Below are positions 1-51,203 of a stretch of 51,203 nucleotides of DNA, piece after piece. The first letter of the stretch is position 1. Each line of letters begins with the position of its first letter. The notes below the pieces were generated by a model. The model was not told the origin of the DNA and did no database searches. It was given only the letters and a program-made list of their open reading frames with translations. Both the position numbers and the translations under genes were made by a program. The stretch lies in assembly GCA_036389795.1 (NCBI GenBank), contig DASVWD010000007.1:1-51203 (forward strand), in the 5' to 3' direction. This DNA is from Longimicrobium sp. Lineage in GTDB: Bacteria; Gemmatimonadota; Gemmatimonadetes; Longimicrobiales; Longimicrobiaceae.

Positions 1-50
1 GGAGAGGGAGAACACACCGTGGGATGAGATTCGGGCCCGGAGCCGACCGC

Positions 51-92
51 TTCGCACTTTCGCACTTCGCACTTCGCACTTCGCACTCTCGC
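51..92. repeat. Short tandem repeat, TTCGCAC type
   Basis: Five to six head-to-tail units of TTCGCAC(T)T lie about 70 bp before the malic enzyme start. Read on the minus strand the unit is GTGCGAA, the same unit found at many gene ends in this window, so it may mark the 3' end of a minus-strand gene lying to the left of the window. Confidence 0.8.
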
Positions 93-163
93 TTGACACC
101 CCCACCCCCGCGGCCTACGCTACCCGGCTCGCACGTTCCGACGCTCCACAGGCCGAAAGTCCC

Positions 164-2461
164 ATGGCTGACCGAAGACAGGACGCGCTCGACTACCACA
201 GCAACGGGCGGCGCGGCAAGATCGCGGTGGTCCCCACCAAGCCCGCCAGCACCCAGCGCGACCTCTCGCTGGCCTACTCGCCCGGCGTGGCCGAGCCGTG
301 CCGCGAGATCGCCGCCAACCCCGAGGACGTCTTCAAGTACACGGCGCGCGGCAACCTGGTGGCCGTGGTCTCCAACGGCACCGCCGTCCTCGGCCTCGGC
401 AACATCGGCCCGCTGGCGGCCAAGCCGGTGATGGAGGGCAAGGGCGTGCTCTTCAAGCGCTTCGCCGACATCGACGTGTTCGACCTGGAGGTGGGGAGCC
501 AGGCGCCCGACGACGTGATCCGCTTCTGCGAGTTGCTGGAGCCCACCGTGGGCGGGATCAACCTGGAGGACATCGCCGCCCCGGAGTGCTTCTACATCGA
601 GGAGGAGCTCAAGCGCCGCCTGGACATCCCCGTCTTCCACGACGACCAGCACGGCACGGCGGTGATCAGCGGCGCGGCGCTCCTGAACGCGCTGGAGATC
701 GTGGGCAAGCGCATCGACCGGGTGCGCGTGGTGTTCTCCGGCGCCGGCGCGGCGGCGATCTCCACGGCCGAGCACTACGTCTCGCTCGGCGTGCGGCGCG
801 GCAACATCTACATGGCCGACCGGATGGGGGTGATCCGCACCGACCGCGCCCCCGAGCACATGGACCCGTACAAGGCCCGCTTCGCGCAGGAGACGGAGTG
901 GGAGACGCTGGCGGACGCGCTCCGCGGGGCGGACGTCTTCGTGGGCCTCTCCGTCGGCGGGGCGGTGACCAGGGAGATGGTGGCGGCGATGGCGGAGCGG
1001 CCGATCATCTTCGCGCTGGCCAACCCCGACCCCGAGATCCTCCCCGAGGAGGTGGCCGAGGTGCGCCCGGACGCCATCATGGCCACGGGGCGGACCGACT
1101 ACCCCAACCAGATCAACAACGTCCTGGGCTTCCCCTTCATCTTCCGCGGCGCGCTCGACGTGCGGGCGCGGGCCATCAACGACGAGATGAAGATGGCGGC
1201 CACCCGCGCCCTGGCCGAGCTGGCGCGCCGCGACGTCCCCGAGAGCGTGGAGCGCGCCTACGGCGACGAGCGCTTCCGCTTCGGGCCCGACTACCTGATC
1301 CCCAAGCCGTTCGACCCGCGCATCATGCTGTGGGTGGCGCCGGCCGTGGCGACCGCGGCGATAGAGACCGGGGTGGCGCGGCGCGAGATCGACCCCGACG
1401 CCTACCGCATCGAGCTGGAGGCCCGGCTGGGGCGCGGCCGCCAGGTGATGCGCGACATCATCAACCGGGCGCGGCGCGACCCGCGCACCATCGTCTACCC
1501 CGAGGGCGAGCACGAGCGGGTGATCCGCGCCGCCGCGCTGGTGGTGGCCGAGGGGATCGCGCGTCCGGTGCTGCTCGGCCGCTCCGACCGCATCGAGGCG
1601 AAGGCGCGCGCGCTGGGGGCGTCGCTGGAGGGGGTGGCGGTGGTGGACCGCCTCGGCGACGAGGAGCGGCTGGAGCGCTACGCCCAGCGGCTCTGGGCGC
1701 GCCGCCAGCGCAAGGGGATGACACTGGCCGACGCGCGCGGCGAGGTGCGGCGCGCCATCCCCTTCGGGTGCATGATGGTGGCCGAGGGCGAGGCCGACGG
1801 GCTGGTGGCGGGCGAGGACCTGCACTACCCCGAGACGATCCGCCCCGCGCTGCAGACCGTCGGCACGGCGCCCGGGGTGCGGCGGGTGGCGGGGCTGTAC
1901 ATGATGGTGACCGAGCGCGAGATCCTCTTCTTCGCCGACACCACCGTGAACATCGACCCCAACGCCGAGACGCTGGCCGAGACCGCCACGCTGGCGGCGG
2001 CGTTCGCGCGGCGGATGGGGCTGGTGCCGCGGGTGGCGATGCTCTCGTTCTCCAACTTCGGCTCGGCGCCGCACCCGCACTCCGGCAAGGTGCGCCGCGC
2101 CACCGAGCTGGTGCGCTCGCTGGACCCCACCCTGGAGGTCGACGGCGAGATGCAGGCCGACACCGCCGTGGTGCGCGACCTCCGGCTGGGGCTGTACCCC
2201 TTCACCACGCTGCGCGAGCAGCCCAACGTGTTGATCTTCCCCGACCTGGGCTCGGCCAACATCGCCTACAAGCTGATGATGCGCCTCGGTGGCGCCGAGG
2301 CGTTCGGCCCGATCCTGCTGGGGATGGCGCACCCGATCCACGTGCTGCAGCGCTCGAGCGAGGCCGCCGAGATCGCCAACCTGACCGCCGTGGCGGTGGT
2401 GGACGCGCAGGAGCACGCCGGGATGCGCTTCCGCGCCGCGCCGCCGATGGCGATGGTGTGA
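164..2461 (+). CDS. maeB: NADP-dependent malic enzyme, MaeB-type, with C-terminal phosphotransacetylase-like domain
   Basis: Oxidatively decarboxylates malate to pyruvate, giving NADPH for anabolism. The 765-residue length is that of the hybrid bacterial MaeB family. Seen in the sequence: the malic N-terminal motif [10 protein letters not shown] near residues 37-46, HDDQHGTA near 159-166, a Rossmann dinucleotide motif FSGAGAAA near 192-199, and from about residue 440 a phosphate acetyl/butyryltransferase-like domain containing [12 protein letters not shown] near 630. In known MaeB proteins this second domain is regulatory and responds to acetyl-CoA rather than being catalytic; that role is carried over here. 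The ATG at 164 is chosen because the conserved malic domain begins shortly after it. The gene stands alone, preceded and followed by short repeats. Confidence 0.97.
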
Positions 2462-2468
2462 AAGACGA

Positions 2469-2487
2469 GTGCGAAGTGCGACGTGCG
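2469..2487 (+). repeat. Short GTGCGAA-type repeat
   Basis: Two to three degenerate units (GTGCGAA, GTGCGAC) begin 8 bp after the malic enzyme stop codon, in the gene's sense direction. Confidence 0.6.
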
Positions 2488-2497
2488 GAAAACCAGT

Positions 2498-2569
2498 CTC
2501 ACACGGAGTCAATGGAGTCAACGGAGAACACCCAAACATCTTCTGTTGACTCCGTTGACTCCGTGTGAG
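2498..2569. repeat. Long-stem hairpin element (copy 1)
   Basis: The arm 2498-2524 (beginning CTCACACGGAGTCAA) is almost exactly complementary to the arm 2543-2569 (ending GACTCCGTGTGAG), giving a stem of about 27 bp with an 18-base loop. A related copy lies at 21174-21244 and a half copy near 24429-24457. It sits between the malic enzyme and DUF402 genes and is followed by TTTT at about 2573-2576, so it could end transcription, but the stem is longer than a normal terminator. Confidence 0.75.
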
Positions 2570-2629
2570 GCTTTTCGGTTCTGGATTCCAATTTCCCACC
2601 GATCCTCCGACCAGTAGCCACGAATTACG

Positions 2630-3199
2630 ATGCCCGATCTCCCCACCGTCGAGATCCACTACCACCGCCTGATGGGCGCCGCGCAGGTCTTCCGGCAGAT
2701 TGTGCTGGAGGACGCGGGCGACTACGTTGTCACCCTCCTCGAAGCCGCCGATCTGTCGCAGCCGGCCACCGACTCCGCCGGGAACGTGATCCTGGAGCCC
2801 GGCGCGCCGGTGGTCTGGTTCACCTACCGCGGCGCCTGGCACGACGTCGGGCGCTTCCACCGGGCCGACGGCACCTTCACCGGGCTCTACGCCAACGTGC
2901 TGACGCCGGTGAGCATGGTGGGCAACTGGTGGGAGACCACCGACCTCTGCCTGGACGTCTGGCTCTCCGCCGACGGGCGGCTGGAGGTGCTCGACCAGGA
3001 GGAGCTCAAGCAGGCGCAGGCCCGCGGCGCCGTGGCCCCCCAGGCCGCCCGGCGCGCCCGCGAAGAAGCCGTCCGCCTCTTCGAGGCCGCGCGCCAGGGC
3101 GCCTGGCCGCCGCCGCACGTGCACGAATGGACGCTGGAGCGCGCGCGGGAGAAGGCCTCCGGCGCCACCCCCGGCACCACCGCCCGGAACGACGCATGA
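2630..3199 (+). CDS. DUF402 domain-containing protein
   Basis: A 189-residue soluble protein that fits the DUF402/FomD-like family. Visible features are a beta-rich N-terminal half (VEIHYHRL, GAPVVWFTYRGAWHDVGRFH), the family-like segment TDLCLDVWLSADG near residues 104-116, the following LDQEELKQA and a charged helical tail. Characterised members of this fold are metal-dependent hydrolases of nucleoside di- or triphosphates or related phosphoesters; the substrate here is unknown. The stop codon overlaps the start of the next gene (ATGA), so the two are probably translated together, an unusual pairing of a cytosolic hydrolase-like protein with an exported thioredoxin-fold lipoprotein. Confidence 0.85.
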   Translation: MPDLPTVEIHYHRLMGAAQVFRQIVLEDAGDYVVTLLEAADLSQPATDSAGNVILEPGAPVVWFTYRGAWHDVGRFHRADGTFTGLYANVLTPVSMVGNWWETTDLCLDVWLSADGRLEVLDQEELKQAQARGAVAPQAARRAREEAVRLFEAARQGAWPPPHVHEWTLERAREKASGATPGTTARNDA

Positions 3200-3954
3200 C
3201 CCCTCGCACCCCCGCCCCCCGCGCGCGCCTGGCCCCCGCGCTCCTGGCCGCCGTGCTGGCCCTGACCTCCACGGTCTCGGCGTGCGCGCAGCCGGGCTCC
3301 GGGGCCCAGGGGCGGCAGGGCGCCGCGGCGACGCCCGCCCAGGTCGACTCCATCCTCCCCCGCGCCGACCGCGGGCGCTCCAAGGGCTCCGACTCGGCCC
3401 GGGTGACCATCATCGAGGTCTCCGACTTCCAGTGCCCGTTCTGCCGCCAGTGGTTCGACCAGACGTACGCGAAGTTCGACAGCGCGTACGTCCGCACCGG
3501 GAAGGTGCGGATGGTGTTCATCAACTACCCGCTCCCCAGCCACACCCAGTCGTACCCCGCCGCCAAGGCCGCCCTCTGCGCCGGCGCGCAGGGGAAGTTC
3601 TGGCCGATGCACGACCGGCTCTTCTCCACCCAGCGCGAGTGGAGCGGCCAGAACGACGCGGCGCAGCGCTTCGCCCGCTTCGCGGTGGACGTGGGGCTGG
3701 ACGCCGCCGCCTGGCGCGACTGCTACGACAACGACCGCGTGGCGCCGGTGGTGATCAACGACGTGAGCGGCGTCACGGGCGCGGGGATCCAGGGGACGCC
3801 CACCTTCATCGTCAACGGCCGCCAGCTGCTGAACGGCGCCGTCACGTTCGAGGAGATGAGCCGCGCCGTCGAGGCCCATCTCTCGGCCCCGCCCGGCCAG
3901 GCGCCCGCGCCCCCGCCCGCTCCGGCGCCCCCGCCGGCCCCGCCGGGAAGCTGA
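3196..3954 (+). CDS. DsbA/thioredoxin-fold lipoprotein
   Basis: A 252-residue exported disulfide oxidoreductase. The signal peptide ends in the lipobox VSAC (Cys30), so the protein is probably anchored to a membrane on the outer face. The thioredoxin fold carries the redox motif CPFC (Cys80, Cys83) in the context VSDFQCPFCRQW and the cis-proline loop GTPTF. The DsbA-like helical insertion includes KAALCAGAQGKFWPMHD. The last 25 residues are almost only Pro, Ala and Gly (PAPPPAPAPPPAPP), probably a flexible cell-wall tail. The ATG at 3196 overlaps the DUF402 stop; a longer in-frame ORF upstream is discarded because it lies inside DUF402 and would bury the signal peptide. Confidence 0.9.
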   Translation: MTPRTPAPRARLAPALLAAVLALTSTVSACAQPGSGAQGRQGAAATPAQVDSILPRADRGRSKGSDSARVTIIEVSDFQCPFCRQWFDQTYAKFDSAYVRTGKVRMVFINYPLPSHTQSYPAAKAALCAGAQGKFWPMHDRLFSTQREWSGQNDAAQRFARFAVDVGLDAAAWRDCYDNDRVAPVVINDVSGVTGAGIQGTPTFIVNGRQLLNGAVTFEEMSRAVEAHLSAPPGQAPAPPPAPAPPPAPPGS

Positions 3955-3968
3955 TCCCGGGCGAAGCG

Positions 3969-4002
3969 AAGAGGCCGCCCTCCCGATGGAGAGCGGCCTC
4001 TT
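3969..4002 (+). terminator. Rho-independent-type terminator after the DsbA-like gene
   Basis: AAGAGGCCGC (3969-3978) and GCGGCCTCTT (3993-4002) form a perfect 10-bp stem with a 14-base loop, 15 bp after the stop codon. No long U tract follows. It also lies between this gene and the convergent gene at 4050, so it may serve both. Confidence 0.7.
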
Positions 4003-4049
4003 CCGCGTTCACGCGGGGCGCGTTCCGTCTGCGCGGCGCCGAAAGGGGG

Positions 4050-4466
4050 TCAGCCCTGCTCGCCGGCGCCGGGGGCCTCGCCGCCCAGCTCCAGCACCCA
4101 GCCGGGTGGCGTGCGCGAGAGCCCGGTGAAGACGCCGCGGAACGCGGTGACCACCTGCCGCACGGCCTGCGCGCGGTCGTCGCCGGAGAGCGGCCACAGC
4201 AGCATCTCCAGGGCGTTGGCCGCCTCGGGGGTGGGGAGCGAGTCGTCGGGCGCCTCGGCCACGCCCTCGCGCAGGTGCTTGAGGTACCAGCGCTTCCAGA
4301 GGCGCGCGTTGCGCTCGTAGGGGACGGAGCCCTCGATGAACTTCTTGGTGGCGCCGACCTTCACCCCGGCGCTCTTGGCGACCTTCCGGAGCGACGTCTT
4401 CGCCACCTGGGCGCGCGCGTGCTCGCGGATGCGGTCCATGGACGGCTCCGGGACGCGCTCGATCAC
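4050..4466 (-). CDS. Hypothetical protein with helix-turn-helix-like N-terminus
   Basis: A 138-residue protein of unknown function. Residues about 22-48 (TSLRKVAKSAGVKVGATKKF then GSVPY) read as a phage-repressor-like helix-turn-helix: a Ser-Leu-Arg-x-Val-Ala helix, a Gly-Val turn and a Lys/Phe recognition helix, followed by a basic WKRWYLKHL helix. The rest is helical with no catalytic motif. The GTG at 4466 is supported by a strong GGGAGG ribosome site five bases upstream; the ATG at residue 10 is the alternative. It may be a DNA-binding regulator, with no visible partner gene. Confidence 0.7.
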   Translation of the reverse strand: MIERVPEPSMDRIREHARAQVAKTSLRKVAKSAGVKVGATKKFIEGSVPYERNARLWKRWYLKHLREGVAEAPDDSLPTPEAANALEMLLWPLSGDDRAQAVRQVVTAFRGVFTGLSRTPPGWVLELGGEAPGAGEQG

Positions 4467-4798
4467 CGGGACCTCCCGGCGGGGGTCCCGGAGCGGCGTC
4501 CGCGCGCCGCTTGTGCACTGTGTTTACTTAGTTTCGGCTTACACTCTACAGATTAAGGCCGATTTTTAAGCGTGGCAAGGGGCCTCCTCTCCACAAGTGC
4601 ACAGATATACAACGTAGACGCCCCGGCACCTTCCCGAAACCTGTTCTGCCGGTGGCCGGAATCGTTCGCCTGCAACGACTTGGCGGATTTTGCGCACCTC
4701 CGTGCGCGGCGGGCGGCTCAGGGCTGATCCGGCGCACGATCCGGGCGTGCTGCCCGTCCCGCAAGCCCCCCCGGACCAGGGTGGCGGAGCGGCACGAG
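4467..4798. other. Intergenic stretch without a gene
   Basis: Apart from the candidate promoter at 4550-4578, I see no conserved gene here. ORFs that cross it on both strands have the Arg/Pro/Gly-rich composition of shadow frames in GC-rich DNA. The right end runs into the first copy of the dispersed ~155-bp repeat. Confidence 0.5.
4550..4578 (-). promoter_or_regulatory. Candidate sigma70 promoter for the helix-turn-helix gene
   Basis: On the minus strand TTGCCA (4578-4573) is followed after exactly 17 bases by TAATCT (4555-4550), in the most AT-rich stretch of this gap. The start site would be near 4543, giving a leader of about 76 bases. The -35 matches consensus at five of six positions, the -10 at three of six. 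Confidence 0.45.
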
Positions 4799-4951
4799 CG
4801 TGAGGGATGCGCGCCCGACAGGGCCGGGACCGTGGCGGCCGGGCAGTTTCGGCCGACGCGGGCCCGGCGCCGTTGGGCACGGTGGTATCGTGCCCTACGG
4901 CGCGCGCAGCCCGGCCCGGAGCGCAGCGGAGGGACACGCCCAAAACTGCAG
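4799..4951 (+). repeat. Dispersed ~155-bp hairpin repeat, copy A (subfamily 1)
   Basis: Begins GCGTGAGGGATGCGCGCCCG and ends in GGGACACGCCC...CTGCAG. The core hairpin at 4867-4903 is GCGCCGT-T-GGGCACG, loop, CGTGCCC-T-ACGGCGC. A second small hairpin GCCC-GACA-GGGC lies near the left end. Related copies are at 11719-11873 (inverted), 19387-19539, 40735-40890 and 48755-48908 (inverted). Confidence 0.9.
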
Positions 4952-5028
4952 TGCGAAAGTGCCAAGTGCGAAAGTGCGAAAGTAACTGCAGTTCGATCAC
5001 TCTCGCACTCTCGCACTCTCGCACTTTG
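4951..5028. repeat. GTGCGAA/TTCGCAC tandem repeats at a gene end
   Basis: Forward units GTGCGAAA (4951-4982) face inverted units CTCGCACT (5000-5026) across a short spacer containing CTGCAGTT. The inverted block ends 3 bp from the stop codon of the lytic transglycosylase, where in the gene's sense direction it reads GTGCGAGA. Confidence 0.8.
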
Positions 5029-5030
5029 CG

Positions 5031-7427
5031 TCAGCCGCCGTAGAGGCCGCGGTAGACCTCGGTGTTGCGGGTGAGGATCTTCACGTAGTCGCGCGTCTCC
5101 TCGAAGGGGATGCGCTCGGTGAACAGCTCGCGGTCGCGCGCTTCGGGGAAGGAGCGCCAGCGCGCCACCCGCCCCGGCCCGGCGTTGTAGGCGATGAAGA
5201 CGCTGACGAGGTCGCTGCCGTAGCTGCGCACCTGGGCGGCCAGGAAGCGCGTGCCCAGGTGCACGTTGATCTCGGGGTTGAAGAGCAGGTCGCGCTCCCA
5301 GCCGCGGATCCCCGCCCCCGCCGCCAGCCCCGCGCCCGTGGCCGGCATCACCTGCATGAGCCCCATGGCCCCGGCGCGCGACTGCGCGCGCGCCATGAAC
5401 GACGACTCCTGCCGGATGAGCGCCGCCACCAGGAAGGGGTCCAGCCCGCGCTCGCGCGCCTCGGCGGCCACCAGCTCGCGGTAGGGGAAGGGGTAGAGGA
5501 TGCGCACCAGCCGCGCGTCGTACGCCGCCCCCGCGGCGCGCAGCGCCAGCCCGATGCGGATCCCCTGCGGCGCGTAGCCGCGCTCGGGGAGCGCTTCGGC
5601 CAGGGGGTAGAGGAGCCCCGGGTCGGTGCCCGCCTCGCGGACGCGGCGGTCGACCTCCTGCTTCGCCTCGTCCAGGAGCCCCGCGGCGCGCAGCAGGTCC
5701 ACGCCGCGCATCCACCCCGCCACACGCCCGGCGGCCTCGGCCGGGAGGTGCGGCGCCTGGGCGAAGGGGATCGGCCAGTAGCGCTCGCCCAGCCGCCGGG
5801 CGGAGAGCACCGAGTAGTACGAGAGCGGCTCGCGGGCGCGGACCTCGCGCCAGCGCGCCCGGGCGGCCTCCTGGTCGCCGCGCGCGGCGTGGGCGCGGCC
5901 GGCCCAGTAGCCGGCCTGCAGCCACTGCGGGCCCTGCGGGCTGGTCGAGCGGTACTCGTCCCACGCGCGCGCGGCGCCCGCGTAGTCGCGCGCCAGGAAC
6001 GCGGCGCCGGCCACCCGCATGAGCGCCAGCCCCGCCGGCGCGCTCCCCGGGTACTCGGCCGCCACGCGGCGGTAGAGCTGCGCGGCGCGGGCGTCCGTCC
6101 CCGCGTCGTCGGTGAGGTCGGCGGCCAGGTAGAGCGCCTCCCCGGCGGCGGGCTGGCCCCGGTAGCGCTCCGCCGCCGCCAGCAGCGCGGCGACGGCCGC
6201 CGCGCGGCTCCCCCGGCGGTACTGCGCGCGGGCCGCGTACAGCGCCGCCTCGGCGGCCACGGGGGGAGGCGCCTCGGCGGGCAGCGGGCGCAGCGCCTCC
6301 TCGGCCTCGCCGTAGCGCCCGGCGGCGAAGAGCATCTTTCCCATGCGCAGCCGCACGTCGTGGCGCTCGGGCGCGGTCCCCGCGCCGGAGGCGAGCCAGG
6401 CGCGGTAGCCGCCGGCCGCGCGGGCGGCGTTGCCGTGGCGCTCGTAGACGGCGGCGATCGCCAGGTGGTCGGCGGGGCCCAGCCCCGGCAGCTCGGAGAG
6501 CCAGCGCGCCGCGTCCACGGCGGCCGCGGCCTCGGGGGCCGCCTGGGCGGCGGCACGCAGCTCGCGCCGGGCGCTCTCCGCGTCGCCCAGGTCGAGCGCC
6601 ACCCGCGCGGCGACCGCGGTCATCTCCGCGCTGTCCTGGGGGGTGGCCGCGCGGGCGAGGTAGGCGAGGGCGGCCTCGCGGGCGCCGCGCAGGTCGCGGG
6701 CGGCGCGGTGGGCGGCCACGTGCGCCCGCTGCGCGCGCACCGGCAGCTCGGCGGCGGCGCGCGGGGCCAGCAGGGCGCGCACGCGGCCGGGGTCGCCGCG
6801 CTGGGCGACCGCCTCGGCGGCCAGGAGGCCCGCCCAGGCGGCGACCTCGGGGGCCTGGCCGCCCACCCGCTCCAGCCCGGCGACGCCCGCGTCCACCTGC
6901 CCCGCGCGCAGCAGCGCCCGCGCGTGCCGCAGCTCGGCGATCGCGCGCTCGTCGCCGCCGCGCTCGTGGGCCAGGCGCAGGTAGCGCGCGTAGGCGTCGG
7001 CCGCGGCGGGCCACTGCCCGGCCTCCTCCCGCGCCTGGCCGAGCAGGTACCAGCCCAGCCCGCCGCCTGCCGCGTCGAGCCACGGCCTGCCTTCCAGCAG
7101 CTCGCGCACGCTGGCCCAGCCGCCCCACCCGGCCTCGGCGCGCGCGGCCGCCAGCACCAGCTCGGGGCTGGACCCGGGGCGCAGGATCTCGCGCAGGCGC
7201 CGGGCGGCGCGCCAGTTCCGCCCCTGGCGCAGCAGCTCGCGCACGTCGGCCGGCACGTCCTGCGGGAGCGGGACCGCCTGCTCGGGGGTGGTAACGGGGG
7301 CCGCCACCTGCGTCAGCGGGCGCGCCTCGCCCTCGCGGGTACCGCCGGGCAGCAGCCGCAGCACGCCCCAGAGCAGCAGGGGCGCGGCCAGGAGCGGGAG
7401 GGCCAGGAGGAGCCGGCGGCGGTCCAT
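5031..7427 (-). CDS. Soluble lytic murein transglycosylase (SLT domain) with long TPR-like helical region
   Basis: Cleaves the MurNAc-GlcNAc bond of peptidoglycan in the periplasm, forming 1,6-anhydro ends. The 798-residue protein starts with a signal anchor (LLLALPLLAAPLLLWGVL), continues through about 600 residues of alanine-rich helical repeats like the superhelical U domain of Slt70, and ends in a C-terminal SLT domain. Catalytic motif IRQESSF (Glu near residue 672), then GAMGLMQVMPATG, NPEINVHLGTRFL and AYNAGPGRV, are all present and in order. The repeat region is longer than in E. coli Slt and rich in tetratricopeptide-like motifs. The gene is monocistronic and divergent from the next gene. 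Confidence 0.93.
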   Translation of the reverse strand: MDRRRLLLALPLLAAPLLLWGVLRLLPGGTREGEARPLTQVAAPVTTPEQAVPLPQDVPADVRELLRQGRNWRAARRLREILRPGSSPELVLAAARAEAGWGGWASVRELLEGRPWLDAAGGGLGWYLLGQAREEAGQWPAAADAYARYLRLAHERGGDERAIAELRHARALLRAGQVDAGVAGLERVGGQAPEVAAWAGLLAAEAVAQRGDPGRVRALLAPRAAAELPVRAQRAHVAAHRAARDLRGAREAALAYLARAATPQDSAEMTAVAARVALDLGDAESARRELRAAAQAAPEAAAAVDAARWLSELPGLGPADHLAIAAVYERHGNAARAAGGYRAWLASGAGTAPERHDVRLRMGKMLFAAGRYGEAEEALRPLPAEAPPPVAAEAALYAARAQYRRGSRAAAVAALLAAAERYRGQPAAGEALYLAADLTDDAGTDARAAQLYRRVAAEYPGSAPAGLALMRVAGAAFLARDYAGAARAWDEYRSTSPQGPQWLQAGYWAGRAHAARGDQEAARARWREVRAREPLSYYSVLSARRLGERYWPIPFAQAPHLPAEAAGRVAGWMRGVDLLRAAGLLDEAKQEVDRRVREAGTDPGLLYPLAEALPERGYAPQGIRIGLALRAAGAAYDARLVRILYPFPYRELVAAEARERGLDPFLVAALIRQESSFMARAQSRAGAMGLMQVMPATGAGLAAGAGIRGWERDLLFNPEINVHLGTRFLAAQVRSYGSDLVSVFIAYNAGPGRVARWRSFPEARDRELFTERIPFEETRDYVKILTRNTEVYRGLYGG

Positions 7428-7561
7428 TTCGGCTGGTCGCGGGTTCGTGGACGGGGGATCAGGGGCGCGGCTTGCGAAACGTATGCCTCGCCCGGGCCGC
7501 GCGGCGCCGCGAGCCCGCCGTCGGGCCCCCCGCTTGCACTCCGCCCGGTCCCGCTGTCCCC

Positions 7562-7975
7562 ATGTCTCCGGAAGGCGGACCCGTGCAGGCGACGACGTTC
7601 TCGGCGTTCGAAGAGCAGGCGCGCGGAGCGGTGCACTGGATGCAGCTCGCGGTGGAAGCCGCGGGGGCGCTGGTGATCGCGCTGGGGGTCGTCCTGGCCG
7701 CCGTCGCCTTCGTCCGCTCGCTGTCGGGAGGCGACGACCGGCGCGGCTACGCCCGCGTCCGGCTGACGCTGGCGCACTACCTGGCGCTCGCGCTCGAGTT
7801 TCTCCTGGCCGCCGACATCCTGGCGACCGCCATCTCTCCCACCTGGGACCAGATCGGCAAGCTGGCCGCGATCGCCGCCATCCGCACCGGCCTCAACTAC
7901 TTCCTGATGCGCGAGATGCGGGACGAGGGCAAGGAGGCCGTCCGCGGGCCGGGGGATGGGGGTGCTGCCGGTTGA
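7562..7975 (+). CDS. DUF1622-like small membrane protein
   Basis: A 137-residue inner-membrane protein with hydrophobic helices at about residues 25-50 (EAAGALVIALGVVLAAVAF) and 75-97 (LALALEFLLAADILATAI) and a weaker third near 105-120 (AAIRTGLNYFLMREM). The order of helix, RVRLTLAHYLALALEFLLA and RTGLNYFL matches the DUF1622 family, whose function is not known. The ATG at 7562 is chosen because it leaves a compact family-sized protein; upstream codons in the same frame are Arg/Pro-rich. It is divergent from the transglycosylase. Confidence 0.8.
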   Translation: MSPEGGPVQATTFSAFEEQARGAVHWMQLAVEAAGALVIALGVVLAAVAFVRSLSGGDDRRGYARVRLTLAHYLALALEFLLAADILATAISPTWDQIGKLAAIAAIRTGLNYFLMREMRDEGKEAVRGPGDGGAAG

Positions 7976-7999
7976 GATGGCGGGGAGGCCTGATGGAGA

Positions 8000-8026
8000 G
8001 CCGGCGGCGGGAGGGCCGCCGCCGGC
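8000..8026. terminator. Bidirectional hairpin between DUF1622 gene and peptide gene
   Basis: GCCGGCGGCGG (8000-8010) and CCGCCGCCGGC (8016-8026) form a perfect 11-bp stem with a 5-base loop between convergent genes. No U tract is visible on either side. Confidence 0.65.
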
Positions 8027-8041
8027 CTGGTCCGACGCGTG

Positions 8042-8248
8042 TCAATAAGCCGGGTCGGCGCACTCCGGGCAGGTGCGGTTGGGCAGGCACGTCGGCTTGC
8101 CGTACGCCGTGTAGCAGGTGCCCGCAGGCGTCGCGACGAGCCCGAGCATCTCGCGCCCGTGCACGGTTCCCCGCTCCGCTTCGTCCTCCCGCGTGGTGGG
8201 GAACGACTCGACGCGCAGGTGGTCGAGCTTCAGCCGCAGCTTTCTCAT
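8042..8248 (-). CDS. Candidate RiPP precursor peptide (pinensin-like leader, 4 Cys)
   Basis: A 68-residue peptide. The leader begins MRKLRLKLDHLRVESFPT and contains GTVHG near residues 27-31, the same pattern as the larger peptide gene upstream at 8351. The C-terminal 25 residues hold four Cys (TCYTAYGKPTC, RTCPEC) with Thr beside three of them. Leaders of the form KLxLxxDxLxVxSF are known from pinensin-type lanthipeptide precursors of Bacteroidota and related families. A GGAGAGG ribosome site lies nine bases before the ATG. No lanthionine synthetase, protease or transporter gene is seen in the window, so modification is unproven. It could instead be a secreted or disulfide-bonded small protein. 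Confidence 0.75.
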   Translation of the reverse strand: MRKLRLKLDHLRVESFPTTREDEAERGTVHGREMLGLVATPAGTCYTAYGKPTCLPNRTCPECADPAY

Positions 8249-8316
8249 GTTCGCCTCTCCGGGTTGAGTGGTGCTCCGTCCGGGCGGCCGAGCGCGGCCG
8301 CGGACGGGGGCAAGCG

Positions 8317-8343
8317 CGCGCGCCGGCGGGGAGCCGGCGCGCG
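8317..8343 (-). terminator. Intercistronic hairpin between the two peptide genes
   Basis: CGCGCGCCGGC (8317-8327) and GCCGGCGCGCG (8333-8343) form a perfect 11-bp GC stem with a 5-base loop, starting 7 bp after the upstream peptide gene. It may attenuate read-through into the second gene or protect the first message. Confidence 0.6.
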
Positions 8344-8350
8344 GGTCGGG

Positions 8351-8644
8351 TCAGCAGAGGTCGAGCTGGAGCGTCTGGCAGCACTCCGAGCCGCACGAGC
8401 CGCCGCAGCTGTTGGCGCAGGTGTACCCGCACGTGTTCACGGCCGCGTCGCACGTGTACTGGCACACCGAGGGCGAGCAGGCGCCCGTCTCCGTGTTGCA
8501 CTGGTTCTCGCCGCAGTAGCTCGGGCCCGACGGGCAGTACTGGATGCTGTCGTGACCGTGGACGGTCCCGCCCTCGCCCCCCCCGGGCGTCGCCTCGAAC
8601 GAGGCCACCTCCAGGTCGTCCACGTTCAGCCGCAGCTTCTTCAT
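8351..8644 (-). CDS. Candidate RiPP precursor peptide (pinensin-like leader, 13 Cys)
   Basis: A 97-residue peptide starting MKKLRLNVDDLEVASFEA, with GTVHGHDS near residues 28-35, then a core in which 13 of about 60 residues are Cys, many next to Thr or Ser (QYTC, GYTC, NSCGGSC). Leader and GTVHG motif are shared with the 68-residue peptide downstream, so the two are paralogues with diverged cores. A GGGAGG ribosome site sits six to eight bases before the ATG at 8644. Cys beside Ser/Thr fits thioether or disulfide cross-links. The enzymes that would act on it are not in this window, so they would have to work in trans from elsewhere in the genome. Confidence 0.8.
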   Translation of the reverse strand: MKKLRLNVDDLEVASFEATPGGGEGGTVHGHDSIQYCPSGPSYCGENQCNTETGACSPSVCQYTCDAAVNTCGYTCANSCGGSCGSECCQTLQLDLC

Positions 8645-8730
8645 CCGGCCCTCCCTGGTGCGGGTGGACGCCTCCGCGCACCGGACTCCGTGACATGGCC
8701 CGGCCACTTCGAAGGCGGTTGATTCCCATC

Positions 8731-8762
8731 ATGATATTTCGCCACTCCGACGCATCTGTCAA
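8731..8762 (-). promoter_or_regulatory. Candidate promoter of the peptide genes
   Basis: A perfect TTGACA (8762-8757) on the minus strand is followed 17 bases later by AAATAT (8739-8734) and 20 bases later by the better -10-like TATCAT (8736-8731). The region is clearly AT-richer than its surroundings and lies about 90 bp before the 97-residue peptide gene. Confidence 0.5.
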
Positions 8763-8851
8763 TAATGGTCTGATAACGTGTAGCAACGATGCGATGACGG
8801 GACAGTATTCTCCCTGCTCGCTGGTCTCCTGGTAGGCCAGCGAAAGGAAAG

Positions 8852-8881
8852 ACGCCCCCCGGAGTCGGCTCCGGGGGGCGT
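8852..8881 (-). terminator. Rho-independent terminator
   Basis: ACGCCCCCCGGAG (8852-8864) and CTCCGGGGGGCGT (8869-8881) make a perfect 13-bp stem with a 4-base loop. On the minus strand it is followed by CTTTCCTTT, as expected for a terminator of the small gene pair ending at 8903. Confidence 0.8.
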
Positions 8882-8902
8882 GAGACATGAAGCAGCGATG
8901 GA

Positions 8903-9088
8903 TCAGTCTCCGGCGCTGGTCTGCAGCGCGCGCCGTATCAGCGAGCGCATCCGGTAAGCATGATCGATCTCCCGCTTCCGCCGCTCTGCCTCGTCCATCC
9001 GCTCATTGAAGCGGCGGAGGAAATCGGGGTCGCCTTTCGCGATCCGCATGAGCCGGTCGAACTCGGCCTGAAACTCTTTCTCGGTCAT
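8903..9088 (-). CDS. Small hypothetical helical protein
   Basis: A 61-residue, highly charged protein (MTEKEFQAEFDRLM, then DPDFLRRFNERMDEAERRKR), predicted all-helical from its pattern, without a recognisable domain. The ATG at 9088 shares its A with the stop codon of the upstream coiled-coil ORF (TGATG), the arrangement of translationally coupled genes, and a terminator follows. I do not recognise a function. Confidence 0.65.
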   Translation of the reverse strand: MTEKEFQAEFDRLMRIAKGDPDFLRRFNERMDEAERRKREIDHAYRMRSLIRRALQTSAGD

Positions 9089-9270
9089 CACTCACCTCTT
9101 TCCTGATCCATAATCGCCTGACGGCGCAGCAGTTCTACCATCTCCGTCATCGTGTCGAGCCGCTCGGTCAGTTGCGTAACAGTCTCCTGCAACGTCGCGA
9201 TTTGTTGATCCCGCTCCGCATCCTGGCTTTCGTTGCGCTCGATGCGGCCTTCCCACTGAAGACTGAGTAT
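9088..9270 (-). CDS. Small coiled-coil protein, start codon uncertain
   Basis: The last 50 or so codons of this frame encode a heptad-patterned coiled coil (IATLQETVTQL, DTMTEMVELLRRQ) joined by a TGATG overlap to the next gene, so it is probably translated. No ATG, GTG or TTG lies near the point where the sensible protein begins (about WEGRIERNE, 9255-9232); the frame remains open to an ATG at 9498, but that part is Arg/Cys-rich and looks non-coding. Either a rare start codon is used (ATA at 9270 is only a placeholder) or the 5' end has been lost. Confidence 0.4.
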   Translation of the reverse strand: MLSLQWEGRIERNESQDAERDQQIATLQETVTQLTERLDTMTEMVELLRRQAIMDQERGE

Positions 9271-9531
9271 TGGTGCGTGGCGACAGGGGTTCGGCGGGGG
9301 CGCGAACAACCTATCACGACGAAAGCAAAATGAACAGAGTGGACCGGGCGTTTCGTTTTTCCACTCCCCTCCGCCGGTCTTTGCCGGGCCACACACTTTC
9401 GAGCGCGCCCGCCTCGATGGTCGCGCGCGGCGCCCCCACCCCTTGACGTAGCGCACGCGGCCGGAAAGGTTCACGAGAGAACTCCCCTCGCGGGACACCC
9501 CTCCCCTTGCTCCCTGTTTCAGGAGGTGCGT

Positions 9532-11637
9532 ATGGCGTCAGCGCCCAGCTTTACAACCGACCGGCTGCGCAACGTGGTGGTGGTGGGCCACGGCGGCAGC
9601 GGGAAGACCACGCTGATCGACGCCTGCTGCCACACCTCGGGCGCCACCCGCCGCCACGGCTCCAGCGCCGAGGGGACGGCGCTCACCATGTTCACCCCCG
9701 AGGAGATCTCGCACGGCATCTCCATGAACGCCTCGGTGGCGTACGCCACCTGGATGGACGCCAAGATCAACTTCATCGACACCCCCGGCTACCTGGACTT
9801 CCTGGGCGAGGCCAAGGCCGGCATCCGCGTGGCCGACGGCGCCCTGGTGTGCGTCTCGGGCCCCAGCGGCGTGGAGGTGGGCACCGACCGCGTGTGGGAG
9901 CTGGTGCAGGAGCGGCACCTGCCGTCGATCTTCTTCGTCACCATGATGGACCGGCAGAACGCCGACTTCGAGCGCGTCTACCAGGACGTCAAGGAGCACC
10001 TGACCCCCAAGGTGATCCCCGTGGAGGTGCCGATCGGCGCGGGCGAGGACTTCAAGGGCATCGTCGACCTCTTCGCCGACAGGGCCTACTTCTTCAAGGA
10101 CGGGCAGAGCGACGAGTACGACGAGCGCGACATCCCCCCCGAGCTCAAGCCCACCTGCGAGCGCTACTACAGCGAGCTGATCGAGACGATCGCCTCCACC
10201 GACGACACCCTGCTGGAGCACTACCTGGAGGGCGACACCATCACCCGCGAGGAGGCGATCCACGCCCTCAAGCAGGCCATGCTCCGCGGCGAGCTGTACC
10301 CGCTCTTCTGCGGCGTCCCCACCGCCGAGTGGGGGACCAAGGCGCTGCTCACGCGCATCGTGGAGCTGATGCCCTCGCCGCAGGAGCGCCCCGCCGAGGA
10401 GGCGCAGGGCCGCACCGGCAACGTGGTGGAGCTGCGCAACCTGAACAGCGACCCCTTCGCCGCGCTCGTCTTCAAGACCACCAGCGAGCCGCACGTGGGC
10501 GAGCTCACCTTCTTCCGCATCTTCGGCGGCAGCGTGAAGAACGGCGACGAGGTGACGAACGCCGGCCGCGACAAGGCCGAGAAGCTGGTGCACCTCTCCA
10601 TCGCGCAGGGGAAGGAGCGCCTGGAGGTCGACGAGCTGCGCGCGGGCGACATCGGCGTGGTGGCCAAGCTGCGCGACACGCACACCAACGACTCGCTCTC
10701 CGCGCCCGCCCACCCGCTGGTGCTGAAGGGGGTGGACTTCCCCGAGCCCGACATCGCGGTGGCGCTGGAGCCCGCCAAGCGCGGCGACGAGGACAAGCTC
10801 TCGGTGGGCCTGCACAAGCTGCACGAGGAAGACCCCTGCTTCGCCGCCGAGTACAACGCCGAGCTGGGGCAAACAATTGCGCGGGGGCTGGGCGAGCTGC
10901 ACCTGGACGTGCAGATCGAGCGGCTCAAGCGCAAGAACGGCGTGGAGGTGGTGGTCAAGCAGCCGCGCATCCCCTACCGCGAGACGATCAAGGCGGCCTC
11001 CGAGGGGCACGGCCGCCACAAGAAGCAGACGGGCGGGCGCGGCCAGTTCGGCGACGCGCACGTGCGGCTGAAGCCGCTGCCGCGCGGCGAGGGCTACCGG
11101 TTCACCGACGCCATCGTGGGCGGGGTGATCCCGGGCAAGTACGTCCCCGCGGTGGACAAGGGGGTGCAGGAGGCGGCGCAGCGCGGCATCCTGGCGGGGT
11201 ACCCCGTGGTGGACTTCGAGGCCGAGTGCTTCTTCGGCAGCTACCACTCGGTCGACAGCTCCGAGGCCGCGTTCAAGATGGCCGGCATCCTGGCGTTCCA
11301 GGCCGCGGCCGAGAAGGCGCAGCCGGCGATCCTGGAGCCGATCATGGAGGTGGAGGTGTTCACCCCCGACGAGTTCCTGGGCGACGTGATCGGCGACCTG
11401 AACCAGCGGCGGGGGCAGATCCTGGGGATGGACCAGGCGGGGCGCAACCAGAAGGTGCGCGCGCTGGTGCCGCAGGCCGAGCTGTACAAGTACAGCACCA
11501 CGCTGCGCTCGCTCACCCAGGGCCGGGCCACGCACACGCGCCGGTTCAGCAGCTACCAGGAAGTCCCCGCGCACGAGGTGCCCAAGGTGGTGGAGGCCGC
11601 CAAGAAGGAGCGCGAGGAGCTGGCGGCGGCGAAGTGA
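9532..11637 (+). CDS. Elongation factor G-like translational GTPase
   Basis: A 701-residue EF-G family GTPase with the usual five-domain length. The P-loop GHGGSGKT is near residues 19-26, the G3 motif DTPGYLDF near 83-90, and domains II-V follow. Two GTPase signatures are unusual: the switch-I segment is HGISMNAS where true EF-G has RGITI, and the base-recognition motif is TMMDRQNAD where EF-G has NKMD, so Asn and Lys are replaced while Asp remains. This suggests the EF-G-like (FusA2-type) paralogue rather than the housekeeping translocase, whose gene normally lies in the str operon with rpsL, rpsG and tuf; none of those is here. ATG 9532 is chosen over GTG 9526 because AGGAGG occupies 9521-9526. 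Confidence 0.88.
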   Translation: MASAPSFTTDRLRNVVVVGHGGSGKTTLIDACCHTSGATRRHGSSAEGTALTMFTPEEISHGISMNASVAYATWMDAKINFIDTPGYLDFLGEAKAGIRVADGALVCVSGPSGVEVGTDRVWELVQERHLPSIFFVTMMDRQNADFERVYQDVKEHLTPKVIPVEVPIGAGEDFKGIVDLFADRAYFFKDGQSDEYDERDIPPELKPTCERYYSELIETIASTDDTLLEHYLEGDTITREEAIHALKQAMLRGELYPLFCGVPTAEWGTKALLTRIVELMPSPQERPAEEAQGRTGNVVELRNLNSDPFAALVFKTTSEPHVGELTFFRIFGGSVKNGDEVTNAGRDKAEKLVHLSIAQGKERLEVDELRAGDIGVVAKLRDTHTNDSLSAPAHPLVLKGVDFPEPDIAVALEPAKRGDEDKLSVGLHKLHEEDPCFAAEYNAELGQTIARGLGELHLDVQIERLKRKNGVEVVVKQPRIPYRETIKAASEGHGRHKKQTGGRGQFGDAHVRLKPLPRGEGYRFTDAIVGGVIPGKYVPAVDKGVQEAAQRGILAGYPVVDFEAECFFGSYHSVDSSEAAFKMAGILAFQAAAEKAQPAILEPIMEVEVFTPDEFLGDVIGDLNQRRGQILGMDQAGRNQKVRALVPQAELYKYSTTLRSLTQGRATHTRRFSSYQEVPAHEVPKVVEAAKKEREELAAAK

Positions 11638-11666
11638 AGTGCGAAGTGCGAGGTGCGAGGTGCGAG
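11638..11666 (+). repeat. GTGCGAA-type tandem repeat at the EF-G-like gene end
   Basis: Four units (GTGCGAA, GTGCGAG, GTGCGAG, GTGCGAG) start directly after the stop codon, in the sense direction of the gene and just before its terminator hairpin. Two inverted units follow the hairpin at 11705-11719. Confidence 0.8.
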
Positions 11667-11669
11667 TAC

Positions 11670-11698
11670 GGCCCCGTCCGGAGCTTCCGGGCGGGGCC
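11670..11698 (+). terminator. Terminator hairpin of the EF-G-like gene
   Basis: GGCCCCGTCCGGA (11670-11682) pairs with TCCGGGCGGGGCC (11686-11698) over 13 bp with one G-U pair and a 3-base loop. It is followed by GGTCTCTTTC. Confidence 0.75.
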
Positions 11699-11718
11699 GG
11701 TCTCTTTCGCACTTCGCA

Positions 11719-11873
11719 CTGCAGTTCCGGGCATGTCCCTCCGCTGCGCTCCGGGCCGGGCTGCGCGCGCCGTAGGGCACGATACAACTGTGCCCAACGG
11801 CGCCGGGCCACGATCGCGCCAAACCCCACGGCGCGCCCGTGTCCCGGCCCTGTCGGGCGCGCATCCCTCACGC
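11719..11873 (-). repeat. Dispersed ~155-bp hairpin repeat, copy B (subfamily 1, inverted)
   Basis: The same element as at 4799-4951, in reverse orientation, with core hairpin at 11767-11803. Outer stem arms are GCGCCGT and ACGGCGC as in copies A and D; one inner stem base has changed. It directly abuts the inverted GTGCGAA units of the EF-G-like gene through a CTGCAG. Confidence 0.9.
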
Positions 11874-11895
11874 GGTCCCTGGCGGACCAGAACCC

Positions 11896-11950
11896 CCGTA
11901 GGGGCGAGGCATGCCTCGCCCGCCGCGTCCTGCCTCGAAGCCCACCGCCC
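11896..11950. repeat. Partial MITE-like element
   Basis: CCGTAGGGGCGAGGC followed by TGCCTCGCCC, the terminal sequence of the elements at 40590, 46848 and 48931, but without the rest of their interior. Probably a remnant or internally deleted copy. Confidence 0.55.
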
Positions 11951-11969
11951 GCGATGATCGCCGCGAGGG

Positions 11970-12021
11970 AGTCCGCGAAGGCGGACTTTGTGCAGTTGTA
12001 GCCCCCAATTTCAATCGGGGG
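11970..12021 (+). repeat. Double-hairpin repeat element, copy 1
   Basis: First hairpin AGTCCGCGAAGGCGGACT, then TTGTGCAGTTGTAG, then a second hairpin CCCCCAATTTCAATCGGGGG. The same order (hairpin, TT..G..GTTGTTG, hairpin) occurs at 13127, 16001 (inverted), 16121 and 26435 (inverted). Confidence 0.7.
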
Positions 12022-12138
12022 ATGGGTGGTTCCAATCGGGAACCGCCGATTTCAACCGGGAAACACGGTTTTAACCGGGGACGAGGTCCCAACCGGGGCG
12101 CGGTGATTTCCATCGGGAAACGGCGGTTTCGATCAGGA
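12009..12138 (+). repeat. Array of seven ~20-bp mini-hairpin units
   Basis: Degenerate units of consensus TTTCAACCGGGAAA have cores starting at 12012, 12033, 12053, 12072, 12090, 12110 and 12130, so the spacing is 21, 20, 19, 18, 20 and 20 bp. In several units the two arms change together: TTCC with GGAA, TTTC with GAAA, TCCC with GGGG. The last unit merges into the AGGAGG ribosome site of the DUF72 gene. Confidence 0.75.
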
Positions 12139-12144
12139 GGCGCG

Positions 12145-13035
12145 GTGGCGAAGAAGCGCAGCGGCGCGGGGCGGCACTTCGTGGGGATCTCCGGGTGGAC
12201 GTACAAGCCGTGGCGGGGCGTCTTCTACCCCGAGGGGCTGGCGCACCGCCGCGAGCTGGAGTACGCCAGCCGGCGGATGGGCTCCATCGAGATCAACGGC
12301 TCGTTCTACTCCCTCCAGCGCCCCTCCAGCTACCGCAGGTGGTATGAGGAGACCCCGCCCGGCTTCGTCTTCGCCGTCAAGGGGAGCCGCTTCATCACCC
12401 ATATGAAGAAGCTCCGCGACGTGGAGGTGCCGCTCGCCAACTTCCTGGCCTCGGGCGTCCTGCGGCTGGCCGACAAGCTGGGCCCCATCCTCTGGCAGTT
12501 CCCCGAGCGCATGCCCGCCGATCTGGACCGCTTCGCCCGCTTCCTGGAGCTGCTCCCCGGGACGACCGACGAGGCCGCCGAGCTGGCGAAAGGACACGAC
12601 GAGCGGATGGAGGGGCGGAGCTGGACCGAGGCCGAGGCGTCGCTCCCCCTGCGCCACGCCTTCGAGGTGCGCAACCCCGGCTTCCTGGGCCCCGACTTCG
12701 TGGCCCTCCTGCGCGAGCACGGCGCCGCGCTGGTGTTCGCCGACACCGCCGGGCGCTGGCCGTACGCCGAAGACGTGACGGCCGACTTCGTCTACGTGCG
12801 CCTGCACGGGGCCGAGCAGCTCTACGCCAGCGGCTACACCGACGAGCAGCTCGACTGGTGGGCCGCGCGCATCCGCGAGTGGAAGCGCGGCTGCCAGCCC
12901 CACGACGCCGCCTGCGTCGCCGCCGAAGGCCCCGCCGCCGCCGCCGCCCGCGACGTCTACGTCTACTTCGACAACGACGCCAAGGTGCACGCCCCCTTCG
13001 ACGCGATGCGGCTCATCGAACGGCTGGGCGCGTGA
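12145..13035 (+). CDS. DUF72 domain-containing protein (YecE family)
   Basis: A 296-residue protein of the DUF72/YecE family, a TIM-barrel fold with no settled biochemical role. The N-terminal family signature VGISGWTYKPWRGVFYPEGL is complete at about residues 12-31, followed by EINGSFYSLQRPSSYRRWY and AVKGSRFITHMKKL; the C-terminal VYVYFDNDAKVHAPFDAMRL is also typical. The GTG at 12145 is chosen for its AGGAGG at 12135-12140; the longer open frame upstream runs through the mini-hairpin array. A repeat-borne hairpin terminates the gene. Confidence 0.9.
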   Translation: MAKKRSGAGRHFVGISGWTYKPWRGVFYPEGLAHRRELEYASRRMGSIEINGSFYSLQRPSSYRRWYEETPPGFVFAVKGSRFITHMKKLRDVEVPLANFLASGVLRLADKLGPILWQFPERMPADLDRFARFLELLPGTTDEAAELAKGHDERMEGRSWTEAEASLPLRHAFEVRNPGFLGPDFVALLREHGAALVFADTAGRWPYAEDVTADFVYVRLHGAEQLYASGYTDEQLDWWAARIREWKRGCQPHDAACVAAEGPAAAAARDVYVYFDNDAKVHAPFDAMRLIERLGA

Positions 13036-13077
13036 GTGCGTGAGTGCGAAAGTGCGAAAGTGCGAAAGTGCGAAAGG
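13036..13077 (+). repeat. GTGCGAAA tandem repeat at DUF72 gene end
   Basis: Six units (GTGCGTGA then four of GTGCGAAA) start directly at the stop codon in the sense direction. Confidence 0.85.
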
Positions 13078-13126
13078 CCGCGCGAGGCTCGCAATCACGC
13101 ACCGAAGCCGGCGACCGCGCCGAACG

Positions 13127-13176
13127 AGCCCGCCTAGGCGGGCTTTTTCGCCGTTGTTGCCGCGGATTCATCCGCC
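13127..13176 (+). terminator. Terminator of the DUF72 gene; double-hairpin repeat element, copy 2
   Basis: AGCCCGCCTAGGCGGGCT (13127-13144) is a perfect 18-bp palindrome followed by TTTT, a good intrinsic terminator. It is the first half of the double-hairpin repeat; CGCCGTTGTTGC and a second small hairpin (GCGGATTCATCCGC) follow. Confidence 0.8.
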
Positions 13177-14154
13177 ACGCGCCCCCGGCCTATCCGCCGA
13201 TTCCAGCGCGCTCAGGGGGATGCGGTAGATGTCGCCCAGCCCGTTCCCCGGGGAGAGCAGGCGCCGCTGGATCTCGGCGTACGGCAGCGGCGCGGGCGGC
13301 ACGGCGTCGAAGCGGCTCCGCGTGCTGCTGAAGTAGAGCCAGCGCCCGTCCGGCGACACGCTCGGGTTGAAGTCGCCCGCGGGGGTGTTGACGCCGCCCC
13401 CCAGCAGGCGCGCCTTCTGCCAGACGCCGCCCCGCCGCTCGGCCACGTACAGGTCCAGCCCGCCCACCCCGTCCATCCGCCCCTGCCCGCTGAAGATCAG
13501 GTAGCTCTCGTCGGGCGCGATCCAGGGCTCCAGCTCGCCGCGGGCGGTGTTGATGGAGTCGCCCAGGTTCTCGGGCTCGGCGTAGCCCGCGCCCACGCGT
13601 CGCGCCACGTACAGGTCGTTGCCGCCCTTGCCGCCCTCGCGCACGGTGCCGAAGTACAGGTTCCCGTTCGCCGCCACCGCGGGCGACCACTCGGTGCGCG
13701 GCCCGTTCACCGGCGCACCGGCGCTCCGCGGCTCGCTCCACCCCGAGGCCGTCTTCTCCACGTACCACGCGTCGTACTCCGCCGCCGCCGTGTCGCCCGT
13801 CGCCGGGCGGTTGGAGATGAAGAAGAGCCGCCGCCCGTCGGGCGAGAGGTGCGGGTCGGCGTCGCTCCAGCGGCCGGAGAAAGGCGCCACGCGCGGCTCG
13901 CTCCAGCGGCCGCCCTCCAGCCGCGACTCCAGGATGGTGAACCAGGTGAAGCTCCCGTTGGCGCGGCAGAAGTACACCGTCTTCCCGTCCGGCTCCCACG
14001 CCATGAAGAAGTCCCACGCCGGCGTGGAGAAGACTCCCTCGCCGTACAGCTCCGGCCCCGCGGCGGCCCCCGGCGCCTGCGCGCGGAGCCCCGGGGCGGG
14101 CGGGAGCGCGGCGGCCAGCGCCGCGAGCGTCAGGAGGCGGATCAGCGTGCGCAT
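13168..14154 (-). CDS. Secreted WD40-like (PD40/TolB-type) beta-propeller protein
   Basis: A 328-residue exported protein. Signal peptide LLTLAALAAALPPAPGLRAQA with an AxA-like cleavage site, then repeated PD40 motifs: DADPHLSPDGRRLFFISNR, TEWSPAVAANGNLYFGT, ELEPWIAPDESYLIFSG and DFNPSVSPDGRWLYFSSTR, each one propeller blade. Such propellers bind other proteins or glycans in the periplasm or outside the cell; no catalytic residues can be named. The stop codon lies inside the right arm of the DUF72 terminator element, so the two convergent genes share that structure. The ATG at 14154 starts the signal peptide. Confidence 0.85.
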   Translation of the reverse strand: MRTLIRLLTLAALAAALPPAPGLRAQAPGAAAGPELYGEGVFSTPAWDFFMAWEPDGKTVYFCRANGSFTWFTILESRLEGGRWSEPRVAPFSGRWSDADPHLSPDGRRLFFISNRPATGDTAAAEYDAWYVEKTASGWSEPRSAGAPVNGPRTEWSPAVAANGNLYFGTVREGGKGGNDLYVARRVGAGYAEPENLGDSINTARGELEPWIAPDESYLIFSGQGRMDGVGGLDLYVAERRGGVWQKARLLGGGVNTPAGDFNPSVSPDGRWLYFSSTRSRFDAVPPAPLPYAEIQRRLLSPGNGLGDIYRIPLSALESADRPGARGG

Positions 14155-14228
14155 CGGCGGCTCCGGGGGCGGAGGGGAGGAGAGAGGAAAGTGAACAGTG
14201 TCGCCGCTGGCCTATTTCACGCGGTCGC

Positions 14229-14257
14229 TTGACTTTGCATGGCCCCGCGCTTAAAGT
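14229..14257 (+). promoter_or_regulatory. Strong sigma70-type promoter of candidate small RNA
   Basis: TTGACT (14229-14234), exactly 17 bases, TAAAGT (14252-14257). It is among the best promoter matches I found in the window. No protein-coding gene follows on this strand before the convergent permease gene at 14618. Confidence 0.6.
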
Positions 14258-14263
14258 CCACAA

Positions 14264-14400
14264 GTGTCCAATTGGCGATCCGCTTCGTCCGGGGCGGTGT
14301 GGCGCGAGGGCGGGGGAAATCCTTAAGCCCCTCCGTCCCGGGCGGAGCGGATCGCTTCTTTCGGCGGCGCGCGGAGGGGTCTCCGCGCGCCGCTCTTTAG
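14264..14400 (+). ncRNA. Candidate structured small RNA, ~135 nt
   Basis: From the start site expected for the promoter at 14229-14257, the transcript would fold into a long rod: GCGATCCGCT (14275-14284) pairs perfectly with AGCGGATCGC (14346-14355), an internal loop follows, and CCGGGGCGG (14289-14297) pairs with CCGTCCCGG (14333-14341) with one G-U pair; the top holds GGGG...CCCC. A separate terminator hairpin ends it at 14364-14398. I cannot assign it to a known family: the conserved SRP apical motif is absent, and it is too short for RNase P or tmRNA; a 6S-like rod is conceivable but unproven. Confidence 0.5.
14364..14398 (+). terminator. Terminator of candidate small RNA
   Basis: GCGGCGCGCGGAG (14364-14376) and CTCCGCGCGCCGC (14381-14393) form a perfect 13-bp stem with a GGGT loop, followed by TCTTT. 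Confidence 0.75.
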
Positions 14401-14546
14401 TGGGGCGCACGCAGGCCCAGGTTGGGATTCACCGCTCCAGACCGACAGTCCGAATGTCTCACGCAGAGCAGTAGAGTCAGCGGCGAACAACGATCCGGAT
14501 CTCTTCAATGCGGTGGCGCGTGGAAATCATCCGCCCGCCGCCGCTC

Positions 14547-14614
14547 CACTTTCGCACTTTCGCACTTTCGCACTTTCGCACTTTCGCACTTTCGCACTCA
14601 CGCACTCACGCACT
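14547..14614 (-). repeat. GTGCGAAA tandem repeat at permease gene end
   Basis: About eight units of CTTTCGCA followed by three of CTCACGCA run up to the stop codon of the permease at 14618. In the gene's sense direction the unit is GTGCGAAAG, as at other gene ends. This is the longest such array in the window. Confidence 0.9.
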
Positions 14615-14617
14615 CCC

Positions 14618-15865
14618 CTACTCGTGCCGGATGGCGTCGATCGGCGAGAGGCGGGCGGCGCGCAGGGCCGGCCAGGTGCCGAAGGAGAGCCCCACCACCA
14701 GCGCCGAGAGCGCCGCCACCAGCAGGGTGGAGAGCGACAGCCCGGCGCGGAACGGCACCTCCAGCGAGGCGCGCATCCAGGCCGAGGCCGCCACGGCGCC
14801 GAGCACGCCCAGCAGCAGCCCCAGCGCGCTCCCCGAGCCGGTGATCGCCACCGCCTCGGAGAGGAACTGGAGGACGATGTCGTGCCGGCGCGCCCCCACC
14901 GCCTTGCGGATGCCGATCTCGCGCGTGCGCTCCGTCACCGACGCCAGCAGCACGTTCATGATGCCGATGCCGCCCACCAGCAGCGAGATGGCGGTGATGG
15001 CGCCCATGAACAGCTTGAAGAGCAGGAGCCCGCGCATCGCCTGCTCGGCGCGCGCCTGCTGGGTGCCCACCACGAAGTCCCTCCCGCCCCTGCCGTAGCG
15101 CCCCGCCAGCCAGCGCTCGGTGGCCGCCTTCACCGCCGCCACCTCCTCCACCCGCGGCGCCTTGACCAGCAGGACCCGGGGGCGCTCCGCCTCGCCCGCC
15201 GCCATCACCGCCGGCCCCGCCGAGAGCGGCACGTACGCCGCCAGCCCCCGCTCCCCCTCGCGCGGCGCCAGCACGCCCACGATCCGGCGCGGCCCGCCGC
15301 GGAACTCCACCGTCCGCCCCAGCAGCGCCTCGGGCCGGCCGCCGGGCGCCAGCGCCGCCGCGAACGGGTGCGAGACCACCGCCACGGGCGCGCCGGCCCG
15401 CGCCTCCGCCTCGCTGAAGAAGCGGCCCCAGCGCACTTCCAGGTCGTACATGCGCGCCGCGCCCGCGGTGGCGGCCGTGACCCGGGCGCCGCGGTCGCGC
15501 CCGGCGCCCGGCGCGCGCACCACGGTGGTCCCCGAGTAGGTGATCACCACCTCGGCCGCCCCGGGCACCCCCGCGGCGGCCGCGCGCGCGTCCTCCTCGC
15601 CGAAGAGAGTGAACTTCTCGCGCGGGACCGGCACCCCGTCCAGCGTGTCGAAGAGCACGGGGGAGACGAACACGTTCTGGATGTCGGTGGTGCGCGCGAT
15701 CTCTTTCCGCGCGAAGCTCTCCATCCCGTCCCCCAGCGACAGCACCGCCACCAGCGAGGCGACGCCGATCACCACCCCCAGCGTGGAGAGGAAGGTGCGC
15801 AGCGGGTTCACGCGGAGCGCGGCCAGCCCCACGCGCACCGACGAGAGGGAGGTCACGCGCGCCAC
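14618..15865 (-). CDS. MacB/FtsX-type ABC transporter permease
   Basis: A 415-residue inner-membrane permease. One transmembrane helix near the N-terminus (FLSTLGVVIGVASLVAVLSLG) leads into a large periplasmic domain, then three helices in the C-terminal FtsX domain: AITAISLLVGGIGIMNVLLA with the diagnostic TERTREIGIRKAVGARRHDI, then SALGLLLGVLGAVAAS and LLVAALSALVVGLSFG ending in PALRAARLSPIDAIRHE. MacB-type permeases act with a dedicated ATPase to move substrates or drive periplasmic machinery; no ATPase adjoins this gene. The GTG at 15865 is chosen because GGGAG precedes it and earlier codons are Arg/Pro-rich. Confidence 0.88.
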   Translation of the reverse strand: MARVTSLSSVRVGLAALRVNPLRTFLSTLGVVIGVASLVAVLSLGDGMESFARKEIARTTDIQNVFVSPVLFDTLDGVPVPREKFTLFGEEDARAAAAGVPGAAEVVITYSGTTVVRAPGAGRDRGARVTAATAGAARMYDLEVRWGRFFSEAEARAGAPVAVVSHPFAAALAPGGRPEALLGRTVEFRGGPRRIVGVLAPREGERGLAAYVPLSAGPAVMAAGEAERPRVLLVKAPRVEEVAAVKAATERWLAGRYGRGGRDFVVGTQQARAEQAMRGLLLFKLFMGAITAISLLVGGIGIMNVLLASVTERTREIGIRKAVGARRHDIVLQFLSEAVAITGSGSALGLLLGVLGAVAASAWMRASLEVPFRAGLSLSTLLVAALSALVVGLSFGTWPALRAARLSPIDAIRHE

Positions 15866-16000
15866 GGGACGCTCCCGGCGCGGGCGTTCGGAACGGGGAC
15901 GTGCATCCGGATCGAAGACGGAGAAGGTGTCGGACGAGGTCGGACGGGCAGGCGGACGGTACGGGGCGCCGAGGGGGCGAGTTTCTCGGGCAACCGTCCC

Positions 16001-16050
16001 GGGCGGTTGAACCGCTGCAACAACCACGCGAAGTCCGCCTGCGCGGGACT
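16001..16050 (-). repeat. Double-hairpin repeat element, copy 3 (inverted)
   Basis: In reverse it reads AGTCCCGCGCAGGCGGACT, TTCGCGTGGTTGTTGC, then hairpin AGCGGTTCAACCGCC. It lies between the permease and the AAA ATPase gene, facing copy 4 at 16121. Confidence 0.75.
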
Positions 16051-16120
16051 AGCGGCTGCGCCGCGCGCTTCGCGCCTCGAAGCCAGTCTCCTGCACCGAA
16101 GCCGGCCTCCGCGCCGAACC

Positions 16121-16169
16121 AGCCTGCGAAGGCAGGCTTCTCGCCGTTGTTGCCGCGGGTTTACCCGCC
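16121..16169 (+). repeat. Double-hairpin repeat element, copy 4
   Basis: AGCCTGCGAAGGCAGGCT (perfect stem), TCTCGCCGTTGTTGC, hairpin GCGGGTTTACCCGC. The stem bases differ from copies 1-3 but stay paired. It ends 14 bp from the stop codon of the AAA ATPase gene. Confidence 0.8.
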
Positions 16170-16182
16170 CTGGCTCCCCTTC

Positions 16183-17997
16183 CTACGCCGCCGCCTCCGC
16201 CGGGGCGGGCTCCGGCGCCTCGGGCTCCGGCGCGGGGCGCTTCTCCTCGTCGGGCGGGGGGAGGAGGTGGTCGATGGGGATCACCTCCTCGGCCATCCCC
16301 TTGCGGCGCGGGTCGGCGATCCAGCGGGCCACGCGCTGCATGAACGCCCACACCCCGCCCTTCCCCGGGCGCTGGTAGTCGTCGCGGGTGGGGTCGGTCC
16401 CCATCTTCTGGAAGACGGCGGTGAGCCACTCCGGGCCGTGGCCCCCCACCTCCATCTCGGGAAGCCAGCACTCCAGCTCGCCCGTGGGCACCAGGAACAG
16501 CCCGTACTCGGCGCACCCCTCCAGCAGCGTCTCGGCCAGCTTCCGCACGTCGCCCGGCGCGCGGTAGATGCCGCCCTCCTTGTAGTCCTCGTTCCTGAAC
16601 TTCTGGTGCAGGCGGTTGCGCTGCTCCTCCCACGGCTCCCAGAACACGGGGGGGACGAACGCCGCCTTCAGCAGGTCGCGGAAGTCCTCGCGCCCCTTGA
16701 GCAGGTCCAGGTCCACGACGGCCACCGCCGGGATCCCCATCTCGCGCAGCGGCCGCAGGATGCGGCGGATGGTCTGCTTGTTCTGCGCGTTCAGGAACAC
16801 GCACCCGTCGGCCCCGCCCTCGCGCGCGGCCAGGAGCCGCTCGTTGACCTCGCTGTAGAAGACGCGGTCGGCGTCGGCCTCGCAGATGATGGCGCCCTCG
16901 TGGAACAGCGCCCCCAGCACGCCGGTGGAGCGCAGCAGCGGGTCCTTCATCATGGCGTCGAGCTTCTCGGCCGAAAGGAGCCGCGCGGTGGCCACGCCGG
17001 CGCGCCAGGTGAGCCGCACCACGTTCACCCGCTTGCCGCTCTGCACGCACCCCATCAGGAACTCGGGCGAGTGGGTGGAGGCCAGCACGTTGGCCCCGCG
17101 GTCGGCCGCGAGCTGCGTGAGGCGCTTGCCCAGCTTGCGGGTGAGCGGCGGGTGCAGGAACGCCTCGGGCTCGTCCACCAGCATGATGCGGTAGTCGGCG
17201 CTCATCACCGCCGAGGTGAGGCCGGTGAAGGCGCGCACCCCGTCGCTGAGCTCGGCGATGTCGTGCGCCCGGCCGTGGAAGGCCAGCGCCCGCTCGTCGT
17301 CGCCCTGCTCCTCGGCCGTGTCGAAGGGCGCGCGCTCCGACATGCGGATGCGGAACACCTCGCCGTCGGTCTTGTCGATGGCGAAGTAGAGCCCGAAGGC
17401 GTCGGCGGTGATCTCGCGGATGCGCTCGCGGGCCCGGTGGTCGCGGTAGAGCGCCCCCAGGTGGTGCGCGGGGTGGGCGTCGGGGTCGCCCGCGGCGCGC
17501 GGCTGCGTGAGCAGCAGGCGCGTCTGCCCGTCCAGGCGCACCGTGAAGAGGGTGAGCACGTCGCGGCAGAGCAGCTCGAACTCGTCCTCGGTGAGGTCGT
17601 CGACCGAGTGGAGCGCCTTGATCACGGCGTCCAGGTTGATGAGCTGCTCCTCCAGGGGCTCGGGCGCGTCGGTGGCGCGGCGGCGCGACACCTCGCTGGG
17701 CGACTTGAGCCGCACCACGCGCGTGTAGCCGGGGAGCGACTCGCCGGGCTCGTCCTTCAGCTGGCGCGAGAGCACCATCTGCATGACCACTTCGGGCGCG
17801 GGAAGGTCGGGCTCCAGCCCGGCGACGATGTAGCCCACCATCTCGCCGCCGCTCTCGATGAAGTCCTCCAGCTCGCGCAGCGCCAGGCTCTTCCCCGAGT
17901 TGTTGGGCCCCACGAACACGGTCATGGGCCCCGGCGAGAAGCTGAGCCCCTCGTCGCCCTCCTCGGCCCCGAACCGCAGGGTGATGGTCTTGAGCAT
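16183..17997 (-). CDS. AAA-family ATPase with C-terminal TOPRIM-like region (OLD-like)
   Basis: A 604-residue protein. Walker A GPNNSGKS at residues 30-37, ABC-like Walker B IMLVDEPEAFLHP near 268-280 and the switch ASTHSPEF near 303 define the AAA15/OLD-type ATPase. After it come ICEADADRVFYSEV near 368-381 and AVVDLDLL near 423-430, an acidic spacing like the Glu and Asp-x-Asp residues of TOPRIM nucleases. OLD-family proteins are ATP-regulated nucleases, several with anti-phage roles; class 2 members (Gabija GajA) sit beside a UvrD-like helicase, which is absent here, so this would be a solitary type. The start at 17997 is chosen over an upstream ATG because LKTITLRFG begins the ATPase fold. 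The last 40 residues are Pro/Glu/Ala-rich. Confidence 0.82.
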   Translation of the reverse strand: MLKTITLRFGAEEGDEGLSFSPGPMTVFVGPNNSGKSLALRELEDFIESGGEMVGYIVAGLEPDLPAPEVVMQMVLSRQLKDEPGESLPGYTRVVRLKSPSEVSRRRATDAPEPLEEQLINLDAVIKALHSVDDLTEDEFELLCRDVLTLFTVRLDGQTRLLLTQPRAAGDPDAHPAHHLGALYRDHRARERIREITADAFGLYFAIDKTDGEVFRIRMSERAPFDTAEEQGDDERALAFHGRAHDIAELSDGVRAFTGLTSAVMSADYRIMLVDEPEAFLHPPLTRKLGKRLTQLAADRGANVLASTHSPEFLMGCVQSGKRVNVVRLTWRAGVATARLLSAEKLDAMMKDPLLRSTGVLGALFHEGAIICEADADRVFYSEVNERLLAAREGGADGCVFLNAQNKQTIRRILRPLREMGIPAVAVVDLDLLKGREDFRDLLKAAFVPPVFWEPWEEQRNRLHQKFRNEDYKEGGIYRAPGDVRKLAETLLEGCAEYGLFLVPTGELECWLPEMEVGGHGPEWLTAVFQKMGTDPTRDDYQRPGKGGVWAFMQRVARWIADPRRKGMAEEVIPIDHLLPPPDEEKRPAPEPEAPEPAPAEAAA

Positions 17998-18273
17998 CGT
18001 GGCGGAGATTCGGTGCGCCGGGAAGCTACCCGGCGTGCGGTGGCCGCGGCTGGACCCGTCCTGTCCTTCCCTCCCCGGCTTGCGGCCCCCGCGCGCCCCT
18101 GATTCTCCCGCGCGCCAGCATGCCGTTCGCACCGCGATCGCTGCCCGCCGGATTGCCAGAAGCGCGCCAGCCCCGTTTCATCCGTCCAGTCCGCCCCTTG
18201 TCGCCGCACGGGGGGCGCACGCACCTTGTCGCCGTCCCCGTCCGCCATCCGTCCATCCCCAGGAGGAGCGCCC

Positions 18274-19194
18274 ATGCCCGCCACGCCCCGCTTCCCGGCC
18301 CTCGCGGCCGCCCTCGGCTTCGCGCTCCTCCCGCTCGCCGCCGCGGCGCAGCCGGGGACGGACACGGTGCGCGTGCAGGTGGTGCCGGTGGCGGGCGGTG
18401 TGTGGATGCTGGTGGGGCGCGGCGGCAACATCGGCGTGTCGGCGGGCGACGACGGGGTGGTGCTGGTGGACGACCAGTACGCGCCGCTCACGGAGCGCAT
18501 CCGCGCGGCCGTGGCCACGGTGAGCCCGCGCCCGATCCGCTTCGTGCTGAACACGCACTGGCACCCCGACCACACGGGCGGCAACGAGAACCTGGGGCGC
18601 GGCGGGGCGCTGATCGTGGCGCACGACAACGTGCGGGTGCGCCTCGGCAGCGAGCAGTTCGTGGAGCGGCTGAACCAGCGCTTCCCGCCCTCGCCGGTGG
18701 CGGCGCTCCCGGTGGTGACCTTCAACGACGCGGTCACCTTCCACCTGAACGGCGACGAGGTGCACGCCTTCCACGTGGCCCCCGCGCACACCGACGGCGA
18801 CGCGGTGGTGCACTGGCGCCGCGCCAACGTCATCCACATGGGCGACGTGTTCTTCAACGGCGCGTACCCGTTCGTCGACACCTCGAGCGGCGGCTCGGTG
18901 CGCGGCGTGCTGGCCGCGTGCGAGCGCGCGCTGGCGCTGGCGAACGCCGAGACGAAGGTGATCCCCGGCCACGGCGCGCTCTCCGACCGCGCCGGGCTGC
19001 AGGCGTACCGCGACATGCTGGCGACGGCCGTCCAGCGCGTCTCGGCCGCGGTGGCCGCGGGGAAGACGCTGGAGCAGGTGAAGGCCGAGCGCCCCCTGGC
19101 CGACCTGGACGCCGCCTGGGGCCGGGGCTTCATCACCCCCGAGTCGTTCCTGGAGACGCTCTACCGCGAGCTCGCGAGCGCGGCGCGGCGGTGA
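18274..19194 (+). CDS. Exported metallo-beta-lactamase-fold hydrolase
   Basis: A 306-residue periplasmic or secreted metallohydrolase. Signal peptide FPALAAALGFALLPLAAAAQ; zinc motif HWHPDH (His95, His97, Asp99, His100) followed by TGGNENLGRGG; then the third ligand region PAHTDGDAVVHW, the bridging Asp in IHMGDVFFNG, and the final His in PGHG. Proteins of this group include B3-like lactamases and many uncharacterised hydrolases, so the substrate cannot be named. AGGAGGAG at 18261-18268 fixes the ATG at 18274. It is divergent from the OLD-like gene. Confidence 0.9.
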   Translation: MPATPRFPALAAALGFALLPLAAAAQPGTDTVRVQVVPVAGGVWMLVGRGGNIGVSAGDDGVVLVDDQYAPLTERIRAAVATVSPRPIRFVLNTHWHPDHTGGNENLGRGGALIVAHDNVRVRLGSEQFVERLNQRFPPSPVAALPVVTFNDAVTFHLNGDEVHAFHVAPAHTDGDAVVHWRRANVIHMGDVFFNGAYPFVDTSSGGSVRGVLAACERALALANAETKVIPGHGALSDRAGLQAYRDMLATAVQRVSAAVAAGKTLEQVKAERPLADLDAAWGRGFITPESFLETLYRELASAARR

Positions 19195-19235
19195 GGGGCG
19201 GATGACGCGGATGACGGACTCGCGCGCTTCGGCGG

Positions 19236-19315
19236 GCTCCGGCGCCGCGGCGGGCGGCCCTCACCCGCCGCCTTAGAGCGGCAACCCTCTCCCAACTTCG
19301 GGAGAGGGTGGACTT
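19236..19315 (+). repeat. Single-hairpin repeat element, copy 1
   Basis: CCCTCACCCGCCGCCTTAGA followed by GCGGCAA and the hairpin CCCTCTCCC-AACTTC-GGGAGAGGG (19285-19308), then TGGACTT. Near-identical copies are at 28522-28601 and 40501-40572. Confidence 0.85.
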
Positions 19316-19386
19316 TACGGGGCTCGGCGGGGGAATCGGGGGTTGCCGGCTGTCCCCTGTACCCTATCCCCTGTTCCCTGGCGGTT

Positions 19387-19539
19387 GCGTGAGGGATGCG
19401 CGCCCGGAGGGCCGGGACACGGGCGCACCGGGGGTTGGGCGCGAACGTGGCCCGGCGCGGTTGGGCACGGTCGTATCGTGCCCTACCGCGCGCGCAGCCC
19501 GGCCCGGAGCGCAGCGGAGGGACACGCCCGAACCCGCAG
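19387..19539 (+). repeat. Dispersed ~155-bp hairpin repeat, copy C (subfamily 2)
   Basis: Same element as copy A, but with core hairpin GCGCGGT-T-GGGCACG, loop, CGTGCCC-T-ACCGCGC at 19455-19491. The C-to-G change in the left arm is matched by G-to-C in the right arm relative to copies A, B and D. The small left hairpin also differs (GCCC-GGA-GGGC). It is followed by three GTTCGTC units instead of GTGCGAA. Confidence 0.9.
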
Positions 19540-19593
19540 TTCGTCGTTCGTCGTTCGCATGTGCCTGATCCCACCCGAGCGCGGAGGAGAGAC

Positions 19594-20871
19594 GTGGCGG
19601 GCTCCGAGGCGGCGATCCGCAGGCAGTCCGAGGTCTACGTGGGCGGGATGGCGGGGAGGACGCCCACCATCCCCGTGGACGTGCGCGAGCTGGAGGAGGA
19701 GGCGCGCCGGGCCATGTCGCGCGAGGCGTACGCCTACGTGGCGGGCGGCGCCGGCGGCGAGAGCACCGTGCGCGCCAACCGCGAGGCGTTCGAGCGCTGG
19801 CGCATCGTCCCCCGCGTGCTGCGCGACGTCTCCGAGCGCGACACCTCGGTGGAGCTCTTCGGGCGCGAGCTTCCCGCGCCGCTCCTGGTGGCGCCGATCG
19901 GCGTGCTGGAGCTGGCGCACGCGGAGGCCGACCTGGGCGTGGCGGCCGCCGCGGCCGAGGCGGGGGTGCCGATGGTGTTCTCCAGCCAGGCCTCGGTGCC
20001 GATGGAGGAGTGCGCCCGGGCGATGGGCGGCGCCCCGCGCTGGTTCCAGCTCTACTGGAGCAGGAACGACGCGCTGGTGGAGAGCTTCGCCCGCCGCGCG
20101 GAAGGCTGCGGCTGCGAGGCGATCGTGGTGACGCTCGACACCACGCTGCTCGGCTGGCGCACGCGCGACCTGGACCTGGCCTACCTCCCCTTCCTGCGCG
20201 GCAAGGGGATCGCGCAGTACGTGAGCGACCCCGTCTTCATGGCCAGCCTGGACGACGTGGCGCCCTCCGCGGCGGCCGGCCAGAAGCGCGAGGTGAACCT
20301 GCGCTCACTGGCGGCGTTCGTGGAGCTCACGCGCGCGCACCCGGGGAGCTTCTGGAAGAACCTGCGCTCGAAGGCGCCGCTGGCGGCGGTGCAGCAGTTC
20401 GTGGGCACCTACTCGCGCCCGTCGCTCACCTGGGACGACCTCCCCTTCCTGCGCGGGCGCACGAAGCTGCCGATCCTGCTGAAGGGCATCCTCCACCCCG
20501 ACGACGCCCGCCGCGCGCTGGATCACGGGATGGACGGGGTGATCGTCTCCAACCACGGCGGCCGCCAGGTGGACGGCGCGATCGCGACGCTGGACGCGCT
20601 CCCGGGGATCGTCGAGGCGGTCGCCGGCCGCGCACCCGTGCTGATGGACAGCGGCGTGCGCGGCGGCGCGGACGTCTTCAAGGCGCTGGCCCTGGGCGCC
20701 CGCGCGGTGCTGGTCGGCCGCCCGTACGTCTACGCGCTGGCGCTCGCGGGCCGCGCGGGCGTGCTGGAGCTGCTCAGGAACTGGATCGCCGACTTCGAGC
20801 TGACCATGGGGCTGGCCGGGTGCCGCTCGGTGGCCGAGATCGGACCGGAGGCGCTGGTGCGGGCGCAGTAA
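19594..20871 (+). CDS. FMN-dependent alpha-hydroxyacid oxidase (lactate oxidase/dehydrogenase family)
   Basis: Oxidises an L-2-hydroxyacid such as lactate using FMN. The 425-residue TIM-barrel protein shows the N-terminal AYAYVAGGAGGEST, FMN-site segments APIGVLELAH and QLYWSRND, LKGILHPDDARRA with the flavin-contacting Lys, the active-site SNHGGRQVDG (His and Arg), and DSGVRGGADVFKALALGARAV for phosphate binding. Length and the insertion around LPFLRGKGIAQYVSDPVFM resemble the lactate 2-monooxygenase branch more than short LldD, but substrate is not certain. The GTG at 19594 has GGAGGAGA at 19583-19590; the longer open frame upstream runs through repeat copy C. Confidence 0.9.
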   Translation: MAGSEAAIRRQSEVYVGGMAGRTPTIPVDVRELEEEARRAMSREAYAYVAGGAGGESTVRANREAFERWRIVPRVLRDVSERDTSVELFGRELPAPLLVAPIGVLELAHAEADLGVAAAAAEAGVPMVFSSQASVPMEECARAMGGAPRWFQLYWSRNDALVESFARRAEGCGCEAIVVTLDTTLLGWRTRDLDLAYLPFLRGKGIAQYVSDPVFMASLDDVAPSAAAGQKREVNLRSLAAFVELTRAHPGSFWKNLRSKAPLAAVQQFVGTYSRPSLTWDDLPFLRGRTKLPILLKGILHPDDARRALDHGMDGVIVSNHGGRQVDGAIATLDALPGIVEAVAGRAPVLMDSGVRGGADVFKALALGARAVLVGRPYVYALALAGRAGVLELLRNWIADFELTMGLAGCRSVAEIGPEALVRAQ

Positions 20872-20892
20872 GGCGAGCAGGTGTGCGTCGAA

Positions 20893-21105
20893 TTACCCGA
20901 CGACGACTGGATAATCGATTCGCCGCGATGCAAAGCGGAGGCAGGCTTCGACGTCCTCCGGTTCGAGATCCGGAAGCTCCTCCAGGACCTGCTCGCGCGT
21001 CAGCCCGGAGGCGAGCAGGTCGAGGACGTCGGTCGCGCGAATGCGCATTCCCCTGATGCAGGGGCGCCCGCTGCACTGGCGGGGGTTCACGGTGATGCGA
21101 TCCAT
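20893..21105 (-). CDS. DUF433 (VapB-like antitoxin) protein without a visible toxin
   Basis: A 70-residue protein matching DUF433: RITVNPRQCSGRPCIRGMRI, then TDVLDLLASGLTREQVLEE, then LEPEDVEACLRFASRR. Members are usually followed by a DUF5615/PIN-like toxin gene. Here only about 20 bp separate its stop from the convergent oxidase, so no partner is present. The ATG at 21105 fits family length; a start at 21153 would add 16 residues. Confidence 0.82.
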   Translation of the reverse strand: MDRITVNPRQCSGRPCIRGMRIRATDVLDLLASGLTREQVLEELPDLEPEDVEACLRFASRRIDYPVVVG

Positions 21106-21173
21106 CAAGCCCACAGGACTATACCAATCAGCTGAGGATCCGTCCAAGATCAAAAAAACCTACAACTCAATGC

Positions 21174-21244
21174 CTCACACGGAGTTAACGGAGACAACAG
21201 AGAACCCGTGCCGTTCTCCGCTGACTCCGCTGACTCCGTGTGAG
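21174..21244. repeat. Long-stem hairpin element (copy 2)
   Basis: CTCACACGGAGTTAACGG at the left and CCGCTGACTCCGTGTGAG at the right form an imperfect long stem, as in the element at 2498-2569. Located between the AraC-type gene and the DUF433 gene. Confidence 0.75.
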
Positions 21245-21273
21245 ATTCTGCAGTTCGTCCCCGGCCCGGCGCC

Positions 21274-22086
21274 TCACATCGGCGTGGCGCCGCGGTACTT
21301 GGAGAGCGCCTCCAGGAACACCTTGCTGGCGCGGGCGAAGGCGCCGCGGCGGCGCAGCTCCGTGGGGCTGGAGCCCACGAACTTCTGCGTGACGCGCCTG
21401 AGCCCGCTGTCCGACGAGTAGCCGCAGGCGTGCGCCACCGAGAGCACCGTGCGCCCGGGGTCGTCCAGGAGCTCGCACGCCAGCAGGATGCGCATCCACG
21501 CCAGCAGCTTGCGCGGCGGCGGCAGCTCGGCGCGCTCGCACCAGCGCAGCAGCGTGCGGCGCGAGAGCTGGAGCGAGCGGGCCAGGTCGCGCCCGTGGCC
21601 GCCCACCGCCACCACCTCGGCGGCCGCGTCGACGATGGCGCGCGCGCGCCCCGGCGTGTCGGGCGGCAGCACGTTCTCCAGCAGCGCCTTGAGCGGGCGG
21701 CCCTGCGAGGCGCGGAAGCGCTGCACCAGCGCCTGCGGCGTGTCGTCGTGGGCGATGGAGATCACCTGCACCACGCCCCACTTCCCCAGCGTGCGCAGGT
21801 CGTCCACCCGCTCGGGCTTCACCTCCAGCGCGGCGAACACCGCCGTGGAGGGGAACTCCACCAGCAGCGAGCGCAGCGCCGGCGAGGGGCCCGCGCGGCC
21901 GTTGGTGTCTTCGTAGGGGTTCACCACCACCAGCGCCGAGGGGGGCGAGTCGCGCACCGCCTCTTCCAGCGAGGGCCAGTCGGGGACCGCCTGGAACGTG
22001 TACTCCTTGCCCGCGACCTTGCGGACGCGCTCGCGGAACTGCTCGTCGCCGTGCAGGACCAGAAGGGGGCGTGCTCCGATCTTCAT
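21274..22086 (-). CDS. AraC-type regulator with degenerate receiver-like N-terminal domain
   Basis: A 270-residue transcription regulator. The N-terminal 125 residues follow a response-regulator fold pattern (GARPLLVLHGDEQFRERVRK, then ALVVVNPYED), but the site where the phosphorylated Asp is expected is Asn56, so phosphorylation is unlikely. The C-terminal half carries an AraC-like helix-turn-helix: LARSLQLSRRTLLRWCERA, LACELLDDPGRTVLSVAHACG, YSSDSGLRRVTQKFVGSSPTELRRR. It lies downstream of a TPR-protein gene in the same direction, separated by a strong hairpin. No ribosome site is obvious before the ATG. Confidence 0.85.
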   Translation of the reverse strand: MKIGARPLLVLHGDEQFRERVRKVAGKEYTFQAVPDWPSLEEAVRDSPPSALVVVNPYEDTNGRAGPSPALRSLLVEFPSTAVFAALEVKPERVDDLRTLGKWGVVQVISIAHDDTPQALVQRFRASQGRPLKALLENVLPPDTPGRARAIVDAAAEVVAVGGHGRDLARSLQLSRRTLLRWCERAELPPPRKLLAWMRILLACELLDDPGRTVLSVAHACGYSSDSGLRRVTQKFVGSSPTELRRRGAFARASKVFLEALSKYRGATPM

Positions 22087-22200
22087 AAGCGTGGCCGGGC
22101 TGAAGGTGACCTGGGTTGTCCGCGGGTGGCGGGGGTGTGTCTTTCGGTGTCGCCCGCCGGGCGCACCGAAGCCTCCGCCTGCCGCGGGAATACGCTTCAC

Positions 22201-22235
22201 CGCCGGCGCGCCCCCGCGTCAGGGGCGCGCCGGCG
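22201..22235 (-). terminator. Hairpin after the TPR gene
   Basis: CGCCGGCGCGCCCC (22201-22214) and GGGGCGCGCCGGCG (22222-22235) form a perfect 14-bp stem with a 7-base loop, 5 bp after the stop codon of the TPR gene. There is no U tract. Confidence 0.7.
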
Positions 22236-22240
22236 GGGGA

Positions 22241-23536
22241 CTACCGGGCGACCAGCGAGGCGTTCAGCGAGCGGACCAGGTCCGCCGCGAACGCGTCCGT
22301 CTCCTCCTCGCGCTCGGGGCGCGGCGGCGCCTCGGCGCGGGTGCGCACGGCGCGGCCGCGGCGCGCCGACTCCAGCACCGACTCGGCGGTGAGCAGGGTG
22401 CGTCCCTCGCCCCGGTCGCGGGCGATCTTCACCGCGCGCTCGGCCGCGCGCTCGGCCCGCTCGCTCTCGCCGAGCTGCGCGGCGCCGTGGGCCAGCTCCA
22501 GCAGCACCGCGCTGGCGTTCTCGGTCTGCTCGTTGCGCGCGAGCCCGTCCCACACCTCGTCCCAGCTCTCCTCGAAGAGCCGCCGCTGCCCGGCGCCGGC
22601 GGAGGCGCGCACGATGTTGGCGAGCCCCACCAGCCGGTCCTCGTGCCGCATCATGTGCGGCAGGAGCGCCTGGAACACGGTGAGCGCCGCGGCGAAGTGG
22701 CCGCGCTCCATCCAGAAGTAGGCGATGTCGTTGGCCAGCGCCGAGAGCCGCGGGTGGTCGGGGCCGTACAGCTCGAAGGCGCCCCGGGCGTAGCGCTCGG
22801 CGTCGTCGTTCTGGTTGGACCCGGCCGCGAGCACGAACAGGTCGTGCAGCGCGGCGCCCTGGATCGAGCGCAGGCTGTGGCGGCGCGCCGCGCGCAGCGC
22901 GCGCACGTGGAAGCGCCGCGCCGCGGGGAAGTTGCCGCGCTGCTTGTACAGGTTGCCGAGCCCCGAGAAGGCCAGCGCGTAGCTGGTCCAGTCGCCGCTC
23001 TGGCGGGCCAGCGCCACGGCGCGGCGGAACCAGGTCTCGGCGCGCGAGTACTCGGCCCGCCGCCGCGCCAGGCGCCCCACCGCGTACGCCGCGCCCGCGT
23101 CGAACGGCACCGCCAGCGCCGCGGCCTGCGCGAAGGCGATGGAGGTGGCGGCGTGGTCGTGGTTGTCGGCCCAGTGCGCCACGTGCTGGCAGGCCAGCTC
23201 CACCGCCTCGGGCCGCGCCTCGCCGGGCGAGGCCACCATGCGCATGATGGTCATCAGCGGCGACTCGAGCTGCACGTCCACCTCGGCCGAGCGGATCATC
23301 CCCAGCAGCCACGCGTCGGCGCCCGGCACGAACACCTCCGCGCGCTCGTCGGGCGGAAAGCTGGACCACAGGTTCACGTCGCGCAGCGACTGCCACAGCA
23401 GGAGCCCCAACGGCCCCCGCACCTCGTCGAGCACGCCCAGTCCTTCGAACGCCTCCTGTCCATGGGTGATCGCGGGAGGGGTCCGCCAGCGGCGCGTGGT
23501 GCGGCGCACCGGCGGCGTGAGTCGCTTGGGTCGCAT
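22241..23536 (-). CDS. Tetratricopeptide-repeat protein
   Basis: A 431-residue soluble protein made largely of TPR-like helical pairs; clear units include AAYAVGRLARRRAEYSRAET, SYALAFSGLGNLYKQRGNFP and DIAYFWMERGHFAAALTVFQ. No catalytic motif, signal peptide or DNA-binding domain is visible. Such proteins are protein-interaction scaffolds. It precedes the AraC-type regulator in the same orientation, which could indicate a shared signalling role, but the 154-bp gap with a strong hairpin argues against simple co-transcription. Basic N-terminus (MRPKRLTPPVRRTTRRW) may be non-native; the ATG at 23536 is kept as the first in frame. Confidence 0.8.
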   Translation of the reverse strand: MRPKRLTPPVRRTTRRWRTPPAITHGQEAFEGLGVLDEVRGPLGLLLWQSLRDVNLWSSFPPDERAEVFVPGADAWLLGMIRSAEVDVQLESPLMTIMRMVASPGEARPEAVELACQHVAHWADNHDHAATSIAFAQAAALAVPFDAGAAYAVGRLARRRAEYSRAETWFRRAVALARQSGDWTSYALAFSGLGNLYKQRGNFPAARRFHVRALRAARRHSLRSIQGAALHDLFVLAAGSNQNDDAERYARGAFELYGPDHPRLSALANDIAYFWMERGHFAAALTVFQALLPHMMRHEDRLVGLANIVRASAGAGQRRLFEESWDEVWDGLARNEQTENASAVLLELAHGAAQLGESERAERAAERAVKIARDRGEGRTLLTAESVLESARRGRAVRTRAEAPPRPEREEETDAFAADLVRSLNASLVAR

Positions 23537-23989
23537 GTCCTGACTCCGGGAGTGCAGCAGGTGGGAAGGGACGGCCCCGGACCAGCGGGTTGGGAAATTT
23601 GCACGGTATGATAAGCGCTATCTCCCTGCCGCGCCATGGTCTTGCGAAGCCCCTCCCTCAGAAAGCTACTCCCACCTGAGCGCAGTCGGTCCCATTAAGA
23701 TCGCACACGAAAGTGCCAATATCGACACCCACGGGACATTAGATCATGTAGCGGGGGTTCGTGTATACACGCAAGTCCGCTCGTATTCTTCCCTCCGGTG
23801 CAGCCCCCGGACGCATACTGGCCGCCCCCTGGACCGTACCCGCGCCGGCCGCATTGTGTCGGCAAGCGAGGAGAAATCGTTTCCATCCGGACCCGGTCCG
23901 AGAGCCTCGGGAGGGGGGACGGGAGGCGTGACGGGGCCCGCGCGGCGAGCTGGAGCGCCGGACCGTTCCCAATCGGGAACACCCGCTCC
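23537..23989. other. Intergenic stretch, AT-richer, no gene seen
   Basis: The part 23600-23790 is distinctly less GC-rich than the rest of the window and probably holds the promoter of the TPR gene, for which TATCAT-like sites exist near 23611-23616 but no convincing -35. A 10-bp palindrome GTGTATACAC is at 23761-23770. GTTCCC-AATC-GGGAAC at 23965-23980 is a small hairpin resembling one unit of the array at 12009-12138. Short ORFs here look random. Confidence 0.5.
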
Positions 23990-24319
23990 TCACCCGCTGT
24001 CCCCCGCCACCCGCCGGAGGTCGGCGATGGCCCGCTCGGCGTAGCGCGCCGCGTGGGGTCCGCCGCGGTCGAGGTCGATCGACTGCAGGGCGGAGGAGGC
24101 GTCCACCAGCAGCCCCTGCTCGCGCGCGAAGCCCGGGGCGCGCAGGTCCAGCTCCTCGATCTGCTCGTCGATGCGCGCCAGCAGGCCGCGCAGCTCGGGA
24201 ATCAGCGCCCCGCGCTCCAGCGGGTCGGCGGCCGCGGCCAGGGCGTGGAAGCGCTCGATGGCCTGCCCGCAGAGCCGCCGGAACTCGGGCGGATGGGAGG
24301 GAATCGCCGGGTCGGTCAT
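23990..24319 (-). CDS. Small hypothetical helical protein
   Basis: A 109-residue acidic, helical protein (ELRGLLARIDEQIEELDLRA, LLVDASSALQSIDLDRG, RYAERAIADLRRVAGDSG). No domain recognised. Composition is balanced and unlike shadow frames, which supports coding. Start uncertain: ATG 24319 (MTDPAIPSHPP) or ATG 24358; neither has a good ribosome site. Confidence 0.6.
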   Translation of the reverse strand: MTDPAIPSHPPEFRRLCGQAIERFHALAAAADPLERGALIPELRGLLARIDEQIEELDLRAPGFAREQGLLVDASSALQSIDLDRGGPHAARYAERAIADLRRVAGDSG

Positions 24320-24428
24320 CGGACGGGGCACGGGAGAGGCGGACGTCGCCTGCAACATGCCCCCGCGCGGCGGCGCGGTCAACCGGGCTCGCCGGAGTGC
24401 GACAGCCCCGGTCTCGCTAGGGGTTCCT

Positions 24429-24457
24429 CTGCTGACTTCGCTGACTCTGCGCGAGAC
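24429..24457. repeat. Half copy of the long-stem hairpin element
   Basis: CTCTGCTGACTTCGCTGACT then CTGCGCGAG is a degenerate version of the right arm of the elements at 2498 and 21174. No matching left arm is present. Confidence 0.45.
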
Positions 24458-24552
24458 CTGCCGTTTCCGATCCGGGGCGCGGACGCATAAGGCGAACGGC
24501 ACCGGACGCGAGCGCCCGGTGCCGTTCTCCGTTTCGGCTGATCGAGGAAAGA

Positions 24553-26334
24553 CTACCGCGCCTTCGCCTTCTCCTCGGCGATCCAGCGCTCGATCTTCTC
24601 GCGCAGCATGGGGAGCGTGACGGTGCCGTCCTCCAGCACCCGGTCGTGGAAGGCGCGGATGTCGAAGCGGCCGCCCAGCTCGCGCTCGGCCTGCTCGCGC
24701 AGGGACCGGATCTCCAGCATCCCGGTCATGTAGGCGGTCGCCTGGCCGGGCCAGACGATGTAGCGGTCCACCTCGTTCTCCACCTGCGTGCGCGACTCGG
24801 CGGTGTGGCGCAGCATGTAGTCGACGGCCTGCTCGCGCGTCCACCCCAGCACGTGCATCCCGGGGTCCACCACCATGCGCGCCGCGCGCAGCGCCTCGTT
24901 GGAGAGCAGCCCCATGCGGTCCAGGTCCGACGAGAAGAGCCCCATCTCGTCGGCCAGCCGCTCGGCGTACAGGCCCCACCCCTCGCTGAAGCCCGAGTTG
25001 CCCAGCACCCGGGTGACCATGTGCGCCTGCGGCCGCTCCAGCGCCAGCGCCAGCTGCAGGTGGTGCCCCGGGATCGCCTCGTGGAAGGCGGTGGACTCGA
25101 TGGAGGTCCTGCTCGTCTTCTCGGGCTCGTAGGTGTTGATGCGAAAGCGCCCCGGGCGGCTGCCGTCGGCGGTGGGGAGCTCGTAGCTGGCGCCGGGTGC
25201 CGAGCGCTCCTCGAACTCCTGGTACGGCTCCACCACCACGTCGGCCCGCGGGAGGCGGCCGAACCACTTCCCCATCTCCCGCTTGCTCCGCCCGATGGCC
25301 GCGTTGGAGTAGTCGATGATCTGCTGGCGCGTGCGGAAGGTGTACTGCGTGTCGGTGCGCAGCCGCTCCAGCAGCGCAGGGACGTCGGAGGTGTTGAAGC
25401 TGCGCTGGGCGATGGTGCGCATCTCGGCCTGGATCTTCTCCATCTGCTGCAGGCCGGTGCGGTGGATCCACTGCGGGTCCTTCTCCAGCGTGGTGAAGCT
25501 CCTCACGCGCGCCCGGTAGCACTCCGCCCCGCTCGGCAGCGCCGAGACGCCCACCGCGTCGCGCGCCCGCGGCAGGTACTCGCTCGCCAGGAAGTCGTGG
25601 TGGCGCCGGATGGCGGGGTTGATCTGGGTGGTGACGAGCTGCTCCCACTCGCGGCGGAACGCGGCGTCGCTGTCGCGCTGCGCGGGCGAGTAGAAGGGCG
25701 ACTGCGCGGCCGCGCCCGCCACCATCAGCTCCAGCTGCTCGATCACGCGGCGGACGTTCCCCTTGGGCGACGAGTACCCCTGGCGGAGCCCCTCGCGCAG
25801 GTTGGCGGTCTCGTTGTCGATGAAGCGCGGCACCTGGCGGAAGCGGGCGAGCGCCTGCTGCCTGAGCTCCGCCGTGCCCACGGGCTGGATGGCGGCCAGC
25901 TGCGGCAGGCTGGTCTGCCACCCGCCCAGCTGGTCCACGTTCCAGTACTCGCCGTGGCAGACGCGGCTCTGGCGCCCGCTCTCGCCGTTCTCGCGCAGGA
26001 AGCCGAGGGTGATGTACTCGGGGCGGCCGGCGAGCGCCCGCGGGTCGAGGGCCATCACGCGGGCGTGGAAGGCGTCTTCCTCGCGCTCGCGCTGGCGCAT
26101 GGCGGCCAGCGAGTTGTCGGTGAGCCGGTCGTGGCGCACCCCGGGGAGGCCGTAGTAGGTGCCGAACTCGGGGTAGTGCCTGAGGCCGACGGCGATGAAC
26201 TCGTCTGCCAGGGCGTTCACCCGCGCGGCGAGCGAGTCGGCGGCGGGGCGGGCGGCCTGCTGCTGTGCCGCCGCGGGCGCGAGCGCCGACAGCGAGAGCG
26301 CGGCCGCCGCGGCCCAGCGGAAGCTTCGGTTCAT
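24553..26334 (-). CDS. Exported DUF885 protein (metallopeptidase-like)
   Basis: A 593-residue exported protein. Signal peptide FRWAAAAALSLSALAPAAAQ; body matches DUF885: HYPEFGTYYGLPGVRHDRL, LPQLAAIQPVGT, INTYEPEKTSRTSIESTAFH continuing EAIPGHHLQ (HEAIPGHH, an HExxH-like zinc site), SGFSEGWGLYAERLADEMG and DPGMHVLGWTREQAVDYML. The family resembles M32/thermolysin-like helical peptidases; the substrate is unknown. The ATG at 26334 begins the signal peptide. The longer open frame upstream runs through repeat elements and is rejected. Confidence 0.9.
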   Translation of the reverse strand: MNRSFRWAAAAALSLSALAPAAAQQQAARPAADSLAARVNALADEFIAVGLRHYPEFGTYYGLPGVRHDRLTDNSLAAMRQREREEDAFHARVMALDPRALAGRPEYITLGFLRENGESGRQSRVCHGEYWNVDQLGGWQTSLPQLAAIQPVGTAELRQQALARFRQVPRFIDNETANLREGLRQGYSSPKGNVRRVIEQLELMVAGAAAQSPFYSPAQRDSDAAFRREWEQLVTTQINPAIRRHHDFLASEYLPRARDAVGVSALPSGAECYRARVRSFTTLEKDPQWIHRTGLQQMEKIQAEMRTIAQRSFNTSDVPALLERLRTDTQYTFRTRQQIIDYSNAAIGRSKREMGKWFGRLPRADVVVEPYQEFEERSAPGASYELPTADGSRPGRFRINTYEPEKTSRTSIESTAFHEAIPGHHLQLALALERPQAHMVTRVLGNSGFSEGWGLYAERLADEMGLFSSDLDRMGLLSNEALRAARMVVDPGMHVLGWTREQAVDYMLRHTAESRTQVENEVDRYIVWPGQATAYMTGMLEIRSLREQAERELGGRFDIRAFHDRVLEDGTVTLPMLREKIERWIAEEKAKAR

Positions 26335-26434
26335 GGGGAGGTCTCCAGCAGAGATTTTCGGGGAGCGCTGCGCGCACGGGCTGGTACGCGCGCACACGCG
26401 AAAGGATTCACCGGCCTGTGAGGCTCCGGTCCGG

Positions 26435-26483
26435 GGCGGCTGAAGCCGCAGCAACGACGGCGAGAAGCCTGCCTTCGCAGGCT
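26435..26483 (-). repeat. Double-hairpin repeat element, copy 5 (inverted)
   Basis: In reverse: AGCCTGCGAAGGCAGGCT, TCTCGCCGTCGTTGC, hairpin GCGGCTTCAGCCGC. Lies between the deoA gene end and the DUF885 start, in the sense direction of deoA. Confidence 0.8.
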
Positions 26484-26583
26484 GGTTCGGCGCGGAGGCC
26501 GCCTCCGGCGCGAGAAGGCGGGTCACACGGCGCGAAGCGCGCGGTGCACCCCGCGCGCTTCGCGCCGCGCGGGCTCGTACTAA

Positions 26584-26614
26584 CGCACTTCCGCACTCAC
26601 GCACTCACGCACTT
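26584..26614 (-). repeat. GTGCGTGA/GTGCGAA tandem repeat at deoA end
   Basis: Four units directly after the deoA stop codon, reading GTGCGTGA in the gene's sense direction. Confidence 0.8.
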
Positions 26615-27943
26615 TCAGTCCCCCACCACCTCATACCCGGCGTCCGACGCCTCCACCGGCTCCGGGGAGAAGCGGATCGCCTCGGCGAGGGCGGCGGCGG
26701 CGCGGTCGGCGTCCGACGGCGTGCGGGCGTGCACCTCGGCGACGGCCTGGCCGGGCTCCACGCGGTCGCCGATGCGCGCGAGCATGACGATGCCGACGGC
26801 GGGGTCCACCGGGTCGTCCTTCTTCCGCCGCCCCGCCCCCAGCGCCAGCGCCGCGTCGCCGACGGCGCGGGCGTCGGCCTCGGTGATCCAGGCGGGCCCG
26901 TCCAGCGCGGGCGCCAGCTTCGCGACCACCGGCGCGGCCGGGAGGAGGCCGGGGTCGTCCACCACGCGCGGGTCGCCGCGCTGCGCCTCGACCAGCTCGG
27001 CCAGCTTGCGCGCGCCGGCGCCGGAGTCGCGCAGGCCCGTGAGCGTGGAGCGCGCCTCGTCCGCGTCCCGCGCCAGGCCGGACATCAGCAGCAGGTGCGC
27101 GCCCAGCTCCAGGGTCAGCGCCCAGAGGTCGGCGGGGCCGCGGCCGTGCAGCGTCTCGATCGCCTCGCGCACCTCCAGCGCGTTGCCCACCGTGCGGCCC
27201 AGCGGCTCGCGCATGGAGCTGAGCACGGCGCGCGTCGCCCGCCCGGCGCCCCGGCCGATGCGCACCAGCGTGCGGGCCAGCTCGCGCGCCTCTTCCAGCG
27301 TGCGCATGAAGGCGCCCGAGCCCCACTTCACGTCCAGCACGATGGACGACGCGCCGCCGGCCAGCTTCTTCGACATGATGCTGCCGGCGATCAGCGGCAC
27401 CGAGTCCACCGTCGCCGTCACGTCGCGCAGCGCGTAGAGGGCGCCGTCGGCGGGGACCAGCGCGGGGCTCTGGCCCACCAGCGCGCACCCGGTCCGCTCC
27501 ACCTGCGCGCGCATGGCATCGGGCGACAGCTCGGTGGCGAAGCCGGGGATCGACTCCAGCTTGTCGAGGGTGCCGCCGGTGTGCCCCAGCCCGCGGCCCG
27601 ACATCTTCACGAACGCCGCCCCCGCCGCGGCCATCAGCGGCACCAGCACGATCGACGTCTTGTCGCCCACGCCGCCGGTGCTGTGCTTGTCCACCGTGGG
27701 CCGGCCGATTCCCCCCCAGTCGAGCGTGGCGCCGCTCTCCACCAGCACGCGGGTGAAGGCGAGCGTCTCGGCCTCGGTCATCCCCCGCCACACCACCGCC
27801 ATCAGCCAGGCGGCCATCTGGTAGTCGGGGACCTGCTTCGCCAGGTAGCCGCCGACCAGCGACGCCAGCTCGTCGGCCGAAAGCTCGCCGCCCTGCTTCT
27901 TCCGCTCGATCAGGGCGACGGCGCTCGCCGCGTCCGCCGTCAT
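26615..27943 (-). CDS. deoA: Thymidine/pyrimidine-nucleoside phosphorylase
   Basis: Splits thymidine, and possibly uridine, with phosphate into base and (deoxy)ribose-1-phosphate. The 442-residue length is typical. Seen: N-terminal LIERKKQGGELSADEL, phosphate-binding KHSTGGVGDKTS near residue 87, MSGRGLGHTGGTLDKLESIPG, SIMSKKLAGGASSIVLDVKW with the substrate-contacting Lys residues, and the C-terminal PDP domain VDPAVGIVMLARIGDRV. Its ATG overlaps the stop of the cytidine deaminase gene by four bases (ATGA), so the two form a pyrimidine salvage operon. Confidence 0.95.
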   Translation of the reverse strand: MTADAASAVALIERKKQGGELSADELASLVGGYLAKQVPDYQMAAWLMAVVWRGMTEAETLAFTRVLVESGATLDWGGIGRPTVDKHSTGGVGDKTSIVLVPLMAAAGAAFVKMSGRGLGHTGGTLDKLESIPGFATELSPDAMRAQVERTGCALVGQSPALVPADGALYALRDVTATVDSVPLIAGSIMSKKLAGGASSIVLDVKWGSGAFMRTLEEARELARTLVRIGRGAGRATRAVLSSMREPLGRTVGNALEVREAIETLHGRGPADLWALTLELGAHLLLMSGLARDADEARSTLTGLRDSGAGARKLAELVEAQRGDPRVVDDPGLLPAAPVVAKLAPALDGPAWITEADARAVGDAALALGAGRRKKDDPVDPAVGIVMLARIGDRVEPGQAVAEVHARTPSDADRAAAALAEAIRFSPEPVEASDAGYEVVGD

Positions 27944-28386
27944 CCGCCCGTTCCCGGGTGGTGGAGCCGCTCGGAGTCGAAGGCGCCGGGGAGCATCTCC
28001 GTGAGCGGAGTGACGCGCACGCCCCCGCCCGGCGCGGGGGTGACGACCGGGATGCGCGGCGCGAACTCGTGGAGGACCTGCCGGCACCCGCCGCACGGCG
28101 TGCACGGAAGGTCGTCGTCGGGCCCGACGACGGCGATGGCCACGAACTCGCGCGCCCCCTCCGAGACCGCCTTGCCGACGGCGATCCGCTCCGCGCACGA
28201 GCCGAGCGGGTAGGCGACGTTCTCGACGTTCACGCCGGTGAAGACGCGCCCGTCGGCCGCCAGCAGCGCCGCGCCCACGGGGAAGTTGCTGTACGGCGCG
28301 TACGCCCGGCCGCGCGCCTCGCGGGCGCGCTCCAGCAGCCCGCGCGCGGCGGCTTCGTCGAAGGTGGAGCGGGAGATATCGGCCAA
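27940..28386 (-). CDS. cdd: Cytidine deaminase
   Basis: Deaminates cytidine and deoxycytidine to uridine and deoxyuridine, feeding the phosphorylase encoded directly downstream. The 148-residue enzyme has substrate loop YSNFPVGAAL (32-41), the zinc and proton-shuttle motif CAE (Cys64, Glu66) and PCGGC (Cys98, Cys101). Cys rather than His at the first zinc site places it with homotetrameric small Cdd enzymes. Coupled to deoA by a 4-bp overlap. The C-terminal tail EMLPGAFDSERL is typical. Confidence 0.96.
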   Translation of the reverse strand: MADISRSTFDEAAARGLLERAREARGRAYAPYSNFPVGAALLAADGRVFTGVNVENVAYPLGSCAERIAVGKAVSEGAREFVAIAVVGPDDDLPCTPCGGCRQVLHEFAPRIPVVTPAPGGGVRVTPLTEMLPGAFDSERLHHPGTGG

Positions 28387-28521
28387 GCGCGGCTCGCGGG
28401 ATCCGGTGAATCGGGAAAAACGGGGCTGGAATATACGCGGGAGGCGAGCGTTCGTGCACCCGGGGGTCTCCGCTCGGCGCTTCGCGCGACGGATGACACC
28501 GGGGCCCGGTACGTTTCGGCA

Positions 28522-28601
28522 GGCTCCGGCGCGGCGGCGGGGGCCCTCACCCGCCGCCTGAGAGCGGCAACCCTCTCCCCACTTCGGGAGAGGGTGGACT
28601 C
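28522..28601 (+). repeat. Single-hairpin repeat element, copy 2
   Basis: GGCTCCGGCGCGGCGG leading to CCCTCACCCGCCGCCTGAGA, GCGGCAA and hairpin CCCTCTCCC-CACTTC-GGGAGAGGG, then TGGACT. Lies upstream of cdd. Confidence 0.85.
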
Positions 28602-28769
28602 GACGGCATGGCGCGAGGGACGGAGATCCGGCCTCGGCGCCACGCGATGGGAATGCACGGGAGCGAATGGGGTTCTGCGGTCGAAGCCTGGCGGGGTTCG
28701 CGAAGCTCCCCGTGGTTCCAGCGGATGTCTTCAGGCACTCGCACTCCGCCGCTCCAGCCTGAACGAATC

Positions 28770-28800
28770 GCCCCTCTCCCCGGTGGAGCGGGAGAGGGGC
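28770..28800 (-). terminator. Hairpin downstream of the 237-residue hypothetical gene
   Basis: GCCCCTCTCCC (28770-28780) and GGGAGAGGGGC (28790-28800) form a perfect 11-bp stem with a 9-base loop, 26 bp after the stop codon at 28827. Confidence 0.7.
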
Positions 28801-28826
28801 GGCGGCGGACGGCCGGGAGACGCGTG

Positions 28827-29540
28827 TCAGTCGCCGTAGTGGCGCTTGAAGTCGTCGGTGACCTGGCGCAGGAGGCGGTCCACCGGGTCCTTCGCGGCCG
28901 GGAAGAACACCGCGTCGGAGAGCGAGTTGAGCGCCGAGCGCACGTCGGTGAAGCGGTCGGCGAAGCTCATGAACAGGTCTCCCACCCCGTGCCGCAGGGC
29001 AAGCTCGTTCGCGGCGGCGGTGCGGAAGCCCACCGCGCCCAGGTCGTCGTAGTAGGAGATGGACGGGGCGCCCTTGCGCCGCACCCGGTGCGTGATATGG
29101 TCGGGGAAGAGCCCGCCCAGCCAGAGCGCGAAGTTGCCCAGGTGCACCCGCAGCATGAACTCCCGCTCGCCGCGCGCCCGCTCGATGGCCTGGAGGATGT
29201 CGGCCAGGTAGAAGAACGGCCCCTCGCCGGTGCCGCCCACCGTGTACGCCCTCCCCGCCATGCCGAACTCCAGCAGCACGGCCGCCGTGTAGTCGGCAAG
29301 CTGGCGGTCGTGGATCTCGCGCTGCAGCAGCGCGTGCCGCACCAGCAGGTAGAACAAGAGCGGCGCCGGCGCCCGGCTGATGCCGTCGCGGCGCAGCAGC
29401 TCGCGCAGCACCCCCACGTCGTCGAGCAGCGCGTCGAGCCCCTGTTCGCGGAGCCGCTCCTCGCCGCCGGGACCGACCAGCGCCAGGAGCAGCTCCGCCT
29501 CCCGCCTGCCGAAGGACGCCCTCACGTTCGGCTTGATCAT
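28827..29540 (-). CDS. Hypothetical protein, 237 residues
   Basis: A soluble, mostly helical protein I do not recognise. Notable segments: LLRELLRRDGISRAPAPLLF, LLVRHALLQREIHDRQLADY, GPFFYLADILQAIERARGER, LRVHLGNFALWLGGLFPDHI and KDPVDRLLRQVTDDFKRHYG. Balanced composition and conserved-looking Trp, Phe and His positions support a real gene. No signal peptide or transmembrane helix is convincing. The ATG at 29540 is the first in frame. Confidence 0.75.
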   Translation of the reverse strand: MIKPNVRASFGRREAELLLALVGPGGEERLREQGLDALLDDVGVLRELLRRDGISRAPAPLLFYLLVRHALLQREIHDRQLADYTAAVLLEFGMAGRAYTVGGTGEGPFFYLADILQAIERARGEREFMLRVHLGNFALWLGGLFPDHITHRVRRKGAPSISYYDDLGAVGFRTAAANELALRHGVGDLFMSFADRFTDVRSALNSLSDAVFFPAAKDPVDRLLRQVTDDFKRHYGD

Positions 29541-29803
29541 CCCCTTTCCTCCGAGTGGCTTGCAGCGTGGGTCACCGTCCGTTTCGCCCTTCTCTACCCG
29601 CGCCCGGGCCGCCGTGGTTCCGCGGTCCGGACGCCTCGAAACGTCCGGTTGTGCAGGAGAAGTGCCGCGCGTGCCGACACCGTGCGCGGGAGCGGGTTGC
29701 GGGGTGGGCCGGACGGCGGGTGTGCGCTTCGTGCACTTTGCGGACCCGGGCTTGCATCTGCGCGGGGTGGGCGCAACGAACCACCCGCAACCCCACGCGA
29801 CCG

Positions 29804-30487
29804 ATGAAGCTGCCTCTCCCCAGGTCCTGGCGGGCGCACCTCGACCCCGAGCTGGAGAAGCCGTACTTCCGCGAGCTGCGCGAGTTCGTGGACCAGGAGC
29901 GGGCGCAGCACGAGGTGTATCCGCCGGAAGACGAGGTGTTCAGCGCCCTGGAGCTCACGCCGTACGAGCGGGTGAAGGTGCTGGTCCTGGGGCAGGACCC
30001 CTACCACGGCCCCGGGCAGGCGCACGGGCTGGCGTTCTCCGTCCGCCCGGGCGTCACGCCGCCGCCGTCGCTGCGCAACATGCTCCGGGAGCTGAAGGAC
30101 GAGCTGGGTTGTCCGGTTCCCGACAATGGTTATCTCGTCCCGTGGGCGAAGCAAGGGGTTCTGCTGCTGAACGCCGTGCTCACCGTGCGCGCGGGCGAGC
30201 CCAACTCGCACAAGGGGAAGGGGTGGGAGAAGTTCACCGACGCGGCGATCCGGGCCGTGAACGCCCGCCCGGACCGGGTGGTCTTCGTCCTGTGGGGCGG
30301 CTACGCGGCGAAGAAGGCGGCCCTGATCGACGGCGGCAGGCACGCCGTGATCCAGTCGGCGCACCCCTCGCCGCTTTCCGCGAAGCGCGGCTTCTTCGGC
30401 AGCCGCCCGTTCTCGAAGGTCAACCGGGAGCTAGAGCAGGCCGGTCAGGCGAAGATCGAATGGTGCCTGCCGGATCTCGGCCGGTAG
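29804..30487 (+). CDS. ung: Uracil-DNA glycosylase (family 1)
   Basis: Removes uracil from DNA at the start of base-excision repair. At 227 residues it is family-1 length and has the catalytic water-activating motif GQDPYHGPGQAHGLAFSV (Asp65), the GEPNSHKGKGWEKFT uracil-specificity region, LWGGYAAKK, and the DNA-intercalation loop HPSPLSAKRGFFG (His187). The catalytic Asp and His lie close to the positions of the E. coli enzyme (Asp64 and His187). The ATG at 29804 is chosen because LPRSWRAHLDPELEKPYF is the usual N-terminus; the longer open frame upstream is not conserved in composition. Confidence 0.97.
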   Translation: MKLPLPRSWRAHLDPELEKPYFRELREFVDQERAQHEVYPPEDEVFSALELTPYERVKVLVLGQDPYHGPGQAHGLAFSVRPGVTPPPSLRNMLRELKDELGCPVPDNGYLVPWAKQGVLLLNAVLTVRAGEPNSHKGKGWEKFTDAAIRAVNARPDRVVFVLWGGYAAKKAALIDGGRHAVIQSAHPSPLSAKRGFFGSRPFSKVNRELEQAGQAKIEWCLPDLGR

Positions 30488-30622
30488 CTCGGCCACCTTC
30501 AGCGCGGGGATGCGGATCCGCCGCACCTGGGGCTGGTGGTGGCGGAGCGCGGCGGACGGCGCGGTGCGGGCGCCGTACCAGGTGCGCGGGCGGCGGTGCA
30601 GGGGCAGCGGCGGGGGCGTCAC
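30431..30622 (-). CDS. Possible small protein, antisense to the ung 3' end
   Basis: A 63-residue basic frame (VTPPPLPLHRRPRTWYGART, RRIRIPALKVAELPAEIRQA, FDLRLTGLL). A GTG at 30622 is preceded by a perfect GAGGAGG five bases upstream, an unusually good ribosome site for a chance ORF, and the C-terminal half has normal composition. It overlaps the last 57 bp of ung on the other strand. I do not recognise it; it could be chance. Confidence 0.4.
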   Translation of the reverse strand: MTPPPLPLHRRPRTWYGARTAPSAALRHHQPQVRRIRIPALKVAELPAEIRQAPFDLRLTGLL

Positions 30623-31043
30623 GGAAACCTCCTCTGGCGCTTCGAGACGCTCGGGGAACGGCCGGCGCGGCCGGACCTTCACCCTCCCGCCCGCGCAACC
30701 CGCGAGCCAGAAACGCAAGTCATCTCCATCTGCTACATCTGATTGCACCGCAACAGCTTGGAATGTGTACGGCATGGACAGCGGCCGGCACGCCGGGGCA
30801 CCGCTGGTACAGGTGAGGCAAAGATTTCTCCAGGTGGACGGCGGGCTCACCCTGTCCGGGGGATGCCGAAACCGCGGGGGACGCCCGGCTCGAAGAGACC
30901 GGCCCGCGCCGCCGTCGCGGCACCGGGAGCCCGCGCGGACGGAGGTGCGGCGGCGCGGTGTCAGAATCGAAAGGGAGTGGTCCGTTACACCCGTGCAGGC
31001 CGCCGCGAGGGCCGCGAGATCCACCCCCGCCAGGAGAAGCCCG
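30623..31043. other. Intergenic stretch before the TonB-like gene
   Basis: No conserved gene or strong repeat seen. It must contain the promoter of the TonB-like gene and of the possible small ORF on the other strand, but I found no convincing -35/-10 pair. Frames that stay open across it are Arg/Pro-rich shadows. Confidence 0.45.
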
Positions 31044-31808
31044 ATGTTCAGCGTCTACGTCCGCAACCGCAAGCGCCGCCTGTGGTCGCCCGGCACCATC
31101 GTGGCGTCGGTGCTGGCGCACGTCCTCCTGCTGGCCGGCGCCGTCTCCGCGGGGGTCGGCGACCTGGGGCCGCAGGACGAGCCGCAGGCCGACATCGAAT
31201 GGATCGCCGAGGTGACGCCGAAGCCCGTGACGCCGCCTCCTCCCCCGATGGATCCCACCCCGCCGCCCCCGGCGCCCGAGCGGCCCCGGATCGTGGAGGG
31301 CGACCACCGGGAGATCGAGAACGTGGAGACGGTGCCGACGGAGCTCCCGAAGATCGATCCCAACGAGCGGCCGGTCGACCCCAGGGAGTACTCGGGCGAG
31401 GGACGCCAGGCCGGGAACGTGATCGTCCCGAACCCGGCGCCGAACCCGGCCCCGCCGGCGGGCGACCCGCAGCCCTCGGGCAACGGCGAGGGCCCGGTGT
31501 CGGCCGAGGTGGCCACGGAGCTGCCGGCGCTCGCCAACCGCGCGGAAGCCGAGCGGCTGCTGCGGCGGTACTACCCGCCCCTCCTGCGCGAGTCGGGGAT
31601 GACCGGGCGCACCGTCGTCACCCTGATCATCGACGCCGAGGGGCGCGTGGAGCCCGGCAGCGTGAGCGTGCAGGAGACCTCGCACCCCGCGTTCGCCGAG
31701 CCGGCGGTCAAGGTCGCCGAGAAGATGCGGTTCCGCCCCGCGAAGCTGGGCCGGGAACCGATCTCGGTGATCATCGCCATCCCGATCGAGTGGCGGCTGG
31801 AGAACTGA
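31044..31808 (+). CDS. TonB-family energy transducer-like protein
   Basis: A 254-residue envelope protein. A single N-terminal transmembrane helix (GTIVASVLAHVLLLAGAVSA, residues 17-36) anchors it in the inner membrane; a Pro-rich periplasmic linker (PPPPPMDPTPPPPAPERP) spans the periplasm; the C-terminal TonB domain shows YYPPLLRESGMTGRTVVTLI, AEGRVEPGSVSVQETSHPAF and MRFRPAKLGREPISVIIAIP. TonB passes proton-motive-force energy to outer-membrane receptors such as the one at 49111-51174. No exbB/exbD genes adjoin it. AGGAGA at 31032-31037 supports the ATG. Confidence 0.9.
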   Translation: MFSVYVRNRKRRLWSPGTIVASVLAHVLLLAGAVSAGVGDLGPQDEPQADIEWIAEVTPKPVTPPPPPMDPTPPPPAPERPRIVEGDHREIENVETVPTELPKIDPNERPVDPREYSGEGRQAGNVIVPNPAPNPAPPAGDPQPSGNGEGPVSAEVATELPALANRAEAERLLRRYYPPLLRESGMTGRTVVTLIIDAEGRVEPGSVSVQETSHPAFAEPAVKVAEKMRFRPAKLGREPISVIIAIPIEWRLEN

Positions 31809-31830
31809 GCGGGCCGCGGCAGGCCCCTCG

Positions 31831-31868
31831 CGCGAAGAGGCCCGGCTCGCGAGCCGGGCCTCTTCGCG
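31831..31868. terminator. Perfect 38-bp palindromic terminator
   Basis: CGCGAAGAGGCCCGGCTCG and its exact complement form a 19-bp stem with no spacer, 22 bp after the TonB-like stop codon and facing the convergent CsbD gene. Likely ends transcription from both sides. Confidence 0.8.
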
Positions 31869-31945
31869 TCTCGAGGGATCTCCGCGAAAACAAGTGGGGC
31901 GGGAGCCCGTGAGCCCCCGCCCCGCTTCGCCGCTCCGTCCGGAGG

Positions 31946-32155
31946 TTACAGGTCGCGATCCCGGCCCAGGTCGCGCTGCAGGTCGCCGAGCTTGTCCTGC
32001 ACCTTCCCCTCCAGCCGGTCCATCTTCCCCTCGGCCTGCAGGCTGCCGTCGCCGGTGAGGCCGCCGACCGCGTCCTTCACCCGGCCCTTCAGGTCCTTGC
32101 CCTGGCCTTCGAGCGAGTTCTCCAGGCCGCGATCCTCCAGGTTCCGATCCGCCAT
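31946..32155 (-). CDS. CsbD-family stress protein
   Basis: A 69-residue hydrophilic protein with the CsbD pattern: LENSLEGQGKDLKGRVKDAV, then GGLTGDGSLQAEGKMDRLEG, then KVQDKLGDLQRDL. CsbD-like proteins are general-stress proteins of unknown mechanism. A strong GAGGAGGGAG site sits just before the ATG at 32155; longer in-frame extension upstream is rejected for that reason. Confidence 0.92.
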   Translation of the reverse strand: MADRNLEDRGLENSLEGQGKDLKGRVKDAVGGLTGDGSLQAEGKMDRLEGKVQDKLGDLQRDLGRDRDL

Positions 32156-32322
32156 CTCTCCCTCCTCGTTGCCGGTTTCCCCAGTCCAGAAAGGGGCGCC
32201 CCGAGACGTGGCAAGATGTGTTCCCACAATCACTTGCCTGGACGGAGCGGACGCGCCGGCGTCGACGGACGGCCGTCGAGCCGGACAGCGGAAGGCTGTC
32301 GTCCCGAGGGGAGCGGCAGCGG

Positions 32323-32406
32323 CCCGAGGGATCTATTCGGCCTTCCTGCTGGCTGGTCACGCTCACGGTGGCCGGCGCCCGGCGGCATCGGAGTAGATCC
32401 CTCGGG
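32323..32406. repeat. Long-range inverted repeat
   Basis: CCCGAGGGATCTA (32323-32335) and TAGATCCCTCGGG (32394-32406) are exact inverted copies 58 bp apart, in the gap between the CsbD gene and the flavodoxin-fold gene. The rest of the 32156-32504 gap shows no gene. Confidence 0.65.
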
Positions 32407-32504
32407 CGCACAGGCGCCTGCGCAGACGCGGTCCCCTGCGAATGCGACCTCGGGATGGCGGCGTTTTCGCCGATCCAGATCCCGTCACACCAGCGGCCGA
32501 AGCC

Positions 32505-33167
32505 TCACGCCGGCGCGGGCTCGTGGAGGGCGGGGACCGTGACGGCGCCGGGGACCAGCGGGTGCGCCTTCAGGAGCTGGGCATAGAAGACCAGGTTGCG
32601 CGCCAGGTTCTTCGCCATGTTGGCCGTGGTCTGGTTGCGCAGCCGCTTCCCGCGGTCGTCCGCGGGCGGGAACCCCACCTCGCCCACCCAGTACGCGGCG
32701 CACTCCGGCGGCAGGGTGAAGCCCATCCAGGTGAGCACCATCATGATGCTCCCCATGGTGGCCAGGGCGCCGTCCTCGCTGCCGGTGATCACGACGCCGG
32801 CCACCTTGTTGTAGAGCGCGCTGCGCCCCGAGGCGTGGTACTCCTCGTCGAGCGCGTCGAGGCGCTCGATGGCGCGCTGCATCAGGCTGCTCCTGCCGCC
32901 CCACCAGATCGGCGTGGCGAAGATCACCACGTCGGCCGCCTTGAGCTTCGCCACGATCGCCGGCCACTCGTCGTCGTCCGCCTCGCGGAAGCCGAGCCCC
33001 ACGGGAACGATGCGGTCGGCCAGGCGCACGGTCTCGGCGCGGATCGGGGCGTGGGCGGCCATCTCCTCCAGCACCAGGTCGGAGAGCTCCTCCGTGTTGG
33101 AGACGTCGGGCGCGTGCTTGAGCGAGCCGTTCAGCACCAGCACGCGGAGCTCCCGGTGCGCGGGCAT
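32505..33167 (-). CDS. Flavodoxin-fold NAD(P)H:FMN oxidoreductase-like protein
   Basis: A 220-residue flavoprotein of the NADPH-dependent FMN reductase/flavodoxin superfamily. Phosphate-loop motif LVLNGSLKHAPDVSNTEEL near the N-terminus, FMN-contacting segment IFATPIWWGGRSSLMQRAIE and KVAGVVITGSEDGA define the fold. Substrate is unknown; relatives reduce quinones, nitro compounds or chromate. Start chosen at ATG 33167 (MPAHRELRVLVLNG), with AGGA seven bases upstream; ATG 33200 would add 11 residues. It is divergent from the subtilase gene. Confidence 0.87.
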   Translation of the reverse strand: MPAHRELRVLVLNGSLKHAPDVSNTEELSDLVLEEMAAHAPIRAETVRLADRIVPVGLGFREADDDEWPAIVAKLKAADVVIFATPIWWGGRSSLMQRAIERLDALDEEYHASGRSALYNKVAGVVITGSEDGALATMGSIMMVLTWMGFTLPPECAAYWVGEVGFPPADDRGKRLRNQTTANMAKNLARNLVFYAQLLKAHPLVPGAVTVPALHEPAPA

Positions 33168-33579
33168 GGGGCAGTCCTGGTGGGGCTTGGTCCTGTACAT
33201 CGGCGGCCTCGGCGGATCGAAGGGGGGATGGAGACGGAAGGAGCGGCGAGACTGCGCGCCACACCGACCGAATCCGCCGCCCGCGCGGGAGGTTCCCGGA
33301 CCGGCCGGGCGTGGGTTCGACGAAGCCGGGACACGCGGAGAATGTTCCAGCCCCTTCCGGCCCTTCCCTTCGGCGCCAGCCGCACCAGCCTGGTGCAGCG
33401 CGCACAACGACGGTTCGCCGGGACCAAAGCGACACACCATGCAGAATCATGTCCGGTAATCGCTTACCACGACGCGAACGGGCCTCTGGAATGGCGCCTC
33501 CCTTGCCCCCGCTTCCGCCCACTCCTGCCGCCCGCCACCCCGGGCTCCGTCATTCCACTGCAGCAAAGGAGAGTCGCCG
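33168..33579. other. Divergent intergenic region
   Basis: Separates the flavodoxin-fold gene (minus) and the subtilase gene (plus) and must hold promoters for both. I see no repeat element of the kinds found elsewhere and no gene; crossing ORFs look random. Confidence 0.45.
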
Positions 33580-34890
33580 ATGCATCGTTCTTCCGTGGTG
33601 GCCGTCGCCGTGCTGGCGCTGGCGGCGGCGTGCGCCGACGCCGACCAGGCGGCCGTGGCGCCCGACTTCGACGCCCCGCTGCTGGCCGCGAGCCCGCGTG
33701 CGCCCGAGCAGGTGATGCCGGGCGAGGTGCTGGTGAAGGTGAAGCCGGGGGCCGACGTGTCCGCGGTGGGGCAGGCGCACGGGCTGGCGCTGGCCGAGAT
33801 GGGGTACAGGGGTGCCTTCGCGGTGCTGCGCGGCGCGGCGGGGAACGAGCACGCGATGGCGGCGGCGCTCAAGGGCGACGCGCGGGTGGAATGGGCCGAG
33901 CCCAACTACCTGCGGCAGCCCAACGTGATCGACTCGCGGCTCTGGGCGTTCTTCAACCCCGGCGGGCTGAACATGAAGTTCACCTCCGGGAAGAACTCGG
34001 GGCAGCCGATCGGCACCAGCTACGCGTCGCGGGCGGACGCCGACATCGACAACATCGAGGCGTACGCGGCGGGCGGCTCGCCCGTGGTGGTGGGCAGCAT
34101 CGACACCGGGGTGGACCTGACGCACGTGGAGTTCACCGGCCGACTGATCGTGGGCCGTGACTGGTACAACAACGACAACGACCCCACCGACGACGACGGG
34201 CACGGCTCGCACACCTCGGGCACCATGGCGGGCGCCACGGTGGGCGTGGCGGGCGTCTCGGGCGCGACGGCGAACGTGAGGGTGCACGTGCAGAAGGTGT
34301 GCGGCCGCCGCGGCTGCCCGATCAGCGCCATCTCCAACGCCATCCGCGCCGCGGCCGACGTCCCCGGCATGGTGGCGGTGAACGTCAGCATCGGCGGCAG
34401 CAGCCTCTCCACGTCGGAGGCCGACGCCATCGACTACGCCAAGGCGCGCAACGTCCTGGTGGTCGCCTCGGCCGGCAACTCGGGGGCGAGCACGGTGGAG
34501 TGCCCGGCGTGCGACCCCGACGCGATCTCGGTGGCCGCCACCAACTGGAGAGACGAGTTGACCAGCTATTCCAACTACGGCTCGGGGCTCGACATCTCCG
34601 CGCCGGGCGGGCAGTGCTACTCGAACACCACGCCCGAGGGGTGCATCTACAGCGCCTCGCTGGCCGGCGGGTACGCCTGGATGCAGGGCACCTCGATGGC
34701 CACCCCGCAGGTGACCGGCACGCTGGGCGTGGTGGCCTCGGTGACGGGGCTGCGCGGCGCGCAGCTGCGCGCCCGCGTGGAGAGCACCACCGACGACCTG
34801 GGCGCCGCCGGCTACGACACCCGCTTCGGCAACGGCCGCCTGAACACCTACCGCGCCGTCACCGGCAACTCGCTGGGCGCCGGACTGTAG
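33580..34890 (+). CDS. S8 family serine peptidase (subtilase), lipoprotein
   Basis: A 436-residue exported subtilisin-like protease. Lipobox LAAAC gives Cys18 as the lipidated residue. An inhibitor I9-like propeptide (residues about 45-110, GEVLVKVKPGADVSAV to RVEWAEPNY) precedes the catalytic domain. The triad is complete: Asp175 in GSIDTGVD, His208 in DGHGSHTSGT and Ser372 in GTSMATPQ, with the oxyanion Asn in SAGNSG. Extra Cys (KVCGRRGCP, VECPACD, GQCYSN, EGCIY) suggest disulfides stabilising the secreted enzyme. AAGGAGAG at 33566-33573 supports the ATG. Confidence 0.95.
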   Translation: MHRSSVVAVAVLALAAACADADQAAVAPDFDAPLLAASPRAPEQVMPGEVLVKVKPGADVSAVGQAHGLALAEMGYRGAFAVLRGAAGNEHAMAAALKGDARVEWAEPNYLRQPNVIDSRLWAFFNPGGLNMKFTSGKNSGQPIGTSYASRADADIDNIEAYAAGGSPVVVGSIDTGVDLTHVEFTGRLIVGRDWYNNDNDPTDDDGHGSHTSGTMAGATVGVAGVSGATANVRVHVQKVCGRRGCPISAISNAIRAAADVPGMVAVNVSIGGSSLSTSEADAIDYAKARNVLVVASAGNSGASTVECPACDPDAISVAATNWRDELTSYSNYGSGLDISAPGGQCYSNTTPEGCIYSASLAGGYAWMQGTSMATPQVTGTLGVVASVTGLRGAQLRARVESTTDDLGAAGYDTRFGNGRLNTYRAVTGNSLGAGL

Positions 34891-34915
34891 TCTCCCCGCC
34901 GCAGCCTGACGTGCG

Positions 34916-34950
34916 AAGGCCGCCCCGGTGCGCCGGGGCGGCCTTCTTTT
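34916..34950 (+). terminator. Intrinsic terminator of the subtilase gene
   Basis: AAGGCCGCCCCGG (34916-34928) and CCGGGGCGGCCTT (34933-34945) form a perfect 13-bp stem with a TGCG loop, followed by CTTTT. Confidence 0.9.
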
Positions 34951-35050
34951 GGTACGAGGTACGGAGTACGAAGTACGAAACCACGTAGGCTAAGGCTCGG
35001 TCGTCCGTACCTCGTACCCCGTACCTCGTACTCCCGTACTTTCGTACCTC
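34951..35050. repeat. GTACGAA/GTACCTC facing tandem repeats
   Basis: Forward units GTACGAG, GTACGGA, GTACGAA (34952-34979) follow the subtilase terminator; inverted units CGTACCTCGTACC and CGTACTTTCGTACC (35006-35049) run up to the stop codon of the ABC ATPase at 35052. The same layout as the GTGCGAA repeats elsewhere, with a different unit. Confidence 0.8.
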
Positions 35051-35051
35051 T

Positions 35052-35777
<726 letters not shown>

Positions 35778-35805
35778 CGTTCGGTCTCCAGTCAGATAGC
35801 GTGGA

Positions 35806-35831
35806 GCGCCGGCCCGGGCGGGGGCCGGCGC
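35806..35831 (-). terminator. Intercistronic hairpin between permease and ATPase genes
   Basis: GCGCCGGCCC (35806-35815) pairs with GGGCCGGCGC (35822-35831). It sits between stop and start of two genes that should be co-expressed, so it may be a partial attenuator or mRNA-stabilising hairpin. Confidence 0.55.
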
Positions 35832-35846
35832 GTCGTCGTCGTCAGG

Positions 35847-38261
35847 TCACTCGTAGCGGAGCGCCACCATGGGGTCCACGCGGGTGGCGCGGCGGGCGGG
35901 CACCAGCGAGGCCGCCACGCCCGCGGCCACCAGCACCAGCAGGGTGAGGCCGAACACCGCCGGGTCCACCCGCTCCACGCGGTAGAGGATGATGCGCAGC
36001 CCCCCAGCCAGGAAGTACGCGAGCACCAGCCCCAGGGCGATGCCGACGCCGAGCTGGAGGAGCCCCTGGCGCAGCACCAGCCGGGTGACGTCGGCCGGCT
36101 GGGCGCCCAGCGCCATGCGCACCCCCATCTCGCGGATGCGGCGGCTCACGTTGAACGCCATCACCCCGTACAGCCCGATGGCCGCCAGGAAGAGGGCCAC
36201 GAAGCCCATGATCATGAAGATCGTCCCGAACACCCGGTAGAACCACGTCTCCTCGTCGATGCGCGCCTGGAGGGTGCTGACGAAGTAGATCGGCAGGTCG
36301 GGGTCGAGCGCGCTCACCATCTCGCGCACGGGGCCGGTGAGCGCGCCGGGCTCGCCGCGCGTGCGGGCGATCACCGACATGAAGCGCTGCGGCGACTGCG
36401 CCAGCGGCAGGTAGACGCCCTGCGGGTCCTCGTCGTCGGATTCGGGGCCCTGCATCCACATGTCGGGCACCACGCCCACCACGGTGAGCCACGGCCCCCG
36501 GCTGTCGGGGCCGCCCAGCCGGAAGCGCCCGCCCACCGCGCTCCGCCCAGGGAAGTGCAGCTTCGCGAACGACTCGTTCACGATCGCCACGGGGACGCTC
36601 CCCATGCGGTCCTGCGCGGTGAAGTCGCGCCCGTCGACCGACACCTGGAAGGTGGAGAAGTAGCCGGGCGACACCGAGGCCACGCGCGTGAACGGGTAGT
36701 CGCGCTCGGTGGCGTACGCCTTCCCCTCCAGCGCCACCCGGTCCATCCCCGTCCCCAGCGCCGGGAGCGCCGTGGCCAGCGCCACGCTCTCGGCGCCCCG
36801 CAGCTCCACCACGCGCGCCTGCAGCTGGTCCAGGAAGCGCAGCTGCGCCGCCGAGTCGCCGTACTGCGCCTCGGGGAGGCCGACGCGCGCGGTGAAGACG
36901 TTCTCGGTGGGGAAGCCGTAGTCCTGGTTCTTCAGCTGGGTGATGCTCTTGACCGCCATCCCCGCCGCCACCAGCAGCGCCACCGAGAGCGCCACCTCGA
37001 ACACCACCAGCGCCTTCGACAGCCGCCCGCCGCGGAAGCTGGAGGAGCCGCGCGACTCGTCCTTGAGCACCTCGTGCACGTTGGCCTTCGACGCGCGGAG
37101 CGCCGGGAGCACCCCCGAGACGAAGGTGGCGAAGAGGGTGATGGCCAGCACGAAGAGCAGGATCGGCCCGTCGATCTTGATGTCGATCCAGAACGGCGGG
37201 TCGGTGCCGGCGATGGCGTTGTTGAAGGAGCGCACCCCCAGCCAGGCGAGCCCCAGCCCCAGCACGGCCCCGGCGGCGGCCAGCACCATCGGCTCGGTGA
37301 GGAACTGCTTGACGATGCGCCCGCGCGAGGCGCCGACGGCGGTGCGGATCCCCACCTCCTTGGCCCGCATGGCCGCCTGGCTGAGGAGCAGGTTGGCCAC
37401 GTTGGCGCAGGCGATCAGGAGCACCATGAACACCGCGGCCAGCATGGTCATCAGCATGGCGGTGATCTCGTCGCCGATGTACTCCTCGGTGTACGGCTTG
37501 AGGACGGCGCCGATGTCCTTGTTGCTCTCGGGGTAGGCGATCGCCAGCCGCTTCGCGATCGCGCTCATCTCCACGTGCGCCTGGTCGATGGAGACGCCGG
37601 GGCGGAGGCGGCCGAACACCTCCAGGGTGGTGCCGTCGCCCCGCCTGGCGGGGAGCGCCTCCTGCATCGGGAGCCAGAGGTCTTCGGTGAAGGGGAACTC
37701 GAAGCCCTCGGGCATCACCCCCACCACCTCGGCCTCCACCCCGTTGGCGCGGATCGTTTTGCCGACGATGTTCGGGTCGCCGGCGTAGCGCTGCTTCCAG
37801 AGCTGGTAGCCGAGGATGACCACGCGCGGCGCGCCGGGCTGGTCCTCGCCCTCGCGGAAGGTGCGGCCCAGGTGCGGCTGCACGCGCAGGAGGCGGAAGG
37901 TGTTGGCGGTCACGTAGGCGCCGTCGAAGCGCTCGGGCTTCTCGGCGCCGCTCACGTTGACCGTGCCGTTCCAGAAGGCGGCCAGCCCCTCGAAGCTCTT
38001 CTGCTGGGCGCGCCAGTCGTAGAAGTCGTGCAGCGGCACCTCGAGGCTCTGCTGGTCCTGCGGGAGGTTGTTGCGCTCCAGGTGCACCAGCCGCTCGGAC
38101 TCGGGGAAGGGGAGCCCGCGGTAGATGGCGCCGTAGACGATGCTGAACATCGTGGTGGTGAGCCCGATGCCGAGCGCCAGGGTCAGGACGGAGACCGCCG
38201 AGAACCCGGGGTTTCGGACCAGCTTCCGCGCGCCGTAGCGGAGGTCCTTGAGTAAAGACAT
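35847..38261 (-). CDS. Duplicated ABC permease (MacB_PCD-FtsX twice, ADOP-like)
   Basis: An 804-residue inner-membrane permease with two MacB_PCD-plus-FtsX halves. Half one: MSLLKDLRYGARKLVRNPGF, helix SVLTLALGIGLTTTMFSIVY, periplasmic domain, then TAMLMTMLAAVFMVLLIACA with AAMRAKEVGIRTAVGASRGR. Half two: LSKALVVFEVALSVALLVAA, second periplasmic domain, then IFMIMGFVALFLAAIGLYGV with RRIREMGVRMALGAQPADVT and a C-terminal VPARRATRVDPMVALRYE. This is the layout of duplicated permeases common in Acidobacteriota and Gemmatimonadota. The ATPase gene follows downstream. The substrate is unknown. Confidence 0.93.
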   Translation of the reverse strand: MSLLKDLRYGARKLVRNPGFSAVSVLTLALGIGLTTTMFSIVYGAIYRGLPFPESERLVHLERNNLPQDQQSLEVPLHDFYDWRAQQKSFEGLAAFWNGTVNVSGAEKPERFDGAYVTANTFRLLRVQPHLGRTFREGEDQPGAPRVVILGYQLWKQRYAGDPNIVGKTIRANGVEAEVVGVMPEGFEFPFTEDLWLPMQEALPARRGDGTTLEVFGRLRPGVSIDQAHVEMSAIAKRLAIAYPESNKDIGAVLKPYTEEYIGDEITAMLMTMLAAVFMVLLIACANVANLLLSQAAMRAKEVGIRTAVGASRGRIVKQFLTEPMVLAAAGAVLGLGLAWLGVRSFNNAIAGTDPPFWIDIKIDGPILLFVLAITLFATFVSGVLPALRASKANVHEVLKDESRGSSSFRGGRLSKALVVFEVALSVALLVAAGMAVKSITQLKNQDYGFPTENVFTARVGLPEAQYGDSAAQLRFLDQLQARVVELRGAESVALATALPALGTGMDRVALEGKAYATERDYPFTRVASVSPGYFSTFQVSVDGRDFTAQDRMGSVPVAIVNESFAKLHFPGRSAVGGRFRLGGPDSRGPWLTVVGVVPDMWMQGPESDDEDPQGVYLPLAQSPQRFMSVIARTRGEPGALTGPVREMVSALDPDLPIYFVSTLQARIDEETWFYRVFGTIFMIMGFVALFLAAIGLYGVMAFNVSRRIREMGVRMALGAQPADVTRLVLRQGLLQLGVGIALGLVLAYFLAGGLRIILYRVERVDPAVFGLTLLVLVAAGVAASLVPARRATRVDPMVALRYE

Positions 38262-38451
38262 TGGATCCGGCTCCGGTGTGGTGGGCGGGACGGGGCGTCC
38301 CTTCCGGCCGGCCGGGCTGAGGCGCCCATGCCGCGAAAAATGCGAAGTGCGGGCGCCCTTACGGGGCAGGTGCAGCTCTGGTTTCGCGGGCGGTGACGGG
38401 GCGTGGATGGGTGAGATGAGTACCAGCGGAGCGGGATGAAGATGAGGAGCG

Positions 38452-38895
38452 TCAACTTGTTGGAAAGGGCGGGAGAAACTCGAACTGTTCCACCTTCCTG
38501 ATTCGTTCGAAGTCAGCCAGGTTCTCGGTGATGAGCTTATGACCGAATTCCCGGCACGACGCAGCGAGCAGCACGTCGGTCAGGAACGAGCGGGTGTACG
38601 CGCCGGGCGAAAGTAGCCTGCGCTCCACCAATCGTGAGATGATCTCGCCGCTCCTCTTCCAGGTGCCGAAGGTAGGTACGACGATCCGTCTCTTCCGCTC
38701 GAACGGGAGGATGAAATCACGATGGACGACCCGTGCACGCCTGGAATCGCGGGCTCCCGCCAGCAACTCCTGGGCGACGGCTGCGTGCAGGAAGGTGGAG
38801 GAGAGATGATCGTCGTAGAACTGCTTCAGTTGCTCGACCTTCTGTCGGTCCCGGTCCGCACCGACGTAGATGTTCGTGTCAAGGATGAAGCCCAT
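38452..38895 (-). CDS. vapC: PIN-domain toxin, VapC-like
   Basis: A 147-residue PIN-domain ribonuclease. N-terminal FILDTNIYVGA carries the first acidic residue (Asp6) and Asn8; a central Glu lies in AVAQELLAGAR; the later acidic pair lies in FLTDVLLAASCREFG and LITENLADFERI. The ATG at 38895 shares its A with the antitoxin stop (TGATG), typical of VapBC translational coupling. VapC toxins cleave tRNA or rRNA when freed from VapB. Confidence 0.88.
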   Translation of the reverse strand: MGFILDTNIYVGADRDRQKVEQLKQFYDDHLSSTFLHAAVAQELLAGARDSRRARVVHRDFILPFERKRRIVVPTFGTWKRSGEIISRLVERRLLSPGAYTRSFLTDVLLAASCREFGHKLITENLADFERIRKVEQFEFLPPFPTS

Positions 38896-39122
38896 CAAGC
38901 CGCGTCCTCAGCCACATCATCGAATTCATCGAGGTCGCGGATGCTGTTGGACCCGCCGATGCGATCCAGCCCGGCGTAGACTTCCCGGCGAAACGCGACG
39001 AGGTCCAGTGCTGCCTCGACCGTCTCGGTTTCGGTCTTTGTGCCCAGGATCTTTTTTGCGCGATCCAGCTTCTCCTGATCGATGCGCATGTTCTTGCGGC
39101 GGACGGTGCTCGTGCGTGCCAT
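38895..39122 (-). CDS. vapB: VapB-like antitoxin
   Basis: A 75-residue antitoxin gene directly upstream of and coupled to the PIN toxin. The N-terminal half (STVRRKNMRIDQEKLDRAKK, TETETVEAALDLVAFRREVY) has the ribbon-helix-helix pattern that binds DNA; the acidic C-terminus (DLDEFDDVAEDAA) would wrap the toxin. GAGGAGGT precedes the ATG at 39122. A dyad operator lies just upstream. Confidence 0.86.
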   Translation of the reverse strand: MARTSTVRRKNMRIDQEKLDRAKKILGTKTETETVEAALDLVAFRREVYAGLDRIGGSNSIRDLDEFDDVAEDAA

Positions 39123-39140
39123 CGCTACCTCCTCTGCTGT

Positions 39141-39167
39141 TGTACAGACGCAATCTACATCTGTACA
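39141..39167 (-). promoter_or_regulatory. Operator dyad of vapBC
   Basis: TGTACAGA (39141-39148) and TCTGTACA (39160-39167) are exact inverted 8-mers with an 11-bp spacer, 19-45 bp upstream of the antitoxin start and overlapping the expected promoter. This fits autorepression by a VapBC complex. Confidence 0.75.
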
Positions 39168-39181
39168 GCAAAGAAGGGAAG

Positions 39182-39580
39182 TCAGCCGCCGCCGCCCGTG
39201 CCGCCGTCGTCGGCGGGGCCGATGCGGCGGCGGACTTCGTCGAGGAAGCTCAAGGGGAGCAGCGGCTTGATCAGCACGCCCTCGAAGCCCTCGCCGCGCA
39301 GCTCCTCGCGGTCGATGGAGAGGGCCATGGCGGTGAGCATCACCACGGGGATGTGGCGGGTGCGCTCGTCTTCCTTGAGCAGGCGGGTGGCCTCGCGGCC
39401 GTCCATCACCGGCATGGCCAGGTCCATCACCACCAGGTCGGGGAGGTGCTCGCGCGCCATCTCCACCGCCTCGCGGCCGTTCTCGGCGCCCAGCACGCGG
39501 TAGCCGTCGCGCTCCAGCACCAGGAGCAGCGCGGTGCGGTTGTCTTCGTGGTCGTCGGCGAGCAGGACCGTCTTGGGCAT
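39182..39580 (-). CDS. Single-domain response regulator (CheY-like)
   Basis: A 132-residue receiver domain. Acidic pair Asp9-Asp10 (VLLADDHEDN), phosphoacceptor Asp53 in VVMDLAMPVMDG, Thr83 in MLTAMA and Lys105 in VLIKPLLPL are all present, so it should be phosphorylated by a histidine kinase. No output domain, and no kinase gene nearby. The ATG at 39580 removes ten unlikely upstream residues. The C-terminus ends in a Gly-rich tail (DDGGTGGGG). Confidence 0.92.
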   Translation of the reverse strand: MPKTVLLADDHEDNRTALLLVLERDGYRVLGAENGREAVEMAREHLPDLVVMDLAMPVMDGREATRLLKEDERTRHIPVVMLTAMALSIDREELRGEGFEGVLIKPLLPLSFLDEVRRRIGPADDGGTGGGG

Positions 39581-39830
39581 CGGGATGCTGGACCGGAAGC
39601 CGATACGCACGCACCGCGGCGGAGGGCGCCCGCAGGTCCAGCGAACCTGCCGCCGCCGCGCGCCGCGCGCAAGGCGCCCTCGCGCACCCTCGCGGAGGTT
39701 CGGAGCGCCCGGATGTTCGAGACGGAAATCTTGGCGGACCGTCCGCAGTCCGCACCCCCCTCCGGCCCGCGCGAGTGCGCAAGAAGGGCGCCGCGTGGCG
39801 CGACACTCCGTTCAGCTTTGCGAGAAAAGC

Positions 39831-40409
39831 TTACCCGGCAAAGAGATCCTCCTGCACGCCGCCCGGCGCGGGGTAGACCACCGTGGCGTCGGGGAGGACG
39901 ACGGCGTGCTCGGAGAGCCGCGCCGGGGTGGCGGGGCCGGGGCCGGTGATGTCCCGCACCGGGATGCCGCGGGCCAGGAGCGCGTCGGTGATCAGCCGGC
40001 GGTGGCAGCGCCAGGGGACGGCCTCGGCGCACATGATCACCGCCGTCCGCTCGCGCGAGAGGGCGGCCAGGCGGTCCAGGGCGGCGCGGAACGCGGGGGT
40101 GGCCATGTAGTCGGCGTAGGCGCGGAAGGCGGCGTGGCGCCAGGCGGTGTTCGGCGAGACGGCGCCCGCTTCGGAGGAGCGGCGCCCGCCCAGCGCCTCG
40201 GCGTGCTCGTAGGCGATGCCGGCGGCGGCGAGCGAGGCGGCCAGCGCGGCGCTGCCGAACTGCGGGTGCCGCCGCGAGCCGGGGAAGCGCCGCACGTCCA
40301 CCAGCAGCTCGATCCCGTGCTCCTCGAGCAGCGCGACGAACTGCTCGATGGTGCGCGTGGAGTGCCCGATGGTGTAGACCGGGCGCGGCGGGGCGGCGTC
40401 GGGCGGCAT
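39831..40409 (-). CDS. DUF488 family protein
   Basis: A 192-residue DUF488 protein: YTIGHSTRTIEQFVALLEEH, LLVDVRRFPGSRRHPQF, YEHAEALGGRR, then CAEAVPWRCHRRLITDALLA, the conserved Cys/His segment of the family. DUF488 proteins are of unknown function; the conserved CAE..CHR motif suggests a metal or nucleic-acid site. Start at ATG 40409 (MPPDAAPPRPVYTIG) or 40445; neither has a clear ribosome site. Confidence 0.88.
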   Translation of the reverse strand: MPPDAAPPRPVYTIGHSTRTIEQFVALLEEHGIELLVDVRRFPGSRRHPQFGSAALAASLAAAGIAYEHAEALGGRRSSEAGAVSPNTAWRHAAFRAYADYMATPAFRAALDRLAALSRERTAVIMCAEAVPWRCHRRLITDALLARGIPVRDITGPGPATPARLSEHAVVLPDATVVYPAPGGVQEDLFAG

Positions 40410-40500
40410 GGGGGGAAGATGCCCGGCCGAAGCGTCGGCGGGCAACCCTCGCCAACTTCCCGGGCGGGAGGGTCCGGCGCGCTTCGACCGGCGACGGCAC

Positions 40501-40572
40501 GGCGGCGGGGGCCCTCACCCGTCGCCTTAGAGCGGCAACCCTCTCCCAACTTCGGGAGAGGGTGGACTTCAC
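40501..40572 (+). repeat. Single-hairpin repeat element, copy 3
   Basis: CCCTCACCCGTCGCCTTAGA, GCGGCAA, hairpin CCCTCTCCC-AACTTC-GGGAGAGGG, TGGACTTCA. Differs from copy 1 at only a few positions. Confidence 0.85.
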
Positions 40573-40589
40573 GGGCGGGGAATGGGCGG

Positions 40590-40711
40590 TTTCGTAGGGG
40601 CGAGGCCTGCCTGAGGCCTGCCTCGACCGGCGGATGCCGGCATGTGCGCGGTAGGCGGCCTCTTGCGCCGAGGCCGCCTGTGCTCGGACTCGCAGGCTCG
40701 CCCCTACGAAA
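40590..40711 (-). mobile_element. MITE-like element, copy 1
   Basis: Exact 15-bp terminal inverted repeats TTTCGTAGGGGCGAG (40590-40604) and CTCGCCCCTACGAAA (40697-40711) enclose about 90 bp with no coding capacity. The interior (CGACCGGCGGATGCCGGC, GGCGGCCTCTTGCGCCGA, CGGACTCGCAGGCTCGCC) is homologous in reverse to the element at 48931-49043. No transposase is in the window. Confidence 0.7.
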
Positions 40712-40734
40712 AACCCATTGCCGCGACGCGACCC

Positions 40735-40890
40735 GCGTGAGGGATGCGCGCCCGACAGGGCCGGGACGCCGCCGCCACACGGGGTATCGTGGGGGCGGTG
40801 GCCCGGCGCCGTTGGGCACGGTCGTATCGTGCCCTACGGCGCGCGCAGCCCGGCCCGGAGCGCAGCGGAGGGACACGCCCGGAACTGCAG
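40735..40890 (+). repeat. Dispersed ~155-bp hairpin repeat, copy D (subfamily 1)
   Basis: Core hairpin at 40806-40842 with arms GCGCCGT and ACGGCGC, as in copies A and B. Small left hairpin GCCC-GACA-GGGC. Ends in CTGCAG at 40890, directly joined to GTGCGAA units. Confidence 0.9.
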
Positions 40891-40916
40891 TGCGAAGTGC
40901 GAGGTGCGAAGTGCGC
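40890..40916 (+). repeat. GTGCGAA-type tandem repeat next to copy D
   Basis: Four units (GTGCGAA, GTGCGAG, GTGCGAA, GTGCGCC) abut repeat copy D, about 70 bp before the LigD polymerase start. Confidence 0.75.
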
Positions 40917-40984
40917 CAACCGGCAGGCTTGTTGCGTTCCCGTGCGCCGCGACCCCAGCACGATGGACGCGAGCAGACGCACCG

Positions 40985-41989
40985 ATGCCTTCGAAGAACG
41001 CCGTCCGCAAGCCGAAGCCCACGCCCAGGAAGGCGCCGCCGCCCAACGTGCGCGCCGCCGACGCGGGGCCGGAGCTGATCCCGGCCAGGGGGAAGGCGTG
41101 CGAGGTGAAGGTGGGCGGCAAGGCGGTGCGGCTCACCAACCTGCACAAGCCGTTCTGGCCGGAGCTGGGGATCACCAAGGGCGACCTGCTGCGCTACTAC
41201 CTCGCCGTCTCGAAGTGGCTGCTGCCGCACCTGAAGGACCGCGCGATGGTGATGAAGCGCTACCCGCAGGGGTGGAACGGCCCGTTCTTCTTCATGAAGC
41301 GCACGCCCGAGCACGCGCCGCCCTGGCTGAAGACGTGCTCGATCCTGCACAAGTCGAAGAGCGTGATCGACTTCCCGATGGTGCAGGACGTGGCGTCGCT
41401 GCTGTGGGTGGTGAACCTGGGGTGCATCGACCTGAACCAGTGGTACGCCACCTGTGACGACTACAACACCCCGGACTACCTGCACTTCGACCTGGACCCC
41501 GTCCCCGGCGCGGACTTCGGCAAGGTGCGCGAGACGGCGCTGCTGGTGCGCGACGGCCTCCGCAAGCTGGGGATGAAGAGCTACCCCAAGACCACGGGGT
41601 CGAAGGGGATCCACGTGTACGTCCCCATCGTGCGCGGGCCGCACCAGAAGCAGGTGTGGGCGTTCGCCAAGGAGTTCGCCCGCGCCATGGAGGCGCTGCA
41701 CCCGGACCTGGTCACCGCCGAGTACCGCGTGGCCAAGCGCCCGCCCGGCCGCGTGCTGGTCGACTACAACCAGAACGCCTGGGGGCGCACGCTGGCCTCG
41801 GTCTACTCGGTGCGCGCCAAGCCGCAGGCCACGGTGTCGACGCCGGTGACGTGGGAGGAGGTGGAGCGGGGGATCGAGATCGAGGACTTCACCCTGCGCA
41901 ACGTCCCCGCGCGCCTGGAGGAGGTGGGCGACCTCTACAAGCCGCTCCTGCAGAGCCGCGGCCGCTTCGACCTGCGCACGCTGCTCTGA
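40985..41989 (+). CDS. LigD-type polymerase/primase domain protein (NHEJ)
   Basis: A stand-alone 334-residue LigD polymerase domain, which in bacterial end joining fills gaps at broken ends, often with ribonucleotides. After a basic Pro-rich N-terminus (KNAVRKPKPTPRKAPPPNVR) it shows LTNLHKPFWPELGITKGDLL, MKRYPQGWNGPFFFMKRTPE, CIDLNQWYATCDDYNTPDYL, the metal-binding HFDLDPVPG, the nucleotide-binding KTTGSKGIHVYVPI and VDYNQNAWGRTLASVYSVRA. In most LigD proteins this domain is fused to ligase and nuclease domains; here the ligase is a separate gene 62 bp downstream, and no phosphoesterase domain or Ku gene is in the window. Confidence 0.93.
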   Translation: MPSKNAVRKPKPTPRKAPPPNVRAADAGPELIPARGKACEVKVGGKAVRLTNLHKPFWPELGITKGDLLRYYLAVSKWLLPHLKDRAMVMKRYPQGWNGPFFFMKRTPEHAPPWLKTCSILHKSKSVIDFPMVQDVASLLWVVNLGCIDLNQWYATCDDYNTPDYLHFDLDPVPGADFGKVRETALLVRDGLRKLGMKSYPKTTGSKGIHVYVPIVRGPHQKQVWAFAKEFARAMEALHPDLVTAEYRVAKRPPGRVLVDYNQNAWGRTLASVYSVRAKPQATVSTPVTWEEVERGIEIEDFTLRNVPARLEEVGDLYKPLLQSRGRFDLRTLL

Positions 41990-42000
41990 GGAAGCGGCGC

Positions 42001-42040
42001 ACTTAGCACTTAGCACCTCGCACTTCGCACTTCGCACTCA
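42001..42040. repeat. Short tandem repeat between the LigD genes
   Basis: Five units CTTAGCA, CTTAGCAC, CTCGCA, CTTCGCA, CTTCGCACT. Unlike most such arrays it runs in the antisense orientation relative to the preceding gene. Confidence 0.75.
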
Positions 42041-42051
42041 GGACTGTTCGA

Positions 42052-43083
42052 ATGGACCTGCCGCTGGGCGTGGACTTCGCCCCCATGGAAGCCGACACCG
42101 CCGCCAAGATCCCAACGGGCCACGGCTGGCACTACGAGCCGAAGTGGGACGGCTTCCGCTGCCTTGCTTTCCGTGACGGCGGCGAGGTGGACCTGCGCTC
42201 GAAGGCGGGGAAGCCGCTGGCGCGCTACTTCCCCGACGTGGCGGAGGCGCTTAAGGAGCTGCGGGCGAAGCGCTTCGTGCTGGACGGCGAGATCGTGGTG
42301 CCGGTGGGCGACACGCTCTCGTTCGAGGAGCTGCAGCTGCGCCTGCACCCGGCGGCCAGCCGCGTGGCGAAGCTGGCGGCGGCGCACCCGGCCACCTTCG
42401 TCGCCTTCGACCTGCTGCTGGGCCCCCGCGGCGGGCCGCTGGCCGACCTGCCGTTCGAGGAGCGGCGGAAGAAGCTGGAGGACTTCGCGGGGCAGTTCTT
42501 CCCCGCGGGCGGGCGCGTCCGCCTCTCGCGCGGGACGACGGACGAGAAGGAGGCCAGGCGCTGGCTCACCGGCGGGCTCGGCGGGCTGGACGGGGTGATG
42601 GCGAAGCGCGTGGACGAGCCGTACCGCTCGGGCGAGCGCGTCGGCATGGTGAAGGTGAAGAACGTGCGCACGGCCGACTGCGTGGTGGGCGGCTTCCGCT
42701 ACGCGCAGAAGGAGCGGATCGTGGGCTCGCTGCTGCTGGGCCTCTACGGCGAGGACGGGCTGCTGCACCACGTGGGCTTCTGCTCGGCGATCCCGCGCGA
42801 GGAGCGGGTGGAGCTGACGCCCAGGCTGGAGAAGCTGGTGCGGCCGCCGGGGTTCACGGGGTCGGCGCCGGGCGGGCCCAGCCGGTGGAGCACGGAGCGC
42901 AGCACGCAGTGGGAGCCTCTCGCGCCCGAGCTCGTGGTGGAGGTACAATACGACCACTTCAGCGGCGGCCGCTTCCGCCACGGGACCGGCTTCGTGCGCT
43001 GGCGCCCCGACAAGGAGCCGCGCCAGTGCCGCATGGAGCAGGTGGCGCGCGAGAGCCGGGCGTCGGCGGGACTGCTGGGGTGA
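42052..43083 (+). CDS. ATP-dependent DNA ligase (LigD ligase domain type)
   Basis: A 343-residue ATP-dependent ligase, the sealing enzyme of bacterial non-homologous end joining. Motif I EPKWDGFRCL has the adenylated Lys31; motif III KRFVLDGEIVV, motif IIIa FVAFDLLLG, motif IV GLDGVMAKRVDEPY and motif V GMVKVKNVRTADCVV follow in order, then the OB-fold domain ending VEVQYDHFSGGRFRHGTGFV and RWRPDKEPRQC. It follows the polymerase-domain gene in the same direction and is its expected partner. Confidence 0.95.
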   Translation: MDLPLGVDFAPMEADTAAKIPTGHGWHYEPKWDGFRCLAFRDGGEVDLRSKAGKPLARYFPDVAEALKELRAKRFVLDGEIVVPVGDTLSFEELQLRLHPAASRVAKLAAAHPATFVAFDLLLGPRGGPLADLPFEERRKKLEDFAGQFFPAGGRVRLSRGTTDEKEARRWLTGGLGGLDGVMAKRVDEPYRSGERVGMVKVKNVRTADCVVGGFRYAQKERIVGSLLLGLYGEDGLLHHVGFCSAIPREERVELTPRLEKLVRPPGFTGSAPGGPSRWSTERSTQWEPLAPELVVEVQYDHFSGGRFRHGTGFVRWRPDKEPRQCRMEQVARESRASAGLLG

Positions 43084-43124
43084 AGCTTTCGGAGCGCTCC
43101 GACTTACATTTGCGCCGCCGTTGG

Positions 43125-43171
43125 AGCCCCCCTCCCCGGCCCTCCCCCCGCTGCGCGGTGGGAGGGAGAAC
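43125..43171. repeat. Left inverted repeat flanking the DUF559 gene
   Basis: A 47-bp C-rich/G-rich block ending GCGCGGTGGGAGGGAGAAC. Its reverse complement reappears at 43576-43622 with three mismatches; the inner 32 bp are identical. Confidence 0.9.
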
Positions 43172-43255
43172 AGCAACACCGCCTTCGAGAGACTTCGGAT
43201 CGATGCGTGACGTCAGCCGGCGGTCAAGCAGGCGGCAAAGCAGCTTCGCGGCGAG

Positions 43256-43576
43256 ATGACGCAGGCGGAGAAGGTGCTCTGGGAGGGCCTGCGGAAGGGG
43301 CGCCTCGACGGGCTGCACTTCCGCAAACAGCATCCGATCCACCGCTTCATCCTCGATTTCTTCTGCGCGCCACTGAAGCTCTGTGTGGAGGTCGACGGGT
43401 CGGTTCACGAGCAGCAGCGCGAGCGGGACGAGGAGCGCACCACCCATCTCGCCGCGCGCGGAATCACGGTGCTGCGGTTCACGAACGACGAGGTGCTGAA
43501 CGACAGGGCGAGCGTGCTGCGGCGCATCCGGATGGAAGCCCGGCGACTCGCGGCGATGGACGCACCCGAAGTGTAG
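43256..43576 (+). CDS. DUF559 (Vsr/PD-(D/E)xK-like) endonuclease-domain protein
   Basis: A 106-residue DUF559 protein: MTQAEKVLWEGLRKGRLDGL, FRKQHPIHRFILDFFCAPLK, LCVEVDGSVHEQQRERDEER and TVLRFTNDEVLNDRASVLRR. The Asp in ILDFF and Glu-Val-Asp-Gly match the restriction-endonuclease-like core. Coding-like residues (VKQAAKQLRGE) continue upstream of the ATG back to a stop at 43208, as in family members with a longer N-terminus, but no start codon is there, so the 5' end may be trimmed. The gene is enclosed by near-identical 47-bp inverted repeats and its stop codon touches the right one. Confidence 0.88.
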   Translation: MTQAEKVLWEGLRKGRLDGLHFRKQHPIHRFILDFFCAPLKLCVEVDGSVHEQQRERDEERTTHLAARGITVLRFTNDEVLNDRASVLRRIRMEARRLAAMDAPEV

Positions 43577-43622
43577 TTCTCCCTCCCACCGCGCAGCGGG
43601 GGGAGGGTCGGGGAGGGGGCTT
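43576..43622. repeat. Right inverted repeat flanking the DUF559 gene
   Basis: Begins GTTCTCCCTCCCACCGCGCA and is the near-exact reverse complement of 43125-43171. It starts at the last base of the DUF559 stop codon. Confidence 0.9.
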
Positions 43623-43692
43623 CCCGCGGCCGCGCGAACGTCCGCTCGATGCTCCGATCAAACCCAGCTTGCAGTTCCACACGACGGAACCG

Positions 43693-44583
43693 ATGCCACA
43701 CATCTTCGGCACGCACGCCGTGGACAACGGCGGGATCGACATGGCGGTGCGCCGGGCCGCCGGCGCGGGGCTCCGCGCGGTGCAGGTCTTCTCCGCCAAG
43801 CCTACCTTCTACGGCGACAAGTCGGGGATCAACCCCAAGCGCGTCGAGCGCTTCCGGCAGGCGCTGGAGGAGACGGGGATCGACCCCGCCCACGTGGTGG
43901 TGCACGCGGCGTACGTGCTGAGCGTGGCCACGGCGGACCCCGACAAGTGGGCGCGCGCCGCGGCCGGGCTGGCCAAGGAGATGGAGCGCTCCACCGCGCT
44001 CGGCGTGGGCGCGGTGTGCTTCCACCCCGGCTCGGCGAGCGACGGCGACACCGCGGCGGCGGCCCAGCGCGTGGCGAAGGCCATCACCGGCGCGCTCGAG
44101 GGCGTGAAGGGGAAGACGCGGCTCCTGGTGGAGAACACGGCGGGCGCGGGGAAGACGCTGGGGCGCACCGCGGCCGAGGTGGCCGACATCCTCCGCCACG
44201 TCCCCGACGAGCTGCGCGAGCGCACCGGGTACGGGCTCGACACCTGCCACCTGTTCGCGTCGGGGTACGACATCCACGCCTCGCAGAAGCGCTTCGGCGA
44301 GATCCTGGACGAGTTCGAGGACGCCGCCGGCGAGCGCCCCGGCTTCTTCCACCTGAACGACAGCGAGGGCGCGCTCGGCAGCAACCGCGACCGCCACGTG
44401 CTGCTGGGCGACGGGCAGATCGGCGCGGAGCCGTTCCGCTGGCTGCTGAAGGACAAGCGCAGCCGCGGCGTCCCGCTCATCCTGGAGACGCCGCAGGAGA
44501 ACTACGACGTGGGGCCCGACGACCCCTCGCCCGACCCGTACGACCTGCGCATGGCGGCGCTCCTGAAGGAGCTGGCGGGATGA
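43693..44583 (+). CDS. nfo: Deoxyribonuclease IV / endonuclease IV family (AP endonuclease)
   Basis: Cleaves DNA at abasic sites in base-excision repair, completing what uracil glycosylase begins. At 296 residues it has the family TIM-barrel zinc ligands: HIFGTHAVDNGGI at the start, HVVVHAAYVLSVAT, VCFHPGSASDGD, LLVENTAGAGKT (Glu), GLDTCHLFASGYD (Asp, His), FFHLNDSEGALGSNRDRH with the Asp-x-His pair, and LILETPQEN. One difference is GTHAV where the E. coli enzyme has GAHVS. The ATG at 43693 begins the barrel. It lies directly after the DUF559 element and close to the LigD genes. Confidence 0.95.
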   Translation: MPHIFGTHAVDNGGIDMAVRRAAGAGLRAVQVFSAKPTFYGDKSGINPKRVERFRQALEETGIDPAHVVVHAAYVLSVATADPDKWARAAAGLAKEMERSTALGVGAVCFHPGSASDGDTAAAAQRVAKAITGALEGVKGKTRLLVENTAGAGKTLGRTAAEVADILRHVPDELRERTGYGLDTCHLFASGYDIHASQKRFGEILDEFEDAAGERPGFFHLNDSEGALGSNRDRHVLLGDGQIGAEPFRWLLKDKRSRGVPLILETPQENYDVGPDDPSPDPYDLRMAALLKELAG

Positions 44584-44615
44584 GGCCGCGGGTCCTCCAC
44601 ACCCCCTGATCGTCC

Positions 44616-44879
44616 ATGTCCGACGACGAGGTGCGGCGGCGCCGCGAGCTGCGCCGCCGCTTCCTGGAGCTGCTGTACGAGCACTCCGAGCGCGGCGACA
44701 GCGAGTACCAGGACGGCTACGAGCTGGCCGCCGGGCTGGGGCTCTCGCGCCAGGACGCCGAGCGCGTGGTGCGCTACCACGAGGACCTGGGGTTCGTGCG
44801 CAAGTCGGGGAGCCACGGCCTCACCGTGCGCATCACCGCGCAGGGGATCGACCACGTGGAAGCCGGCGGCGGGGGATGA
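44616..44879 (+). CDS. Small winged-helix-like protein
   Basis: An 87-residue protein with a winged-helix pattern: RRRFLELLYEHSERGDSEYQ, then DGYELAAGLGLSRQDAERVV, then RYHEDLGFVRKSGSHGLTVR and ITAQGIDHVE. Such small proteins may bind DNA or act as an adaptor. Its stop overlaps the next start (ATGA), placing it in an operon with the YhcH-like gene and possibly nfo, 32 bp upstream. Confidence 0.8.
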   Translation: MSDDEVRRRRELRRRFLELLYEHSERGDSEYQDGYELAAGLGLSRQDAERVVRYHEDLGFVRKSGSHGLTVRITAQGIDHVEAGGGG

Positions 44880-45334
44880 TCCTCACCACGCTGGCCGGGG
44901 CGGACGCCTACGCGCGCCTGGCGCCGGGGATCGCCGCGGGGCTGGCCTGGCTGCGCGCCTTCGACCCGGCCACGCCGGACGGGCGGCACCCGGTGGACGG
45001 CGACCGCGTGTTCGCGCTGGTGTCGTCGTACGACACCGGGCCGGCCACGGAGCGGCGCTTCGAGTCGCACCGGCGGCACCTGGACCTCCAGTACGTCGCC
45101 TCGGGCGCCGAGCGCATCCTGCACGCGCCCGCCGCGGAGCTGGCGGTCGAGACGCCGTACCGCGAGGAGGACGACATCGTCTTCTACGCCGAGCCGAAGG
45201 CCAGCAGCTCGCTCCTGCTGCGCGCCGGCGCGCTGGCCGTCTTCCACCCCGGCGACGCGCACAAGCCCGGCTGCATGGCCGGCGGCCGCGACGCCGTGCG
45301 CAAGGTGGTCGTCAAGGTGAGGATCGCCCAGTGA
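44876..45334 (+). CDS. YhcH/YjgK/YiaL family protein (DUF386)
   Basis: A 152-residue cupin-like protein. Family features: VFALVSSYDTGPATERRFES, HRRHLDLQYVASGAERI, AEPKASSSLLLRAGALAVFH, PGDAHKPGC. The HRRHLDLQ, Glu and DAHKP residues form the metal site known in YhcH/EbgC-type proteins, which bind or isomerise sugars. Overlaps its neighbours on both sides (ATGA upstream, GTGA downstream), so it is translated as part of an operon. Confidence 0.93.
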   Translation: MILTTLAGADAYARLAPGIAAGLAWLRAFDPATPDGRHPVDGDRVFALVSSYDTGPATERRFESHRRHLDLQYVASGAERILHAPAAELAVETPYREEDDIVFYAEPKASSSLLLRAGALAVFHPGDAHKPGCMAGGRDAVRKVVVKVRIAQ

Positions 45335-45945
45335 GCGACGCCGACCTCCGCCAGGCGCTGCACGAGGCCGTCGGCGATTCCAGCCTCCCGCACGTCCGGA
45401 GGATGTCGCTGGCCGCGGCGATCGTCTCGACGGCGCTCGAACGGGCGGGGATGGAGGCGACGCTCGTCGGTGGGAGCGCCATCGAGTTCTACGTGACCGG
45501 CAGCTACACGACGGCCGACATCGACTTCATCGTGGAGCGCGCGACCCGCGAGAAGCTGGCGGAGGTGTTCGCCGCGCTGGGGATGCAGCGGAAGGACCGG
45601 CACTGGTACGTAGGCGACCTGTACTTCGAGGTGCCGAGCTTCCGGCGCGAAGATCCCGCGCTTACGTTCGAAGTCGGCCCGTTCACGCTCCGCGTCATCG
45701 CCCGCGAGGTCGTGCTCGCGGAGCGGATCACCGGCTTCAAGTACTGGAAGTACTGGGGCTACGGCTTGCAGGCGGTGGACATGATCCGCACCTTCCGTCA
45801 TCTGATCGACGAAGAAGCGCTGCGGAACTGGCTGAAACGCGAACAGGCCGAAGACGCCTACGACCTCCTCTGTGACGTGGCCGATTCGGGCAGGGAGCTC
45901 ACCGAGCGGGAAATGGGCGAGATCTGGCAGTCCCGCTTCGGTTGA
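45331..45945 (+). CDS. Nucleotidyltransferase-like protein (DUF6036/AbiEii-like)
   Basis: A 204-residue protein with a minimal nucleotidyltransferase signature LVGGSAIEFYVTGSYTTADI followed by DF: Gly-Gly-Ser, then the Asp-Ile-Asp metal-binding pair. The rest is helical (RHLIDEEALRNWLKREQAED, YDLLCDVADSGRELTEREM). Relatives include AbiEii-type toxins and unassigned DUF6036 proteins. The GTG start overlaps the upstream TGA (GTGA). A small ORF follows 10 bp downstream and could be a partner. Confidence 0.78.
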   Translation: MSDADLRQALHEAVGDSSLPHVRRMSLAAAIVSTALERAGMEATLVGGSAIEFYVTGSYTTADIDFIVERATREKLAEVFAALGMQRKDRHWYVGDLYFEVPSFRREDPALTFEVGPFTLRVIAREVVLAERITGFKYWKYWGYGLQAVDMIRTFRHLIDEEALRNWLKREQAEDAYDLLCDVADSGRELTEREMGEIWQSRFG

Positions 45946-45955
45946 CGGAGGGACC

Positions 45956-46237
45956 ATGATCAACCTCGAAGACATCGATTGGTCGCGGCTCCAGGAGATG
46001 TGGGACCGCAGCGCCGCCGCCGTCGAGGAGGTGCGCCGCCGTTCCGATCCGACCGGGATGACGCGCCCCGCCCGCGACCCCGAGGAGGCCGCGTTCCTGC
46101 GCGAGACGGGGCAGGAGGGGCCGTTCCTGGAGGTGGCGATGCCCGGCTGGCGCGAGTGGCTGGAGAAGCGCGACAAGCCCGCGCGCTGCTACTCGCCGTA
46201 CTGGAAACCCGAGGACGACGATCCGGCGACGTCCTGA
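45956..46237 (+). CDS. Small hypothetical protein downstream of the nucleotidyltransferase-like gene
   Basis: A 93-residue acidic protein (LEDIDWSRLQEMWDRSAAAV, RPARDPEEAAFLRETGQEG, EVAMPGWREWLEKRDKPARC). No domain recognised. GGAGGGA precedes the ATG at 45956, and the 10-bp gap to the previous gene suggests co-translation. A terminator follows. Confidence 0.75.
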   Translation: MINLEDIDWSRLQEMWDRSAAAVEEVRRRSDPTGMTRPARDPEEAAFLRETGQEGPFLEVAMPGWREWLEKRDKPARCYSPYWKPEDDDPATS

Positions 46238-46261
46238 GCCGGCTCCGCGGTCGTAAGGAAA

Positions 46262-46294
46262 CGGGTCGGGCCCCCACGCAGGGAGCCCGGCCCG
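46262..46294 (+). terminator. Terminator of the nfo-to-hypothetical gene run
   Basis: CGGGTCGGGC and GCCCGGCCCG pair over 10 bp with one G-U, followed by CTTCGTTCG, about 25 bp after the last stop codon. Confidence 0.65.
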
Positions 46295-46395
46295 CTTCGT
46301 TCGATCGTCGATGGCGATGACGTTTTCCACCCGCCCTCCACGGCTTACATTGGCGGCTCGCACGTTCCCGTCGACGCCCACCCCCGATCAGCCCG

Positions 46396-46818
46396 ATGCC
46401 CGAGCCCACCGCCGACGAGCGCCCGACCGCCAACGCCGCCACGCTGTTCATCATCCGCCTCTCGCTCCTGGCGGGCGTCGCGATGTTCGGCGCCGTGACG
46501 TGGTTCCTGTACTCGAGGGGGCGGCAGCCTTCCGCTCCGGACCCGGTGCTCGACTGGGTGGTGATCGGCGTGTGGGCCGCCGTGGCGGTGGGGCTGATGC
46601 TGATGTCGCGCCGCTACCGCGCGGCGCCGCGCCGGACCGACCGCGTGACGCTGGCCATCATCGGCTGGGCGTTCGGCGAAGCGGCGGCGATGTTCGGTGG
46701 CGTGCACTACTTCATCACCGGCAACCCGCTGCGCTACGGCTACGGGCTGCTGATCTTCTGCATCGCGCTGATGCTCTTCCCGATCCCGCGGGACGAGGAC
46801 CCGCGGGCGCACCGGTAG
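46396..46818 (+). CDS. Four-helix membrane protein of unknown function
   Basis: A 140-residue inner-membrane protein with four predicted transmembrane segments: FIIRLSLLAGVAMFGAVTWF, WVVIGVWAAVAVGLMLM, LAIIGWAFGEAAAMFGGVHY and YGLLIFCIALMLFPI. Two basic loops (SRRYRAAPRRTDR and the C-terminal RDEDPRAHR) suggest cytoplasmic faces. No family recognised. Confidence 0.75.
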   Translation: MPEPTADERPTANAATLFIIRLSLLAGVAMFGAVTWFLYSRGRQPSAPDPVLDWVVIGVWAAVAVGLMLMSRRYRAAPRRTDRVTLAIIGWAFGEAAAMFGGVHYFITGNPLRYGYGLLIFCIALMLFPIPRDEDPRAHR

Positions 46819-46847
46819 GCACGACGAGAGGATCGGCTCCGTCGGTT

Positions 46848-46953
46848 CCGTAGGGGCGAGCCTGCGAGTCCGAGCGGAGCCGGCATCGGCGCGGGACCCG
46901 CCGTCGCGCGCGCCGCCGACACCCGCCGGGCGAGGCAGGCCTCGCCCCTGCGG
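46848..46953 (+). mobile_element. MITE-like element, copy 2
   Basis: CCGTAGGGGCGAGCCTGCGA at the left and GAGGCAGGCCTCGCCCCTGC at the right form terminal inverted repeats around a GC-rich, non-coding interior. The right end stops one base before the stop codon of the thioredoxin-like gene (46955). Confidence 0.7.
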
Positions 46954-46954
46954 G

Positions 46955-47482
46955 TCACGAGCGGCGGGCGAGGGACTCCGCGAGCAGCCGCGTGAGCTCG
47001 GGGTCGTCGGCCTTGACGGGGCCCACGTGCTTCCAGAGCACGGTGCCGTCGGGAGCGATCAGGAAGGTGCTCGGCACGCCCACGGTGCCGAAGGTGGAGG
47101 CCACGTCGTTGCCCGGGTCGTGCCAGACGTCGTACGTCACCCCGTACTCGACGGCGAACTCGCGGATCGCGTCCTCCATCCCCGCCTCGTCGATGCTCAC
47201 CCCCACCAGCCTCAAGCCCCGCCCGCCGTTCGCCACGTGCAGGCGCTCGAGGTCGGGGAGCTCCTGGCGGCAGGGCTGGCACCAGGTGGCCCACACGTTC
47301 AGCAGCACCGTCTGCCCGCGCAGCCCCTCCAGCGACACGGGCTTGCCGTCCAGCGTCCGCGCCGCGTAGGCCGGCGCCGGGTCGCCCACCTGCGGCGGCC
47401 CCTTGCCGCGGATCGCGTCGCACCCCGAGGCGAGCACCGCCAGCGCCAGGGCGGCGGCGAAGACCGGCAGGCGGCGTCTCAT
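46955..47482 (-). CDS. TlpA/ResA-like thioredoxin lipoprotein
   Basis: A 175-residue membrane-anchored thiol-disulfide oxidoreductase. Lipobox LASGC gives Cys21. Redox motif WCQPC (Cys68, Cys71) sits in LLNVWATWCQPCRQELPDLE; GVPSTFLIAPDG contains the cis-Pro. TlpA-like proteins reduce target disulfides in the periplasm, for example in cytochrome c or copper-site assembly. Its start overlaps the stop of the sialidase-like gene upstream (ATGA), so both are made together. Confidence 0.94.
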   Translation of the reverse strand: MRRRLPVFAAALALAVLASGCDAIRGKGPPQVGDPAPAYAARTLDGKPVSLEGLRGQTVLLNVWATWCQPCRQELPDLERLHVANGGRGLRLVGVSIDEAGMEDAIREFAVEYGVTYDVWHDPGNDVASTFGTVGVPSTFLIAPDGTVLWKHVGPVKADDPELTRLLAESLARRS

Positions 47483-48720
47483 CGTCCCTCCTCCAGCGCG
47501 GCGGCGGCCGTGTGCACCGCCGAGGGCCTCCCCGGCTCCGTCCAGGCGAAGACGACCTGGCGCCCCACGCGCGTCATGCGCGGGAAGCCGCTGGCCCGCT
47601 CCGCGCTGGACGACGCCACCACGCGCGGCGCGCCCATCCGTCCGTCGGCGGCCACGTGGCGGACGCGCACCTCGGCCGCCTTCTCGCCCGTCGCCTCCAT
47701 CCAGCTCACCAGCGCACCGGTCTCCAGCAGCTCCACGTCCACGCGCCCCAGCGGCTGCCCGCCGTCCACCTGCACCGGCGCGCCGAAGGTGGCGCCCGCA
47801 TCGTCCGAGAACGCCACCCGCACCCGCGCCGTGCTGTCCGCGCCGGTGAACCACGCCACCGCCACCCGCTCTCCGTCGGCCGACACCGCGGGTCCGTTCA
47901 CCGGGCAGGCGGGCATCACCCAGCCGTCCGCGTGCACGGGCTTCGGAGCCGTCCAGGCGCCGTTCACCCGCCGCACCGCGTAGATGTCGCGCACCTCGTC
48001 GGCCGAGCGGTCGCGGTAGACCACGATCGGCCCCGCCGACGTCATCGCCAGCCCCGTCTGGCAGCAGTCGCAGATGCGCTCGTCCACCGGCCGCTCCGCG
48101 CCCAGCGAGCCGTCCGCCGCCAGCGTGGTGCTCACCAGCATCATCTCCTCGGTCGGCTCGCCCCCGCCGGGGCCCCGCGCGTACCTGCGCCCGTCGAGCC
48201 AGACGGCGCCCAGCGAGTCGCCCCCCGCCGCCCAGAGCGACGCGAAGCCGTGCTCCGCCGGCACGCCGTCGCGGTGCGGCACCACCCCGGGCGACCAGGT
48301 GGCGCCCCCGTCCGCCGACCAGGCGATGCGCACGTCGTAGGCGTACTTGTCGGCGCCGCTCTTCTGCAGCCAGTGCGCCGCCATCCGCCCGCCCGGCAGC
48401 ACCGCCAGCGACGGGAAGTCGGCCCAGTTCACGAACCAGCCGCCCCCGGCCGCGATGGTGCGCGGCGCCGACCAGCGCCCGCCCTCCAGCACCGAGTAGC
48501 GGAGCGCGTGCGTCGAGTCCGGCCCCGGCTCGATCCACGACAGGTAGGCGCGCCCGTCCGCCCCCGTGGTCAGGTTCGGCTCCGCGCTCCCCGCCGCCGC
48601 GGGCGAGGCGATCTCGCGCAGCTCCCCCAGCACCGGCCCCGCGCCGCCCATCCCGCAGGCGCCCAGGACGAGCGCGGCCGGGCCGATCGACGCGAGAAGG
48701 GCCGCAAATCTCTTCCCCAT
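47479..48720 (-). CDS. Sialidase-like beta-propeller lipoprotein
   Basis: A 413-residue exported lipoprotein (lipobox LGAC, Cys22). BNR/Asp-box-like repeats appear at RIAWSADGGATWSPG and RVAFSDDAGATFGAP, and a six-bladed fold is likely, but catalytic sialidase residues cannot be confirmed. The segment DERICDCCQTGLAM holds a CxCC cluster, unusual in a sialidase and a possible metal or redox site. It is coupled to the downstream TlpA-like gene, and a TonB-dependent receptor gene lies upstream in the same direction. The ATG at 48720 starts the signal peptide; the repeats upstream make the longer frame unlikely. Confidence 0.84.
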   Translation of the reverse strand: MGKRFAALLASIGPAALVLGACGMGGAGPVLGELREIASPAAAGSAEPNLTTGADGRAYLSWIEPGPDSTHALRYSVLEGGRWSAPRTIAAGGGWFVNWADFPSLAVLPGGRMAAHWLQKSGADKYAYDVRIAWSADGGATWSPGVVPHRDGVPAEHGFASLWAAGGDSLGAVWLDGRRYARGPGGGEPTEEMMLVSTTLAADGSLGAERPVDERICDCCQTGLAMTSAGPIVVYRDRSADEVRDIYAVRRVNGAWTAPKPVHADGWVMPACPVNGPAVSADGERVAVAWFTGADSTARVRVAFSDDAGATFGAPVQVDGGQPLGRVDVELLETGALVSWMEATGEKAAEVRVRHVAADGRMGAPRVVASSSAERASGFPRMTRVGRQVVFAWTEPGRPSAVHTAAAALEEGR

Positions 48721-48721
48721 C

Positions 48722-48756
48722 TCACTTTCGCACTTTCGCACTTGGCACCTGGCACT
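48722..48756 (-). repeat. TTTCGCAC tandem repeat before the propeller gene
   Basis: Four units (CTTTCGCA, CTTTCGCA, CTTGGCA, CCTGGCA) lie directly upstream of the start codon on the 5' side, joining the gene to repeat copy E. Confidence 0.75.
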
Positions 48757-48908
48757 GCGGTTTTGGGCGTGTCCCTCCGCTGCGCTCCGGGCCGGGCTGC
48801 GCGCGCGGTAGGGCACGATACCACCGTGCCCAACCGCGCCGGGCCGCCGCCGCCACGAAACCCCCGTGGCGGCGCCGTCCCGGCCCTCCGGGCGCGCATC
48901 CCTCACGC
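48755..48908 (-). repeat. Dispersed ~155-bp hairpin repeat, copy E (subfamily 2, inverted)
   Basis: Core hairpin at 48803-48839 has arms GCGCGGT and ACCGCGC like copy C, and the small hairpin GCCC-TCC-GGGC (reverse of copy C). Orientation is opposite to copies A, C and D. Confidence 0.9.
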
Positions 48909-48930
48909 GAGTCTCGTCGCAGTCCACAAT

Positions 48931-49043
48931 TTCGTACAAGGGGCGAGCCTGCGAGTCCGGACATCGGCGGCGTCGGCGCAAGAGGCCGCCTGCCGCGCAC
49001 GAGCCGGCATCCAGCGGTCGAGGCAGGCCTCGCCCCTACGGAA
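48931..49043 (+). mobile_element. MITE-like element, copy 3
   Basis: TTCGTACAAGGGGCGAGCC at the left and GGCCTCGCCCCTACGGAA at the right are the terminal inverted repeats, with a 3-base difference in the left end. The interior matches copy 1 in reverse along its whole length. Confidence 0.7.
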
Positions 49044-49080
49044 CTTCGTCCCGCGCGCCGATTCCGTAAAGTACCCTCCC

Positions 49081-49107
49081 GCACCTCGCACTTCGCACTT
49101 CGCACTC
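49081..49107 (-). repeat. GTGCGAA tandem repeat at receptor gene end
   Basis: Three to four units (CTCGCA, CTTCGCA, CTTCGCA) end 3 bp before the receptor stop codon; GTGCGAA in the gene's sense direction. Confidence 0.8.
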
Positions 49108-49110
49108 CCC

Positions 49111-51174
49111 CTACCACCCCACCCCCACGTCGACCCCCACGTACACCGACCGCCCCGGCCCGGGCTCGTAGTAGCGCCGCCCGAACGCGTTGATCACCAC
49201 CGACGAGTTGTACGTCTCGTCGAAGAGGTTGGCGACCTCCAGGTGCGGGGTCGCGCGAAGGCGGCCCAGGCGCAGCGCGCTCCACCCCGCGCGCAGGTCC
49301 ACCAGCGTGTACGCGGGCGAGTCGAACTCGCCGCCCGCGTCGGTGTCGGCCACGGAGACCGCGGAAAGGCGCCGCAGCTCCACGCCCGCGAAGGGCCCGC
49401 GCTCCGCCGCCCAGGAGAGCGCCGCGTCCCAGCGGTGCGGCGCGATCCCCGGGACGCGGTTCCCCTCCAGGTTCGTGGTGTCGTCGACGAAGTAGCGGTC
49501 GAAGCGCGCGTCGGTGTACGTGTACGCCAGCCGCACGGTGACGTCGCGGACGGGCTCCGCGCGGGCGGCCGCCTCCACGCCGCGGTGCGTGGCGCGGCCC
49601 GCGTTGCGGAAGAACTGGCGCCCGGGCGAGCCCTCCACCTCGAAGGGGATCAGCGCGTCGCGCACCCGCGCGCGGTAGGCGGCCAGCTCCAGCCACGCCG
49701 GGCCCAGGCGCGCCTTCGCCCCCGCCTCGTACGAGGTGGTGCGCTGCGGCTCCAGCTCCGGGTTGAAGCCGCCCACGCCCGTGGGCCGGTTCGCCAGCTC
49801 CGTGGTGGTGGGCGTCTCGAACGCCGTCGCCAGGTTGGCGTAGAGCGAGAGGCCGCGCGCCGCCTCCACGCTCACCCCCAGCGTGGGGCTCCACGCGTCC
49901 ATGGTGCGCGAGCCGGAGTCGTCCGGGTTCTCCGCCGTCACCAGCCGGTCGTCCGCCTCGAAGCGGAAGCGGTCGTAGCGCAGCGCCCCCAGCACGTCCA
50001 CCCGCCCGAGCGCCAGCGTGGCCTCCGCGAAGCCCGACGTGGCCAGCACGCGTTCCAGCTGGTCCAGCACCAGCGCCCCGCGCGCGCCCTGCTGCAGGTC
50101 GAAGTTCCGCCGGTCGTCGCGCTGCATCTCGGCTTCCGCGCCCACGGCCCAGCGCAGCGCCTCGCCGCCGAGCGCGCCGGAGAGGGCGGCCCGCGCGCCC
50201 CCCGCCCGGCGGTCCAGCTCGATCAGGCGGCGGGGGATCGGGTTGTCGAGCGAGCGGGCCAGCACGTGGGCGCTCACCTCCAGCGCGCCGGGGCCCGCCG
50301 CCCGCTCCCAGGTGACGCCGAGCTGCCCCTGGCGCCCCTCCTCGCCCGTGTCGTCGGCCAGGTTGGGCGGCGCGGCCTGCGTGCGGTCCTCGTCGAGCAG
50401 CGCCCGGGTGAGGCCGCCCGGGTTCTCGGCGTCGTAATGGACCGCGGTGAAGGAGAGCCGCACGTCGTCGCGCCCGCGCCGCCAGCCGAGCGTGGCGCCG
50501 CCCAGCGTGTTCGCGGCGGACTGGTGCTCGCGGAAGCCGTCGTACTCCAGCCGGGTGACGCTGGCGCGGTACGAGAGCGGGTCCGCCATCCCCCCCGCGC
50601 TCCCCTGCATGCGCAGCAGCCCGTCGGCCCCGCCGGTCGCCCGGTACTCGGCGGCGATGGGGACCGGCGGCGGGGCGAAGGTGGAGAGGCGGATCACCCC
50701 GCCCGAGGCGTTGCCGTAGAGCGCCGACGCCGGCCCGCGCACCACCTCGGCGCGGGCGACGGAGCCCACGTCGACGTGGTTGAGCGTGGTCTGCCCGTCG
50801 GGCATGGTGGCGGGGAGGCCGTCCACCAGCACGCGCACGCCGCGCACGCCGAACTGCGCCCGCGCCCCGAAGCCGCGCACGGAGATCCGCTCGCCCAGCG
50901 CGTAGTTGAAGCGGTTGTCCACCTGCAGCCCGGGGACGCCCGCCAGCGCCTCGTCGAGCGCCAGCCCGGGCGCGGCGCGGCGCGTGGCCTCGTTCCCCGC
51001 CACGCTCACCGCGTACGGCGCGCGGAGCGGGGGGAGCGGCGTGCGGAGCACCCGCACCTGGAGCGTGTCGATCGGGAAGACGCGCGCGGTGTCGGTGCGC
51101 TGCGCCATCGCCGGGACGGCAAGCAGCGAGAGCGCGCCAGCGAGCGCGAGGGAGCGTCGGACGTGAGCGGGCAT
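49111..51174 (-). CDS. TonB-dependent outer-membrane receptor
   Basis: A 687-residue outer-membrane receptor. Signal peptide SLALAGALSLLAVPAMAQ; a possible TonB box in IDTLQVRVLRT; plug domain with ISVRGFGARAQFGVRGVRVL, VDGLPATMPDGQTTLNHVDV and EVVRGPASALYGNASGGVIR; then a 22-strand-type barrel with aromatic strand ends such as SLYANLATAFETPTTTELAN and KPxR-like VRLAYTYTDARF. The C-terminus YVGVDVGVGW fits barrel insertion by Bam. Energised by a TonB protein such as that at 31044. The ligand is unknown; the linked TlpA and propeller lipoproteins suggest metal or cofactor uptake. Only 29 bp of upstream sequence are in the window. Confidence 0.95.
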   Translation of the reverse strand: MPAHVRRSLALAGALSLLAVPAMAQRTDTARVFPIDTLQVRVLRTPLPPLRAPYAVSVAGNEATRRAAPGLALDEALAGVPGLQVDNRFNYALGERISVRGFGARAQFGVRGVRVLVDGLPATMPDGQTTLNHVDVGSVARAEVVRGPASALYGNASGGVIRLSTFAPPPVPIAAEYRATGGADGLLRMQGSAGGMADPLSYRASVTRLEYDGFREHQSAANTLGGATLGWRRGRDDVRLSFTAVHYDAENPGGLTRALLDEDRTQAAPPNLADDTGEEGRQGQLGVTWERAAGPGALEVSAHVLARSLDNPIPRRLIELDRRAGGARAALSGALGGEALRWAVGAEAEMQRDDRRNFDLQQGARGALVLDQLERVLATSGFAEATLALGRVDVLGALRYDRFRFEADDRLVTAENPDDSGSRTMDAWSPTLGVSVEAARGLSLYANLATAFETPTTTELANRPTGVGGFNPELEPQRTTSYEAGAKARLGPAWLELAAYRARVRDALIPFEVEGSPGRQFFRNAGRATHRGVEAAARAEPVRDVTVRLAYTYTDARFDRYFVDDTTNLEGNRVPGIAPHRWDAALSWAAERGPFAGVELRRLSAVSVADTDAGGEFDSPAYTLVDLRAGWSALRLGRLRATPHLEVANLFDETYNSSVVINAFGRRYYEPGPGRSVYVGVDVGVGW

Positions 51175-51203
51175 GGTGGGTGGTGGACGGAGCGTGGGAC
51201 GAA

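Follow-up and report, generated by a model that had tools for sequence, protein, structure and literature searches.

The window, by which we mean the whole stretch of 51,203 nucleotides analysed, carries two short open reading frames on the minus strand that encode paralogous peptides. Precursor 1 (68 amino acids; 8042..8248, minus strand) combines a leader running from MRKLRLKLDHLRVESF to GTVHG with a 4-Cys core that contains TCPECA, and precursor 2 (97 amino acids; 8351..8644, minus strand) combines a leader running from MKKLRLNVDDLEVASF to GTVHG with a core of 66 residues, including 13 Cys, 8 Ser and 6 Thr. The leader segments correspond to positions 8156..8248 and 8555..8644 of the minus strand, the former with the recognition box LxLDxLxVESF and the GTVHG end motif. 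A local comparison of the two peptides gave a similarity score of 75, as against a mean of 28 and a maximum of 56 in 2000 shuffles, and the N-terminus common to both is thus far above chance. Good ribosome sites precede the pair (CCCGGAGAGGCGAAC-ATG and AGGGAGGGCCGG-ATG). In all these respects our results agree with a sequence-only reading of the locus, which had described two frames with 4 and 13 Cys, a shared leader and strong ribosome sites.

The pair is flanked on one side by a DUF1622 gene (7583-7975, plus strand), and on the upstream side by a small 61-amino-acid frame and an EF-G-like gene (9526-11637, plus strand). The GC hairpin that had been noticed between the precursor genes is real (8317..8343, minus strand; 11-bp stem 8317-8327/8333-8343), and the region, which includes a second stem, folds at -58.2 kcal/mol (z -3.1). 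We rejected the hairpin as a feature of the family, since only 23% of the gaps separating tandem precursors hold hairpins with z < -2. Likewise, the upstream TTGACA of the sequence-only reading is a perfect box (8762-8757, minus strand), but the AAATAT that follows after a 17-nt spacer matches just 3/6 positions of the -10 consensus, and TTGACA-17-AAATAT (8734..8762, minus strand) is a possible weak promoter of the pair. TTGACA was found upstream of 4/84 (4.8%) single or first-in-array precursors versus 2.0% in shuffles, and we therefore rejected it as a promoter motif shared by the family. A search for Rfam RNAs near the pair gave no match. Elsewhere in the window, an intergenic repeat of about 160-185 bp with 85-89% identity is dispersed at 4798-4957, 11713-11873, 19387-19543, 40735-40915 and 48724-48908; it recurs at more than a dozen further loci in the genome, some of which adjoin precursor arrays.

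The leader family and its genome-wide repertoire

Precursor 1 passes the NCBIfam model NF038180 (leader_pinensin) with 25.7 bits against a cut-off of 24, in line with the proposal of a pinensin-like leader. Precursor 2 alone did not match NF038180, yet it is a clear paralogue of precursor 1 and is matched by the leader profile, in the search of its own genome, at E 3.5e-15; 41 of 60 sampled leaders matched NF038180. The consensus of the family is M[K/R]KLxLxLDxLxVESFxT, followed after 9-10 residues by GTVx[G/A], and the form common to the window pair is MxKLxLxLDxLxVxSFx[T]-9/10-GTVx[G/A]. With precursor 2 as the query, 96 places in the genome were retrieved at E <= 10, whereas the profile built from 60 leaders gave at least 148 matches at E <= 0.001, a figure that is a lower bound and, like all our counts, rests on fragmented assemblies. 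The leader search suggested by the sequence-only reading thus yielded many paralogues, and in the Longimicrobiaceae the leader was present in 10 of 21 genomes. From the leader-matched places of the genome we recovered 151 distinct precursors with hypervariable cores, 84 of which stand single or first in an array; the largest array seen consists of 13 precursors on contig C206. In one precursor (L141:2079-2366), the core is built of three exact repeats of VSGGGATQCGGVQTCGGGCQ, which suggests that several copies of a product may be obtained from one leader.

The site of the window pair is itself variable. At the syntenic position upstream of EF-G, one relative (G011) carries three precursors with TCPECA cores like that of precursor 1, a motif that recurs in other precursors too, whereas precursors are absent from this position in three others (G012, G014, G016), which indicates that the pair belongs to a repertoire shaped by gain and loss. 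Such a pattern, together with the occurrence of truncated copies and of copies without GTV, could also mean that many scattered copies, the window pair included, are decaying and unexpressed leftovers of a past expansion. However, the open reading frames are intact, and a ribosome site precedes 94.6% of the precursors as compared to 14.9% in a control interval. Furthermore, in the syntenic arrays of G011 and G012 the cores of 15 orthologue pairs are 78% identical and the leaders 66%, with pN/pS values for the cores of 0.15/0.30, showing that individual cores are kept. We therefore regard decay as an improbable explanation, and the same arrays led us to reject hyper-diversification as the only mode of core evolution. 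In comparisons with the genome of the window, leader and core identities were near equal (0.60/0.59 and 0.57/0.57).

Candidate maturation enzymes and their link to the leader

The observation that no modifying enzyme is encoded nearby is true of the neighborhood but not of the genome, which contains a single set of class I lanthipeptide enzymes, located on contig C225 and not on the window contig. It comprises the only PF04738 protein in the genome, the N-terminal part of a LanB (1077 amino acids), the only PF14028 protein, a separate SpaB_C elimination protein (350 amino acids), and an adjoining LANC_like protein (LanC, 681 amino acids); with the PF04738 and PF14028 parts on separate proteins, this is a split LanB. 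The best NCBIfam match of the LanC is TIGR03897 LanM. The zinc motifs of this LanC, WCHG and CHG, do not vary among seven homologues and can be aligned with those of LicM2 and LANCL1. Since contig C225 ends 335 bp after the LanC gene, adjacency to precursors cannot be seen in this genome. A listing of RiPP enzymes, also called for by the sequence-only reading, has thus turned up a candidate maturation system alongside the paralogues.

The 13-precursor array on contig C206 adjoins genes for an ABC exporter without a C39 domain, an HlyD adaptor and a subtilase that resembles QhpE with a score below the cut-off of that family. Three C39 peptidase genes were also found, one of them in a class II-like cluster, but all lie away from the array-side exporter, and a C39 peptidase was therefore rejected as the leader protease.

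The link between leader and enzymes is visible across genomes. In the family, PF04738 was found in 10 of 21 genomes and the leader in the same 10 (chance 2.8e-6, phylogeny ignored), and of 298 phylum genomes 8 carry the leader, all of which belong to the 15 with PF04738 (chance 4.6e-12, phylogeny ignored). The window pair lies outside any enzyme cluster, whereas peptides with the same leader adjoin the LanB set in eight relatives (G001, G007, G011, G012, G014, G017, G185, G187), and in G007, G011 and G017 they are placed between the LanC and the ABC exporter. The conserved operon in relatives consists of LanB, SpaB_C, LanC, precursors, ABC, HlyD and an S8 protease, and the C39-less exporter, HlyD and subtilase accompany precursors and enzymes in several of them. 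A CSA[IV]D.CP-type core is retained in the enzyme or exporter cluster of four species (L041:10733-10894, L095:5035-5196, L097:19810-19959, L106:3237-3613), unlike the variable cores elsewhere.

The paralogues, the C225 enzymes, the co-occurrence and the linkage in relatives all support the earlier suggestion of RiPP precursors modified in trans, and the window pair represents two of about 150 genes with one leader, scattered through the genome of this soil bacterium, whose products are very probably all matured into ring-bearing peptides by a single enzyme set encoded elsewhere. We also considered the possibility that the split LanB acts on these peptides but that the products are only dehydrated, or are heterocyclised or otherwise crosslinked as in thiopeptides, rather than mainly forming lanthionines. 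The elimination protein does exceed the cut-off of the thiopeptide-type model TIGR03891, and the solved structure nearest to the LanB is TbtB. However, the same operon in relatives also encodes a LanC whose zinc motifs are conserved, and no other modifying enzyme was identified among the annotated neighbors in these operons, which makes this scenario very unlikely in our view.

Core grammar and the proposed maturation pathway

The cores consist of 16% Cys and 20% Ser/Thr, with a median of 6 Cys and a range of 2-24. The 13 Cys of precursor 2, described as unusually dense, are so for lanthipeptides generally but are ordinary here, where 24 of 150 cores have at least 13. The high Cys content, and the exporter, HlyD and subtilase next to the largest array, could fit disulfide-rich, Cys-knot-like secreted peptides left unmodified by LanB and LanC, in which the leader would do no more than direct export and cleavage. 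Against this, the leader tracks LanB exactly, and precursors are located between the LanC and the exporter in relatives. Furthermore, Ser/Thr rises with Cys across cores (rho 0.87 for counts and 0.38 for densities), and 140/150 of them contain at least as many Ser plus Thr as Cys. An undescribed Cys-knot-like family, the second suggestion of the sequence-only reading, is for these reasons disfavored and appears quite unlikely.

Relative to Cys, Ser/Thr residues are enriched at positions -1 (z 27) and -5 (z 23) and under-represented at -2 and -3, and 49% of the Cys in the cores are directly preceded by Ser/Thr. The motif [ST]C..[ST]C is present in 70/150 cores, as compared to 6.8 expected from shuffles, and this repeat explains the -5 enrichment in large part, since Ser/Thr at -5 falls to 27% versus 20% expected when there is no Cys at -4. 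We count the core grammar as a whole in favor of lanthipeptide precursors; however, other spacings are commoner in lanthionines than Ser/Thr at -1 or -5 of Cys, and both this pattern and the depletion at -2/-3 speak against lanthionine formation. Peptides with the leader that consist of C-[S/T]-x units in tandem, with 17 and 15 Cys (L092:7824-8096, L098:11999-12310), are encoded next to a divergent LanB in G012 and G014.

Taken as a whole, we consider it highly likely that the window peptides are orphan class I precursors of the pinensin type, modified in trans and belonging to a repertoire of about 150 members with one leader and one maturation set. In the pathway we propose, the leader box LxLDxLxVESF would recruit the split dehydratase (the C225 LanB N part and the SpaB_C protein) and the LanM-like LanC, after which Ser/Thr residues of the core would be dehydrated and Cys residues would add to them, forming (methyl)lanthionine rings. 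The product would then be exported by the C39-less ABC exporter and its HlyD adaptor, and the C206 subtilase, which adjoins the exporter, would remove the leader, probably after GTVx[G/A]. Cores with up to 24 Cys, some with CCCC, may be beyond what one LanC can close into rings, and some Cys may be disulfide-bonded or free.

The LanC may take part in leader recruitment through an RRE-like domain of its own. For its C-terminal extension of 240 amino acids, a low-confidence model based on two sequences (pLDDT 66.5 overall, 75-92 per ten-residue block in residues 171-230) predicts a beta-hairpin/three-helix domain at the end. The best Foldseek match of the model was the RiPP partner TglI of the TglHI complex (E 9e-4), the similarity to a lasso B1 RRE was weak (TMt 0.68 but E 0.63), and the match to the PqqD Pfam model was below the cut-off (E 0.014). 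With the caution that such a two-sequence, low-confidence model demands, the predicted fold may resemble these RiPP recognition elements, but is here fused to a lanthionine cyclase. The leader box of the precursor family is LxLD, which has been listed among the variants of the recognition motif FxLD (PMC12710340).

A bolder hypothesis, to which we give somewhat less than an even chance, is that one class I set with a cyclase-fused recognition domain matures a scattered library of at least 150 ring-chain peptides, in which [S/T]Cxx[S/T]C repeats give rise to undescribed chains whose rings overlap or are reversed, with up to 24 Cys, each core being selected for its own target.

Comparison with known lanthipeptide systems

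The closest known relatives are the class I pinensins of Chitinophaga pinensis, which share the leader family NF038180, the split LanB and the LanM-related LanC, as judged from the family model and the literature. Pinensins are made with a split LanB, and the class I LanCs that go with this family of precursors show a relationship to the LanC domains of LanM enzymes (PMC7268733), so that the enzyme set on C225 also fits the pinensin type. Unlike the pinensins, the system described here has about 150 dispersed precursors per genome, cores with up to 24 Cys and a predicted RRE-like tail on the LanC, and it occurs in the Gemmatimonadota.

In its organization, the system resembles the prochlorosins and SyncA peptides, where one promiscuous enzyme (ProcM, SyncM) likewise acts on numerous dispersed precursors that combine one leader with diverse cores. 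However, those systems rely on a class II LanM and Nif11-type leaders, whereas the leader studied here associates with a class I split LanB and LanC. At most 79 substrates per strain have been reported for SyncM (PMC9872173), and the 148 or more precursors identified here amount to roughly twice this number, the largest per-strain repertoire that we found reported. What is new is therefore the scale and the organization, that is, about 150 precursors versus 79, class I chemistry, genome-wide scatter and a predicted RRE-bearing cyclase, and not the kind of system, which is already known. Our literature search, with subscription journals outside its scope, found no description of this repertoire of about 150 precursors. 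To our knowledge, there is no earlier repertoire of such a kind for class I chemistry or for the Gemmatimonadota.

If our interpretation is correct, this would be the largest known lanthipeptide substrate set of any one enzyme system. Standard mining that relies on gene clusters would overlook almost the entire set, since the precursors are encoded far from the enzymes. The system would also provide a natural experiment in which one cyclase handles from 2 to 24 Cys, and would offer peptide engineers a LanB/LanC pair that tolerates diverse substrates. The purpose of such a repertoire is a directly testable question.

Other lanthipeptide systems are present in the same genome. A separate cluster on contig C28 (L059) encodes two LanM-like LanC-domain proteins of about 1,020-1,095 amino acids, an exporter with a C39 domain and several small peptides whose LEQVAGG-type leader is different from the pinensin-type leader. 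On contig C285 (L060:7895-11593), genes for a LanC, a HopA1-fold protein and an LxmK-like protein are located side by side, corresponding to a class V-like lanthipeptide set.
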